Shown: positions 1 through 64,000 of the stretch, piece by piece
How positions within the stretch are numbered: the first letter of the stretch is position 1
Layout: every line of letters starts with the position of its first letter
Assembly (NCBI RefSeq): GCF_036785885.1
Contig: NC_092312.1
Span: forward strand, 20,416,001-20,480,000
Reading direction: 5' to 3'
Source of the DNA: Coffea arabica
Taxonomy: Eukaryota > Streptophyta > Magnoliopsida > Gentianales > Rubiaceae
DNA length: 64,000 bases
Translations under genes and position numbers: made by a program
Notes under the pieces: generated by a model
Database searches by the model: none
The model's input: the letters and a program-made list of their open reading frames with translations, nothing else
What the model was told of the DNA's origin: nothing

Positions 1-877
1 ATTTATCATTAGCCAATGCCCATGGTCGCCTATTCTTGGTACTAGCAAAAGGCACGTGCAGTCCACGTATATAATTTGGAAACTGATTTTGAGAACCAAA
101 ATTTTGGAAAATGTCTGTTATCTTGATTTCTATGTTTATCCTGGCATATGACACAAAACCCTATTTCAATCTTATCCAATCGAATTTCCTTCTTTTCTTT
201 TCGTATGGCATGATGCACTTTGTCGGAAACATACCCGAGTTTGGCACTTAGATGTTTGGCCAACAGCATGAAATTTTTGTGACCGGTAAACTTCTAAAAC
301 ATGTCATGGTTATAACTTCTCACGGGAGATTTTTTGTGTTTCTTGCTAATTCTGCAAGCTATGTTTTCGCCTCTTCTAAACAATGACAAATATAACCAAC
401 AAAAACTTCTACCCATGCATGGAAAAACCTCAGAACTGAGCGAATTAGACAAATCAAGGTTAAAGCTCGTAGAGATGATGCATGATGCTATATATTGAAG
501 GTTTGAGAATATAAGTAGAACCTTTTTTTACTTTCTCTTTTTTTTTGGGGGGGGGGATTATATTAGGGTTGTACAAGTAAAAACAAGATGTTGAACTTGA
601 ATTCATGTCAACACGAATTGACACCAGAAAAACCTTTGACAGTGGCACCGCAATAGTTTATATTAGCGTTTGACAGTAGGAAATGGTAGCTTCTACCTGG
701 CAAAGCAATCAAAGTCGGTAGATATGCATGCTTGTTTGAACATGAACCTACGCACGTTAACCATGCTCTACAGTGTACATTAACATCAGTTCTTGTCAAA
801 ATACACAAGCACCTAGATTTAATACCTTATTTCCAAGGGAAAAAAAAAGGAAAAGAGCAAAAGAAAGAAAGAGAACC
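1..877. other. Intergenic, no gene seen
   Basis: No gene is supported here. Open frames are short and carry no recognisable motif. The only notable items are a T run followed by nine or more G residues near 540-556 and purine-rich DNA at 838-877. The latter abuts the SINE that follows and probably contains its left target-site duplication (AAAGAAAGAAAGAGA). Confidence 0.6.
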
Positions 878-1150
878 AACGGCCTTTGGACGGTTGGCCA
901 CCACCAAAGACTCTAAGTCTTAGTAGGGTGGGAGGTCAAAGGTTCAAATCTTACCTTCCATCAATGTGTCACTATTTGTGACTTCTTCTAAATCCACACA
1001 GGTACGTGATGTACCCGTCTGATCCGATAGTGGTTCAGTTCTACTTCTGTTGGACCTCTCCCTCCTGTATAAGTTAGAGTAGGAATAAGACTAAGAGTAG
1101 ATTAAGCTAACGGTTGCCGTCTGTCTGATTTAAAAAAAAGAAAAAGAAAA
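878..1150 (+). mobile_element. tRNA-derived SINE
   Basis: This short element ends in an A-rich tail (TTTAAAAAAAAGAAAAAG). About 60 bases in it has a pol III B-box-like stretch, GGTTCAAATCT, with a weaker A-box region before it. The purine run AAAGAAAGAAAGAGA lies both just left of the element and just after the tail, which fits a target-site duplication. The overall layout (tRNA-like head, CT-rich body, ending close to GTTGCCGT plus A tail) resembles the SINEs at 16434 and 21647 in this window. The left boundary is approximate. Confidence 0.6.
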
Positions 1151-2553
1151 AGAAAGAAAGAGACTAATTGGGGCACATATGCATGCAAATACAGATATCC
1201 AAAAAGAATCCCACATGATGACAAAGCTTTGAATCAAATAATATATCCTTGAATGGAAAATACTTAAGTAACCCACTTAGGCACTTATAACACACATGCC
1301 AACTTTTCTATCCCAGTACCTTTCATCAAGTTGACCTATCCCGCCTTAAGAAAGTAGCTAGTTTAGTGTTTTTAACAAGTCCATATTAGATTTTTTATGC
1401 CAAATCGATCGGATTAGTTTATACAACTTGATTGTATAGTATATGATTCCTACAGCTTTCAACCGGCCGAAAGAGATAAAAGTGCCATCCTTGAAGGCTT
1501 GGACTAAAGCTTAAAGCAACTCAATACGTGGGGAGGGCATAAGAGCCTAGCTGTTGAACGACATGGACATGAATGGTATCTTTTGCCGTCCTCAAGAAAA
1601 GATATTCTTTCGGGTTTCGCAAGGATTGACTCGAACATTCCTGTATTGACAAAAAAAGAAAAGAAAAGAAAAGAAAAGATATTCTCATTCTAATTGTTTG
1701 AGTCACGTTTCAACTCGGAAGCTCCTTGTATTTTTTTTTTTTTTTATCAAAAAGAGAAAGACGACTTCTTTTTGGTGAAAAATCAAAACAGGGTTTCTTT
1801 CTATCTAATAACGAAGGTTTTGAACCAAGAATTCCACGTGAATGGAATAGGGTATATAATATATAAGCGTATCTAAAGCAGAATGTGATGTCAAAGCTCT
1901 TCAAGCTGTCAATAATGTCATTATTATTTCTTTCAATTTCATATTTGGCTCATTTTTTTTTTGAGTTAATTGGATGCTTAATTTTCTTCTTTAATTTCCG
2001 TTTTAAACCGGACTCCATTTTTCAGATTCTCTCATAGGAAGAATAACAACAAATCAATATTGATAGTAATACGTGGTGGCTTAATCGGATCTATAATTTA
2101 TATACTGTAGAGCATAAAATATTAGCATTGAAATTTCTCTCTTTGATTGTGTCGCGTTGATCTCCTGATCATTAATTTTTTTCACCTGATCTATAATTTA
2201 TATACCGATAGGACTTGCTTCTACGAAATGTTGGGGAAAAAGTTAAAGTTGTGTTGATTGCAACTCGGTTTCAAATGAATGTTATTTGTTATGTATTAAA
2301 AATTAATTGCTTGTATAAATAATTGATGATGGATCGGTTTCCAAAAAGTTTTAGCGTCGGAGTACAGCTCCATAAGATAAGACACGAAAGGCCCGTTCGT
2401 AACTAAGTGGCTTCGATACAGTGGCCCGTCCGTTATCATCTATCCAATGATTATTTTTCTGGCCCATCAATGGCCAGTTAAAATGATAATCTTCAGCAGC
2501 CACGGTTCTTCCCCTCAATTTTCTTGAACCGAGAAAGATTTTGAGCAGAGTTG
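1151..2553. other. Intergenic / upstream region of the PPR gene
   Basis: No gene is supported. The region is AT-rich with several homopolymer tracts. GATCTATAATTTATATAC occurs twice, near 2088 and 2188. The last few hundred bases before 2554 should hold the promoter and 5' UTR of the PPR gene, but I cannot identify a convincing TATA box or start site. Confidence 0.5.
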
Positions 2554-5500
2554 ATGGAGATATCTCTTGTATCTGGAAATGGGATTACACCTATCCCCAA
2601 TAGCCAGTCTCCATTAACGCGTTCTTGTTTCCCATTTTTACCATTTCCCTTTTCTGCAACTGCAGTTAGACCCTTCAAGAACTCCAAATTCACTGTATTT
2701 GCCACAACAACTGTTGAGCTCAATGAGACCCGAAATTGGCAGAGAAATGTCCCTCCAAAATCTTCAAAGATTGTTTCTTTACGCAATAAAACGAGACAAT
2801 CTGCAATTCTTGATGTTCAGGAATCCTCTGACTTGGACTCTGCTCTTTCAAGGTCCCTCTTCTCTTTCTTGTTTTAATAATCTTCGTGTGGTCTGATTAC
2901 CTATTAATCTATACGTATTACTCAACATTGAGCAGTTTTAGTTTATTGGGACTGTGGAAATCAGCTTGTTAATCTGTTGAAAAAAGAATTGAAGTTTATC
3001 TAACTGTTGAGTTCGTATCATTAAAATCATGGAATTCTTTGCTTGCTTACTCTGGTATTATGTTTTTGTACTGCATATTTAGAATGTTCTGAATTGGTAT
3101 TATTACTAAAGGGTTCTAAAAAAGATTGGTAATTAGCAAGTTTAAGTGAGCGATGGTATCAGCTGGTTTGTAGGTCTGGAGGTAAGTTGAAGGCTCAAGA
3201 TTTGAATGTTATTTTGCGCCATTTTGGGAAGCTGAACCGATGGAAGGAACTTTCCCAGGTTCGTTTTGATTTTTCTAGTTTTACAATTTTTGATAATCGG
3301 TTGCCGCTATATGCTAACAGTGATTTTTGATAGTTTTTACACCTGTCACTCGTAACTAAATTATCGTCTATGCTTCCCCCTTGAAATGATGTTAATTGTG
3401 ACCTGAATTTCTTTGAATATACTGCATTCTCTTAATCCTAATCGCCCTTTTTGTGCTGAACAGCAGTTGTAAACTTTGTACGAACTCTTCCAGTTTCTTC
3501 TATCATATGGTTCTCAAATATAATATATAAGTTAAATCATCCTGTAACTCTCTCCTGGAACAGAGTTCTCCAGATTGTTATGAGCATGTTGATTGTTACG
3601 TTACTTTGGGGTTTTCACATAAATTCTTTAACTTGTGAATGTCTATTACCTCTAATTATATAGTGGAGATTACACTGCATATCCCAGAAGCTTTACAGCA
3701 AGGAATATTGCTGTTAGTTTCCAGCAGTGCATTTAAGTAATAAGCTTTTGTATAACGACAAGTTTTTAGTTATTTTTTAAGCACCCAAGTCTCATGTACT
3801 AAGCATTGTACCTATAATTCACTAGTTCAGTTCCTCTTTGTTGCATACATCTATTGAGCATTGTAATTGCTGCATGTGCATGTTTCTATACTTCTTTTTT
3901 GGTTTAAGCAAGGTTTCAATTTCTCTTGCTATTTCTATGCCTTAAATCTCAGTGTCAATTCGTGCATCAGTACTTTTAGCAGGGGAAAAGCTTTTCTGCT
4001 TGGTTGTCCTTACCATCGACCTCTGGACACGTTTATTTTAGTCCCTTTTGTTTGCTTGAAAATAATGATTATGAGATTACATTTTAAATGGTTACAGCTT
4101 TTTGCCTGGATGCAACAAAATGAGAAGACGAACATTGCATCTTACAGCGGTTATATAAAATTCGTGGGTAAAAGCCTTGATCCTATGAAGGCATTAGACA
4201 TCTACAACAGCATTAAAGATGAGTTGACAAGGAACAATGTATCAGTTTGTAACTCTGTTCTTGATTGTCTCGTTAAAAATGGCAAGTTTGAGAGGTGCCT
4301 CAACATGTTTCATCAAATGAAGCAAGCAGGCCTAAAACCAGACATTGTAACTTATTCTACGGTAATCTATTTCTTCACCCACTATTACTAGAGTTGTTTG
4401 AGGTAAAAAGGTGGTTGTATCAGAAATTTGGCCATACAAAAAAAAATGTTATCAACATCTAAACTCTTGATTGCTATTTTACTTGAATTTGAACAATTGT
4501 AGTTTTTAAGATTGATGACTTCTGTTAATAAAACCTAATGCTTTGTAGAAGTTCGTGATTTTTTCCTTTTTCCATTGTTAGCTACTTGTAGGCTGTGCAA
4601 AAGCCAAAGACGGTTATTCTAAGGCGACAGAACTGGTTCGAGAGCTGAAATACCATGGGCTGCAGATGGACAGTGTAATTTATGGTACACTTTTATCTGT
4701 ATGTGCTTCCAATAATCAATGTCAAGAAGCAGAGCGATATTTTATGGAGATGAAGAGTGAAGGTTATTCTCCAAATGTCTTCCACTACAGCTCATTGATC
4801 AATGCCTACTCGGTTGATGGAAAGTATACAAAGGCGGATGAGTTAATTCAAGAGATGAAATCAGGAGGGTTAGTGTTGAATAAGGTTAGGTGTTTTTTTT
4901 ATCCCCCTCTCACTCTGACTAATGAATGCAGCGATAAGTATACAAGTTTTTTTTAATACTTCCTTCTGCTTTTGGTCACTGCTAATTCTGTAGAACTTAC
5001 TTTGCAATTGAATTGCGAAGTTGTTCTTAAAATTTTTGTTACCTGTTATAAGGAGGAGAAGCTATAATGAGAAAACAAAGGGGGGAAAGGAGAAAAGGAA
5101 AGGAAAATGTCAAAGAAATTCGAAGAAGCAAAACCGCCTTTAGCTACAGTGGTGTTTTATCGTTGTAGCTCAACAGATATAAGTTTAATTTGGTTAGCCT
5201 TTTGATTTTGAGGTGTCATGGGTTACTATGATGTCCATATGTAAGTTCAGTGTACCTTAGTGTAGTTAGGATCTAGACACAAGATGCATCAGATGGTAAT
5301 ATAGATTTCAACAGGCTCCAAGAATAATGGGCCAGCTTTTCTTAAACTGAGTTGACAATTCATGTGTGAACATATTCGTTTCAGAACCATGAGTTGAAGA
5401 GGTGGATTCATTGCTCGAATAGTAATGAATCTTTCTTTTTTGACTGCTTTGAAATTCAATAACATGGGGCGATATGTTTACATTTGTATGAGTTGGGAAT

Positions 5501-8500
5501 AAAGACAATAGGCTAGTGATTGAGTTTTTTTTTACAGGATAAACTAGTCGGTCTGATCAGCATGTTAGTTGAGAACAAATAAAGTGGTTTAAGTATGTAC
5601 TGGTTTTGATATTAGAAGCTCCGGCAAGAAAAATATGTCTTTTGGACTATCTTGCTGATTATAAGTTTTGTCTTCAAGAAATTTGTTACCAAAGATATAG
5701 TACTTTGGAAATTGGCGACTCCCTGAATCTTATGGTTCAGTTTCTTAAACAGAGTGTAGTTAACACTGATTCTACTAAGTACTATTATCATGGTGAAGTT
5801 GTTGTCAGAATCTGTTCTTGTCATGTTCAGAAATAATAGAATTGAGTATTGGCAAACACTGTCTTTCCCTTTTCTAAACAGTCCTATTATAGATTTTTAC
5901 GTTTTCATGCAATTCATAAAGTTTTCAAATGAGTCTTCTCTCTCTCTCTCTCTCTCTCTTTTTCTGTCTCTCTCTCTCTGAGGTGTTAAAACTTATGCCA
6001 TGATACAGTATATGTTCTTGGTTACCTATTGTTCGAACCGCATCTTTTCATTAAGTATACTGAATATCTTATCTTTGACATTTATGATTTCATAGTTTTA
6101 TGGAACAGGCATATCTTTTCAATTATGTTCTCAAATGCTACATTCTTACAGGTTATTTTGACAACTTTGCTAAAAGTGTATGTTAGAGGAGGTTTGTTTG
6201 AGAAATCAAGAGAGCTGATAAACAAATTGGATAAACTAGGCTACGCAGAGGATGAGGTATACATACTTCTTTGCAATTGATATATTTTATGCATCTCCAA
6301 AGTTGTTAAAAGATTTAATGCAATTGTTGCAGTTAGTACATGAATCCTTTTAGTTCTTGCTATGGGAAGGTAAGGAGGGGAGAGGGAAGGGAGAATGCAT
6401 TTTTTTTTCCTTGTCTCAAGATGCTCATTAGCTCATCATTATGGCATTGGTATGATGCTCTAATGCCACACACACACACAGAGTAGTGGATATTTTTGAG
6501 CTCTTACAATTTCATGCATACTACAATTGGTTGTTTCATGCTTGCTCAATTGCTGACTAGTTTTGTTTTACCTTAATGTTTTTTGAAGATTATTTATTTA
6601 TTTTTGACATGACTCTAAGGATCTTATTGACTTGCCTAGTCCTTATCTGAAAATAATAAATGATCCCCTAGTTGGCCAATTTTTGATAATGCTTCTCTGT
6701 TCTACCTCCATCATCCTCTATATATCGCTTTCATCATCTGCTGAAAATGGTGTAATTTATGATGGTTCAGTTTTAAAAGCTTCCCTTTAGAATGTTTATA
6801 AAATTCTGTTTTACTGCAGATGCCGTACTGTATACTTATGGATGGTTTAGTAAAGGCTGGAAAAGTCACTGAAGCAAAAACACTTTTTGATGAAATGAAG
6901 AATAAAAATGTGAAAACTGGTATGTCTAGTTGCCACAATGTCCTCCTTGCAGCAATCTTTTAGTAGCCATCATCTAATTTACATTCAGTGTAAACTTTCA
7001 TCCTGTTGTATCATGTGAATTTATTCAAAACTGGTTCATGAAACAAGTTGGAAGAAAGATTACCTAGGGGAAAACATAAAAGCATGAGAAAAATGTGCTT
7101 CATTGTTTTGTGATTTAGGAATGCCTGCTTGACTTAAAAGTGACTTAAGCAGTTTATTGTATGTATCTGCAGATGGCTATGCCTATAGTATTATGATATC
7201 AGGATTCTGCCGTGGTGGGCTCCTTCAGGATGCAAAGCAATTGGCTTCTAGCTATGAAGCAAAATATGATAGATATGATATAGTTATTTTAAATACAATG
7301 CTTTGTGCTTACTGTCGAGCGGGAGAGATGGACAATGTGATGAAAATGCTGAAGAAAGTGGATGAGTCAGCAATTAGTCCTGATTGGAATACCTTTCATA
7401 TTTTAATAAGGTATTTTTGCAAAGAAAAGCTGTATATACTTGCTTACCATACCCTGGACGACATGCACAAGAAAGGCCATCAACCAGAGGAGGTAAACTA
7501 GAATCTGGCACTGAGGTTCATGACAGATGATTATGATGATAATAGTATCTGTGGTAATGTTATAATATGTCACTTTGTCAACAGTCCCTAGTAACACATG
7601 CTATCATTCTTGACTATGCCTAAGGAACTTCAGTATGGCTCTGCCCAGAAAAAAAGATCTCCTTCGGCCAACAGTGCTAACATGTGATTTGTGACCCACT
7701 TGCAAAGCTTTTTAGTTGTTTATCCTATTGATTGCTAACCAACTGCTGTTTGAATTCACCGGTACTATTTCTTTACTGGAGCAGCATTTCGAATGCCTCC
7801 TGTTGCTTGGGATGATGAAAAAATTGCACGCATCACTGGATATACATTTTCAGTTTGCATAGAATGTGTTGACCCAATATTATAAGATACACACTACCTC
7901 AGATTCATGCCATGACAGAAGCAAAGCCTGCACTATGTGTACCAAAAAAGGTGTTCTCATTGTTAAATCATCATCTAACAAATTAACTTAGATGGTTGGA
8001 ATTTTTATTCGTATTTCAATGGTGTTGGCCAAATTTTTCTTCAACTGAAAGACAATAAATATTTTATTTGTCTTTTCTCATTTATCTTCATCTGCTAAAA
8101 GATTTTATGGCTTTTATGCTACTAACGCTGTTATACCACTGAGTTTGGAGGCAGATATCCCACATTTTACATCTTTGTGCTTCTTGGGAAAAAGCTGCGT
8201 CTCATTATGGTCCCGGAGTTCATTTGGTTTTACAATTGTGGCTTCCTGATTCTTTATATCTATTCTTTTGAAAAATTAGATTGTGCTGCAATTTGGGGCT
8301 TTGAACATGTGTAACTTTGTAATATTCTTTGGAACGTGCTGCAACTGAATTATCTTAGATTTTGATAATTTGGTGCAGATTGAGACTCAACATTTATCTG
8401 CTTACTGGTTCTTGTGGGTTTTCGTGTTGCAGGAACTATGTTCTTCTTTAATTCATTATCTTGGTAAAACTGGTGCACATGCTGAAGCATTTTCTGTATA

Positions 8501-10042
8501 TAATATCTTGAAATATAGCAAGAGAACCATGTGCAATGCTCTTCATGAGAAAATTTTGCACATTTTAGTTGCCGGACGACTTCTCAAAGATGCATACATA
8601 ATAATCAAGGTATGCAATGACTTTTAAGTCAATCTTTGTATGAATTTTTCTCATAAAAACGTGCTAAGCACTCTCAACTGTGCAGGACAATGCAGGCTCC
8701 ATTTCTCAATCTGCCACACAGAAATTTGCAGTTTCCTTCATGAAATCAGGCAATATAAACTTGGTAAATGATGTAATAAAGGCCATTCACAGTTCTGGGT
8801 ACAAGATTGATCAGGTAGCGAAGTGATATTTAATTTGAATAAATCCTTTAAGAAAAATTTATTTGTCACTCTTGAGGTTAGTTGCATCAATCTGAGTTGT
8901 CTCCAAATATTTTAACTGTTTCCTAGGCTATTTGGTGCTATGCTACTTGAGACATGACCCATCAATTATCATATTTGAGCATGATCTATTACCGACAGCA
9001 ATGGTTGAAGTTTTAAAGAAGTGGTCTAGAGCAGATCATTGACTTTTTAAGTGTTGAAATCAGACGCAAATTAAGATCTTTCAATCTATGCAGAAAATGT
9101 TTTCCAGGGAATAAGTGCTGTACATATTGTGGTCCCTTCTTAGATGCTGGCAACCTTCCCTTGTCATTGAAATTTCCAGTGGCTAATCAGGCATTTAGGT
9201 TGATGTTGAGTAAAATCCTAGTGCTCAATGAACGTCCTAATTACGTCCATTTTAGGAACAGATTTTGTAAACTTGCATTGAAGCTCAAAGAAGATGGGAG
9301 AGCACTTTCCCTGCTTATTGCAATGATGGTCGGAGTGGATGCTATTTGGACTACACTCATACTTGTCCACATTCTGCAGACAAAGACATTGGGACATGAC
9401 TAATGCTTCATAGCTCCTAGGTTGTCTAATCTGTGGTTTAGGAAAAGTTTGATCTCCTCTTATATATCACATGCAAAATTGATTTTCTTATTTTCCTTCT
9501 GCGCTGATTGTGTTCTATATAAATGTGCCAAGAGCAGCTCATGGGAAGAGTCAAAGCTGCTTCCTTACTTTATTGTGGAGTCAGAGTGGCTGATATGTGA
9601 ACTGTGTATGCCATTCATTTAGACATATTTAATGCATCTAAGGTCTGATTAAGTAGACAAACAACTGGCAAAAGATTTCTATGCTTATATGCTTTCTATG
9701 CTTCTCAACTTTTGTGACTGTCAATCTGGAAAGATTTATCCTGCTAAAGTGTCTAGCTTAGTCTTCAGCTTGCAGATCCTGGAATTAATCTGTTTGTCAT
9801 GTTATTTGTCTTAGAAATTATTTCATATGGCTATATCACGGTATGTTGAGGACTCTGAGAAGAAAGACTTGCTGCTTCAGTTGTTAAAGTGGATGCCAGG
9901 CCAAGGCTATTCTGTTGATTCCTCTACAAGAAACTTAATCCTCAAGAAGTCTCACTTGTATGGATGCCAAATTGTTGCTGAATTATTATCCAAGCAGCAG
10001 GTAGTGTCAAAAACAAAATCTCGTCGGACAAGGACTAAATGA
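2554..10042 (+). CDS. EMB3103: P-class pentatricopeptide repeat protein, At1g10910-like
   Basis: Ten exons join in phase into about 669 residues: 2554-2852, 3174-3258, 4098-4361, 4582-4884, 6152-6256, 6820-6919, 7173-7492, 8433-8609, 8686-8814, 9815-10042. All introns start GT and end AG. The protein is a tandem series of roughly 35-residue PPR motifs; GLKPDIVTYSTL-type and GYSPNVFHYSSLINAYS units are visible. The N-terminus is Ser/Thr-rich with few acidic residues, suggesting a plastid transit peptide. Length and intron-rich structure agree with the Arabidopsis protein At1g10910 (EMB3103), a predicted chloroplast RNA-binding PPR protein. Most plant PPR genes lack introns, so this structure helps the assignment. 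PPR proteins bind organellar RNA to aid processing, stability or translation; the RNA target here is unknown. The start is the first ATG in the long exon 1 frame. The C-terminus is basic (KTKSRRTRTK). Confidence 0.88.
5938..5980. repeat. CT microsatellite in a PPR-gene intron
   Basis: An interrupted (TC)n run lies in the 1.27 kb intron between exons 4 and 5 of the PPR gene. It is simple-sequence DNA with no other visible role. Confidence 0.9.
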
Positions 10043-11257
10043 GGCAGTACAGGTATTTTATGGTTCCTTCCTGCTCTCTGGGTAATTATTTCTTTGGCAA
10101 TTTTGAAGTTGGTTTCCAAGTTTATTTGGATCCATTCTTTCTGTCTCTGGTTAATTCAAATTGTTCCTGCAAATTCCACTTAATTTCGATGAAGTCGCAT
10201 CAAATGCATTCTTTCTATGAACTTGTATAGAGTGTATTTTCTAAAAATAAAATTTTTATAATAAAAAGTATTTAAGTGAAAATGTCTGAAATCTGAATCC
10301 ACCTTCCCACCCGTCACAAATAACCCTCAAAGCTTCCTCTGTCATATGGACCAATTCCTCCCTCCCATTCCCCAGTAATAATCAATGTCTATTGCACTTC
10401 CAAAATTTAACACCAATATCTCTGAGCCTAAATTCCTCCAACCAACTTAATAATCACACATACTCAAAATTATTGTCATAGAAAATCAATCATAATAAGG
10501 TTGAAAAAAGGCTAAAAATTGGAACTTTAATTCACAAAAAAAAGCCTTGGGCATTCCATAGTAGTGAAATGCTGATAGCAGCGCCTGCATGTGTATTGTC
10601 ATGGAAACAATCAGGAAATAAAAGAGAAGAATAGTCGTGCTATTCATCAACTTTTACAGGTGAAGTTCATTTATGTAGCTGTGTCCCTATTTGAGAATAA
10701 GTTGATCTTTTACCATCGAGTTTAAAGTTGACTTTTACATCATCGCTTAACACATTCCAAATTTTGGTAAGTCAAATTAAGCCCCTATTATTATTTTTTT
10801 AATTCCAATAAAACCCACAACATTCTTGTAAATAACCTGAATGGTGTAGGAGGAGAAAAGGTGCCAAAAATTCTGAAGAATCCTAAGGGGATTTAGAAAA
10901 TTTAGTGATAGCAGCAATAGTTTAGCTAATTACTGTAGAAGCTCTGGCCTTCATTCTCATGTGTTGCATTAAGTTTGCCAGGTTCTACGATAACCTGCAG
11001 AACCTGGTACACTTTCTCTTGCTAAGCCTATAATTGATTTACATTCTGTGCACTAAATTGTCCAGCAGATTAGATTGTAACTTCTAGGAAGATATGTCGG
11101 AAACCTCTCTCTACATGCTCCATCTTATCTATCCAGGTCTGTTCATAGATGTAGAATGGCCACAGGTTTCCATCCAACCATACCAATTTTTGTCATGGGT
11201 GTAATTTCAACATGCATTAGTTGTCGTTTATGAACTAATTGATTTACACCCGAATTT
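10043..11257. other. Convergent intergenic region between the PPR and KCS genes
   Basis: This stretch holds the 3' UTR of the PPR gene (possible poly(A) signals AATAAA near 10245) and, at its right end, the 3' region of the minus-strand KCS gene. No open frame or repeat family is recognisable. Confidence 0.6.
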
Positions 11258-12634
11258 TCAGTGATCAGCGATGATTGGGATCTCCACAGGATACAAATGA
11301 ATTCTGTCCGACCATGCATTTCTTACATTTGGGTCAGGGTGAGAGATGCATTCCCAAACTGCACTGTTACATTTAAAGCCACTGCCAAAAGAGATTTGCC
11401 AGATTCTGTCCCCCTTTTTTACCCTCCCTTTGCTCTCCAAATAGCATAACTCGTACCAGACAGAAGAAGATGATGTGTTACCAAATCTATACAAAGTCAT
11501 TCTGGATGCTTCTCCATCTTCCTTGTTCAGCCCAAGATTTTCCTCAATGGCATCAATTACTGCCCTTCCTCCAGCATGTATGCAAAAATGGTCAAAAGCC
11601 TTCTTGAAATTGGGCAGATGGATTTCGTTCTGGGTACTAACTGTCCAGATCTTCTTGCGGATAACTGACCATCCGTACAGAAGTTGTTCCGAGTAAGGCA
11701 AGACAGCTGGTGCCAAGTCTGTTATGTTTGTCTTTAGCGCATTTCCGGCCACATGCAGAAGTGATCTCAAAATGGACACCCCAAGATGACCAGATTTGTC
11801 ATTCTCTTGGTAAACTGACATATATGATTGATCATTAGAACCCATGTGTGTTCGATAGAGATGTTTGAGTTTGTATCTAGCTGTCTGTCTGTCTCGCTTC
11901 TTGTTGGACAACAAAATGGCTACACCTCCCATCCGAAACAAGGCATTGGCTAAAAGCATGGACTTGACATTTCCTCTATAACCATTTGGAGTTACGGCTT
12001 CAATGCTTAGAACCAAAGCCAATGAATTGCTATGGACTTTTAGGAGGTCTTTTGCTAAACTTACAGCCAAGAGTCCGGCACTGCAACCCATTCCACTAAG
12101 GTTGGCACTCTTAACATTGCTTCTGAAACCAAATCTATTTATGATCATAGCTGGGATGGATGGTATGGGGCAGAATATACTGCAGTTGGATACAATTATG
12201 TCAATGCTTTTTGGATTAACCTTGTGTTTGGAGAGAAGGTCTTCTACGACAGTGAAGAGAACAGTTTCTATTTCTTCTCGACATCGTATCAAAGAAGAAT
12301 CAGGAGGCATCTGATGTACAGATAAAGGAGCACAGGCCTCATTCCCGACACCTGATCTTTCTGCTACTTTTGTGTGAAAATCAATTGCCTCCCTCTCATG
12401 AACCTGACATCTTTCAGAGTGTTCAATGAAATGGGATGCTGGGACGCGCAGGTTATCAGGTGGTAGATAGCAAGAGAAATCAATAAGGTAAATGCATTTT
12501 GATCTAGTGTAGAAAAGATAAACAACCAAGAGAAGAATAGTGGTTACTAGGAGATGAAAGTAGACGTGGGAAACTGCAGCAGCTAGGAAGCTTGAATAGT
12601 CTGTTAGAAAAAACTCCTGTAGTAAGGCTATCAT
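11258..12634 (-). CDS. 3-ketoacyl-CoA synthase (KCS, FAE1 family)
   Basis: A single uninterrupted frame of 458 residues. KCS enzymes catalyse the condensing, rate-limiting step of very-long-chain fatty acid elongation in the ER, joining malonyl-CoA to an acyl-CoA for wax, suberin or sphingolipid chains. A membrane segment spans about residues 18-41 (VSHVYFHLLVTTILLLVVYL core). The catalytic triad of the family is visible: Cys184 in SGMGCSAG, His353 in HFCIHAGGRAV and Asn386 in RFGNTSSSSVWYE. The C-terminal SFGSGFKCNSAVW block is also typical. Most KCS have two N-terminal membrane segments and about 490-520 residues; this one is short with one clear segment. It resembles the short KCS7/KCS15/KCS21 group as I recall it. 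Start ATG at 12634 is the first in frame. The active-site residues are intact, so it is probably functional. Confidence 0.92.
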   Translation of the reverse strand: MIALLQEFFLTDYSSFLAAAVSHVYFHLLVTTILLLVVYLFYTRSKCIYLIDFSCYLPPDNLRVPASHFIEHSERCQVHEREAIDFHTKVAERSGVGNEACAPLSVHQMPPDSSLIRCREEIETVLFTVVEDLLSKHKVNPKSIDIIVSNCSIFCPIPSIPAMIINRFGFRSNVKSANLSGMGCSAGLLAVSLAKDLLKVHSNSLALVLSIEAVTPNGYRGNVKSMLLANALFRMGGVAILLSNKKRDRQTARYKLKHLYRTHMGSNDQSYMSVYQENDKSGHLGVSILRSLLHVAGNALKTNITDLAPAVLPYSEQLLYGWSVIRKKIWTVSTQNEIHLPNFKKAFDHFCIHAGGRAVIDAIEENLGLNKEDGEASRMTLYRFGNTSSSSVWYELCYLESKGRVKKGDRIWQISFGSGFKCNSAVWECISHPDPNVRNAWSDRIHLYPVEIPIIADH

Positions 12635-13139
12635 CTTTATGTTTTAGTTATTCTTTGTGTTGTGTTATGTTATCTGGCTTAAATACAGTAGGGATTGCAG
12701 AAGAAAGATTTTTAGGGATTTGGTTTGGCAGACACTCAACAAACTATGGAGCGATGATAGTAGTAATGCAAAAACATGGCTATCTTCTGTGTCTGTCATG
12801 CCAAATGCATTGCCGTGGATTGAAAGGCCTGGCAACCACATGCGTGGTAAGAAGTTAGCCAACGACTAGTTGCAGAATCCTGTTATACTAAAAGAGACAA
12901 GTTCATAATCAAACTCTTTCCCTTCACCTGAAGTGCCCAGTTAGATGCACCTTCCTCACTCCTGACGTGTTGGAATAAAAAAGGTCGATAAAGTTCCTTG
13001 TTATTCTCTTCCACTGTTTATCACTAAATCCAGATACAACTAATTGCCTTTTGCTTACGAAAACTCGACTTTCTTTTCTCATTTTGTTTTCGTATTGATA
13101 AGCAATTTCATGTTCAATCTAGTAATCCACTAAGTTTTG
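12635..13139. other. Upstream region of the KCS gene, no other gene seen
   Basis: This is 5' flank of the minus-strand KCS gene. Short open frames here lack known motifs. No promoter element can be placed with confidence. Confidence 0.5.
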
Positions 13140-13315
13140 GCACAGTGGTCACCAAAAAGGGACTAAGGTTCCTCTTTGGGTTGTAGGTTGGAGGTGTCAG
13201 AGTATTCTTTTGATCTAGTAAGTTCTTACACACAGTGGTCTAATGTTGATATTAGTCTCTTATATACGGTCTTTTTAGACTCCATCGTTGCCGTAAAAAA
13301 AAAAAAAAAAAAAAG
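13140..13315 (+). mobile_element. Probable SINE with poly(A) tail
   Basis: A roughly 175 bp stretch ends in about 20 A residues after CATCGTTGCCGT, closely resembling the 3' ends of the other SINEs in this window. Its 5' part has GGCACAGTGGTCACC, which resembles a tRNA-type A box, and GGTTGGAGGTG further on, which may be a decayed B box. I see no clean target-site duplication, so the boundaries are approximate. Confidence 0.5.
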
Positions 13316-13707
13316 GGACTAGTATCAACATTAGACCATACAGACACTTATCCCCCACGGGTCAGGCTTTTGGATTACAAGAATGGTTTCTGAATGAACA
13401 AAACCTAAGACAGATTCCATGTTCCTAACGTCGTATACTAGGCAGTAGCCAACCAGTTCAAATTGGTTTAGGAATTCGGTCTTCATTAGCTTTTGAAAAA
13501 ATGGCAAATGACAGATGCATGAGTTCGACATTTGATCAAGGTGTAAGCGTCAAGTTGCCAGCAGAAGAAAATGTAAGAGGACCAAACAGGAGATTCGGCC
13601 AGTTTACCTCCATAAATCTGAGAAAACATCTGCTTCAGCTTGATTCGATTGAAGCTCAATTGAAGCACCAAAACTTTTTTTGATTCGATTCTAAGTCACA
13701 TAGGTTG

Positions 13708-13844
13708 TGTTTGGATTGCATTTTTCATGATTTTTTATGAAAAAATTATTGTAGCTATTTGATGTATGTGAGAGAAAAAAATAATAGATAAATGTGATTA
13801 CGAGAAACGACGTAATTTTTTTACGAAAAACAGCAATCCAAACA
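13708..13844. mobile_element. MITE with 12 bp terminal inverted repeats
   Basis: TGTTTGGATTGC at 13708-13719 is an exact inverted copy of GCAATCCAAACA at 13833-13844. The 137 bp between have no coding capacity. An internal piece (ATTGTAGCTATTTGATGTATGTGAGAG) resembles, in inverted orientation, internal sequence of the element at 44341-46000 and of the repeats near 16965 and 22133, so these seem to be one MITE family. Target-site duplication is unclear. Confidence 0.75.
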
Positions 13845-14244
13845 ATTGCGCCATGACAATCACTGGTATAGAGACTTACTGCACTTGTGTTCTATGAAGC
13901 TTAGATTGCAAAATATTGATTCAAAGACTTCTCTCTTCTTTAGACAAATTATTATGCTTTTTATCTATTTGTATTAAGTTGATTTTCAACTCCATTATAG
14001 ATTAGATTTAGAAGGCTATTTTCATATTTTTGTGAATCATCGAGTTTGTGATCCAAACACCAAAAACTCCAAACCGACTGCAGAATCATGATTTTGAAAA
14101 TGTGAGCCTGGATATTCAAATTAAAAATGAAAATAAGGATCCGAATGTAAATAATTATACTTTGGTTTACTTTAATCACTTCTCTCATTACTAATCAAGC
14201 ACCTTTACACGCTTGCTCCTGCAGTTCACTCTCATCAGTGAAGG

Positions 14245-15156
14245 ATGAGCGCCCGCTACCCGACAACCATAACCCCGACCCAAACCCGAATAGGCTGGGT
14301 AGGCATAGGCGTGATGGGCTCCGCCATGGCCTCCCGCCTCCTCTCTGCGGGCTACTCCGTCACCGTCTATGACCGAACCCCGTCAAAGGCCGCCCCTCTC
14401 CAATCCAAAGGGGCCCATCTGGCTCCCTCCGTCGCCGACCTCGCCCGTGCAAGTGATGTCGTCTTCACGATGCTGGGACACCCATCAGATGTTCGACAAA
14501 TTGTGCTAGAGAACCTTGTTCCTTCTCTCAATCCCAATAGCGTTATTATTGATCACACTAGCAGCCACCCCACCCTGGCTAAGCAGATTTATGATTCTGC
14601 CCTTGAAAGACACTGCCACTCCGTTGACGCCCCAGTTTCCGGAGGCGACATCGGAGCGAGAGATGGCAAATTGGCGATATTAGCCGGGGGAGACGAGGAT
14701 GTTGTGAAGTGGTTAAAACCACTGTTTGATGAAATGGGGAGGGTGACTTATGTTGGCGGCCCTGGGAAGGGACAGCATTGTAAAATAGCGAATCAGATAA
14801 CCGCTGGGGCGAATTTACTTGGGCTGAGTGAAGGGCTGGTTTTCGCGGAGAAAGCCGGTTTGGACAAATTGAAGTTTGTGGAGGCTGTGAGAGGCGGTGC
14901 AGCTGGATCAATGGTGATGGAGTTGTTCGGGGACAGGATGATCAACAAGGACTTCAAGCCTGGCGGGGTCGCGGAATATATGGTGAAGGACTTGGGAATG
15001 GGAGTGGATGTTGGCGAAGAGGAAGGGGATGAAGTGGTGGTATTGCCTGGCGCTGCATTGACTAAACAATTGTTTGCTTCTATGGTGGCTAATGGGGGTG
15101 GGAAGCTGGGCACCCAGGGGCTAATATCTGTCATTGAGAAGATCAATGGCAGTTAA
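14245..15156 (+). CDS. 3-hydroxyisobutyrate dehydrogenase-like protein, copy A
   Basis: Intronless, 303 residues, of the beta-hydroxyacid dehydrogenase family. It is closest to the plant 3-hydroxyisobutyrate dehydrogenase-like proteins (At1g71170, At1g71180, At4g29120 group). The N-terminal Rossmann motif GIGVMG is at residues 20-25, the substrate-binding signature DAPVSGG at 128-134, and the catalytic lysine is Lys180 in GKGQHCKIANQ. Residue 43, at the end of the second beta strand where cofactor choice is usually set, is Asp (YDRTPSK). The family reduces or oxidises small beta-hydroxy acids with NAD(P); the true substrate is unknown. Only about 15 residues precede the Rossmann fold, so no long organelle targeting peptide is evident. 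Residue 242 is Val where copy B has Phe; Phe looks like the usual family residue. Just four nucleotides separate it by eye from copy B. Confidence 0.93.
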   Translation: MSARYPTTITPTQTRIGWVGIGVMGSAMASRLLSAGYSVTVYDRTPSKAAPLQSKGAHLAPSVADLARASDVVFTMLGHPSDVRQIVLENLVPSLNPNSVIIDHTSSHPTLAKQIYDSALERHCHSVDAPVSGGDIGARDGKLAILAGGDEDVVKWLKPLFDEMGRVTYVGGPGKGQHCKIANQITAGANLLGLSEGLVFAEKAGLDKLKFVEAVRGGAAGSMVMELFGDRMINKDFKPGGVAEYMVKDLGMGVDVGEEEGDEVVVLPGAALTKQLFASMVANGGGKLGTQGLISVIEKINGS

Positions 15157-16433
15157 GATAACAAAGTGAAATCATAGCCTCAAGCAAATATCAAGTTAAG
15201 ATAGCACACTAGACTAGCTGAGCTTGTTTATGTAATGTAATTTTAATCTAAACCTCTACAAGGGCTCACGTAGCTTTCGAGCTGGACGTGTTTTTTTTGT
15301 CAGCAACGAATCATTTGTATAACCTACTCTATCCTTATCTAGGGGAAGGGAGAGGGGGGGAAGGGGGAGGGGGAGCCTAAGGAGACTGTTGTAGGGACTA
15401 GTGGGTATATAGATCCAACTAGACCAAGGAAGTGCTGGACGTGTTGATGGCGTACAAACTGTAAAATAAAACTCGGAGAAGGGGAATATGTGACGGTTAA
15501 AATTAGCGATGTCTACGTGTTTGCTTTTCAGCTTATATCAGATTAAAGTCGAAGTAGTGAATTACAATTGGGTGGCAAGAGAAGTTCTCGAGGCTTTCAT
15601 TCATATTCTTCAACTCAGAAATTGATCAAACCCAAAAGAACTACCAGTTAAAAGCGCAAAAGAAAAAAAAATACCCACGGAATTACACTCCTCGATTATT
15701 TTGTAGTAGAATTATGGAAAAATGGAGTACTTCGACCCACAATTGAGGAAAAAAGAGATTTATTTTTATTGAGTTAGTTGAAGAAGGGTTGAATGTCAAA
15801 TGTGTACATCCAATTACCAAAAAAAAAAAAAAAAGAACCATCTCTTCAATTTGTTTTATATCTATATATATAACGAAAATTGGGACCCTGATGGGCATAA
15901 ACCCGTTAAATAAAAAATCTTACATGACTTAAATTTAACATAATAGAATGATCATCTTCACTCTTCAAACTTCAATACCTTTCTTTCTGACTCCAATTTT
16001 TGTTGAATTTGATTAATTTCTTGTTTGAAGATAAAATTGGTCAAAAAATTAATAGTTTAAATACTAAAAATCTTATACTAATAAGAATGAAATGCATCCA
16101 TGACCCAAAGTTAATTGGCCTTTTCCCCCATTTATTACTTTAGAAACCCCCTTACTTCACTCCTCAAGCTTATCTTTATTTCGTCATTTGAGATCTGACT
16201 GTTTTTGCCCTATTTCTTTTTTTTTTTCTTATCAGATAAAATTAATCTTTTTAGACGTGAACAAGTAGGTAAAAATATGATTAAAATCACATATGTCAAA
16301 AAACTTGATAATTAGATTTCGGAGAGAATAATTAAAGCAGATTACAGCAAATCAAATTAAGTGGCCTCCCAAAGTTCATTAGTCTTTAGATACTTGTATA
16401 TCTTTTTGTAACCTTTGAGGTAGAAGTCCTCAA
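15157..16433. other. 3' flank of copy A, no gene seen
   Basis: The first 41 bases after the stop are identical to copy B, then the two units diverge. Alignment resumes near 15640 at about 90 percent. The region contains G-rich GGGGAAGG runs near 15345-15375 and A tracts near 15820. No open frame of interest is seen. Confidence 0.6.
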
Positions 16434-16663
16434 AGGCTAGGAGTCCTAGCCACTGGCCCTTTGGCCTGGTGATCACTGCCAAACATTTAAGTCTTGGTAG
16501 TATTGGGAGATCAAGGATTCAACTCTTGCTTCCCATCAAATTGTCACTATAGGTGGCTGCTTTCAGTGACTTTCTCCGATGGAGTTTCTACTCTCATCGG
16601 CTCCTCCTCCTTAATTAAAATAGATTAGATTATAGAAATATTATCGTTGCGATTACAAAAAAA
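16434..16663 (+). mobile_element. SINE in duplication unit A
   Basis: About 230 bp with a B-box-like GGATTCAACTCTTG and an A-rich 3' end after TATTATCGTTGCGATTAC. It is flanked by a 16 bp target-site duplication with one mismatch: AGGTAGAAGTCCTCAA at 16418-16433 and AGGTAGGAGTCCTCAA at 16664-16679. The same insertion with the same flanks lies in unit B at 21647-21876, so it predates the segmental duplication. By eye the two copies differ at about ten positions, mostly transitions. Confidence 0.8.
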
Positions 16664-16694
16664 AGGTAGGAGTCCTCAAGTCCCAATTCTCAAC

Positions 16695-16850
16695 TCATTC
16701 CTTTGGAGGAACAAAATTTTTGCCCTTGCCAATCTTGGTGTTGAAAAGTTCCACCAGCCCCGGATCCACGTTGAAAGAAGCTTGTAGCACCGAGGGATCC
16801 ATTGCTTTCCAAACTGATGTTTCCCCAGCTAGCTCAGCAAAATATGGCCG
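16695..16850 (-). pseudogene. Orphan last exon of the cupin gene
   Basis: This is a near-perfect copy of the third exon of the cupin gene (21908-22061), encoding the C-terminal 51 residues from PYFAELAGETSVWKAM to GKGKNFVPPKE and the stop. No exons 1 or 2 lie upstream of it (to the right). Instead there is intron sequence, a Helitron and the second duplication unit. The splice acceptor dinucleotide is CG here instead of AG in the intact gene. It is therefore a truncated gene copy that cannot be spliced normally. The exon has only about one other difference from its source, while adjacent intron sequence has diverged clearly more. Confidence 0.9.
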
Positions 16851-16964
16851 GTAACAAACATACATAAATGATAGTAGTAAATAGTAAATAATAAGAATCT
16901 CCAACAATTACTCCCAGTAGTAAATAGTAAATAATAAGAATCTCCAACAATTACTCCTTTTTTT

Positions 16965-17117
16965 TTTAAATGAAAATAAGGATTGTGATTTTTTGCAGAA
17001 AAATTTTTATACTTCCTGTGAATACATTTCTTAATCACCTTTTTATCTCACATGTATCAAAATTGCTACAATACATTTTTCTTAAAAAAAAACTAAAAAT
17101 AAGAATCCAAACGGAAT
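16965..17117. repeat. Decayed MITE-like sequence (unit A copy)
   Basis: The stretch contains TTTTTATCTCACATGTATCAAAATTGCTACAATACATTTTT-like sequence and ends near AGAATCCAAACGG, resembling the MITE family seen at 13708 and 44341. A paralogous copy lies at about 22133-22283 in unit B. The left terminal repeat is not clear, so this may be partial. Confidence 0.45.
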
Positions 17118-17184
17118 TATTATCCTATCTTTTCTATTTCTGTGTTATAAATAATTATCTCCACTCCTTATAAATACTTTACAA

Positions 17185-19141
17185 CTAGCATTCTTACCCG
17201 TGCTATGCACAGATTTATATTTCAATTAAAAAGAATAATATATACTTATATATTATAGTATAGGATAAAATATATGAAAAAGGCAAAATAATTCAAAAAA
17301 GTGTATACTTAACATGTTAAAAAAAGTTTATTTCGTAAGTACAAAATGGACTTTCTTAATTTTAATATCTTAAATAAGTTAAAACCAAAATTTTTTACCT
17401 ATTGTCTGTCAATATATGATAACAATTTGAGTAAACTAATTTAATTTATAATGATTTACATGATAGAGCAATTGTAAACCTATTTATCAATATATCATGT
17501 TATACCCATATATCAAAATTTTTAATATTTAAAACATAAATTTTAACTAATTCATTTTCCTCAATTTTAGAATTTTTTTCTCCCATTTTATAATCCTAAA
17601 ATTGTTGAGTGCTTATAAAATACTGTTCTTCATAAACTTTAATATAGATTTTAAAAAAATCTTTGTAAGATGTGTTTTTAAAGTTTTCAAAATTATTAAA
17701 TACTATCACATTTTCCATCCTCTCTTATTTGCTAATTGGCTATCGATTGCTTTTTATAACTTTCAAATCTCTTACCACATTATCATCTTTTCTGTCATGT
17801 CTCTATAGTCCCCTTCTTTCTTCTCTTCTCTCTTCATCCAACCTCGTTGTAGTTCATCTTCTTTTTTCGTCATTCTTTAACTCCTTACTATATCTTTTTT
17901 TCCCCCATAGTTAGTCTCTAGCTTCCTATCCTTGATATCCAATATTTCTCTATTATTTATTCAAAGTATAACTTAACATATGTTTATGTTACACTACTAT
18001 AAAGTAAATTTCACTGGTAAAAACACCACATTTAGTTATTTTTCATATTAAATTTGAATTGAATAATTTCAAATTTTCAAAGAAGAAATATTGTCATTGA
18101 ATCTACATTCAACCTCCAAATTGAAGAGTTAAAATTTGAAAAAAAAAATTCCATAACTTGCAATTTGGTTTTACGATTTTAAAATATACTTATATTTGTA
18201 CTTTCAAAATAACTTTGAAAAGATAAAATTTGAAGCAAAAGAAAAAAAGAAAATCATAACCTTCAATTTGATTTAATATTTTTACAATATATTAACTTTA
18301 CCTCTCACAATATGAAAAGCATATAAAACTTAAGATTGATCACAATAGTTGCAAGTATTGACATTTAAAAATGCAAATGAAAAACTGATAATATCTTATA
18401 AAACCTTAACTACTACAAAAAAATATATAAAAATGACTTAACAATTGCATAGTTACATATGAAGAAAACAATAAAAATACATAAAATAATTAATCATACC
18501 CAAGATGATTCTTAGCATTTGGGTTTTGCACTGTTATTGATATTTAATTAAGGTCAAATTTGGATCAAATATATACAAATTTAATAGATACATAGTTTAG
18601 GGTCAAAAGTTCTATATGGTTTCTTTAAATTGCATTGTTATTTTTTTTTATTTTTGGTATAATTGGTGTTGTTTTTATTATTGTTTTTTATCAAAAATAG
18701 AGATTTCAAATAAAAATTTTCATGTTGAAATGCTAGTAGTACTTTGCTTTTTATTTAGTAATTTCATAATTTAGGGTTCACGAGTGATACCATTCTTGAT
18801 TTTTTTCGATCCATGACCAATGAATATTATTTTCTTTTTTGTTTTCTATATAATTTGTCTTTTTAGTTAGGATTACTAAGTTGAAGGATAAAATCTTGTT
18901 ATTTACTTTTTTACTTTGAGTAAGTTTAGTGATGTTTCCTTCTTATTTACCTCACATTAATAGATTTCAAATCAAATTCCTATATAAGTGGATCCACTTC
19001 TTACTTTTTAAATTCAAAAGACATAAAAGGATATATAACAATTAAAAAAAATTAAAATTCTATATAAAAAAAAAAAGAATAAGGAGTTAGAAGCATTCAG
19101 ATTTAATCATCCTAAAAACCCCTCCTACAATACATATAAGA
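17185..19141 (-). mobile_element. Non-autonomous Helitron, 1,957 bp, with paralogous empty site
   Basis: On the minus strand the element runs from TCTTATATG at 19141 to CTAG at 17185. It is inserted between a host A (17184) and T (19142), as Helitrons do. Just before its CTAG end is the hairpin CTGTGCATAGCACGG, typical of plant Helitron 3' ends. Unit B of the tandem duplication has the uninterrupted sequence CACAATTATTTCAAG at 22348-22362; the insertion point is A22352/T22353. This gives independent proof of both ends and of the lack of a target duplication. The interior is AT-rich and holds no Rep/helicase frame, so the element depends on other copies for movement. It inserted into unit A after the duplication, or was lost cleanly from B, which is unlikely. 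Confidence 0.92.
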
Positions 19142-19188
19142 TTATTTTAAGTCTTTGTCCAAAACTTTACGAGCAACTGTCACCTAAA

Positions 19189-19422
19189 TATGAAAGTAAT
19201 AAGCTAACCATTAGTGCTCGCCTTGTTTTGAGCACGAAAGAAGTTCAAATCTTCCTTCCATTTTCCTTTTAATCTTCATTTGCTCCTCGTACCTCAAATT
19301 GCAAAATATCAGAAACCTTCTGAAATTATCCCTAACTTTAATTTTTTCACCGACAAACTTAACATCTAAGCTAATTCACGAGAGAATCCCAAAAGGCACT
19401 AACTCCGATTGTTACCCCTAAC
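19189..19422. other. Spacer between the two duplication units
   Basis: These bases lie between the right end of unit A homology and the left end of unit B homology and match neither unit. They include the distal promoter of HIBADH-like copy B. The upstream DNA of the two genes is therefore unrelated beyond roughly 75 bases before the start codon, so their promoters may differ. Confidence 0.65.
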
Positions 19423-19496
19423 TTTAATCGCTTCTCTCATTACTGATCAAGCATCTTTACACACTTCCTCCTGCAGTTCACTCTCATTAGTGAAGG

Positions 19497-20408
19497 ATGA
19501 GCCCCCGCTACCCGACAACCATAACCCCGACCCAAACCCGAATAGGCTGGGTAGGCATAGGCGTGATGGGCTCCGCCATGGCCTCCCGCCTCCTCTCTGC
19601 GGGCTACTCCGTCACCGTCTATGCCCGAACCCCGTCAAAGGCCGCCCCTCTCCAATCCAAAGGGGCCCATCTGGCTCCCTCCGTCGCCGACCTCGCCCGT
19701 GCAAGTGATGTCGTCTTCACGATGCTGGGACACCCATCAGATGTTCGACAAATTGTGCTAGAGAACCTTGTTCCTTCTCTCAATCCCAATAGCGTTATTA
19801 TTGATCACACTAGCAGCCACCCCACCCTGGCTAAGCAGATTTATGATTCTGCCCTTGAAAGACACTGCCACTCCGTTGACGCCCCAGTTTCCGGAGGCGA
19901 CATCGGAGCGAGAGATGGCAAATTGGCGATATTAGCCGGGGGAGACGAGGATGTTGTGAAGTGGTTAAAACCACTGTTTGATGAAATGGGGAGGGTGACT
20001 TATGTTGGCGGCCCTGGGAAGGGACAGCATTGTAAAATAGCGAATCAGATAACCGCTGGGGCGAATTTACTTGGGCTGAGTGAAGGGCTGGTTTTCGCGG
20101 AGAAAGCCGGTTTGGACAAATTGAAGTTTGTGGAGGCTGTGAGAGGCGGTGCAGCTGGATCAATGGTGATGGAGTTGTTCGGGGACAGGATGATCAACAA
20201 GGACTTCAAGCCTGGTGGGTTCGCGGAATATATGGTGAAGGACTTGGGAATGGGAGTGGATGTTGGCGAAGAGGAAGGGGATGAAGTGGTGGTATTGCCT
20301 GGCGCTGCATTGACTAAACAATTGTTTGCTTCTATGGTGGCTAATGGGGGTGGGAAGCTGGGCACCCAGGGGCTAATATCTGTCATTGAGAAGATCAATG
20401 GCAGTTAA
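19497..20408 (+). CDS. 3-hydroxyisobutyrate dehydrogenase-like protein, copy B
   Basis: Intronless, 303 residues, with the same motifs as copy A: GIGVMG at 20-25, DAPVSGG at 128-134, Lys180. By eye it differs from copy A at four nucleotides, three of them changing residues: Ala3 to Pro, Asp43 to Ala and Val242 to Phe. Position 43 sits in the loop after the second beta strand of the Rossmann fold, where an acidic residue usually binds the adenosine ribose and favours NAD. Ala followed by Arg-Thr (YARTPSK) looks more permissive for NADP. The two copies may thus differ in cofactor use; this is inference. The near identity contrasts with several-percent divergence outside the coding region. Upstream DNA differs from copy A, so expression may differ as well. 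Confidence 0.93.
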   Translation: MSPRYPTTITPTQTRIGWVGIGVMGSAMASRLLSAGYSVTVYARTPSKAAPLQSKGAHLAPSVADLARASDVVFTMLGHPSDVRQIVLENLVPSLNPNSVIIDHTSSHPTLAKQIYDSALERHCHSVDAPVSGGDIGARDGKLAILAGGDEDVVKWLKPLFDEMGRVTYVGGPGKGQHCKIANQITAGANLLGLSEGLVFAEKAGLDKLKFVEAVRGGAAGSMVMELFGDRMINKDFKPGGFAEYMVKDLGMGVDVGEEEGDEVVVLPGAALTKQLFASMVANGGGKLGTQGLISVIEKINGS

Positions 20409-21646
20409 GATAACAAAGTGAAATCATAGCCTCAAGCAAATATCAAGTTGAGGTTCTGTTTTCCTGGATAGCACACTAGCTAAGCTTGAAATCAGCTTTT
20501 AAGTTCCTGTCTTCGATCATATATGATCAAGTACTTGCTTTTGCATCGATCATATATGATCAAGTACTTGCTTTTGCATTTGTAATTTAGTTGCATTCTT
20601 TATATTATACGTGATGCAGAATTCCTGGTAAAAAGAATTGGTGGATCTTAATTAGACGAATAAGGCCGACCTAGTATTGGTAAAAAACCAAGGCTGTGAC
20701 TTTTACTTGGTGTGTGTGTGTGTGTGTGTTTGGTTAAAGGATGTACCAATAGGACTAGAAAATCACAAGATATGTCTTGAGAGATACAAGGTCTAAGGAT
20801 GAAATATCAAAAAAATTTTCGTGCAACTGTTAATTTCTTTGCTTGTTCTCGATAACTTGTAGCACTACCGGTTAAAAGCGCAAAAGAAAAAAAAAAAAAC
20901 CCATGGAATTACACTCCTCGATCATTTTGTAGTAGAATTGAGGAAAAATGGAGTACTTCAACCCACAATTGAGGAACAAAGAGATTGACTTTGATTAAGT
21001 TAGTTGAAGAAGGGTTGAACGTCAAATGTGTACATCCAATTACCAAAAAAAAAAAAAGAACCACCTCTTCAATTTGTTTTATATTTATATATATAACAAA
21101 AATTGGGACCCTGACGAGCATAAACCCGTTAAATAAAAACCCTTACACTACTTAAAATTTAACATAATAGAACGACCATCTTTACTCTTCAAACTTCAAT
21201 ACCTTTCTTTTCGACTCCAATTTTTGTTGAATTTGATTAATTTGCTGTTTGAAGATGAAATTGATCAAAAAATTAATAGTTTAAATACTAAAAGGTTTAA
21301 GAATGAAAAAATTAGGAATAAAAATTGGCATTTTCCCCCATTTGTTACTTTGGAAGCCCTTTTACTTCACTCCTCGAGCTGCTCTTTGTTTCATCATTTG
21401 AGATCCGACTGTTTTTGCCCTATTTCTTTTTTTTTTTTCCCTTGTTGGGTAAAATTAATTTTTTTAGACGTGAACAAGTAGGTAAAAATATGATTAAAAG
21501 TACGTATGTCAAAAAACTTGACAATTAGATTTCGGAGAGAATAATTAAAGCAGATTACAACAAATCAACTTAAATGGCCTCCCAAAGTTCATTAGTCTTT
21601 AGATACTTGTATATCTTTTTGTAGCCTTTGAGGTAGAAATCCTCAA
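20409..21646. other. 3' flank of copy B, no gene seen
   Basis: After about 40 bases shared with copy A, the sequence differs. It includes a 33 bp tandem repeat (20514-20579) and a TG microsatellite (about 20712-20730), both absent from unit A. Alignment with unit A resumes near 20860. No gene is supported. Confidence 0.6.
20514..20579. repeat. Two-copy 33 bp tandem repeat
   Basis: CGATCATATATGATCAAG followed by TACTTGCTTTTGCAT occurs twice in immediate succession, each copy with the internal palindrome ATCATATATGAT. It lies in the 3' flank of HIBADH-like copy B and not in that of copy A, so it arose after the duplication or was lost there. Confidence 0.85.
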
Positions 21647-21876
21647 AGGCTAGGAGTCCTAGCCACCGGCCCTCTGGCCTGGTGATCACTGCCAAACATT
21701 TAAGTCTTGGTAGTGTTGGGAGGTCAAGGATTCAACTCTTGCTTCCCACCAAATTGTCACTATAGGTGGCTGCTTTCAGTGACTTTCTTCGATGGAGTTT
21801 CTACTCTCATCGGCTCCCCCTCCTTAATTAAAATAGATTAAATTATAAAAATATTATCGTTGCGATTAAAAAAAAA
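21647..21876 (+). mobile_element. SINE in duplication unit B
   Basis: Paralogous to the SINE at 16434-16663, with matching target duplications AGGTAGAAATCCTCAA (21631-21646) and AGGTAGGAGTCCTCAA (21877-21892). The same insertion in both units shows that it was present before the segment was duplicated. Confidence 0.8.
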
Positions 21877-21907
21877 AGGTAGGAGTCCTCAAGTCCCAAT
21901 TCTCAAC

Positions 21908-23585
21908 TCATTCCTTTGGAGGAACAAAATTTTTGCCCTTGCCAATCTTGGTGTTGAAAAGTTCCACCAGCCCCGGATCCACGTTGAAAGAAGCTTGTAG
22001 CACCGAGGGATCCATTGCTTTCCAAACTGATGTTTCCCCAGCTAGCTCGGCAAAATATGGCCTGTAACAAACATACATAAATGATAGTAGTAAATAGTAA
22101 ATAATAAGAATCTCCAACAATTACTCTTTTTTTTTTAATGAAAATAAGAATTGTGATTTTAAGTAGAAAAATTTTTACGCTTTCCATGAATATATTTCTT
22201 AATCGTTTTTTTTTATTTCACATGTATTAAGTTGCTACAGTATATTTTTTTTATAAAAAAATTAAAAATAAGAATCCAAACGGAATTATTATCCTATCTT
22301 TTTATTTCTGCGTTATATATAATTATCTCCACCCCTTATAAATACCTCACAATTATTTCAAGTCTTTGTCCATAACTTTACGGGCAATTATCACCTAACC
22401 AGTGTTCATTTGAGAAAGATGCACGTTCAAAAGTCGGTAAGATGTGAAAAATCTTTTAGAAATTGTATCAATCAGCAAGAAGAAGAAAACTGTAAATCTT
22501 CAAGATAAAAAAAAAAAAAAAAACTTACTCTAACGATGTGACGACACAGAAATACTCCAATCCTTCCTCATCCGCAATCTTGGCAACAGGGAGGAACTTA
22601 GGCACGACGCATAACTGCCCGCTCTGCACTTTGGCTACCAATGCATTCTTACCATCCAATCCCGCGATTTCAACAACGCCGCTGCCTTTGGTGATAAAAA
22701 TCAATTGGAAGGATGCATCGGCGGCATACATCGGGGTTGACATGGAGAACGGATCCAATCTCGCAAAATTAGCACTTAGTCCCACTTTCTTCAGAAAAGG
22801 AAAATTTTCAGCAGTAGCAATGGTAAGTGATCCGCCCTGATTCACGTGGATGCTGGGCTTTGCGCTTTCAAAGTTGTATAACATATTGATGTTAGCATCT
22901 TTGCATGGATCTGGCAACGTTTGATTCTTTGCAAGTTTGACAATCAAAGAACCAGTTTGACTTTTAAGGAGCTGGTCTGATTCATCTTGGGTGAGATCGA
23001 AAGCTCTAGTGATAAAGTCAGTCGAGAAACCCCCAAGAACACCCCGGACTCCTGCCAAGAAGAAATAGTCAAACTGGGCAGGAGTATAAGATTGAGCAGT
23101 TACACCCAAGAATACTATTTCCACGTCAGAGTTGTCTTCCCCGGCATTATACCACCACGAGACTGAACCCAAAGGCACCGGGATTGCATCTCCCTTCTTA
23201 GCAGCTAAAACAACTTCTTTTGGGCTGTTTGGTAGTACGATTCCAACCCTACCGCTACCTGCAGTTAATACATACATAGTGCATAAAAAATAATAATATA
23301 TATAGGCCCTAATCCAAGGATGGCCAGAATGAAATGAAAAAAGAGCTATATTTAGTTCATGCGCGCAGTTCTGCGTTTACCTTGAACAAAGTAACCGATC
23401 TTGTGGCAGTCAGCATAATGGGGTAGAGCGAAACCCCGAGGACGCAAGACAAGCTTACCAGCACCTAACTTAGCCTCACTCAGCAAGGGAAACAGGGAAG
23501 CTGACCAAGTGTAGTATCCACCGCCTTCTCCCTCGAAGATAGTTACATCAGTAAACTGGGGTGCTAAGTTAAACTGGGATGCCAT
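21908..23585 (-). CDS. Legumin-like bicupin protein (At1g07750/At2g28680 type)
   Basis: Three exons on the minus strand: 23585-23381, 23258-22529 and 22061-21908, giving about 362 residues. Both introns are GT-AG and the phases fit. The protein has two RmlC-type cupin barrels like 11S seed globulins. The N-terminal barrel includes GFALPHYADCHKIGYFVQGSG and PLGSVSWWYNAGED; the second includes FQLIFITKGSGVVEIAG and CVVPKFLPVAKIADEEG. There is no signal peptide (MASQFNLAPQFTDVTIFEG), unlike true seed storage globulins, so it should be cytosolic or otherwise non-secreted. Length and domain order match the Arabidopsis pair At1g07750/At2g28680, whose function is not well defined. Exon 3 was copied into the upstream duplication unit as an orphan exon. 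The start is the first ATG of exon 1. Confidence 0.9.
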
Positions 23586-25881
23586 GGCCGGTTGAAGACT
23601 TGTGGAGATGAAAAGAAGAAATGGAAATACTACTGTAACGGGAGAATGAAAAGGGGAAGTAGCAATACAAGACTTCAGCTAAAAACAGAATGAAGCAGAT
23701 TATAAAGAGCTAGAGCAACTGGTCCGACGAAGGACGCAGTTGAGAACTTGAGATGTCATCCATTTACTTTATGGACGGCGGAGCACCGAAGGGCTCCAAC
23801 TAGCAGCTATTAGAAGCGATTTGTCTCATTCACTGAGCCAAATTTAGCATCAAATGGTCCTTGATACATGTCTCCCCGTCAATCTTACTAACATTTTAGA
23901 TTTCAAATTCTGATTGTATTGATTGATGCCCAATTTGTCTACGTAATTAAATCAATGTTGTTAAATTCAGATCGAACAGTGACTCGACTAAAATATTGGG
24001 TTATGAATCAACTGGTCGAATCGATCGGACTGTTCTAAAAAATTTGCTGACATCAGTGTGATGTCATAATTTTATATTTTTATAAGTTTCAAAAATATTG
24101 AAATTAAATTCTTGGTTACATTCAACATTTCAACCAACCATATAAAATGTTCAAAAAATGTTAGACTTGCAATCAAATATACAGCTAAAAATTATATATA
24201 AAAGTGTAAATTCATGGCTGAAATATGCCCGTTTTCCAAAACTACTTGAAAAACTAAATTAAGACAAATTAATCCAAGTTGAAATTACTAATGCTAAATT
24301 GATAAAATGATAGAGATGAAAACTCCTTAATTTGGAAATCATTTAGGAAAGCGAGTAATTTTGGTGTTTACACTAAGTGGGTGGTATTTTCTTATTCTTA
24401 TTAATAAAAGAAAATTTTACAATTTAGGTAATTCAAATTATGTTTAGGGGAAAACAAGAAAGAAAAATTTGAAAATTGAGTCAACCAATCGAATCGAGTC
24501 ACTGATTTAGCTGATTTTGAAAGGTTTTGACTAATTTTTGATCAAAATGATTTTAAGCTATAAACCAGCTCCAAAATCAGGTCAATTCCCTATCGGACCG
24601 ATCGGTCCAGTTCGAGTCTAACAACAGTTAATCAAATCATATACGCTGTTTCATACTTTCATTTACCTAATAAAATTTCCTAACTAGGTGCATGCAAGTT
24701 TATGTGGCATTTCTTTCTGTATCCTAGTGGTATCTTTCAACCGGTAAGGGGAAAATTAATTTGTGCCTCGTTTATTCATATATTTGACAAACTGTATTTG
24801 AATGAATCTGGCAGTTGTAATATTTTATTTTATTTTTTTTTAGAAAAATGTTATTTGCACTCTCATTTTTATTAATCGCACTCTCGCTATCATTTTTATC
24901 ATATAATTTTCATTTATTAGACTGTATGACAAAACAAACAGTACAAGTGCAATTAACAATAAAAAAAATAAAGTATAAATAATATTTTTTTCTTTTTTTA
25001 TTACGACCAATCCACTTAAGAGAATAAAAATATGTCCAACCAAATCTCACAAAGAGTCAAAATACTACTATATTTTTTGCTACAACGTGTTAGATAATTT
25101 AGACTATAGCAATTTGGTATATGTGATTCGATATTCAGATGAATAATACTGCAATCCTTGCCGACGCAGTTTCGAATTTGTTCCAAAATCTATTTTCTTC
25201 TTTTTCATGAGCATCAAATACACTCTAATCATGGGCACAAAAATTCCACATGGTTTGCCTAACATGAACCATAATAACAGTAGTATCATTTCACATTCAA
25301 GGAGGCAACGTGATTCTCCAAAACGTGCAAAGGGCTGTTTACATATTGCTTGATCCAGCCGCCTGCAGTGTTCATTAATAACGTAAACAACAGTAGCCGC
25401 ATCTGAAGATCGAGATTTGACTGAAAAACACATTAAGTGCTGTCGATCATTCTTCAATATAACCTGTCCTGGATTAATATTCCCCTAAAGAACTAATTCC
25501 AATTGAACAACAATATCAACACTAATCAATAAAGATGAAACAATGGAAAGGAATCAAGGTGCATGATTAAGCTAAATTAACAAGGGAATGTAACGAGAAA
25601 ATAAGAGTAAAGAGAGCACTTATTAAATGGGTTATCCTTTGAGAGTAGAATGTTTTTGCTTTTTTTTTTAAATAAAAAATGAAAATAACAAAAAATATAT
25701 ATATAAAGAAGAAAGATTTTGCAGAACCACTAATTTGGTTCGACCGAGAGAGAACGAAAATGTGTATCAGCCAATCTTGTAAGGATAGAAAGACGTTTCT
25801 CTCCTCAGTGACATCACTGAAAACTGAGAAGGAATTCATATTGTCTAATGAATGACCTAAAAATAAAATTGGCGAAATTTA
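23586..25881. other. Upstream of the cupin gene; intergenic, no gene seen
   Basis: The first few hundred bases should hold the cupin promoter. Further right the DNA is AT-rich with no supported open frame, RNA gene or clear repeat termini. Stretches such as CCGATCGGTCCAGTTCGAGTC near 24600 read like decayed repeat DNA but I cannot assign them. Confidence 0.5.
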
Positions 25882-26289
25882 GGGTGCGTTTGGAGTTGCG
25901 GTAGTTTATTAAAAAGTACTTTTTTAGCAGAGTTTTTAATAAAAGTACTTATCAACTATTTAAATAATTTTAAATATATTGTTTGGAGATATAGTTCAAT
26001 GAGTACTTATTATATTGGGTAATATGCAATTTAAAAATTTTTAAAAGTGCTTATCTCTTTATTTGGTTCATAATATAGGATAAGATGATTAAATTTGATA
26101 TTTTATTTTTTAAATCACAAAATCTACTCTAAAAGCACCAAATTTTAGCTTTTGCTAAAAGTGCTTTTAACGCCAAAAGATCTACTCCTAATTTAAAGGG
26201 ATGATATTTACCACACACTTTAAAAGTAATTATACTTTTAGCACCTAAACTACTTTATCACCAAAAGCACTGCAACCCCAAACGGGGCC
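25882..26289. mobile_element. Tourist/PIF-Harbinger-like MITE, 408 bp
   Basis: The left end reads GGGTGCGTTTGGAGTTGC and the right end, inverted, reads GGCCCCGTTTGGGGTTGC, giving imperfect terminal inverted repeats. TTA flanks both sides (25879-25881 and 26290-26292), the three-base target duplication expected for this superfamily. The interior has subterminal AAAAGTACTT/AAAAGTGCTT repeats and no coding potential. Confidence 0.75.
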
Positions 26290-26367
26290 TTAGCAATTTA
26301 GACCTTGTTTGATAACCTAATTCAACATTTAAACTTAATGGGTTTATAGCTTAATATGTTCAAAGGC

Positions 26368-26560
26368 GTTCAATAACAAAAAATAAGACATCTAAATTAA
26401 TTGAGTGGTACTGAATTTTTTAGACAAAATTTGCTCCAAAAAATAAATAATAAGTGAAAAGACGTGTTTAATAACCAAAAATAAGACATCTGAATTAATT
26501 AAGTGGTATTGAACTTTTTAGACAAAATTTGCTCCCAAAAATAAGTGATAAGTTGTTCAC
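26368..26560. repeat. Two-copy imperfect tandem repeat of about 97 bp
   Basis: The stretch TTCAATAACAAAAAATAAGA through TTTGCTCCAAAAAATAA is repeated with about 90 percent identity right after itself. It lies between two MITEs, perhaps inside a third, older element starting near ACCTTGTTTGATAACC at 26302. Confidence 0.7.
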
Positions 26561-26654
26561 TTATCACTTAATGTGATATATATTCAAATGTATCGAATTT
26601 AATATTTAACAATGTCAAATATCCTTAATGAAATTTGAACAGTTCCATTTGAAG

Positions 26655-27220
26655 CAGGGGTGGATCTACTGTGGGGGCACGGGCCCCCACTGCTCCCCTT
26701 AAATTTCTATGAATTTCTATAATACTCATAGAAATTGGATATAATTTTAAGTGTGTCCTCTGGAGTTTTGTGTATTTTGATTGATTTATATGTTTTTAAA
26801 GTTGGTTTTGATTTTGTCTATTGTTACAACTACCGTATAATGAGCTTTTTCAGTTATAAATATAGTGAAGAATTGATTACGAAATAAAATGAAAGACACT
26901 TGGATGAATGATTGTTTAGTTACTTACATTGAGAAAAATATATTTCGTGAAGTACAAAATGAGAAGGTTGTAAATCATTATCAAAATATGAACACTCGTC
27001 GCAACCAATTGCAAATGGTTTAATTTGCTTTTTGAAATAGAATTATTATTATATTAATAATTTTGAGTTTGTTTTTTTTTGTTTTTCATGGAATATATGC
27101 ATAATTTGTATTTGTTGGTGAATATTTTTCTTTTTTGCTTAAAAAACTAGAAAAATAGTAGGTAAAAAATTTTAGAATTACTTTTGCACCCACTGAAAAT
27201 TTTTTCTGGCTCCGCCGCTG
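26655..27220. mobile_element. hAT-like non-autonomous element, 566 bp
   Basis: The left end CAGGGGTGGATCTAC and the inverted right end CAGCGGCGGAGCCAG are imperfect inverted repeats of the CAGnGGnGGAnC class common to plant hAT elements. They lead into GGGGGCACGGGCCCCCACTG on the left and GTGGGTGCAAAAG (inverted) on the right. The autonomous-type element at 53461 has related ends. No clear 8 bp target duplication is left, so it is old. No coding frame. Confidence 0.65.
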
Positions 27221-30136
27221 CATAAAAAGCTTACAGACAAACATATTTTAACTATTTACAAATGTGGGCTCCAATTAATTTTGAAATCGGAGCTATTCTC
27301 ATTAAAAGTGAGTCGCAACAACTCTCGTCTACTCAGTAGTTTCTCCATTGGTGGTGTGAACCTCTTCCATCTAACCACCAACTTCAAACTTGTCTTTTCC
27401 CGGAGATGATCATGGTCTAATCCCTACAAAATACTACTACTACTAAACAAAAACTTTTTTCTGTTTAAGCTTTTTGGAAAGTTGTCGTATGACTTAAACT
27501 TTCATTGGATCAACCACGCATGCACCAATCAAAAGCCCAGTACTCGTTAGTAGTGCTGATTTTACTTCTCCACGACTCTTGTCAATTGGGTCACGTGTTT
27601 TGTACGGAGTTCTGCTTTATTGGCTGAGGACCACGTACGTTGTTGATGAGATAAGGCATGATAATTAGTTTGATAATTAGCAAATGTCGACTAGCCACCC
27701 TCCTTCAAAGCCTCAAATTCCATTTCTGTCTTGGAATATTATGTACTATTCGTTCACATTTGGACTCGAGAAATCAATCAACATCTGAGAGCAGGTTTAT
27801 ATTTTATTGGGTATCTGTCTCTTGTAGCTTTGTATTTTACCACAATATCCTCTTATAATTCGATAATATCTCTTCTAGTTTTACCCCCACCATCTTTCAC
27901 ATTAAGTGGAAAATGGAAGGCAGTCACATTAAGTAACAACGGAATTAATTTCAGTTCTGTCCTCGATTAAATATTAAACATAACAAGGTCTTTTTAATTA
28001 TTTTTTTGACTACTCTAAACTCCCGTACTGTGCCATAGTAGGCTGTATTTTTGGAAGAAATTATAATCAAGGGAAGAATTTAATAAGAGTAAGAAATTTA
28101 TGTAATTGTTCATATAATTTAGGGCACATCAAAATATAGTTAAAAAAAATAAAATTTTGTAGCAATAGTTCAAAGTATGGTAAAAACATCTCCATTATTT
28201 ATAATTAAACTACCACTTTTGATGGAAGTCGAATCCTGAAAAGAAAAAATAAAAATGTATATCATAGACTAAGGGTCTAATTAAATGTAATTGAATATTT
28301 AATTTGATAAGTAAATGAAATACCTACCAACATTTTGTATTCGATTTGATAATCTTCTACGAAGGTACGAACATTCTTTACACCAATCGATTTTAAGTAC
28401 GAAACACCAATATTGGGGGATTAATTAATTCTGTTGAATTTTGTGGAGTTCGTACTACAAATGAGAGGGCATTTGTTTTTGCATGAATTAATGTGTTGGT
28501 CAAACAATGTACCTCCATTTTCCTATAACTAAAAGCATATGGAATTCAAAAATATCATTTTTTTAGAATGTTTGTAAATAATATTGTATAAAAATATATA
28601 CATATAATTAATTTATACCTGTCTTGAAGATCGAGGTACAGGAAAATATTTAACCTTATAAGGGGTATGTTTCATGATGAAATTAAGTTGAGGGCTAAGA
28701 TGGATACCGTAAGAAAGCTGAAAGAGATGATAGATTCTTGTTTTTGTTTATGAAATGGACGAATGAACATACGGGGCAAGCATCAATGAGAAGAGATGAT
28801 AGATGTCGATGAACTATTATGAGAAATGAATAGATGGGATAAGCAACAAAAAGAGATGATAAATAACAATGAAATATTGGGGTTTTTGTCCTTTTCTTTT
28901 TTTTTTTTTTTTTTTGTTGAAACAATGAACTGTTGTGGTTGAAGGATGCTATGTTTTTATCTCTTATTATGATTTTACAAAAGTCTTAATTAGAGTGAAA
29001 TTCATATTTGATGCAAGCCAGTAGGAAATGTGATGAATTCAAAGGCGAAAACATCTCTTATTATGGTCTTGATGAGTCTTAATTGGAGTGAAATTTGTAT
29101 CTGATGCATGCCAATGAGAAACGTGTTGAGGTTAAAGATAGAAATGTGGTAGTGATTTAAGAGACATGCACACTAACGACTTAAAATGGTGTTGAACATG
29201 CATATATTAATGAGTTATTTCAGTTGTAAAGGATAATGTTTACACGATGAAATGTTTTTGAAAAGTAACTAAATATTAGTAGTATATTCGGTAGGAGTTG
29301 AGAGGAATGTATTTTATGGACTAAAATAGAGAGGAAAAGTTAATGCAAACCATTTGTATCACTTTTTATAATTTCTGTTTTACCCTCCAAATAGAGGGTA
29401 AAAATGTAAAACGCTATCATCTTCTTTCTAAAATAAACACACATAAATATATACATGGATCTTTTTTTTTCCCTAATTAAACGTCCAATAAGGTAATAAT
29501 TGCCAACAACTTTCTATAAAAAAAAAAGGAGGGAAAAGTGCAATTCTTCCATTCATATTTACAAAAAAAAAAAGAAGCATCCAACAACTAGTGAATAGTA
29601 GCATATTGCATGTAAATTAAATATACTAGTGTTAATGGCATACTCAATGTGTGTGCCATTAAAAAATAATTAAAACGAAGTAAATTTATACAGATGCTGT
29701 CCTTTGTGTAAATCGAATTGCTGTAAAATTTTTATTAAAGAAATTTGGTTTATATGAATACAAAAAAGAATGCATATTGCAAGACATTTTTACTTTTTGG
29801 AAAAAAACTTTTTGGGGGTGTTTTTGAAAAATTTTGCTGTAACAGAGTTTTTAGATTATATTTTGAGATATTTTCAGAAAATATTTGGAATATTTAAGAG
29901 TAGAAGAGTTTTTAGAATATATTTTGAGATATTTTTTTACAAAATTTTGAAAATGTAAACTAATTTTTAGATTACCTTTTAAAGTATTTTTAAAAATTTT
30001 TTATTTATTTAAAAAATTAGTTTTTAAAAAACATTCCCATCTAAACAGATTCGAATCGAAAATTTCACTTCTGTTATTCCAAACACGCGGGGAGAGCCGG
30101 AGAGAGTTCTATTTTACTTCATTTATTCTTCAAAAA
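27221..30136. other. Intergenic, repeat-rich, no gene seen
   Basis: AT-rich DNA without supported genes. A degenerate pair of about 110 bp units, each with CTCTTATTATG and GTCTTAATTnGAGTGAAATT, lies near 28965-29125. An element-like stretch near 29810-30050 has repeated GAGTTTTTAGAnTATATTTTGAGATAT units and may be a decayed MITE; its ends are unclear. Confidence 0.5.
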
Positions 30137-30150
30137 TTTGGGCGGGAAAC
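30137..30150 (+). promoter_or_regulatory. E2F-type site upstream of NUF2
   Basis: TTTGGGCGGGAAAC contains the E2F core GGCGGGAAA. It lies about 62-75 bases before the NUF2 start codon. E2F sites are typical of S-phase and cell-division gene promoters, and NUF2 is a mitotic kinetochore gene, so the position makes sense. I did not see a clear MSA (AACGG) element, which many plant G2/M genes also use. Confidence 0.65.
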
Positions 30151-30211
30151 CAATTTTCCACTTCTTCTCTTCACGGGAACTGGAGATTGGAGTCACTGCG
30201 AAGAAAGAGAA

Positions 30212-33200
30212 ATGTCGAAGTTCCAATACCCAACCCTCTCCCGGAGCGACGTCGTCGCCGTGCTTTCCGAGTATGAAATCGCCAAAATTTCTGACGCCGA
30301 CCTCCGTCGCCCCAATTTCAACTTCCTCACCAGCCTTTACTCTGCTGTCCTCCTCTACATCGACATTCTCCCGTGAATGTCCTAACTGACTTATTTCTCC
30401 TCCTTTAAATTTCTTCCACATTATGTTTTTTTTTCGAAACCCTAATCCTTTTCTTTTTTTTTTCTTCAATAAACCTACAGGGAAGAACCTGATCAGTTCG
30501 ATTTTGAGACTCTGGAGCGGATCGACAACCCGGACCATCACCGGGATTCATTTCGAGTGTTGAATTTGTTGGATAAGATCAGAGAACTTTTGGCTTCTAT
30601 TGATTGCCCTTTAAATTTCACTCTCTGCGATTTGCTTAAGCCTGACCCGGGTCGAACCGACTTCTTTCTCGGTGCCATGCTCAATTATATCGTTCACAGG
30701 TATCCCGCGAAATTAGTTCTACATTAAAATTCTCCGTTAGTGCGTTTCTTTTAATTGTTTCTGAGCCTTAAAATTTAGATTTTTCTTCAAATCTTCGAGG
30801 ATTGGAATTTGGTTTTATTAGATGGTTAGAAGCTGCTTGCCTACCGTCCTCCCCGGAACGTTCATGCTATGATATACAATTTTGTAAATCTGGCAAATCT
30901 GCCACATAGTTTAATTATGAATGCTGCTTGTTCTTTTAGGTTGTCTATTTGGACTCCTATTTGATGCTTTTTTTGAGTGGTAAGAGGGACTTGTTCTGTT
31001 ATTATGACGCTTAAAAGAGTGAGGTTAATGATATAAGCATCTATCTTTGATGTTGAGCCTAATTGTTTTTAGCTTGTGGGGATGGGGCAAGGATGGATTT
31101 TGGACCTAAGTGTTGCCGTTGAGGAGCATGGAGTGGAATTAGGATGGATTTGCACCCACCTGAAGCTCTTATCCACTAGGAGCATTCATTCAGATGCTCG
31201 TTTTTGTTGTCAAATATTACTTTGTTTTTGTTGTGTTTATTTTTTGTTGGTTTGGGATGTAGGAATGCAAAATTGGACTTATTGAGGCCTATTGTCGACG
31301 AGTTAACCCTTCTTGAAGAGCGAAAGCAAGAATTGGAGAGCAGAATGTCTCAGGTACAATCTGGAATGCAAATGTGCGGTCATGAACGTGATCTCATCTA
31401 TGAAATTTACAGATTTATCTTCCTTTCAGTTGAATGAAGAGATATTCCAGTTCAACCAATTAAGAGAAAGTGAGATGCCACTTGTTCAAGAAATTGATGC
31501 TAAAGTTAAAGAGTTGCAGCAAACAATTCAAAGTCTGAACAATCACCAGGTGTCCTTGAAGGCTAATAGGATAAAAACGAAGGAGAAGGTTAAAGAAATG
31601 GAAGCGAAGGTAGTCTTCTTAAATTATTTGCATTAATCAAAGCAAATTTGTTCAATGGGGGTCAGAAGTTATATGTATCGAAATCTTGACTGCGAGTGCT
31701 ATTCTGTGCAGAGCTTGTAATAGAAATAATCAGTTGTCTCTACTCAGAAAGCATTTCCTTGGACCATATTGAGTGAATCTTGTTCTATTACATGTTCAAA
31801 ATCATGGTTTTTATTTGTTTTTAATTTATTCTTCTGATTTTTTCCTCCTAGAATGCAAATTATATGTAAAACCATCCCAGAAATGGAAATAGAATTAAAA
31901 ACAAAAGGATATATTTGGTTAAACTTTAAATCGCCTTTTCGAATAACTAAGATGGTCTTTCCTTCTTAGTTGTCTAAGAAAGTGACTTAAGGGTCTTTCT
32001 TGAGCTTGAATTAATTTTTGATTTTTTCTTCTTCTTTACTGTATCTCAGGTTGAAAATGCTGATTTTGCCTTGGAGCAATGTAAGCTAGAAAATAAGAGT
32101 TTACTTGCTGAAATAGTTCAGTCACCAGACAAGCTTCAGGTACTAGCTGTATAATCTTTATGTGTACTATTGAACTCATTTTAGCATTATAATTTGTTCA
32201 GTTGCCCCTTGTCAGACGAGCATTGTGTATCATATAGGAAACATCTCTATTTGGGGGTGGGGGGGGGAGAGAGTATATCTTTAAGATTTACTTGGTTTGT
32301 CTTTCATATTGCTTCTTGTAAATTATTCACTGCTTTGACAGTTGGATTTTGTTCCTAAAGGATTTGGAACCTTTCTCATTGTTTTACAAGTTAGTAAGCC
32401 TGCGAGTTTCCCTCGAGTCTTTATTGGTTAGCTTGGCTTGCATATAACAACTGTATGTTTCCTTAATGTTTTCTTTTGATGTGTATAATATTCTTTCTTT
32501 TCGTAATCCAGAGAGGACTTGAGGAGAAAAAATCACTTAAAGTTGAAGCAAAGAATGCTGAAAGAGCAGCGATGCACTCCTTTCATGCCAAGGAAGCTGT
32601 TTCTGAGATTTATGCAAAGGTTGTTTTTGACACTGCTTCCTCACTGTCATATTACAAATACTTATATTCATATAGGCCAGTCTGATGTTCAATAATTGCT
32701 TATCAATGAAAATATGATCACATCTTGGTTAGTGCAAATTATACCTCACAGTAGTTATGATATCCACTGCAAAGTATAGGAATTTGGTCGACTGATTTCA
32801 CTAGATGATCCTTTCTTCTTCCATAGATTGGAGCACCTATTACATGAGCTAAGTAAGAAGCATCTGTATGCCAGAAATCTTGTGCAACGTGCCATCGCAT
32901 TCTTGTGCTAGCTTCCCATGGTTACATTAGCATATCAAGATGCTCAATTTGTAAAAAACACAGTGTTTCACGATTTTATCCCTCTTTTTTGTTTGTCTCG
33001 TGGTTGCACTACTCTGTTTTATTGTTTTCTTGTGAATTAGGATGACCTTTGTTGAAATACTTTCCCTTTTCTCTTTCTGCTTGAGGTTTACTCTTTTTAC
33101 TTTAGCATATTGAGTTGGGGGAATTAGTGAACCAAGATATTGACCTTGAACTAGAAAACAGTAATAAATAATAAATAACTGCTCTGAATGATGAAAGGAT

Positions 33201-35472
33201 CAGGTAAGTTGAAATTGAATGGGATCTGCAGTTCCAGCTATATGCTGGCAGTTTAAAGCTTTTATTTTTGGCATAAAACTTTTGAGCGTCTAATCTTAAT
33301 AATCCCTGTGTTCATGTTGGGTCGGTCTGACAGCTACGAGGGGGCATATAGTGATTGTACTGCATTTGCTTTGACGTTGTCCCTTATGGCAGTTTGTGTA
33401 CCTATAAAAAATAAAATAGAAAGTTACACGGGTAAGAAACTGAACTAGAATAGATCTGGGGGAAAAAATGAACAGTATGTAAGGAAATTAAGTGGTTATA
33501 TGTACTTCAAATAGGATCATCATTTAGGTGATTAAAGTTGGCCAAGATGATTATCAGAGAAACAATCATATGACATGGGTAAATGGTATCTCTTTTTTCT
33601 TGTAACATCAGACTGATGCACTTTTTGCATCCAAAAAAAGAAATAATGCTGCTTGAAACTTCCAGTTGAAAGTGTTTGATAGGGTCTTTGCTTGTTTTTC
33701 ATCATTTCAGGCTGGCATGAAGCTGTCCAAGCAGTTAGCTCGGATGAAAGTCCTGCAAGATCAGGTTGATTTATGATTGTTTCACCTTCTTTGCCTTGAG
33801 CAATCTATTAGGAAGTTTTGACTAAAATGTTTAAAATGGTTCAGTAGCCTTTGAGGTAGTGTAGTTGTACCCGGCATATCACAGTTTCTTCTAGAAGTTC
33901 TATCTTATCATGGTTTGATCTTTTTATATATCTATATCACCTGGCGGTCCTAGCCCCCAGCTGCTGGATGGTGCTCAGCTTCTCAACCATATGTGGGTTG
34001 AATTTGCAAGATATAGGTATCTCAAGAAATACTTAAATGGGACAGAAACTCATGGATTTTAAATAGTTGCTTTGTGCCACGTACCTTCTGGTACTTGCTA
34101 TCTGCACTTTCTTTTTGGAACTTTAGCTTAGGAATCACTTTCCTTTTGGAACTTTGGCTTAGGAATGATGTGCCTCTTGTGAGATAGTGGGAGTTTTTGT
34201 AATTTGACTTATTCTTTTGTGCCAATCTTTGAAGTAGATATGAGGCGTGTTAGATTTATTAGGAAGCTTTTTTCTTGAACTGTCCTTGCATAAACCCTTA
34301 TTATTCCCCAAAGGCAACAAAAAGCTGACTCCGGAAGTTATTGGTAGGTGAACTCGGCCAAATCAATTGAAAAGGATGTTAAACTTCTCAAAGTTAAACT
34401 GAGTGACCAAGGAGTATTGGATAAGTCGCTTGATGCTAAATTGGTTGACCTGCAAGCAAAAGGTTGCTTCAATTCTGTTTGCCATTAATTGGTTTCGTTC
34501 TACTTTACTTGAAACTCAGTATGATGAACATGTCTTCTGTTCAGTGGACCAACTGGATAAAGTAAAGTGGCAACTAGAGCAGGAAAGAGGTCAGACCTTT
34601 GAGCAGGCTACTAAAGAACTAAAGAATGTGAAGATGGAAGTGGAAGCAAACAGGAGTGCTCTACAAACTCGTCAAAAGCAGGTGGAAGCTGTTGTCATGG
34701 AGGTACTGTTTACAGTTTTAGTTCTACCGTTAACTCTTGCACGAGTGGTGGTTCTGGTTTTAAGCCTTCTCCTTCATTTATCAGGCAGATAGTATAGGTG
34801 TAAGTATTAACTCAGTCAAGGAGGCTGGAGCAGCCAAGATGCACGAAATGGGTCTAGTATCTGAAGCTATAATGAAACAGGTACAATTGTCTCAATGTCT
34901 TACAATTGATTGGAAAGGCTGGTGAGAAATTATCTAACATAAGCATATTTTGATAAGCTATTCTATATACTCTTCTATCATGGTTGAGAAAGACATGGGT
35001 ATTGACATATTTAGAACTGGTTATGCATCATCCTCGGATTGTCATGTGTGTATTCTTTATTCAGGCAATGGATATTGCAAATTGCAATGCTTAGTCTGCA
35101 TTTTAATCACAAGCTGAATAGGTTTTCGGTGCTTTAATAATGAAACTGGCTTTACTTCAAAATTATTTCTTCCTAATGTTTTCCAAGGTTGCAGATATTG
35201 CATGGACTACACACTGCACATTATTGATTGACTAGTAAATTTGTTATTTTGATAAGGGGAAGCATTTAATAGAATGGAAAGACAGGATCTTATCTGGCAG
35301 CTGTATGCTACTAATTGCTAGCGAATGGTGCCTTTTGACTCTTCTATGACTTCCTAAGACTAATACATTACCAATTTGCCTGCAGTTTTACGAGTATTCA
35401 GATTCTATAAGGGACTCGTTGCCAGGGATTGAAATTGAAGTGGACATGGTAAATATTCAGGCTGGGAACTGA
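30212..35472 (+). CDS. NUF2: Kinetochore protein NUF2
   Basis: Eleven exons join in phase into about 452 residues: 30212-30372, 30481-30699, 31263-31353, 31430-31609, 32050-32139, 32512-32619, 33711-33764, 34348-34462, 34545-34702, 34785-34880, 35386-35472. All introns are GT-AG. NUF2 is a subunit of the Ndc80 complex, which ties kinetochores to spindle microtubules in mitosis and meiosis. The N-terminal calponin-homology-like domain (about 1-165) begins MSKFQYPTLSRSDVVAVL and includes the conserved ENPDHH-type block (ERIDNPDHHRDSFRVLN). The rest is predicted coiled coil, with the plant-typical IVQSPDKLQ-RGLEEKKSL stretch. Arabidopsis NUF2 (At1g61000) is about 440 residues, so the gene looks complete. 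Exon 7 is only 54 bases and easy to miss in automated annotation. Confidence 0.95.
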
Positions 35473-36326
35473 TGAAGTCTGGCGTATCTTGTGTAGCTGA
35501 TCTTGCATTATCCGCGATCTACACAGCACAATGGATGCAGTGACTGGCATGCTTTGAAATTGTATAGTTTGTGCTGCTACTTGTAAAAAACAGTTGCATG
35601 TGTGTGCCGCTACTTTTGCTTCTTGGGAATGATATATATAGAATAATAGAAACGTTCTCTTCGGGTGGAATCTGTGAAGAGCACTTGTGCATTTTGAGAT
35701 GCAACGCCAGTACAGACATAAGTTAACAATCATGTGGGGAAGGTTCTATGCCAAGAGTCTTTGTTGCACTACTGTCCACTGTAATGATTGTCATGTAACA
35801 AGTAGCAGGCGGCTGTTTATGGTTCAGGTAACTAATTAGGTGAGTTGGTTATCAGGTCAAGTATAAGGTACAGGTTTGGCTGTAGATCAGGGAGGGAGTT
35901 TAAACTTTAAGCCTCTATACTTGCCTTAAAATCCATAGGGGTGTAGTAGTGCATTCATTTGATTTAGAGGTAAGAACCATTCCCTTTAAACCCCTCAGTC
36001 CAGTTGGATGGATAAGCTTATGGTTCAGGTGAACGGTAGGTAGATGTGTATTGCAACGGAGATTTCTTCGCATGAAACTTCCCCTAATTTGGTCCTAGGC
36101 AAGTTTAACCTTTTGAATTGGAACTGAACCAAAACAATTTCACTTGTACGATTGTGAAATGCTCAACTATTAGGCGTTTTTTTTTTTTTTTTTTTTCAAC
36201 CAGAAGAGGTGTTCCTCGACACATGTTTGACTCTTGTTAAATTAAATTACGTAGCGTAGGAACCTTGCTTGAGTTTTATGTTGTAGAACGTTCTCTCCCA
36301 AGTCCTCTTTATATCAGTACCTTTAA
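35473..36326. other. NUF2 3' region, no further gene
   Basis: Contains the presumed 3' UTR of NUF2 and AT-rich spacer with a T tract of about 19 near 36180. No other gene or repeat is recognisable. Confidence 0.55.
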
Positions 36327-37035
36327 GGGCATCTGCAACGGAGTGTAATGATGCGTGTATTGTCTACCATAACACGAGTCTATTACACAGTCATCTATCC
36401 ATTGTGGCCGTATAATAGGTGGGTCAGTGTCAAAATTCAGCAATGATAAAAATTTATACTACTAGTAAAGTTAAAGTTAGCAATGCTCATCTTTTTTTAA
36501 CGGTTATGTTTTAATTATCTATATAAACACATAATACATTCCTTTTTTTTTTTTTCATATTCTACTATTCTACTCTATTACTTCTTTTACTCTCTCACTC
36601 ATTTTGCTCAACCTCTTTGTACAGTTTTGTAAAATTTCAATTTTTTGTGATTATGGATGAGAATTTTAGTAGTTTTACAAATATGTTAAATACTCCAAAT
36701 ATAGAAGATTCATCCTCCTCACAAAATCAAAACCCCCAAAATTTTTTAAATTACCCATTTTCTGGTATTCCTACAAATGTGCAAAATTTAATGAAAGTTA
36801 ATACTTTATTTTTTAAAAATAACAAAATTATTTTTAAAAAATTATTTTATTTATTTATGGGATATGAGTTATGCATTATTAAAATAAATTTTTGATTTAA
36901 TTGTGAATCCATGCTATTATACCTTATGAAATGTAATCCATTGTAAGTGGAAGTATAGTAAAAGAGAAGAAAGTAAAATGCTGATGTGACACGTGCATTA
37001 CACTCTAAAGAGAGTGTAAACCATCGTGGATTCTC
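36327..37035. mobile_element. PIF/Harbinger-type element, 709 bp, with ORF1 remnant
   Basis: The left end GGGCATCTGCAACGG and the inverted right end GAGAATCCACGATGG are imperfect inverted repeats. TAA flanks both sides (36324-36326 and 37036-37038), the target duplication of this superfamily. Subterminal GAGTGTAATG / ACACTCT copies lie just inside each end. An internal frame near 36653 starts MDENFSSFTNMLNTPN, which resembles the start of the ORF1 (Myb-like) protein of plant Harbinger elements. No transposase is present, so it is a deletion derivative. Confidence 0.75.
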
Positions 37036-37339
37036 TAATCCTATGATAGAATAATTATTAAGATATAATCAACTAGACTGGCCGAAAGCCTAAGCCACAA
37101 CAAATGAGGCAGTTTTTAATTGTCTGTGGCAGATCATGTTACATAAGTTTAAATCAAGGGATAGTTTTAGGAACCTTGAGGTTTCTGATAATAGCAGCTA
37201 CTTCTCTTGGAAGTTACAGAAATCTCTCTTGTCAAGTATGTTTTGAGAACAATTGGTGATATAAGCACAACTTGATAAAACATATTTATATCTGCTTATG
37301 AGCAAACAAATAACCAATTCCGTTACGTATTCCTGAAGA

Positions 37340-39388
37340 ATGAGACACTTTCTGAGTATTTCTACTACATGTGCTAACGTTAGTGCTGCAAAAAAACTCC
37401 ATGATCAACAAGCTGGGACTTGGGAGATTCAGAATTCCATGAAATGCATCCCATCAACGGCAGCTTGTCAAAGAGGAGCAGCAGCAGCAGCAATGTTGTT
37501 GAACAATCTAATGCAGCCACTCCTCCGCAAGTACCCGTCATCTCAATTCCAGCTCTCATTCTACGCCCCAGTTTTTCAGTTCTTAACAGGCAAAAACTAC
37601 CTCAGACTAGGCCAACAATTGCACGCCCACATGGCCCTCCGCGGCCTATACCCCAATGCATTTCTCGCTGCCAAGATGGTTGCAATGTACGCCAGCTGCG
37701 GCGATATCAACTCCGCTGTGCAATTATTCAGCGCCGTTGAATACCCGTCTACTCTTCTATTCAATGCAATTATTCGCGCGTTTACTTTATACGGAGAGTC
37801 CCATACGACTATCCTGATTTATAGTCAAATGCATTCTCTTGGTTTGCGCGGGGACTATTTCACTTTCCCATTTGTGTTGAAGTCTTGCGCGGATTCATTG
37901 TGTTTTGAGATGGGAAAGTGCGTTCATGGGCTGAGTTTGAGGAGTGGTTTAAATTTTGATATCTATGTAGGGACTTCCTTGATTGACATGTATGTCAAAT
38001 GTGGTGCACTCGATGTTGCGCGGACGATGTTTGACGAAATGCCTGTTAGAGATACGTCTTCTTGGAATGCATTGATTGCTGGGTATATGAAAGATGGATT
38101 CGTGAATTCTGCTGAGGGGTTGTTTCGGGCTATGCCCAATAGGAATATCGTGTCTTGGACTGCTATGATTTCGGGGTACACCCAGAATGGATTTGCGGAC
38201 AAGGCACTGGGATTATTTGACGAGATGATAAGTCGGGACACAGATGTGGTGAAGCCCAATTGGGTGACGATAATAAGTGTTTTACCTGCGTGTGCACATT
38301 CAGCTGCGCTTGAGCGCGGGAGACAGATTCATCAATATGCCAGGGAAAGGGGTTTTGACTCCAATACATCAGTAATGACGGCTCTTATGGCCATGTACTC
38401 AAAATGTGGCAGCTTGGCTGATGCTCGTGTATGTTTTGGTCGGTTGAGGCCAAATGAGAGGAATTTAGTAGCATGGAACACTATGATCACTGCTTATGCA
38501 TCTCATGGATGTGGCAAGCAGGCGGTTTCCACGTTCGAGCAAATGATTGGAGCTGGGGTTCAACCTGATGCAATTACATTTACGGGGCTGTTATCAGGGT
38601 GTAGCCATTCTGGCCTTGTGGATGCTGGATTGAAATATTTCAACTGTATGAGATCAATGTTCTTGGTTGATCCAACACTTGAGCATTATGCTTGTGTTGT
38701 AGACCTTCTGGGCCGTGCTGGACGATTGGTGGAAGCTTATAATCTCATCTCTCAAATGCCAATGCAAGCTGGACCAAGTGTCTGGGGTTCCTTACTTGCT
38801 GCTAGTCATAAACACAGAAATTTAGAGATTGCAGAACTAGCAGCTAAAAAGTTGTTTGTCTTGGAGCCTGCTAATGCTGGGAATTATGTCATGCTTTCAA
38901 ACATGTATGCAAAGGCTGATATGTGGGAAGAAGTGAACAGTTTAAGAACTCTATTCAAGTCGAAGGGTGTGAAGAAGACTCCTGGGTGTAGTTGGACTGA
39001 AGTGAACGGAAAAGCACATTTATTTCGTTGTGGTGATACGTCTCACCTTCAGACAAAGGAAATTTACTCCTTGTTGGAGGAGCTACCAGAGAAGATCAAG
39101 GCAGCTGGTTACATGCCAGACACTAGTTTTGCCCTGCATGATGTTTCTGAAGAGGAGAAAGAGCATTATCTCGCTACACACAGCGAGAAGCTGGCTGTTG
39201 CATTTGGGCTTCTTAGCACAAGCCCTGATACTGTCATTCGTGTCACAAAGAACCTTAGAATTTGTGGAGACTGTCACATAGTCATCAAATTCATTTCTAA
39301 AATATATAGACGTGAAGTCATTGTAAGGGATGTTAATCGGTTTCATCATTTTAAAGATGGATCCTGCTCATGCGGTGATTATTGGTAA
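37340..39388 (+). CDS. PLS-class PPR protein with E and DYW domains
   Basis: A single intronless frame of 682 residues, as usual for this class. PPR motifs of P, L and S types run from about residue 70 to 500 (for example DTSSWNALIAGYMKDGFVNSA and NIVSWTAMISGYTQNGFADKA). E-type motifs follow, and a C-terminal DYW domain ends exactly in DYW. The cytidine-deaminase signature is intact: HSE at 614-616 and CGDC with Cys642 and Cys645, then the second zinc site near HHFKDGSCSCGDYW. Such proteins act in C-to-U editing of chloroplast or mitochondrial RNA. The PPR code should pick the target, but I have not decoded it. The start at 37340 is the first in-frame ATG; one at 37439 or 37493 could also serve. 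The N-terminus lacks an obvious compartment signal. Confidence 0.93.
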   Translation: MRHFLSISTTCANVSAAKKLHDQQAGTWEIQNSMKCIPSTAACQRGAAAAAMLLNNLMQPLLRKYPSSQFQLSFYAPVFQFLTGKNYLRLGQQLHAHMALRGLYPNAFLAAKMVAMYASCGDINSAVQLFSAVEYPSTLLFNAIIRAFTLYGESHTTILIYSQMHSLGLRGDYFTFPFVLKSCADSLCFEMGKCVHGLSLRSGLNFDIYVGTSLIDMYVKCGALDVARTMFDEMPVRDTSSWNALIAGYMKDGFVNSAEGLFRAMPNRNIVSWTAMISGYTQNGFADKALGLFDEMISRDTDVVKPNWVTIISVLPACAHSAALERGRQIHQYARERGFDSNTSVMTALMAMYSKCGSLADARVCFGRLRPNERNLVAWNTMITAYASHGCGKQAVSTFEQMIGAGVQPDAITFTGLLSGCSHSGLVDAGLKYFNCMRSMFLVDPTLEHYACVVDLLGRAGRLVEAYNLISQMPMQAGPSVWGSLLAASHKHRNLEIAELAAKKLFVLEPANAGNYVMLSNMYAKADMWEEVNSLRTLFKSKGVKKTPGCSWTEVNGKAHLFRCGDTSHLQTKEIYSLLEELPEKIKAAGYMPDTSFALHDVSEEEKEHYLATHSEKLAVAFGLLSTSPDTVIRVTKNLRICGDCHIVIKFISKIYRREVIVRDVNRFHHFKDGSCSCGDYW

Positions 39389-40590
39389 ATGCAGATATAG
39401 TTGCAGTTTTCAGTTCACTATAAGTTTTCTCAGAAGCTGGATATTCGCAGGTCCTCTTTTGGAGCTTTTTGCAAGGAAGCTGCAATGTTGCATCTGGATT
39501 GATATTAGCTGCTACGAAGCAGAGAAATTCGTGGTTTTAAGATATTGAAACAGTATGGGAGACTTATTGCATTAGTGTTCAAGATGAATCATAAAGCTGA
39601 AAACTTTAGGGGGTAGAATGGCATCTATTTCCAGATTCTTCTACTTCACGCTTGCAGGCCATAAGAATGTCTATCCTGGACTGTAAAAACATCATCTTTG
39701 GTATGTAATGGTTCACTGGCGAGTTCAATATCATGATGACCTCTAGAGATGATACTTATAAGGAAGGTCATTGTCTTCATCATTCTAAAGATGGTTTTTA
39801 TTTATTTGGACACGACAATTCCTCGTGATCAGATGAATCATCTTGTGGATTGCAACTGGAGGAGGTATCAGCTTTCAAACTCGTGGTGATGTACTTTGTC
39901 CTTTGGGCAGACTATCCAGATTCTAAGTACAAGGGCAATTCAAAGAATAAGTGTTGGAAGAGTGAAGAATTTGATCAGCTGACTGGTGATTCCTGCTTCG
40001 AGAGCTTCAGCTGTGTGACTGTGGTTCATGCCATACCTGTAAGTTTGCGAATTGCTTTCTGTCAAATAAATGCATATCATGGCGACTTTATGGTGTGATA
40101 TCTTGAATTTTCTGCTTCTTACTTCATCTAGTTTGAATAAGGATGATAATGGGATTATATAACTTAGGGTCATTTACCAGGATATTGGTATTTTATTGCA
40201 ATTTTAATAAGTGCTTCTATTCCTACTCCTATAATAGGAAAATTGACTTTATGTAAAGTCATGTTCTTTATCATTGAAACTTTTTGTTTCTGCTTATCAA
40301 CTTCCATACGTTTTAGTATGCAATTTGGTTCATTTGGGACTTGCTTTCACCGTACTGGCTCACTTCTAGCCCCTCAATTGTTACACCCTGTTACAGTTCT
40401 GAGGTATATCGATGATTGTAGGTTGTCAAAATTGCAGACTGGGGAAACCTGGAGCCTGGGATGTAGTTTCCATTTACATCCGTTTGTGCCTTGAGTGTTA
40501 GCTTCAACTTTGTAAACCGGTTCATCTGACAAGCCTACAGCCTAGTTAATGATTTGAAGTGTAAATGTTTGTTTTGCCAATTAGAATTAT
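39389..40590. other. 3' flank of the DYW gene, no gene seen
   Basis: Contains probable 3' UTR and spacer. Small open frames here have no recognisable motifs. Confidence 0.5.
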
Positions 40591-40594
40591 ATTA

Positions 40595-40770
40595 CAATTC
40601 GTGAAAAGAGATGCTAATGTAGTAGCTCATTGATTAGGTAAATTTGCCAAGAACTATGAGATGTTAGAGTGGGATCATGTTATTAAAGATTGTGTACATT
40701 CTGCTCTAATCAGAGATGTTGCAAGTTTGAAGCAATCCAATGCAAGTATTTTTCTGTCCCAAAAAAAAAA
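40595..40770 (+). mobile_element. LINE 3'-end relic (RNase H domain) with A-rich tail
   Basis: The frame reads FVKRDANVVAH, then a stop codon where Ala is expected, then LGKFAKNYEMLEWDHVIKD. This matches the C-terminal end of the RNase H domain in plant LINE-type elements, whose signature is RxANxVAHxLAK. About 130 bases later there is a run of A residues (40758-40771), as at the 3' end of a LINE. The reverse transcriptase and endonuclease parts are absent. It is a short, 5'-truncated, decayed copy. Confidence 0.65.
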
Positions 40771-40771
40771 A

Positions 40772-41963
40772 AAGAACTTATTGCAGTCGAAATATGCAGT
40801 CGCCACTTATCGTTCGACCAAGTGTTTAGCTTGCATTGCTATTTATATACTTTGTGACATGAAGCTTCGGTCTAAGCAGCTGAATTTGAAGTTGCATTTA
40901 CTTTTTTTTTTTGGTGAAGTATATTTCATTCATAAATTGAAAGCCAATATAAATGAGAACGTCAGAACACTGAATTTGCAGTATGACAAGAAACACGGGA
41001 AGGGATAGCACCCAGTTTTATTGGCCGAGAAAAACCAAAAATAGTTTGCCAGTTAATCAATTGTCCTTTTTCAAAATCTACGACTGCAAGACAATTTTGT
41101 GACTTAAGGCGCTTGGAAACTTTCTAATCTGCTGTCAGTACTGACTCGGGAATGTATATGGTGAGCAATTATGGTGATTCATGTATGCTGAAGCAGGAAA
41201 ATCCATGTGTCTGTTGCATATACAACATGGTCTACAACCAAGTCTATACAAGCATTTGCCTCTCAACTATTTTAAAATAATAATGATACTAATAATATTT
41301 GAACAGCAATCTAACAAGAATGTAAGGCACAGGCTCGTGTCTAAAAACATGAAACACTATCAATCTAGCAAGAATGTAAGGCACAGATTCATGTCTAGAA
41401 ATATGAATCACTTGGGTTAACACAAGACTTGGGAATTAGTATTCACACTCCCATTTTAGCCTCTGGCACTCCAATTCACTCAATAAATAATATACCTCCA
41501 ACGAATATTAGAGGCTAATTGGAGAGTGCAAATATTACTTCTCATGAACATATATGTCCCCTTTTAGATAAGTCAATTGGGTTAGTGGAACTCGTTAATG
41601 AAATTTGAACAGTTCCATTTAAAGTACAAATCCGGAAAAACGTATAGTTAACACCGTGACTCCTCAACCGGAACGTTTGTATAAGTACAGGAATAATTCT
41701 CCACCTTTTCGCCATTTCCTTTAACCTTGGTCCAGGATATTCGCCATGTCTGGAACAAACTTCGTCTGCAGCAAAAAGGGAATGGATGCATAACAGTGTT
41801 AAAAAAAAGGGAATTTTTGTTTAGAGTTCAAGGGAAAAATGGATTCAGACACGAAAAACACATCATAATGTATCCTTTTAAAAAGAACACCAGCTCCTAA
41901 CCAAGCAAGGGATTATTAAAATGTATCGTTGTCAAGGGTCATATTTCAGGCAGAAATCCAATA
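40772..41963. other. Intergenic, no gene seen
   Basis: AT-rich spacer between the LINE relic and the convergent ceramidase-like gene. It holds the 54 bp tandem repeat listed separately. About 30 bases near 41597 (GAAATTTGAACAGTTCCATTT) also occur near 26623, just left of the hAT-like element, so both may be fragments of one older repeat. Confidence 0.5.
41307..41414. repeat. Two-copy 54 bp tandem repeat
   Basis: CAATCTAACAAGAATGTAAG and the following 34 bases are repeated once with about 85 percent identity. No function is apparent. Confidence 0.8.
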
Positions 41964-44033
41964 CTACCTCTCTGTTTCAATAACCCTCTTCATTAGCATC
42001 AGAGTCAAGAAGACAGGGACCATAGCTGCAAATAAATGCTTAAGAGTGTGCCCGCTCACAATGTGATGAGTCCATTTGTAAATTGGTTTATCAGCTGCTT
42101 CTTCAACCTTAGCTATAACATAAAACCCTGTGTATTGTGCAGCAACGTCCTAAGAAGACAGTATAGAATGGCAACTAAAAGTAGTACAAAAAAGAAACAT
42201 CTGAATCAAGAATGTTACAAACCTGCAGCCCATAACCAATACAAAGAATGTGTATACATTGGAGGCAACAGGATAGTCATCAAAGGAATGGCTATGCAAG
42301 GAACAAACTGGACCAATGCATATGGACGCAGATCATCAAAAAACCTAAGACAGAAATGTACGTACAGTTAGACCACAATTCAAACTCAAAAAGTTCAAGA
42401 CATAATTTCAGTTGAAATGCTGCTTCCACTTCAGTTATCTACAGCCGTGAGAAAATTTTAGAGTATAAAATGCTTAACGCAAAAAAATGAAAGGAAAAAG
42501 AAGATGGACACCTCTCCTAATGCTACCACAGGCAAATTATCCAAGGCTACATGTAAACAGAAATAACTCATGAATGTAGATTCAATCATCACTGCCTATT
42601 AGCTGTAATAATCGATTAGTAAGACTTGAAATATATCATGCACTCCTTGCTAAAAGAGAAGCACTTACCACCAATAGAGAATGCTAACTATACCAGTCAA
42701 GAGCAGAGGAAGAATTGATAGAGTCCCCCATTTTTCATCCACTCTTTCAATAATGAAGATTGAAATGATGGAAGTGAAAGCAATAGTCATCTGCGGCAAT
42801 TATGGCCCTCACATTAAAATAATAACCAGAATATATAGCTACAGAATTATGGCCTATCTGAGAAATCCCAAGTTTCATCGCAAGAAAACTTACAGGCAAG
42901 CGGTCCCAGACAAGACGAGCATCATTTGGTTTGAGATGATAGTAAGCGGATCCAAAAGCAACAGCTGTAACGCCAATGAAAAAACATGTCCAACCCAATA
43001 GCTCACCTTGTGATCTTTTGGCACCATTGTCAGGAACATCACAGTCAACTCAGCAAAAGGGGAGCCAAAAAAATTTGAGAAAATGTGACATATTGACAGA
43101 AATAATGATAAAACATTATACCTTAGCCTGAAATAGTTCCGATAATAACAAAGTATAAGCCCAATTGCGCCAATTACAAAAAAAGGAAAATTTGATACCA
43201 CATTCAGCATGTTCGGTATCCCTGTTAATCATAGCACACGTTATTTTCTATGAATGGACAATACAGGCTCAATCGCGTTTCAAAGTGCAGAGACAACTTG
43301 AGATGAAGTATATTACAGCCCCTCAATTACAGTTTAATAAGTTTCTTTGAACATAAAACATGTACATAAGCTTGTGGCAAACATGGAAAGGATGCAATTA
43401 CATGTACTTTGAGCATCTCCAACAGCGATGCAGTTTTCCTTGTGCATACAAACAGGCCCAGAATAAAGCCAACCCCTAAAATTCCACTAACCAAACAAAA
43501 TGAGTTAATATACTAGATAAATATTCAGTACCATGCAATGCTTCTCCGGTAAGGAACAAATCATGACGCACTCATCTGGATGCTAGGATGCGCAAAATAC
43601 AGGTCTGCTTGAGTTTTTTTTTTTGGCATAATTTGAAGGCAAAAATACTAAAACACACGTACTTTCCAACTTTTCGTGCCAGTGAATACTGAGGCTAGAA
43701 GTATAACAAATTTCGAGCAGACCCACGTTTACATACAAAATCACACAAAAAATAAAAACGAAATTGAGCAGGGCTGGAGCCCTAAATTTAGCATATCTCA
43801 AGCATCAGATTCCGACGATTCGACAGGACAAGAATCATAGTAGGAAAGGTTTTAGGTGCAAAATAAGAAAGAAATTCGGGGGAAAATAGAGAGATATCTT
43901 TACCAAAGAATTCACGCTGATCAGCAAAATCATGGTATTGTTCGGACTGGGGAATTTTCGGAGTGACAACCATTAAAACTATAAAACACAAGATTGCTAC
44001 TCCCCATACTAACAGAGTTCGTTTACTCATCAT
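41964..44033 (-). CDS. Alkaline-ceramidase-like (CREST family) membrane protein
   Basis: Six exons on the minus strand: 44033-43904, 43221-43122, 43014-42894, 42790-42669, 42344-42223 and 42127-41964, giving about 252 residues in phase. Several hydrophobic segments are visible (LVWGVAILCFIVLMVV; FPFFVIGAIGLILCYY; WTCFFIGVTAVAFGSAYYH; FTSIISIFII). The CREST-superfamily metal-hydrolase residues are in place: Ser and His in GSAYYHLKP, Asp in LVWDRLP and the paired His of SGHTLKH. Plant members such as At5g11870 are annotated as alkaline phytoceramidases, which would cleave (phyto)ceramide to a sphingoid base and fatty acid in ER or Golgi membranes. That activity is by family only. Two ATG codons start the protein (44033 and 44030); a longer in-frame upstream ATG at 44204 exists but the family begins at MSKRTLLVW. 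Confidence 0.87.
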
Positions 44034-44362
44034 CTCCTCTGTCTTTTTTCTTTTCAGATTTCTTCTTTCTTTCTTCTCTCCTCTAATTTCCAAACAACCA
44101 TAATGACGAGGGAGGAAGGAAGTTTCCTCAGCTAATACGACAGTTTGGTCGTCAGCGCGGTAAACTTGTAATTCAGCTTTCCGTTGAGGGGTTAGTTTGT
44201 CCAATTCCCTCTGTCCAATGTACGAAGGGGAACTTCCGAGTTCTTACCAAGGTTCCGTTCACTTCGAGCCACGCCTTCTACAGTTCTACTCCGATTTGTA
44301 TTTTTTTAAATAATATTAAAATAATAATAATAATATTTAGTGTTTGGATTGAGCAGTGTATC

Positions 44363-45848
44363 GGGAAAATCGCTAATTTAGTCCTCAAACTATTTCACTA
44401 AAGCTGATTTGGTCCCTCAATATTTTATCGCATGAATTAAGTTCCTTAATTAAAATTCTTGTGCCAATTTAAAACCTATACGGTATTGCCGCCCAAAACA
44501 CACATTTCTGTACATAAACCAACGGCGAGGCAGGGGTTTTTTTGAAAGTACACAGTAGGATTTCTACGGAAAGCAAGACAGCAATCATTTTGCATCCAAA
44601 TTGGGAAACCTTTGAGTAGTGAGAAAATAGAGGAAGCAATAGCTTTTGATCCCTTACTTTCAAAGGTGAAGATAATTGCAAATTCTTGGGATCCACGTGA
44701 AATGAAGGTAAAGGAAGTCCTCTTCCCTGGAAGAAATGGGCAGAAATAAATAACAAATTTTGTTATGACATAAGAAACTTCTTGAGGGGTGAAGGTGAAG
44801 GTCTTCTGAGCGACCTTGCTACTCGTATATGTGGAAGCGGGGTGTCTTCTTGGATGGTCGAGACCCTGCCTTCTCTTTCAATTTTATTACTAGAAATTTT
44901 GGACTTTCGTTGGTGGATTTAGTCAACTTCAGTAGCTCCAAGTTGGCTAAGGAGTTTAGTTGGAATTATGGGGAAGAAGGTGCTACAAATAAAAATGATG
45001 TGTTAGAAAGACGACTTAAACAAATTCGCAATTTTCTGTTCATTTTGTTTATTTCCTTGGGTGTTCCGGTCCTTAATATGGGAGATGAATGTGGTCAGTC
45101 TTCTGGGGGTTCTCCTGCATATGGTGACAGAAATTCCTTCGATTGGAATGCTCTAAGAAGTGGCTTTAGTATCCAAACAGTGTAGTTTATTTCTTTTTTG
45201 ACTTCACTGAGAATAAGGCGAAGTGATCTTCTTCAGAAGAGGAATTTCTTGAGAGAAAAGAGTATTGAGTGGCATGAAAGCAACCAGGCTCCACCAAGAT
45301 GGGATGACGCAGCTAGCAAATTCCTAGCTATGACCTTGAAGGGCCAGTTCTGAAGATATCGAGTCTAACTTTGTTCCTAATGCCTGTGGTGACTTGTTTG
45401 CTGCCTTCAATGGCGCAGATCTGTCAGAGAGCATTACTCTTCCCCCACCTCCAGCAGATATGGTATGGTTTCATTTGGTTGACACGGCCCTTCCTTTTCC
45501 TGGATTTTTCACAGCAAATGGTGCTCGTATCGAGAATGGGTTGGCCACATATGAGATGAAATCTCAGAGTTGTGCTTTATTTGAAACCAGAGTCCCTAAT
45601 GATTGGTTTCCTCCAATTTGGATGCAAAATGATTGATGTCTTGCTTTCCGTAGAAATCCTACCGTGTACTTCCAAAAAAGCCCCTGTCTCGCCGTTGGTT
45701 TCTATACAGAAATATGTGTTTTGGATGGCGACACTGTATAGGTCCTAAATTGACACAAGAAATTTAGTTAAGTGACTTAGCGATAAAATGTTGAGGGACC
45801 AAATCGGCTTTAGTGAAATAGTTTGAGGACTAAATTGGTGATTTTCCC
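44363..45848. mobile_element. Pack-MULE with long terminal inverted repeats
   Basis: The ends GGGAAAATCGCTAATTTAGT and its inverted counterpart ACTAAATTGGTGATTTTCCC begin long inverted repeats of about 250 bp (44363 to about 44612, and about 45606 to 45848), as in Mutator-like elements. The flanking nine bases (CAGTGTATC and TAATGTATT) agree at six of nine positions, consistent with a decayed 9 bp target duplication. No transposase frame is present. Nearly the whole interior is a piece of an isoamylase-2 gene, which makes this a Pack-MULE. Confidence 0.85.
44620..45635 (+). pseudogene. ISA2: Captured isoamylase 2 (ISA2) gene fragment
   Basis: Reading on the plus strand, pieces in shifting frames match the C-terminal third of plant isoamylase-type debranching enzyme 2. 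They include EEAIAFDPLLSK, WKKWAEINNKFCYDIRNFL, RRLKQIRNFLFILFISLG, VPVLNMGDECGQSSGGSPAY, RRSDLLQKRNFL and MVWFHLVDTALPFPGFF. ISA2 partners ISA1 in the starch-shaping debranching complex of plastids. About 330 codons are represented, covering the end of the amylase barrel and the C-terminal beta domain. At least two frame changes and an in-frame stop (45183) break it. ISA2 is intronless in Arabidopsis, so the lack of introns does not show capture from RNA. Expression, if any, could give antisense or chimeric RNA to the real gene. Confidence 0.88.
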
Positions 45849-46000
45849 TAATGTATTTGAGATAAAATAATTTGTTTCGTAAATTTCAATCACCTTCTTA
45901 TCTTATCAATTATCTTTTTATCTCACATACATTACATCACAAAAAAAGTGCTACAGTAGTTATTTCAAATAAATCTTCCAAATAAACTTTTATCCAAACA

Positions 46001-47614
46001 AACTCATTAACACTTGGTTGACCTAAACTACAATTTGAAAGTTCTAATGTCCAAACATATATATTAGTTTTTGGATTTTTTGAAGGAAAAAGAAACTTTC
46101 TATCCTTACTAGTTTTTGGTTGGGACTTGGGACTCAAGTGGTAGTACAAGTTTTTTGTTTATACCTTTCTCTGCCTTTTTGCGAAGATTAAGGTGTAGTA
46201 CAATTCTAGCTACAATGCTAATGTATACTAAGAATGTATGCATTAGGAATATTAGAAACATCTCAAAAAGTGTAATATTTACAAATTAAAATTGAAATTT
46301 ACTTGTGTATCGTATTTATGTATTATATATATATGTGTGTGTGTGTGTGTATGACATGTTGTAGGAAAGGTTTTAGTGGAGGTCTCCTAGATGGCTTCCA
46401 AATCTCTCATAATTTTGTTTTGGATTGTTCATTTATTTTAATACATAAATTTAATTAAAAAGTTTGAAATAGTGATTTACAACTAATCTTATGACATTCA
46501 AATTTAAATTTTAAAATTTAAAACTTTTTAATAAATCATTTATAGTTTGTTTTTAGACTTTAATCCCTTTTTCCTTCCATAATTGAAGAAAATAAATTTG
46601 GATAATTTGATTAGGCCCATAGTAAAATCATTCATCCTATTACAACTTTATCACTTTAGCTCATTTTACTCCTTGATTAATAAAGATTGATTTGCCAAAT
46701 ATGAGGAATAATGTGATTAGTCCCATTTTTTAATTATTTACATTATAATATTTTTTGCACTTTCCCTCTAGTTATATACATTGATTTGTCAAACATTCCG
46801 ATGACATATCCAATTAACTTATTGCAACTAAATCAATTTTTTTATCCTTAAACTTATCCTATTAGACAATTATTCCAACCAATGAAATAAACACTTTGAC
46901 ATACAAATGTCATCTAGATAATTTTCGATATACGCAAAAGTCCATCTGGATAATTTTTCATATAACATGTATATCAAAAAGTGGAGTTTTTGGCTAAAAT
47001 AATCTACTTTTCAAAAAATAATCCCAAAGTAACGCTCTTTCAATTTTTATTCCCTTATTAATCTAGTTATTGCCATGTAGACTCCCTATCAAAGGAAAAA
47101 AATAACTTATAAATCTTTTGTTTATATATTACACAGTTTTTTCTTTATTTTGTGCCTTAAGGACATTCTGTAAACAAATTAAAAAAGGAAAGTAGATCCA
47201 TAATTAGTGTTTTAAAATTGTTGATCACCCTCCAAATTGCAATGATTTTGTCGAAGAATTTTTTTTTTCTGCCATTATTCCTCCCTAGCTTTGTTCTTGA
47301 TTATTATATCACAAGTTCCTTTCTTTTTTTTTTTCCTTCTTACTTGCAATTATATATATGGTAATCTCCTAACTTTGTAAATTTTAAGAAGTTTTGCAAA
47401 AACTCAAATTGTTTGAAGTACGAGTAAACATTTCAAGATATATAATAATCATAGTTTACGTGAACTATAAAAATTCCACTATAAGGGGAAAGAAAATTTG
47501 AAAAAAATTCTCTTGCATTTTTTGACTTATCAAAAGAGAATACATTCCAAAAAAATAGGAGAGAGTAAATATAACTAGATCAGTATTAGTATCAAAATTA
47601 ACACGCTATATGAG
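46001..47614. other. Intergenic, AT-rich, no gene seen
   Basis: Contains a (TA)n(TG)n microsatellite at about 46324-46350 and otherwise featureless AT-rich DNA. No coding frame or repeat ends are recognised. Confidence 0.6.
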
Positions 47615-47856
47615 CCAATCTGATTTGAGAAATACTAATTAACTCAATAATAGATAGAGAAATATTTTTATTTATCTTTAAGATTGTACATAAGTAGCAA
47701 AATTTGAACTATTGAAAGGTTATTAAAAATCTATTGATATGAATTGTATCTCTTAATATAAGATGGAAATGTGAATACTTTCCATACTCAAAGTCCACAT
47801 GGCAACAAGTAGGTTAACAAGGGAATATATTTTGAAAGTGCATTAGTTTGGGAATA

Positions 47857-48840
47857 TGTTGACATTGGTCGATCAATCCTTGGTTTTGATGATTAACAAA
47901 CCAAAATGTAGATTTGGGCTAATATTTTTATGTGAGTAATTTGTTAGAACAGATTCTTGTGGCATAAAAGAAGAAGCAAAAACAGGGCACTCATGTCGGA
48001 CGCTATCGGACGTCCGAAAGGATGAAGAACATCAAGAAGGAAACTCTGTCGGACGCTCGTGAGGAAGCATCGGACGTCCGGAAGGATCGGACGCACGCCT
48101 CGGACGCACATCGATCGCATCGGACGTCCGAGAAATTTCGCAAATATTTGATGACTCTCTGCCTACGTTCGGACGCAGGGTTCGGACGTCCGACAGGTGG
48201 TTCGGACGTCCGACAGGCACCTGTCGGACGTCCGACAGGCCAACGGCTAGTTTTGACAGCAATTAATATTTGACCGTTGGAGAGTCTTTTGGAGTCATTT
48301 CTCACCTTCTATAAAAACCCCAAAGCACAAGAAGACTAGAGACTTTTGCCAACACAAAATACAAGCTTACAAGTGAGATTTTTGAGTAGAAAGATTCTTT
48401 GTTGGTTGTATAAGGGGTTGGGAAAGTTGGGTTGTGAGGTTGCTCAAGTGAAGGTTATTCTCTAAGAGGAGTAAAACCTTGGTGAAGGTGAACCTATCAC
48501 TTGAAGTGGTAAAACCTTGGTGAAGGTTGCCTCATTTGTGTAAAATAGTTCTTAATTTGGTGAGTGATCTTTCAAGTGTAGGTTGTTGAGGGTTAACTAG
48601 AATAGTTGTAAAACTCCTTGGCTCAACCAAAGTGTGTTTGGGGTGAGGAAGGAGTGAACCTTCACTTGTACATCTTAGTTAGCATCGCCATCAATTGAAG
48701 AGGCTATTGGATTGATATTTGGTTTGCATTTCTTATCTTTTCTCTTTAATTAAGTTTTCTTTATTGTGCTTAAATTTGATATATCTTTGTGCATTATTGT
48801 GAAATTGTTTGTACTCATTGGGTTGCACCGGGAACTTACA
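47857..48840 (+). repeat. LTR 1 (outer left)
   Basis: 984 bp, starting TG and ending CA. A TATA-like TATAAAAA is at 48310-48317. Upstream of it (47998-48240) lies a cluster of CGGACGTCCG palindromes. It is followed by a primer-binding region and preceded by the GAATA target duplication. Confidence 0.92.
47998..48240. promoter_or_regulatory. Array of CGGACGTCCG palindromes in the LTR
   Basis: Six copies of the 10 bp palindrome CGGACGTCCG and about five half-sites CGGACGC lie within 243 bases, in an otherwise AT-rich LTR. The last three are the tightest (about 20 bases apart, each followed by ACAGG). They sit about 70-310 bases before the TATA-like box, so in the presumed U3 promoter region. 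GACGTC is the C-box core bound by plant bZIP factors; binding here is inference. Matching arrays occur in the other two LTRs near 49447-49689 and 52247-52489. Confidence 0.7.
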
Positions 48841-49305
48841 ATTGGTATCAGAGATTGGTCTCTTTTGATCAAGCTTAACCGCTTAGAGTAAAGATCATGG
48901 CAACCATAAAAGTTTCTTTTTTAGAAGGGCAATCTATTGATAGACCACCTATGTTTAATGGTTCTCATTTTAGCATGTGGAAACAAAGAATGATGATTTT
49001 CTTACAATTGGTGGTATGTGGTAGAAGATGGTCCTTATGAAACTAGAATAGTTGACTCCACCACCAATCTGATTTGAGAAATACTAATTAACTCAATAAT
49101 AGATAGAGAAATATTTTTATTTATCTTTAAGATTGTACATAAGTAGCAAAATTTGAACTATTGAAAGGTTATTAAAAATCTATTGATATGAATTGTATCT
49201 CTTAATATAAGATGGAAATGTGAATACTTTCCATACTCAAAGTCCACATGGCAACAAGTAGGTTAACAAGGGAATATATTTTGAAAGTGCATTAGTTTGG
49301 GAATA

Positions 49306-50289
49306 TGTTGACCTTGGTCGATCAATCCTTGGTTTTGATGATTAACAAACCAAAATGTAGTTTTGGGCTAATATTTTTATGTGAGTAATTTGTTAGAACA
49401 GATTCTTGTGGCATAAAAGAAGAAGCAAAAACAGGGCACTCATGTCGGACGCTATCGGACGTCCGAAAGGATGAAAAACATCAAGAAGGAAACTCTGTCG
49501 GACGCTCGTGAGGAAGCATCGGACGTCCGGAAGGATCGGACGCACGCCTCGGACGCACATCGATCGCATCGGACGTCCGAGAAATTTCGCAAAGATTTGA
49601 TGACTCTCTGCCTACGTTCGGACGCAGGGTTCGGACGTCCGACAGGTGGTTCGGACGTCCGACAGGCACCTGTCGGACGTCCGACAGGCCAACGGCTAGT
49701 TTTGACAGCAATTAATATTTGACCGTTGGAGAGTCTTTTGGAGCCATTTCTCACCTTCTATAAAAACCCCAAAGCACAAGAAGACTAGAGACTTTTGCCA
49801 ACACAAAATACAAGCTTACAAGTGAGATTTTTGAGTAGAAAGATTCTTTGTTGGTTGTATAAGGGGTTGGGAAAGTTGGGTTGTGAGGTTGCTCAAGTGA
49901 AGGTTATTCTCTAAGAGGAGTAAAACCTTGGTGAAGGTGAACCTATCACTTGAAGTGGTAAAACCTTGGTGAAGGTTGCCTCATTTGTGTAAAATAGTTC
50001 TTAATTGGGTGAGTGATCTTTCAAGTGTAGGTTGTTGAGGGTTAACTAGAATAGTTGTAAAACTCCTTGGCTCAACCAAAGTGTGTTTGGGGTGAGGAAG
50101 GAGTGAACCTTCACTTGTACATCTTAGTTAGCATCGCCATCAATTGAAGAGGCTATTGGATTGATATTTGGTTTGCATTTCTTATCTTTTCTCTTTAATT
50201 AAGTTTTCTTTATTGTGCTTAAATTTGATATATCTTTGTGCATTATTGTGAAATTGTTTGTACTCATTGGGTTACACCGGGAACTTACA
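49306..50289 (+). repeat. LTR 2 (internal, from the tandem duplication)
   Basis: A 984 bp copy offset by exactly 1,449 bases from LTR 1. It lies inside the element and is followed by the primer-binding site that leads into the gag region. It is preceded by a second copy of the host flank including GAATA, which shows its origin by duplication, not by a separate insertion. Confidence 0.92.
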
Positions 50290-50346
50290 ATTGGTATCAG
50301 AGCTTGGTCTCTTTTGATCAAGGTTAACCGCTTAGAGTAAAGATCA

Positions 50347-51861
50347 TGGCAACCATAAAAGTTTCTTTTTTAGAAAGACAATCTATTGATAGACCACCTA
50401 TGTTTAATGGTTCTCATTTTAGCATGTGGAAACAAAGAATGATGATTTTCTTACAATTGGTGGTATGTGGTAGAAGATGGTCCTTATGAAACTAGAATAG
50501 TTGACTCCACCACCAATTTGAGTAGATTAAAGACTAGACAAGAATTGAATGAAAAAGACAAGAGATACCTTTCTTTGAATGCCAAGGCCATGTGTATATT
50601 GTACAATACATTAGATGTAAATGAATCTAATAGGATTAAAGGTTGTAAATCTGCTAAAGATATTTGGGATAAATTGTGTGTATTTCATGAAGGTAACCAA
50701 GAGTTTAAAGAACAAAAGAAATCTTTGCTTGTTTCTCAATATGAATTTTTCAAAATGCATTCTCTTGAAAATGTTGATAAGATGTGTAGTAGATTTTGTG
50801 ACATTATTGAAGATCTTAAATTGCTTGGAAAAAAATATTCTTTGGGTGAGAAAAATAGAAAGATTTTGAATGCCTTGCCAAAAGAATGGGAAAACAAAAT
50901 AAATACTATAGAAGAGGCAAAGGATTTAAATTCTATGTCCATTGAATCTCTTGTGAATTCCCTAACCTCTTATGAATTAAAACTGAAACTCAAAGTGCAA
51001 GAGGAAGAAAATGCAAGAATGTATATGAGAGGCATAGCTTTTAAAGCATCTCAAGTGGGGGATAACCCATCCTTCATGGGTAATGAAATCATGGAAGTGG
51101 ACAATGATATAACTCCTCACATCAAAAGTTTCAAGAAGATCTTCAACAAGAGATGTTCAAGAGGAGATTGCAAAGTTACATGGGATGAATGCAATTCAAA
51201 AAGAGAAAAAGAAGAGTTGGCCCAAATAGCACTAATGGCCGTTGGAGAAGATGAGGTAAGTTCTTATCACTCTTCTTGTGATGAAGATAATGAAGATGAT
51301 GATGTGAAAATTCTTATGATTAAAATGCATAAAAGTTTGAGAAAATCTTATGCTAAAAATAAAGATTTGAAAACAAAAATAAATGATTTGTTGGAAGAAA
51401 ACTCCAAACTTTTTCAAGAAAACAAATGTTTGAGAATGGAAAATGATGATTTAAAAAATCAAAAAAATGTTTTGAAAAGGAAGTTGGAAGAGACAACAAA
51501 GTTTTATGAAAAAATGTTGGAAGAACAAAATTTGTTAAAGAAAAGAATTAATGACTTGAACGAGTTTTTCCAAAATGAAAAACAAAAGTTTTCTCAAACA
51601 AAAGAAAGCAAATCTTTTCAAGGCACAAATAAGTTTGTTATGATAAGAAGTAAGAAAATTAGTTGCATTAAATCCACCTATGTGCAAAATACTTCTATCA
51701 TGTGTCACTTTTGTTGCAAATTTGGACATATGCAAAATGATTGTTATGTAAAGAAAAATATGAGAAAAGGAATGAAATTCATGTGGATTGCTAGATCATG
51801 TCGTATTAACTCCCAAGGACCCTATAAAGAAAGGGTACCAAATGAAATTTCTCATATTTAG
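50347..51861 (+). mobile_element. gag-like region of the copia element (fossil)
   Basis: The predicted product has a copia-type gag polypeptide domain (motifs NAKAMCILYNTLD, SAKDIWDKLCVFHEG, LNALPKEWENKINTIEEAKD). A long Lys/Glu-rich coiled coil follows, then a CCHC zinc knuckle (CHFCCKFGHMQNDC). This is the nucleocapsid-like protein that packages element RNA. The region stands alone, without downstream pol domains, and is treated as a fossil. Confidence 0.85.
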
Positions 51862-51949
51862 GTACATCATGAAGATTTGATCCAAGTAGTGCTATATGGT
51901 TGTAAGTACATTTGAAAATTTTGATATTCAATATGGTCTTGATTTGAAA

Positions 51950-52105
51950 AATAAAGGGGGAGTTTGTTTTTGATTGATGCCAAAAGGGGGAGTAGGATTT
52001 ATTGAAATTTCTTTGTATGTTGGCACTTTCTAAGGGGGAGCTTTATTTGAACTTATTTGATAAAAGAAATCTTCATTTTGTTTGTCATCATCAAAAAGGG
52101 GGAGA
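51950..52105 (+). other. Multiple polypurine tracts before LTR 3
   Basis: Four AAGGGGGAG-type tracts occur within about 150 bases; the last (AAAAAGGGGGAGAT) directly precedes LTR 3 and should be the plus-strand primer site. Repeated tracts of this kind are known from SIRE-type copia elements. Confidence 0.75.
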
Positions 52106-52106
52106 T

Positions 52107-53090
52107 TGTTGACCTTGGTCGATCAATCCTTGGTTTTGATGATTAACAAACCAAAATGTAGATTTGGGCTAATATTTTTATGTGAGTAATTTGTTAGAAC
52201 AGATTCTTGTGGCATAAAAGAAGAAGCAAAAACAGGGCACTCATGTCGGACGCTATCGGACGTCCGAAAGGATGAAAAACATCAAGAAGGAAACTCTGTC
52301 GGACGCTCGTGAGGAAGCATCGGACGTCCGGAAGGATCGGACGCACGCCTCGGACGCACATCGATTGCATCGGACGTCCGAGAAATTTCGCAAAGATTTG
52401 ATGACTCTCTGCTTACTTTCGGACGCAGGGTTCGGACGTCCGACAGGTGGTTCGGACGTCCGACAGGCACCTGTCGGACGTCCGACAGGCCAACGGCTAG
52501 TTTTGACAGCAATTAATATTTGACCGTTGGAGAGTCTTTTGGAGTCATTTCTCACCTTCTATAAAAACCCCAAAGCACAAGAAGACTAGAGACTTTTGCC
52601 AACACAAAATACAAGCTTACAAGTGAGATTTTTGAGTAGAAAGATTCTTTGTTGGTTGTATAAGGGGTTGGGAAAGTTGGGTTGTGAGGTTGCTCAAGTG
52701 AAGGTTATTCTCTAAGAGGAGTAAAACCTTGGTGAAGGTGAACCTATCACTTGAAGTGGTAAAACCTTGGTGAAGGTTGCCTCATTTGTGTAAAATAGTT
52801 CTTAATTGGGTGAGTGATCTTTCAAGTGTAGGTTGTTGAGGGTTAACTAGAATAGTTGTAAAACTCCTTGACTCAACCAAAGTGTGTTTGGGGTGAGGAA
52901 GGAGTGAACCTTCACTTGTACATCTTAGTTAGCATCGCCATCAATTGAAGAGGCTATTGGATTGATATTTGGTTTGCATTTCTTATCTTTTCTCTTTAAT
53001 TAAGTTTTCTTTATTGTGCTTAAATTTGATATATTTTTGTGCATTATTGTGAAATTGTTTGTACTCATTGGGTTGCACCGGGAACTTACA
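52107..53090 (+). repeat. LTR 3 (outer right)
   Basis: 984 bp, starting TGTTGACC and ending ACTTACA, followed by the right target duplication GAATA. It differs from LTR 1 and LTR 2 by roughly one percent, by eye. Confidence 0.92.
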
Positions 53091-53095
53091 GAATA

Positions 53096-53454
53096 GTTTT
53101 AAAGAATGAGGTTATTGTGGAATAAACTCCAAAATGTGCACATAAAACAAAATTTTTATATGAATTTTAAATTAATAAAAAGGCATTTAGATTCATCAAA
53201 AATTTTAAAACAAATATTTGTTAAAACAATTATCTTGGGTGGTCGTCACAAAAATAATAGTATTTCACTAAAGTTATACCCAATTACTCTTTTTTTGAGC
53301 ATTATAATTCTAAAATTTTGTTTGAAAAAATGCATGCAAAGTGAGGTAATGAATTCTAAATAATAAAATGAATAGAATAATAGGAGTACAAGACTAGAAA
53401 GGGTAAAAGTGAGGTAACGAATTCTAAATAGTAAAAGGAGTATAAAGACAAGAG
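53096..53454. other. Spacer between the LTR element and the hAT element
   Basis: AT-rich host DNA. It holds an imperfect direct repeat of about 65 bp, each copy starting GTGAGGTAA and containing GAATTCTAAATA (53341-53450). No gene. Confidence 0.6.
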
Positions 53455-53460
53455 TATAGG

Positions 53461-55941
53461 CAATGATGGAGCCAAGGGGGGGCAGAGGGGGGCCATGGCC
53501 CCCCCTAAGTTTTGAAAATTTTAATTCATAATATGTAAATTTGTGTGTAAAATAAAATTGGCCCCCCCTAAATTTTTACAATTTTAGTTTATATTATAAG
53601 AGTTTATATCATGACTCAATTCATAATTGTTAATGGGCTAAAACAAAAATAATTATTTTATTGGCCCATATACAACTATATAACTTAGCCCAATGGATAA
53701 AAGATTTAAAAAAAAAATATTTTATCTTTAGTATTCTAAGAAAAGCTTACAAAGGAAGCTATTTGCCCACTTTTCTGATATGCGGATCAAAAAGGAAGTG
53801 TGGGTCAGTGGGTGACTTTTCATTTCCTTCTTTCTTTCACGGTGGCACTTGATTGTGGGTAGACCGTAGACAAAAGTAAAGTGAAAAAAGCAAGAAGACA
53901 GGATAACTGGAGTCTGGAGAAGAAAACAACAAAGATTCAAAGAAGATTCATCAAAATTCAAGGGTGTCGGGTGATTCACACCATGATTGGTTTGGACCGT
54001 TTGGTCATTGGTGGCTTCCGTGGCTTGGTCACTTGGTGCTAGAAAGTAGAATCCAATAACTTGAAGTGAAGTGGCTGGCTCCATTCTCTGGTGCCTGTAC
54101 TAAACCTTTTCCTTTTATAATTAATTTATTATGAAATTTAATCTTTTCCTCTTTCCAATTATCTTATGCTCCTGTAAAATACATTTCTAGTATCAAAATT
54201 GTGATATTATACTATATTGGTAGTATATTTTTCTCAAGAAAAATAATTTGACATGTATAAAGTATTTTATTGTTTAATAAGTGTGTATCATTTAAAATTG
54301 TGGTTCCATACTCTATTTGTGGTTCAAAGAAATACTAATATAATGCATATATAATATTAATTTGGCATACGTATAATTTATTATGATAATTTGCTAGAGT
54401 TGTATATAACTTATGAAGTGTGAATTAAATTCAGGTTTGAAATTTATTCTCCATGGTTAGGTCAACAACAATTGATGCATTTTTTAAAAGAAAAATTATT
54501 GAAGATCAAAAGCACAAGGAGAGTGATGCTACTCCATCATCTATTCTTAGTGAGAGTTTGGTTGTTGAACCTCCCAAAAAAATTCAAAGAGTTGAACTTG
54601 AAAAGATTGATATTGCTTCTTTGGAACGTGATCCCGGAAAACGTCCACCTATATGGAGCTATCCTCTTAATCAACAAGATGAAATTCGTCGAGCTTATAT
54701 CAATTGGGGGCCATATCAAGTTAAGCTTGAAAATTACCCTTCAAGTGGTTCAAAGAAACATGCTCGTCATTTTTGTAGCTCTTGGTTTGAATTGTTTCCA
54801 TCTTGGCTTGAATATTCTCCATCAATTGATGCTACCTTTTGTCTTTCATGCTATCTATTTAGTAAGCCGAATGGACGAGTTGAATTAAGTGCATTTGTTC
54901 TTGGTGGCTTTAAGAATTGGAAGAAGGTCAATAATGGAGATAATTGTGCTTTCTTACGACATATGGGGAAAAATCCTAACTCATTTCACAGAATTGCTGT
55001 AAAAGCCTGCAATGATTTGATGAATGCTTCTCAACACATTGGAACTTTCATTGAGAAACAAAGTTTTGAGCAAGTTGAGATTAATCGATTAAGGCTTCAA
55101 GTTTCAATTGATCTAGTTCGATGGCTTGCATTTCAAGGTTGTGCCTTTCGAGGACGAGATGAGAGTGAAAAATCTCTTAATTGTGGAAACTTTCATCAAC
55201 TTATTAAGTTGTTGGCTTCTTATAATGATAAGGTAAGAGTGATTTTCTTCCAGCTTTGCATTCTTTCTTGAATTTATATAATATGCATGCTTGAAAGAAA
55301 TCTTTTTAATTCATAATATGCTTCCATTTAGTTATTATCTTTATAAAATTATAATTATGCTCTATTAACTGGAAGATAATTATGCTCTATTATCTTTATA
55401 AAATTATAATTATACTCTATAATTATAGATGGAAGATAATTTCTTGAATGATTGTTTAACTGTGTATATAGAAAAGGAAGTTGCTGAAAAATTTAGCAGT
55501 GATTCAATCATAGATGAATTTAGTTCTATGAAAGAACGTAGAGCTCAATTTACTTCTAAGAAAAGATGTTGAAATTTCAAAGTATGTTAATATAATTTTT
55601 ATCTTTTTTCAATTGAAAATAGTTACATTTATATTACATGGTTATATATATATCTATTGCATAGGTGACATATTGGAGAGCATTTTTTCATGATGTGCAA
55701 ATTGGATGGTTTGTAATGTTATAAGATATTTAATCAAAGGTTTTTTTTTTTGTTAATTTTTGTTATGATTGTACCACATATTTATGAATAGATATATCTT
55801 TATAATTAAATTTAATATTTGATATTATTAGATGTCATATATTTAAATAGAAGAAAATTATTTTGAACATAATATATTAAAATAATTTTATTAGGAAAAA
55901 ATTTTGGCCCCCCAAACAAAAAAATCCTGGCTCCGTCACTG
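53461..55941 (+). mobile_element. Defective hAT transposon (TTF zinc-finger type), 2,481 bp
   Basis: The left end CAATGATGGAGCCA and the inverted right end CAGTGACGGAGCCA are terminal repeats, leading into G-rich runs (GGGGGGGCAGAGGGGGGCC; GGGGGGCCAAAATTTT inverted). TATAGG directly flanks both sides (53455-53460 and 55942-55947), which fits most of a hAT target duplication. Inside is the 5' part of a transposase gene; the catalytic core and hAT dimerisation region are missing. It is thus a deletion derivative of an autonomous element. Confidence 0.85.
54453..55572 (+). pseudogene. Truncated hAT transposase (zf-TTF / ZMYM-like)
   Basis: The first exon, about 54453-55231, encodes some 260 residues starting MVRSTTIDAFFKRK. 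A TTF-type zinc finger is visible (HARHFCSSWFELFP, then FCLSCYLFSK), followed by FHRIAVKACNDLMN and LRLQVSIDLVRWLAFQGCAFRGRDES, the start of the DUF4371 region of plant ZMYM1/ZNF862-like transposases. A GT after AATGATAAG and an AG before ATGGAAGATAATTTC (about 55429) suggest one intron and a second exon that ends in a stop at 55570-55572. Family members are usually 600-800 residues; the rest, with the catalytic acidic residues and hAT C-terminal domain, is deleted. The N-terminal zinc finger could still bind DNA. Confidence 0.82.
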
Positions 55942-56070
55942 TATAGGGTTGAGAAGACTAAAGTTAAGGGAACCATAGTCGTGGGTTGGGATGAAACTAT
56001 CAAAATGGGTGATTTGTGTGGGTTAAAGATATATAGTTTTACATAGTTTTGGTTATCTTACCTATTTATG

Positions 56071-57199
56071 GGCCTGTTTGGAACTTGAGTTTTTTGGGAG
56101 TTTGTCTAAAACTTTACTGTAGTGCATTGTAGAAGTTTTTGAAAAAATTTTGTAAAAGTTTTTTATAAGGTGAAAAACTTTTTTGTAGGAGTTTTTTTGT
56201 AAGGCGAAAAACTTTTTTTCCTTTTCTTTTTTTTTTCTTTTTCTCTTTTTTTTTTCTTTTTTTTTCTTTCCTTTTTCTTTTCTTTCTTCTTCTTCCCCGT
56301 TACCTCTGCCTCCCAGTAGCAACGCAGCCTACTCCACCTCCTACTCCGCCACCGGCCCCACCTCTAGCACCTCCCGCCACGATGTTCCTGATTTCGCACC
56401 CCAACAGCTGCTGCTCCACCGTGTGCCTCTCCACACTGTCCGTCCCTATTCCGTCCTCCAGCACATCGAACAGCGCCGAGTAGTAATGCAGCGCCTCCAC
56501 GAACCGCCGCAAGAAGCTTCCCCCGTGGCTCAGGTCCTGCTGGTTGCTGGCGCGTCGAGATAGTTCATGGCCACGCACTCGGCGCATTGCAGGAGGAGGC
56601 CCAGGAGACAGAGGCCGGAGGACTTGGTGTCGCCAGCTGCTGCTCCACCCAAGGAGGCGGTTGCGGCGCCGGCTTCGAGCTCAGCAACGTCGTCGTCCTC
56701 GTTGTCTAAGTCGATGGTTCTGTCAGCGGAGGTGGAAGGGTTGTCGGGGCCGAGGGAAGAGTGGCGGCGTTTGAGGAGGAGAGGTCTTCGTGGTGGGCAG
56801 AGGAGGAGCGCTTGGACTGCATAGAGGAGGAGGAGTTGGAGGAGGGAAGAGCGTTTCTGCTGGGGGGAAGGAGAATGGGAATGGGAACGGAATTAATGGG
56901 GTTGGAAGCAGAAGTAGCAGTGGAATTGGAGTGGAGCAAACTCTGGAGCATGATAGATAGATAGATTGAATTGGAAGCGGTAATTGAACTGGAGTCTAGC
57001 CCGGAGAGGTGGTGGTGGGTTGGGATGGGAGAGGAAGAAGAAAAAAAAGGGAAGGAAATTTTTTTTTTTTGTGTGTTTTGTATATTTTGAAGTGGATAGG
57101 TAAAAAACTTAGAGAAGTTTTTTGAGGTTCCTATAGCAAAAGTTGTTAAAAAACTAGTAGGTAAAAAATTTGCTTAAAAACCTGACTTCCAAACAGGCC
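56071..57199. mobile_element. TIR transposon carrying a host gene fragment (Pack-type)
   Basis: GGCCTGTTTGGAA at 56071-56083 is an exact inverted copy of TTCCAAACAGGCC at 57187-57199. Subterminal AGTTTTTTG / GTAAAAAACTT repeats lie inside both ends. The interior (about 56290-57000) is strikingly GC-rich against AT-rich surroundings and reads as a GRAS gene fragment. The target duplication is unclear (TATG lies close to each end), so the superfamily is not settled; PIF/Harbinger or hAT are both possible. No transposase. Confidence 0.75.
56300..56951 (-). pseudogene. Captured GRAS transcription factor fragment (SCL23/SCR-like)
   Basis: On the minus strand an N-terminal low-complexity part (MLQSLLHSNSTATSASNPIN, then Ser/Pro/Thr-rich) leads to [18 protein letters not shown], the start of a GRAS domain. 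After an abrupt jump and frame change comes [20 protein letters not shown], then [11 protein letters not shown] and [20 protein letters not shown], which belong to the PFYRE/SAW side of the domain. About two thirds of the GRAS domain (VHIID and neighbours) is missing. The best match from memory is SCARECROW-LIKE 23, a root and bundle-sheath patterning regulator. The fragment cannot make a normal protein. Its retained high GC suggests recent capture. Confidence 0.78.
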
Positions 57200-58186
57200 G
57201 TATGATTCATTACAAGATTTTATTTGTTTTTTCTCCCATATTCTTTGAGCAACAAAATAAGATATCATTGTAATCAACAAAAATAAAAACACATTATAAT
57301 AATAAATAAATTTTTACCTAAAAAAATTACATAGAAGAACCAATAATGGTGAGTTTCAAATTTTGCACACTAGAAGAATCTCAAAATAATTTAAATGTGA
57401 CTGCAAAAAATAAATTAACACTCAATGAATTAATTAAAACTTTGATGGAATAGAAGGAGGAAATAGGATAAAATGTAACAAAAATTAAAGAATAGGAAAA
57501 GAATGTTGAATATATCTTTGCAAAAAGTAGAAATCAATTATTGTATTGGTAGCGATTTAAATTTACTTACTAATGAATTTGAATTCACGTCTGATTTAAT
57601 TAACACTAAATAAATAGTCATAATCTATCCATTTAAAAGCTAATAATTAATGGGTTCAATTGGGTTACCTGTTTGAAACTAATAAAATTGCATACCCATA
57701 TTCATTTGTTGAATAACGAGTTGAAAAATTGGTCACTATTTATAACTATGAATGGGTGGAAAGAGTAATAGAATAAGAGATAAATAGATTGTGAAATTGG
57801 ATAAGAGATTGCGTAATTTGATAGAATTAAGGTAGGACAAAGGGAATGTAGAGTTTGTGAGAAGGAGGAGTTGGAGGGATATGAGAAGTTGGGTTTGGAA
57901 GGTGAAAAAGAGGGTAATGAGAAGTAAGAGAATGTTGAAAGGAAATAATGCAAAAAAGAAAACATGGAAAGGAGGTGTAACAATGTTGTAGTTGATATGC
58001 TTTTAGGATTTCTTTAGGTATTTTTATGATCTTTGCTCATATTTTTTTAATATATTTTAAGGTTTTAGAGAAGATATATAAATATAATATAAATTAGATA
58101 CTAAAGTACTTTTTTAAAAATTTTTTTAATCTTTTTTCATGTAACTAATATAAATAATTCATTTGCTATTATTATTATATTAAATG
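57200..58186. other. AT-rich DNA, probably Helitron interior
   Basis: No gene is supported. A purine-rich stretch at 57770-57950 (GGAAAGAGTAATAGAATAAG and similar) looks like the pyrimidine-rich tract of the Helitron at 17800-17900 in inverted orientation. Part of this region may therefore be the body of the Helitron whose 3' end lies at 58219. I cannot place its 5' end. Confidence 0.45.
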
Positions 58187-58219
58187 TAAATTCGTGCATA
58201 GCGTGGGTTACAATACTAG
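58187..58219 (+). mobile_element. Helitron 3' terminus
   Basis: TTCGTGCATAGCGTGGG, then a short spacer and CTAG followed by host T, is the plant Helitron 3' end in a slightly decayed form. It compares closely with CTGTGCATAGCACGGG of the element at 17185. Only this end can be placed. Confidence 0.65.
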
Positions 58220-58765
58220 TTTGTATGTGTCCACATGTGTATACAATATCAATTTATAAAAGATAAATTCCAAAATAGAATATAATAAATAAATTAAAGA
58301 TCTTTTATTGGATGGCTCCTCCAATAAAAGATTTTGAACGATTTTTTCTTTTTATTTATTAGATTATGTGATAAAATAAATGGTGGGAGCGTAAATAATA
58401 AAAAAATGGAATGCAAATAACATTTTTCAAAAATTATCTAAATGCAGAAGTTCAGAAATAAAAAGAAAACCAACAAAACACCCAAACATGTGCCTTTGAC
58501 GTGCCAACATATTCTTCCCGGCACTGTTAAACCCCAAAAGGAGTTCCCAGTTAAAAGACCGGCCCCACCACGCTTCAGTCTCTCCCGTTCTTCACATTCA
58601 CCATTCCACCGCCGTCTTTCTTTGGTTTGCCTCAATATAAAGCATCTCGAAACCCTCACAACGCCTTTCTTTTTCCCTCCGCTTATTGTAGGGTTTCTCG
58701 TCTCCGCCTTTCTTCTCTCTCTCAGACACGCCCACACACATTACACGCGGTAGAGCAGAGAAGAG
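58220..58765. other. Upstream region of the importin gene
   Basis: The last 200 bases are pyrimidine-rich (CTTTCTTTTTCCCTCCG, TTCTTCTCTCTCTCAGACACG) as in many plant 5' UTRs of housekeeping genes. No TATA box is evident. No other gene. Confidence 0.55.
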
Positions 58766-61700
58766 ATGGCGCAGTCGCTGGAATTGCTGTTAATTCAATT
58801 CCTGATGCCTGACAATGACGCCAGAAGGCAAGCCGAGGACCAAATTAAGCGACTAGCCAAGGATCCCCAGGTTGTTCCAGCTCTCGTCCACCACCTCCGC
58901 ACTGCCAAGACCCCCAACGTCCGCCAGCTCGCCGCCGTCCTCCTCCGCAAGAAGATCACTGGTCACTGGGCTAAACTCTCGCCTCAACTCCGCCAACTCG
59001 TTAAGCAGTCCTTAATTGAAAGCATCACTGTGGAGCACAGGTTTTTTCCTTCAATTTATTTCAAAACTTAAAAAAAATTGTTTTTTTTTTCAATCACTGA
59101 TTTACTGGTTTTTGGTGTTCAATTCTGCTCGACTTTAGCAAGAATGATGCTTTATCGTTTACAGTGGTTTTTGTCTTCAATTTGGCAGTCCACTGGTGAG
59201 GAAAGCCAGCGCGAATGTGGTGAGCATTGTAGCCAAGTATGCAGTGCCAGCTGGAGAATGGCCGGATTTGTTGCCATTCTTGTTCCAGTGCAGTCAGAGC
59301 GCGCAAGAAGACCATAGAGAGGTGTGTTTGCTATTCTTGATCACTTCAAGAAGATTCTTTTACCACTGTTCTGTAAGATAATACTGTTTGTTCTCATGGA
59401 TTTTAAACCGTAAAAATAGAAGTTACACGAGGGTTCCTCCATTTGTCATGCACAGCTTGAGGGATTGCTTTATTTAATTCGAACATGCTGTTTATGTTGG
59501 AAATTTCTATCCTTTAATTTTCTAGACTGAATACTTTCGTGCTTGCCATGCTTTCTTTAGTCACCGTGGCTAAATGTAAAATGACTAAGCATTGGTTGCA
59601 TGCTTTTTTGGTGTTGCAAGGTTGCATTGATACTTTTCAGCTCCTTAACTGAAACAATCGGCAATTCATTTCGTCCATACTTTACAGACCTACAGTCTCT
59701 GCTACTCAAGTGCCTTCAAGATGAAACCAGTAACCGAGTCAGAGTTGCCGCCCTCAAGTATTGTTTATTTGCATTTGTCCATTGATAATTTTTTTGGGTC
59801 AAAATTTAGGAGATGGTGAAAATCTTACTTGTGTGATTGTTGCTTGATTCATATTAACAGGGCAGTTGGCTCATTCTTAGAGTTCACCCATGATCAGGCT
59901 GAAGTAGTAAGTGATGTTGCTCTTGCAATCTCCTATTTTATTGAGATTGCATAATTTGTTGTACATTAAACATTTGTCTCACATGACCAAATATTGACTG
60001 ATTGAGCATAAAAGACAAAGAAGGCAAACAAGTTGTGACAAGGCATTAGCGTACTCTCATTTACATATATATTGAAATTGTGAACAAATTCTGCAGATTG
60101 TGACATATGCTAATCTTATGGAATAGGTCTACAGATGTCAGTGAAACATTCTCAACTTTTTAGCCAGAACTGTCATGCTTATAAATCCATTCAGGAATTG
60201 ATTAACATTTATTTAAAGTCAATGAGAGCTTCCACTTATATCATGACTTCTTTATAGAGCTTCTGAATAAATCACGGCTTCTAGATTTACCTTTATACAA
60301 CAGGAGAAAGGTGGTAACTGGAAATCAAATTTGGTTAATTGCTGGTAGTTTTTGGTTAATTCACATCTGCTGGTAATTAACATTTATACCCTGGTTTATA
60401 TATATTGTTCCTTTTAGGTCAAGTTTCGAGATTTCATACCAAGCATTTTGAATGTGTCAAGACAATGCCTTGCAGCTGGTGAAGAGGACATAGCTGTAAT
60501 TGCATTTGAAATATTTGATGAGCTGATTGAATCTCCTGCACCACTTCTCGGGGAATCAGTGAAATCAATTGTACAGTTTTCACTTGAAGTCTGTTCAAGT
60601 CTGAATTTGGAATCAAATACACGCCACCAGGTTAGTTGTGGAAATTTGATCCCTGGAACAATGATGGCCTCTAATTGGTCATACAAGATAAGCTGAGTTT
60701 AGTTTTATTTATTTTTAGTTGCTTAGTAGTTCCAGTGTTTTGGGTGGTATTTGTTTGCTTATTCAATATGCTTTTCCTTTTCTTTTGATGGAGAAGCTGT
60801 TTCTGGCAAGCACCCATAGAAGATGTCTTTCTGGAACAGGTTTTTATTTTTGAAACTTTTAGGGCCAAGATACCATTTTTAAAAATTTTAATTTCTGGAA
60901 TTTCATTTTTTGAGGCAGATCTTGAAAAAGCTAAATTTATAGAAAGCCTGTCTTAAGGCTATTATCACCAGTCTAAGCAGTTGGCTTTCTTCTTTCTGAC
61001 TCGCTGCTTGCATTTTAAAATTTGAGTCTTGTTGCTTTTGTCAGGCTATTCAGATTATTTCATGGCTTGCGAAATATAAATCCAACTCACTCAAAAAGTA
61101 TAAACTGGTTACACCAATTCTGCAAGTTATGTGTCCTTTGCTTGCGGAATCCACTAACAGGGAAGAAGATGATGATCTTGCTCCAGATCGTGCTGCTGCA
61201 GAAGTGATTGATACCATGGCTATGAGCTTGTCTAAGTATGTTTTCCCGACTGTTTTTGAGTTCGCTTCTCTCAGTAGTCAAAGTGTCAATCCAAAGTTTC
61301 GGGAAGCTTCAGTAACTGCATTGGGTGTTATTTCTGAGGGATGTTTGGACTGGATGAAACAGAAGCTGGAACCTGTTCTTCATATAGTCCTGGGGGCTCT
61401 TAGAGATTCGGAACAAATGGTGAGGGGGGCTGCATCATTTGCATTAGGTCAATTTGCTGAGCATCTGCAGCCTGAGATAGTATCTCATTATGAAATTGTT
61501 CTTCCTTGCATCTTGAATGCCCTAGAGGATGTATCTGATGAGGTTAAGGTATATACTTATCAAGACGAAGACTAATTCCAATAATTTTGGTTCTGTGTAC
61601 CTAATAATTGTTCATTTCTATTAAGCAGGAAAAGTCCTACTATGCTTTAGCAGCGTTTTGTGAGGACATGGGTGAAGAAATTCTTCCTTTTTTGGACCCT

Positions 61701-64000
61701 TTGATGGGAAAGTTGCTTGGCGCCCTTCAGAATAGTCCACGTAATCTGCAAGAGACATGCATGGTAAGCATGCATTTTCAGTGCCGTAATGCATAATATT
61801 TACACAAATTTATAAAGTGATCTGTACTGATTTCCTCCTTGCCCGAATTAGTCTGCAATTGGTTCAGTTGCATCAGCTGCAGAGCAAGCCTTCATTCCTT
61901 ATGCTGAAAGGGTTCTAGAGTTGATGAAATTGTTTATGGTGCTAACAAATGATGAGGACCTCCGATCACGAGCAAGGGCTACTGAATTGGTTGGAATGAT
62001 TGCTATGTCTGTTGGGAGGACTAGAATGGAGCCAATTTTACCACCCTTTGTCGAAGCTGCTATTTCTGTAACTAAACAAATAACTTTTTTCTCATATTTT
62101 GGACTTTTGACGTTCCCTTGGCATCTCATATATTCTGTATGTGTCAGGGTTTTGGGTTGGAATTCAGTGAGCTTAGGGAGTACACTCACGGATTTTTCAG
62201 CAATATAGCAGAAATTTTAGATGAAGGTTTTTCGCAGGTATCCTTTGTGTTTTCAATATTACACCTTTTGTGTTACTTTAATACCAGTATGCTGATGCAT
62301 TTCTCGAAACAGTACCTTCCTCATGTTGTTCCTCTGGCATTTGCCTCCTGCAATCTTGATGATGGCTCTGCCGTGGATATCGCTGATTCAGAAGAGGATG
62401 AGAACATCAATAGTTTCGGAGGTGTATCATCAGATGACGAAGCACATGATGAACCAAGAGTTCGTAACATCAGCATAAGAACAGGTGTATTGGACGAAAA
62501 GGCAGCTGCAACTCAGGCCCTTGGCTTATATGCTCTGCATACAAAGAATTCCTATGCGCCGTATCCTTGAGCTTTTTCGTGGATCTAAAATTATAGACTG
62601 CCTCTGCAAGTAAAACATGAGTTGCTTATATGTTGGAATTCCTTGATTGATCTTAAGGTATTTGGAAGAATCTTTAAAGATCTTGGTGAAACATTCAAGC
62701 TATTTTCATGAGGATGTGCGGCTCCAGGCTATTATTGGTCTGAAATGTGAGTGCTGTATATGCATATCTTGGCTTGTGCTTTTGGAGGTCTATCTACTTG
62801 TTTGTTTTATTTTATTTTTATTTTCTAAAGTTGAGGTTGACTAGTTCTGTATACATGTGTGTAATATGATGAATTCTCCTGCATGATTTATCCAAATGCA
62901 TTTTTGAAACATTGTAAGATTTTCTTTTACGTCTTTGGAGGTAAACACATCTTGAGATATTATGCTTGAACCTTCTAAATTTAATAGAAGTCCCTCTTCA
63001 TTCTCTGTGCTTAAAAGGTGAATTGATGGGGTTATCGTTTCCTTCGTTGGAGATCCCACGTTGTCTGTCTTGTATCACATTTTTCTTTTATCTTCAGTGC
63101 CTTGTATTTTGATTGTAAGTTGTCTTAAAGCGTCATTTGGTCCTTATGAAAATAACTAAGAAAAGCTGATATTTACTTGTTTGTATTGGCAGATATTTTG
63201 ACAGCTGCACAAGCAGTTTTTCAAGCTCATAATGTGAGTAGGAATCAATCAATGACTCCCCGGGTGGAGTGCTCAATATTCGCATCTTTTGTTTTACACA
63301 TTTTTCAACTATCAATTAGCATCTTATTATAAAGTTCTTGTTGTTCTTCATATTTGTGTTATACTTGAGCCCTTTTTAATAATCTCTGTAATGATAAAAA
63401 AGATCTATCTTGTAATAAGGCTTCATTATTGCTTGTTGCAGGAAGGGATGTTAAAGATAAAAGAAGTCCTTGGTAAGCTGATTTTTGGCAATAACTTCTA
63501 TATGTAGAGTTTGATGATATATTCAACTAACTGAGAAATCTTACATTCTTTTTGCGAACAGACACAGTAATGAATATTTACATGAAAACAATGGTTGAAG
63601 ATGATGACAAGGAAGTTGTTGCTCAAGCCTGCATGAGTGTAGCTGACATCATAAAGGATTTTGGTTACTTGGCCATGGAGCCTTGTAAGGATGAATTTTG
63701 CTGGTTCCTCTGTTATGTCTTTGGTTGCTTTTTTTAAGAAAAAAAAATGTTTTAACACCTTCCCATGGCTCCTGTGTTTTGATTACAGATACACCTCTGC
63801 TTGTGGAGGCCACTTTGACATTGCTCCAAGAGCAGTCTGCTTGTCAACAGATGGAATCTGATAGTGATGATGATGATGATCCTGAACACGATGAAGTGCT
63901 CATGGATGCAGTTTCGGACCTCCTTCCTGCATTTGCAAAGGCCATGGGTTCTAATTTTGCTCCCATTTTTTCTAAGCTGTTTGAACCCTTGATGAAATTT
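58766..64000 (+). CDS. IMB4: Importin-4-like karyopherin beta (5' part; runs off the window)
   Basis: Fifteen exons join in phase: 58766-59040, 59189-59321, 59621-59757, 59861-59906, 60418-60630, 61045-61548, 61629-61763, 61852-62067, 62148-62237, 62313-62560, 62658-62746, 63193-63233, 63442-63472, 63562-63684, 63789-64000 (still open). They give 831 residues of an expected 1,050 or so. Importin-4 carries cargo such as histones and ribosomal proteins into the nucleus with Ran. The N-terminal importin-beta domain is clear (DNDARRQAEDQIKRLAKDP; LAAVLLRKKITGHWAKLSP). HEAT repeats follow (REASVTALGVISEGCLDWMK; QMVRGAASFALGQFAEHLQP). An acidic linker (DIADSEEDENINSFGGVSSD) is typical. A second acidic run, SDSDDDDDPEHDE, lies near the end. 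Start is the first ATG of exon 1. Exons 12 and 13 are only 41 and 31 bases. Confidence 0.93.

Follow-up and report, generated by a model that had tools for sequence, protein, structure and literature searches.

A non-autonomous Helitron of 1,957 bp lies in one unit (A) of a tandem duplication in Coffea arabica, and the other unit (B) carries the corresponding empty site. The DNA analysed, hereafter the window, is a stretch of 64,000 nucleotides (C3:20416001-20480000), and positions given without a chromosome refer to it. We consider it highly probable (about 0.93) that the element was moved by rolling-circle transposition into an AT site of unit A after the duplication and before the two subgenomes separated. 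C3 and C4 are most probably homoeologues of C. arabica and are treated as such throughout. Among PDB entries, the best match to carboxyl methyltransferase exons of this genome is geniposidic acid O-methyltransferase, an enzyme of Gardenia, which is likewise a member of the Rubiaceae.

The Helitron and the empty site in unit B

The duplication, its genes and the element comprise the following features.

14169..19190, plus strand: duplication unit A in the window (window self-BLAST, C4 comparison, four-way alignment)
19421..22400, plus strand: duplication unit B, without the Helitron (window self-BLAST, four-way alignment)
14242..15153, plus strand: 3-hydroxyisobutyrate-dehydrogenase-like gene, unit A (Pfam PF03446, 6e-49; PF14833, 3.8e-27)
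19494..20405, plus strand: 3-hydroxyisobutyrate-dehydrogenase-like gene, unit B
17185..19141, minus strand: non-autonomous Helitron, 1,957 bp (read directly; empty site in unit B)
19141 and 17185, minus-strand sense: Helitron ends, 5' TC at 19141 and 3' CTAG at 17185
17198..17212, minus strand: 3'-terminal hairpin with a 6-bp stem and a loop of 3 bases; the stem lies 13 bases from the end of the element
17184..17185: left junction, A17184/C17185, at the element 3' end (alignment alone allows a 1-bp shift)
19141..19142: right junction, A19141/T19142, at the element 5' end
22352..22353, no strand: empty site A/T in unit B, flanked by the last exon of one cupin and by the cupin frame next upstream

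Both units hold a dehydrogenase gene and a duplicate of a cupin gene's final exon. The two dehydrogenases on C3 are identical at 301 of 304 residues. In unit B on C3 the cupin exon reads to a stop and follows the frame 22528-23376 (Cupin_1). The unit A copy, which together with the dehydrogenase gene and the Helitron makes up the contents of that unit, is degenerate, having lost its AG splice acceptor on C3 and acquired a frameshift on C4. Comparison with C4 reveals that the ancestral unit extended at least to 13846. Elsewhere in the window, 47615-53090 contains near-identical repeats of approximately 1.0-1.5 kb (98.8-99.2%; 47615-49086 versus 49064-50536, and 52107-53090).

In minus-strand orientation, the element runs TCTTATATG...CTAG between an A (complement of T19142) and a T (complement of A17184), with termini that start TCTTATATGTATTG and end GTGCATAGCACGGGTAAGAATGCTAG. 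The 5' terminus is TC, as it is in the C4 copy, and the CTAG of the window copy conforms to the CTRR expected at a 3' terminus. A hairpin is present near the 3' end; it is modest in the window copy (-3.3 kcal/mol, z -1.48; single-strand DNA fold of 17185-17225, minus strand), 21 of 200 shuffles folding equally well, and a typed, family-like 3' end folds better (z -3.24, same DNA fold). There are no terminal inverted repeats, in-register agreement between the start and the reverse complement of the end being 2/10, 3/20 and 5/30. The longest stop-free frame inside the element is 85 aa, and a Pfam scan of its two longest frames gave no match. The coordinates, TC start, CTAG end and hairpin proposed in an earlier sequence-only reading of this DNA are therefore borne out, the hairpin being no more than modest. 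The element is an ordinary non-autonomous Helitron, which we take to belong to the canonical class, type name HLE1.

Unit B runs uninterrupted at A22352/T22353. When joined, the unit A flanks reproduce the continuous sequence of unit B and differ from it by substitutions alone across approximately 80 bases around the site, and so there is no target-site duplication; small indels appear in the wider A/B alignment. The window copy is thus inserted between A and T without duplication of the target, and alignment with unit B upholds the empty site at A22352/T22353 and the A/T insertion point claimed previously. The description of this site as 'base-exact' holds once the CTAG/T rule of the family (below) is applied. 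By alignment alone it does not, since A17184 is identical to A19141 and 17184-19140 is also permitted, a 1-bp ambiguity; it is the family rule that fixes the junction. Judging from splice-like bases rather than transcripts, the empty site probably lies within a cupin intron. A distance of 353 bases separates the right end of the Helitron from the point at which the stop-to-stop frame of the unit B dehydrogenase begins. A literature search found no paper joining Helitron related empty sites with paralogous copies.

The four-way alignment (A and B on C3 and C4, with the Helitron omitted from A) is unbroken across the junction. A-versus-B differences flank the site on both sides, at 19 of 301 columns in 16836-17184 and 6 of 48 in 19142-19190, which argues that the empty site in unit B is not the product of conversion by an A-type donor. 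The same columns bear on the possibility that the Helitron predated the duplication and was then precisely lost from unit B in an ancestor that the two subgenomes share. The divergence of the element from its relatives would fit such a history too, and the SINE pattern described below suggests that sequence has been exchanged between the units. However, B has the exact A^T on both chromosomes, with no remnant of the element, and both flanks of the site are B-type, so that precise loss would need an empty donor allele that was itself B-type. To our knowledge, Helitrons do not as a rule leave a clean site behind. For maize, one putative somatic Helitron excision is described (PMC2267711). We regard precise loss from unit B as very unlikely, and insertion into unit A after the duplication is the preferred reading.

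Filled and empty sites on C4

The main collinear pieces of C4:20434001-20460000 align to the window at approximately 94-99%. The Helitron is again present in unit A (C4:20443588-20446478) and absent from unit B; the C3 and C4 copies are 97.3% identical, and the 5' end at the homoeologous site starts TCTATATG. A genome search with 22060-22460 listed 41 matches, with 40 of 764 candidates scored. The two B sites gave one match each and the two A sites three, which extend as far as the Helitron, one site being split; the remaining 36 were to a dispersed repeat inside the query. This repeat, of approximately 140 bp, is found at 16976-17114 and 22146-22283, in both units on both chromosomes. Four relatives were aligned, and those that are better preserved have inverted ends (GTTTGGATTG/CAATCCAAAC), which is MITE-like.

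By parsimony, the pattern of filled and empty sites on C3 and C4 indicates that the Helitron is younger than the duplication and older than the C3/C4 split. The earlier proposal that insertion followed duplication is accordingly the most likely order, the same presence and absence recurring at the homoeologous locus. Since one genome provides a pair of paralogous empty sites and a pair of orthologous filled ones, this is a well-controlled Helitron insertion, and the locus should be useful for calibrating both Helitron end annotation and the age of the family in this genome. On C4 the Helitron itself holds an insert of approximately 0.9 kb (C4:20444420-20445338), with TGT at its start, ACA at its end and AAAGT flanking it on either side; this insert is solo-LTR-like and later than the Helitron.

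The C3-C4 distance is 0.027 for the Helitron, 0.023 for non-coding unit A and 0.030 for unit B. The element thus matches its flanks, in agreement with insertion before the split. The A-B distance is 0.063-0.072 in 15700-17184, which includes the conversion tract described below and so understates A-B divergence, and 0.090-0.123 over the whole aligned unit, including the badly aligned 15161-15660. The Robusta-Eugenioides split is placed at 4-6 million years (PMC11018527). Simple scaling of the lower A-B figures would date the duplication to 9-16 million years, as a very rough estimate.

In a FastTree phylogeny the stem is 0.049 and the tips are 0.015-0.027; the tips sum to 0.043, more than the direct C3-C4 distance of 0.027, as the query-anchored alignment inflates branch lengths. 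The stem, which measures divergence from the nearest relatives, does not by itself prove insertion after the duplication, and stem and tips together set bounds on the age. Strictly private Helitron sites number 14 common to C3 and C4, 11 confined to C3 and 10 confined to C4, counts that are compatible with insertion after the duplication and are no proof of it.

The SINE-like insert and exchange between the units

A second insert distinguishes the units.

16434..16663, plus strand: SINE-like insert, unit A, with a terminal A-rich run and 16-bp direct repeats at 16418-16433 and 16664-16679
21647..21876, plus strand: SINE-like insert, unit B on C3, probably derived from unit A by gene conversion

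The insert has no Rfam or tRNA match; it is called SINE-like for its flanking repeats, A-rich terminus and dispersal, rather than through a family match. A genome search with it listed 41 matches (40 of 379 candidates scored), of which three are at this locus and its homoeologue and the other 38 lie elsewhere, at 73-86% identity. The sequence-only reading mentioned a SINE and gave no coordinates for it; we take 16434-16663 to be the insert meant. The repeat at 16976-17114 and 22146-22283 was also considered for this role, and was set aside on account of its MITE-like inverted ends.

Both A units carry the insert, as does B on C3; B on C4 has no insert and retains the 16-bp flanking repeat once. 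An insert older than the duplication would be expected to show A-versus-B sites within and beside it, like those of the neighbouring sequence. Around the insert (16348-16835, insert excluded), none of 242 columns is an A-versus-B site, whereas the flanks have 52 among 954 (Fisher p 9.6e-6); columns private to B on C4 number 9 of 242 compared with 5 of 954 (p 3.8e-4); both p-values are optimistic, since the limits of the stretch were chosen from the data. When columns were shuffled, a run of 242 without an A-versus-B site arose in 7 of 20,000 shuffles, a procedure that ignores the slower change of coding bases, part of 16348-16835 being cupin exon. The lack of A-versus-B sites and the rarity of equivalent runs among the shuffles make the insert in B on C3 look like a copy from A. 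Pairwise differences within the insert number 10 between the two C3 copies, 15 between the two A copies and 13 for A on C4 versus B on C3, so that in distances the three copies are near a three-way star. At only four positions is B separated from both A copies.

These patterns suggest that on C3, shortly after the lineages separated, unit A converted unit B and copied the SINE-like insert into it. The Helitron site lies outside this tract, A-versus-B differences resuming on either side of the site. On C3, signs of conversion are seen in two places, 16348-16835 with about 21561-22048 in unit B, and the dehydrogenase exon (14242-15153 and 19494-20405). In this exon, A and B on C3 are 99.56% identical, A on C3 and A on C4 98.68%, and A and B on C4 98.03%; the C3 exon is therefore closer between units than between homoeologues, a trend that C4 does not show.

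Alternatively, the SINE-like insert could have been present before the duplication and been lost from B on C4 by recombination between the 16-bp flanks. It is present in three of four units, the 16-bp repeats could support a precise deletion, and constraint on the old cupin exon that forms part of the stretch could have kept A and B alike. An ancestral insert sits poorly with the C3 copies in A and B, which differ at fewer positions than the two A copies do, and with the mere four positions that set B apart. It also sits poorly with the surrounding columns, where A-versus-B sites are lacking and nine changes are private to B on C4. We consider an ancestral insert rather unlikely. With B on C4 lacking the insert, and given the conversion pattern on C3, the order put forward previously, in which SINE insertion preceded segment duplication, was not sustained. 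More generally, presence in both paralogues does not date an insertion before their duplication, since conversion can copy the insert.

On the preferred reading, parsimony would place the tandem duplication first. The SINE-like insert and the Helitron would then have entered unit A, in either order, before the two subgenome lineages separated. After that separation, conversion of B by A on C3 would have brought in the SINE, in a tract that stopped before the Helitron, and the Helitron on C4 would have received the solo-LTR-like insertion. The conversion tract ends near 16836, approximately 350 bp before the Helitron insertion point, and sequence beside the Helitron retains its A/B differences. 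As a 2-kb stretch found in one tandem paralogue only, the Helitron might limit gene conversion between the units, which at this locus we think quite improbable; if true, a one-sided transposon would contribute to fixing divergence between young duplicates.

The Helitron family and the search for an autonomous partner

A BLAST search of the genome with the Helitron gave at least 84 matches (40 of 651 candidates scored). With up to three mismatches, its 26-base 3' end occurs 222 times and its 28-base 5' end 441 times, compared with none for either reversed control, which excludes chance. Other copies with the same ends, which it had been proposed to seek in the genome, therefore form a dispersed family. 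Pairing of 100 listed 5' and 100 listed 3' ends on the same strand within 30 kb produced 16 end-to-end pairs, 14 of which measure 1.1-2.9 kb.

Family ends were compared in 25 sequences, including the window copy and its C4 homoeologue, with an alignment-score cut-off of 52 for the 3' end. Among the 22 that score at least 52, CTAG is present in 14, some of which are homoeologous pairs and not all independent, and the next base is T in all 14. The eight without CTAG are L007, L008, L013, L017, L019, L021, L022 and L023. The poorly aligned L015, L016 and L020 were left out of this count; in L015 and L016, CTAG is followed by A and was taken as a chance internal match. The 5' end is variable, 10 of the 25 sequences having an additional TCTATA ahead of the aligned start. 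Different termini on other copies had been named as evidence that would count against the element as delimited. The variation seen touches on this point, but 14 of the 22 keep CTAG and the longer 5' ends also start on a TC, so that the element as delimited is not contradicted.

These data also bear on whether the insertion is something other than a Helitron, for example a MITE or a retrotransposon fragment. The lack of coding capacity found in the element and the weak hairpin of the window copy would be in keeping with this. Against it are the absence of terminal inverted repeats (5/30 bases) and of a target duplication, together with the TC/CTAG ends, the AT target and a 3' hairpin motif that is common across the family. 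Another class of insertion is thus extremely unlikely, and the termini, target and dispersed family support the Helitron identity first assigned from sequence.

Canonical Helitrons of maize and rice have a 5' TC, a 3' CTAG and a short palindrome near the 3' end, are flanked by A and T without target duplication, and include many non-autonomous copies (PMC2267711, PMC2575219). The coffee element resembles them in all these respects. It differs from the canonical maize and rice elements in a 5' end with a variable-length TCTATA-type repeat and in that no captured gene fragment was recognised (two frames against Pfam). It is also like bat Helibat1/Helraiser in its TC/CTAG ends, 3' hairpin and insertion between A and T (PMC4778049); Helraiser encodes a RepHel protein, whereas the coffee element encodes nothing recognisable.

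A Rep/helicase from an autonomous Helitron, whose location elsewhere in the genome we infer, presumably mobilised the element. The 5' TC end would have been nicked and one strand copied or peeled as far as the 3' hairpin and CTAG, and the copy joined into the AT dinucleotide of unit A without duplication of the target bases. The Rep domain Helitron_like_N has at least 150 matches in the genome (150 of 763 candidates scored), which suggests that suitable enzymes are, or formerly were, present. A Rep/helicase relative had been suggested earlier; in a search by the Rep domain, confined to the Rep matches and ends listed, none of the 150 could be linked to these ends and no autonomous element bearing them was found. 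When the 150 were set against 100 listed ends of each kind (5' and 3'), a single pair came within 30 kb; its 5' end is 19.5 kb downstream of Rep, which does not fit. A variant 3' end found in 85 places, compared by eye with the Rep matches, gave no fitting pair, and at 20 Rep loci, examined with 1.5 kb of flanking sequence, similarity to the ends was at shuffle level.

Among the longer end-to-end candidates, three (L057, L065 and L066) yielded no Rep. L057 (C8:17558801-17567000) holds an L1-like LINE (four frames scanned), L065 has no frame above 173 aa and no Pfam match in five frames of at least 120 aa, and L066 has no frame of 120 aa; none was retained as a partner. L057 and L065 resemble the Helitron mainly in the terminal 90 and 35 bases, approximately, and their interiors differ. 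L057 is an element bounded by family ends and split by the LINE, which has reverse transcriptase and zf-RVT domains.

Searches with the flanks of L028 and L026 found homoeologous or amplified copies and gave no clean empty site for these other family copies. The C4 counterpart examined for L028 (L068) and the three recurrences examined for L026 (L072-L074) also contain the element; L069 and L070 belong to a tandem array and align with just one of the flanks. The L026 flank recurs many times in C15:34733665-35554470 and C16:27013154-27753274, on both homoeologues. In L008 and L013, a homoeologous pair, and in L023, the 3' end directly abuts the apparent 5' end of another family member, in a head-to-tail arrangement.
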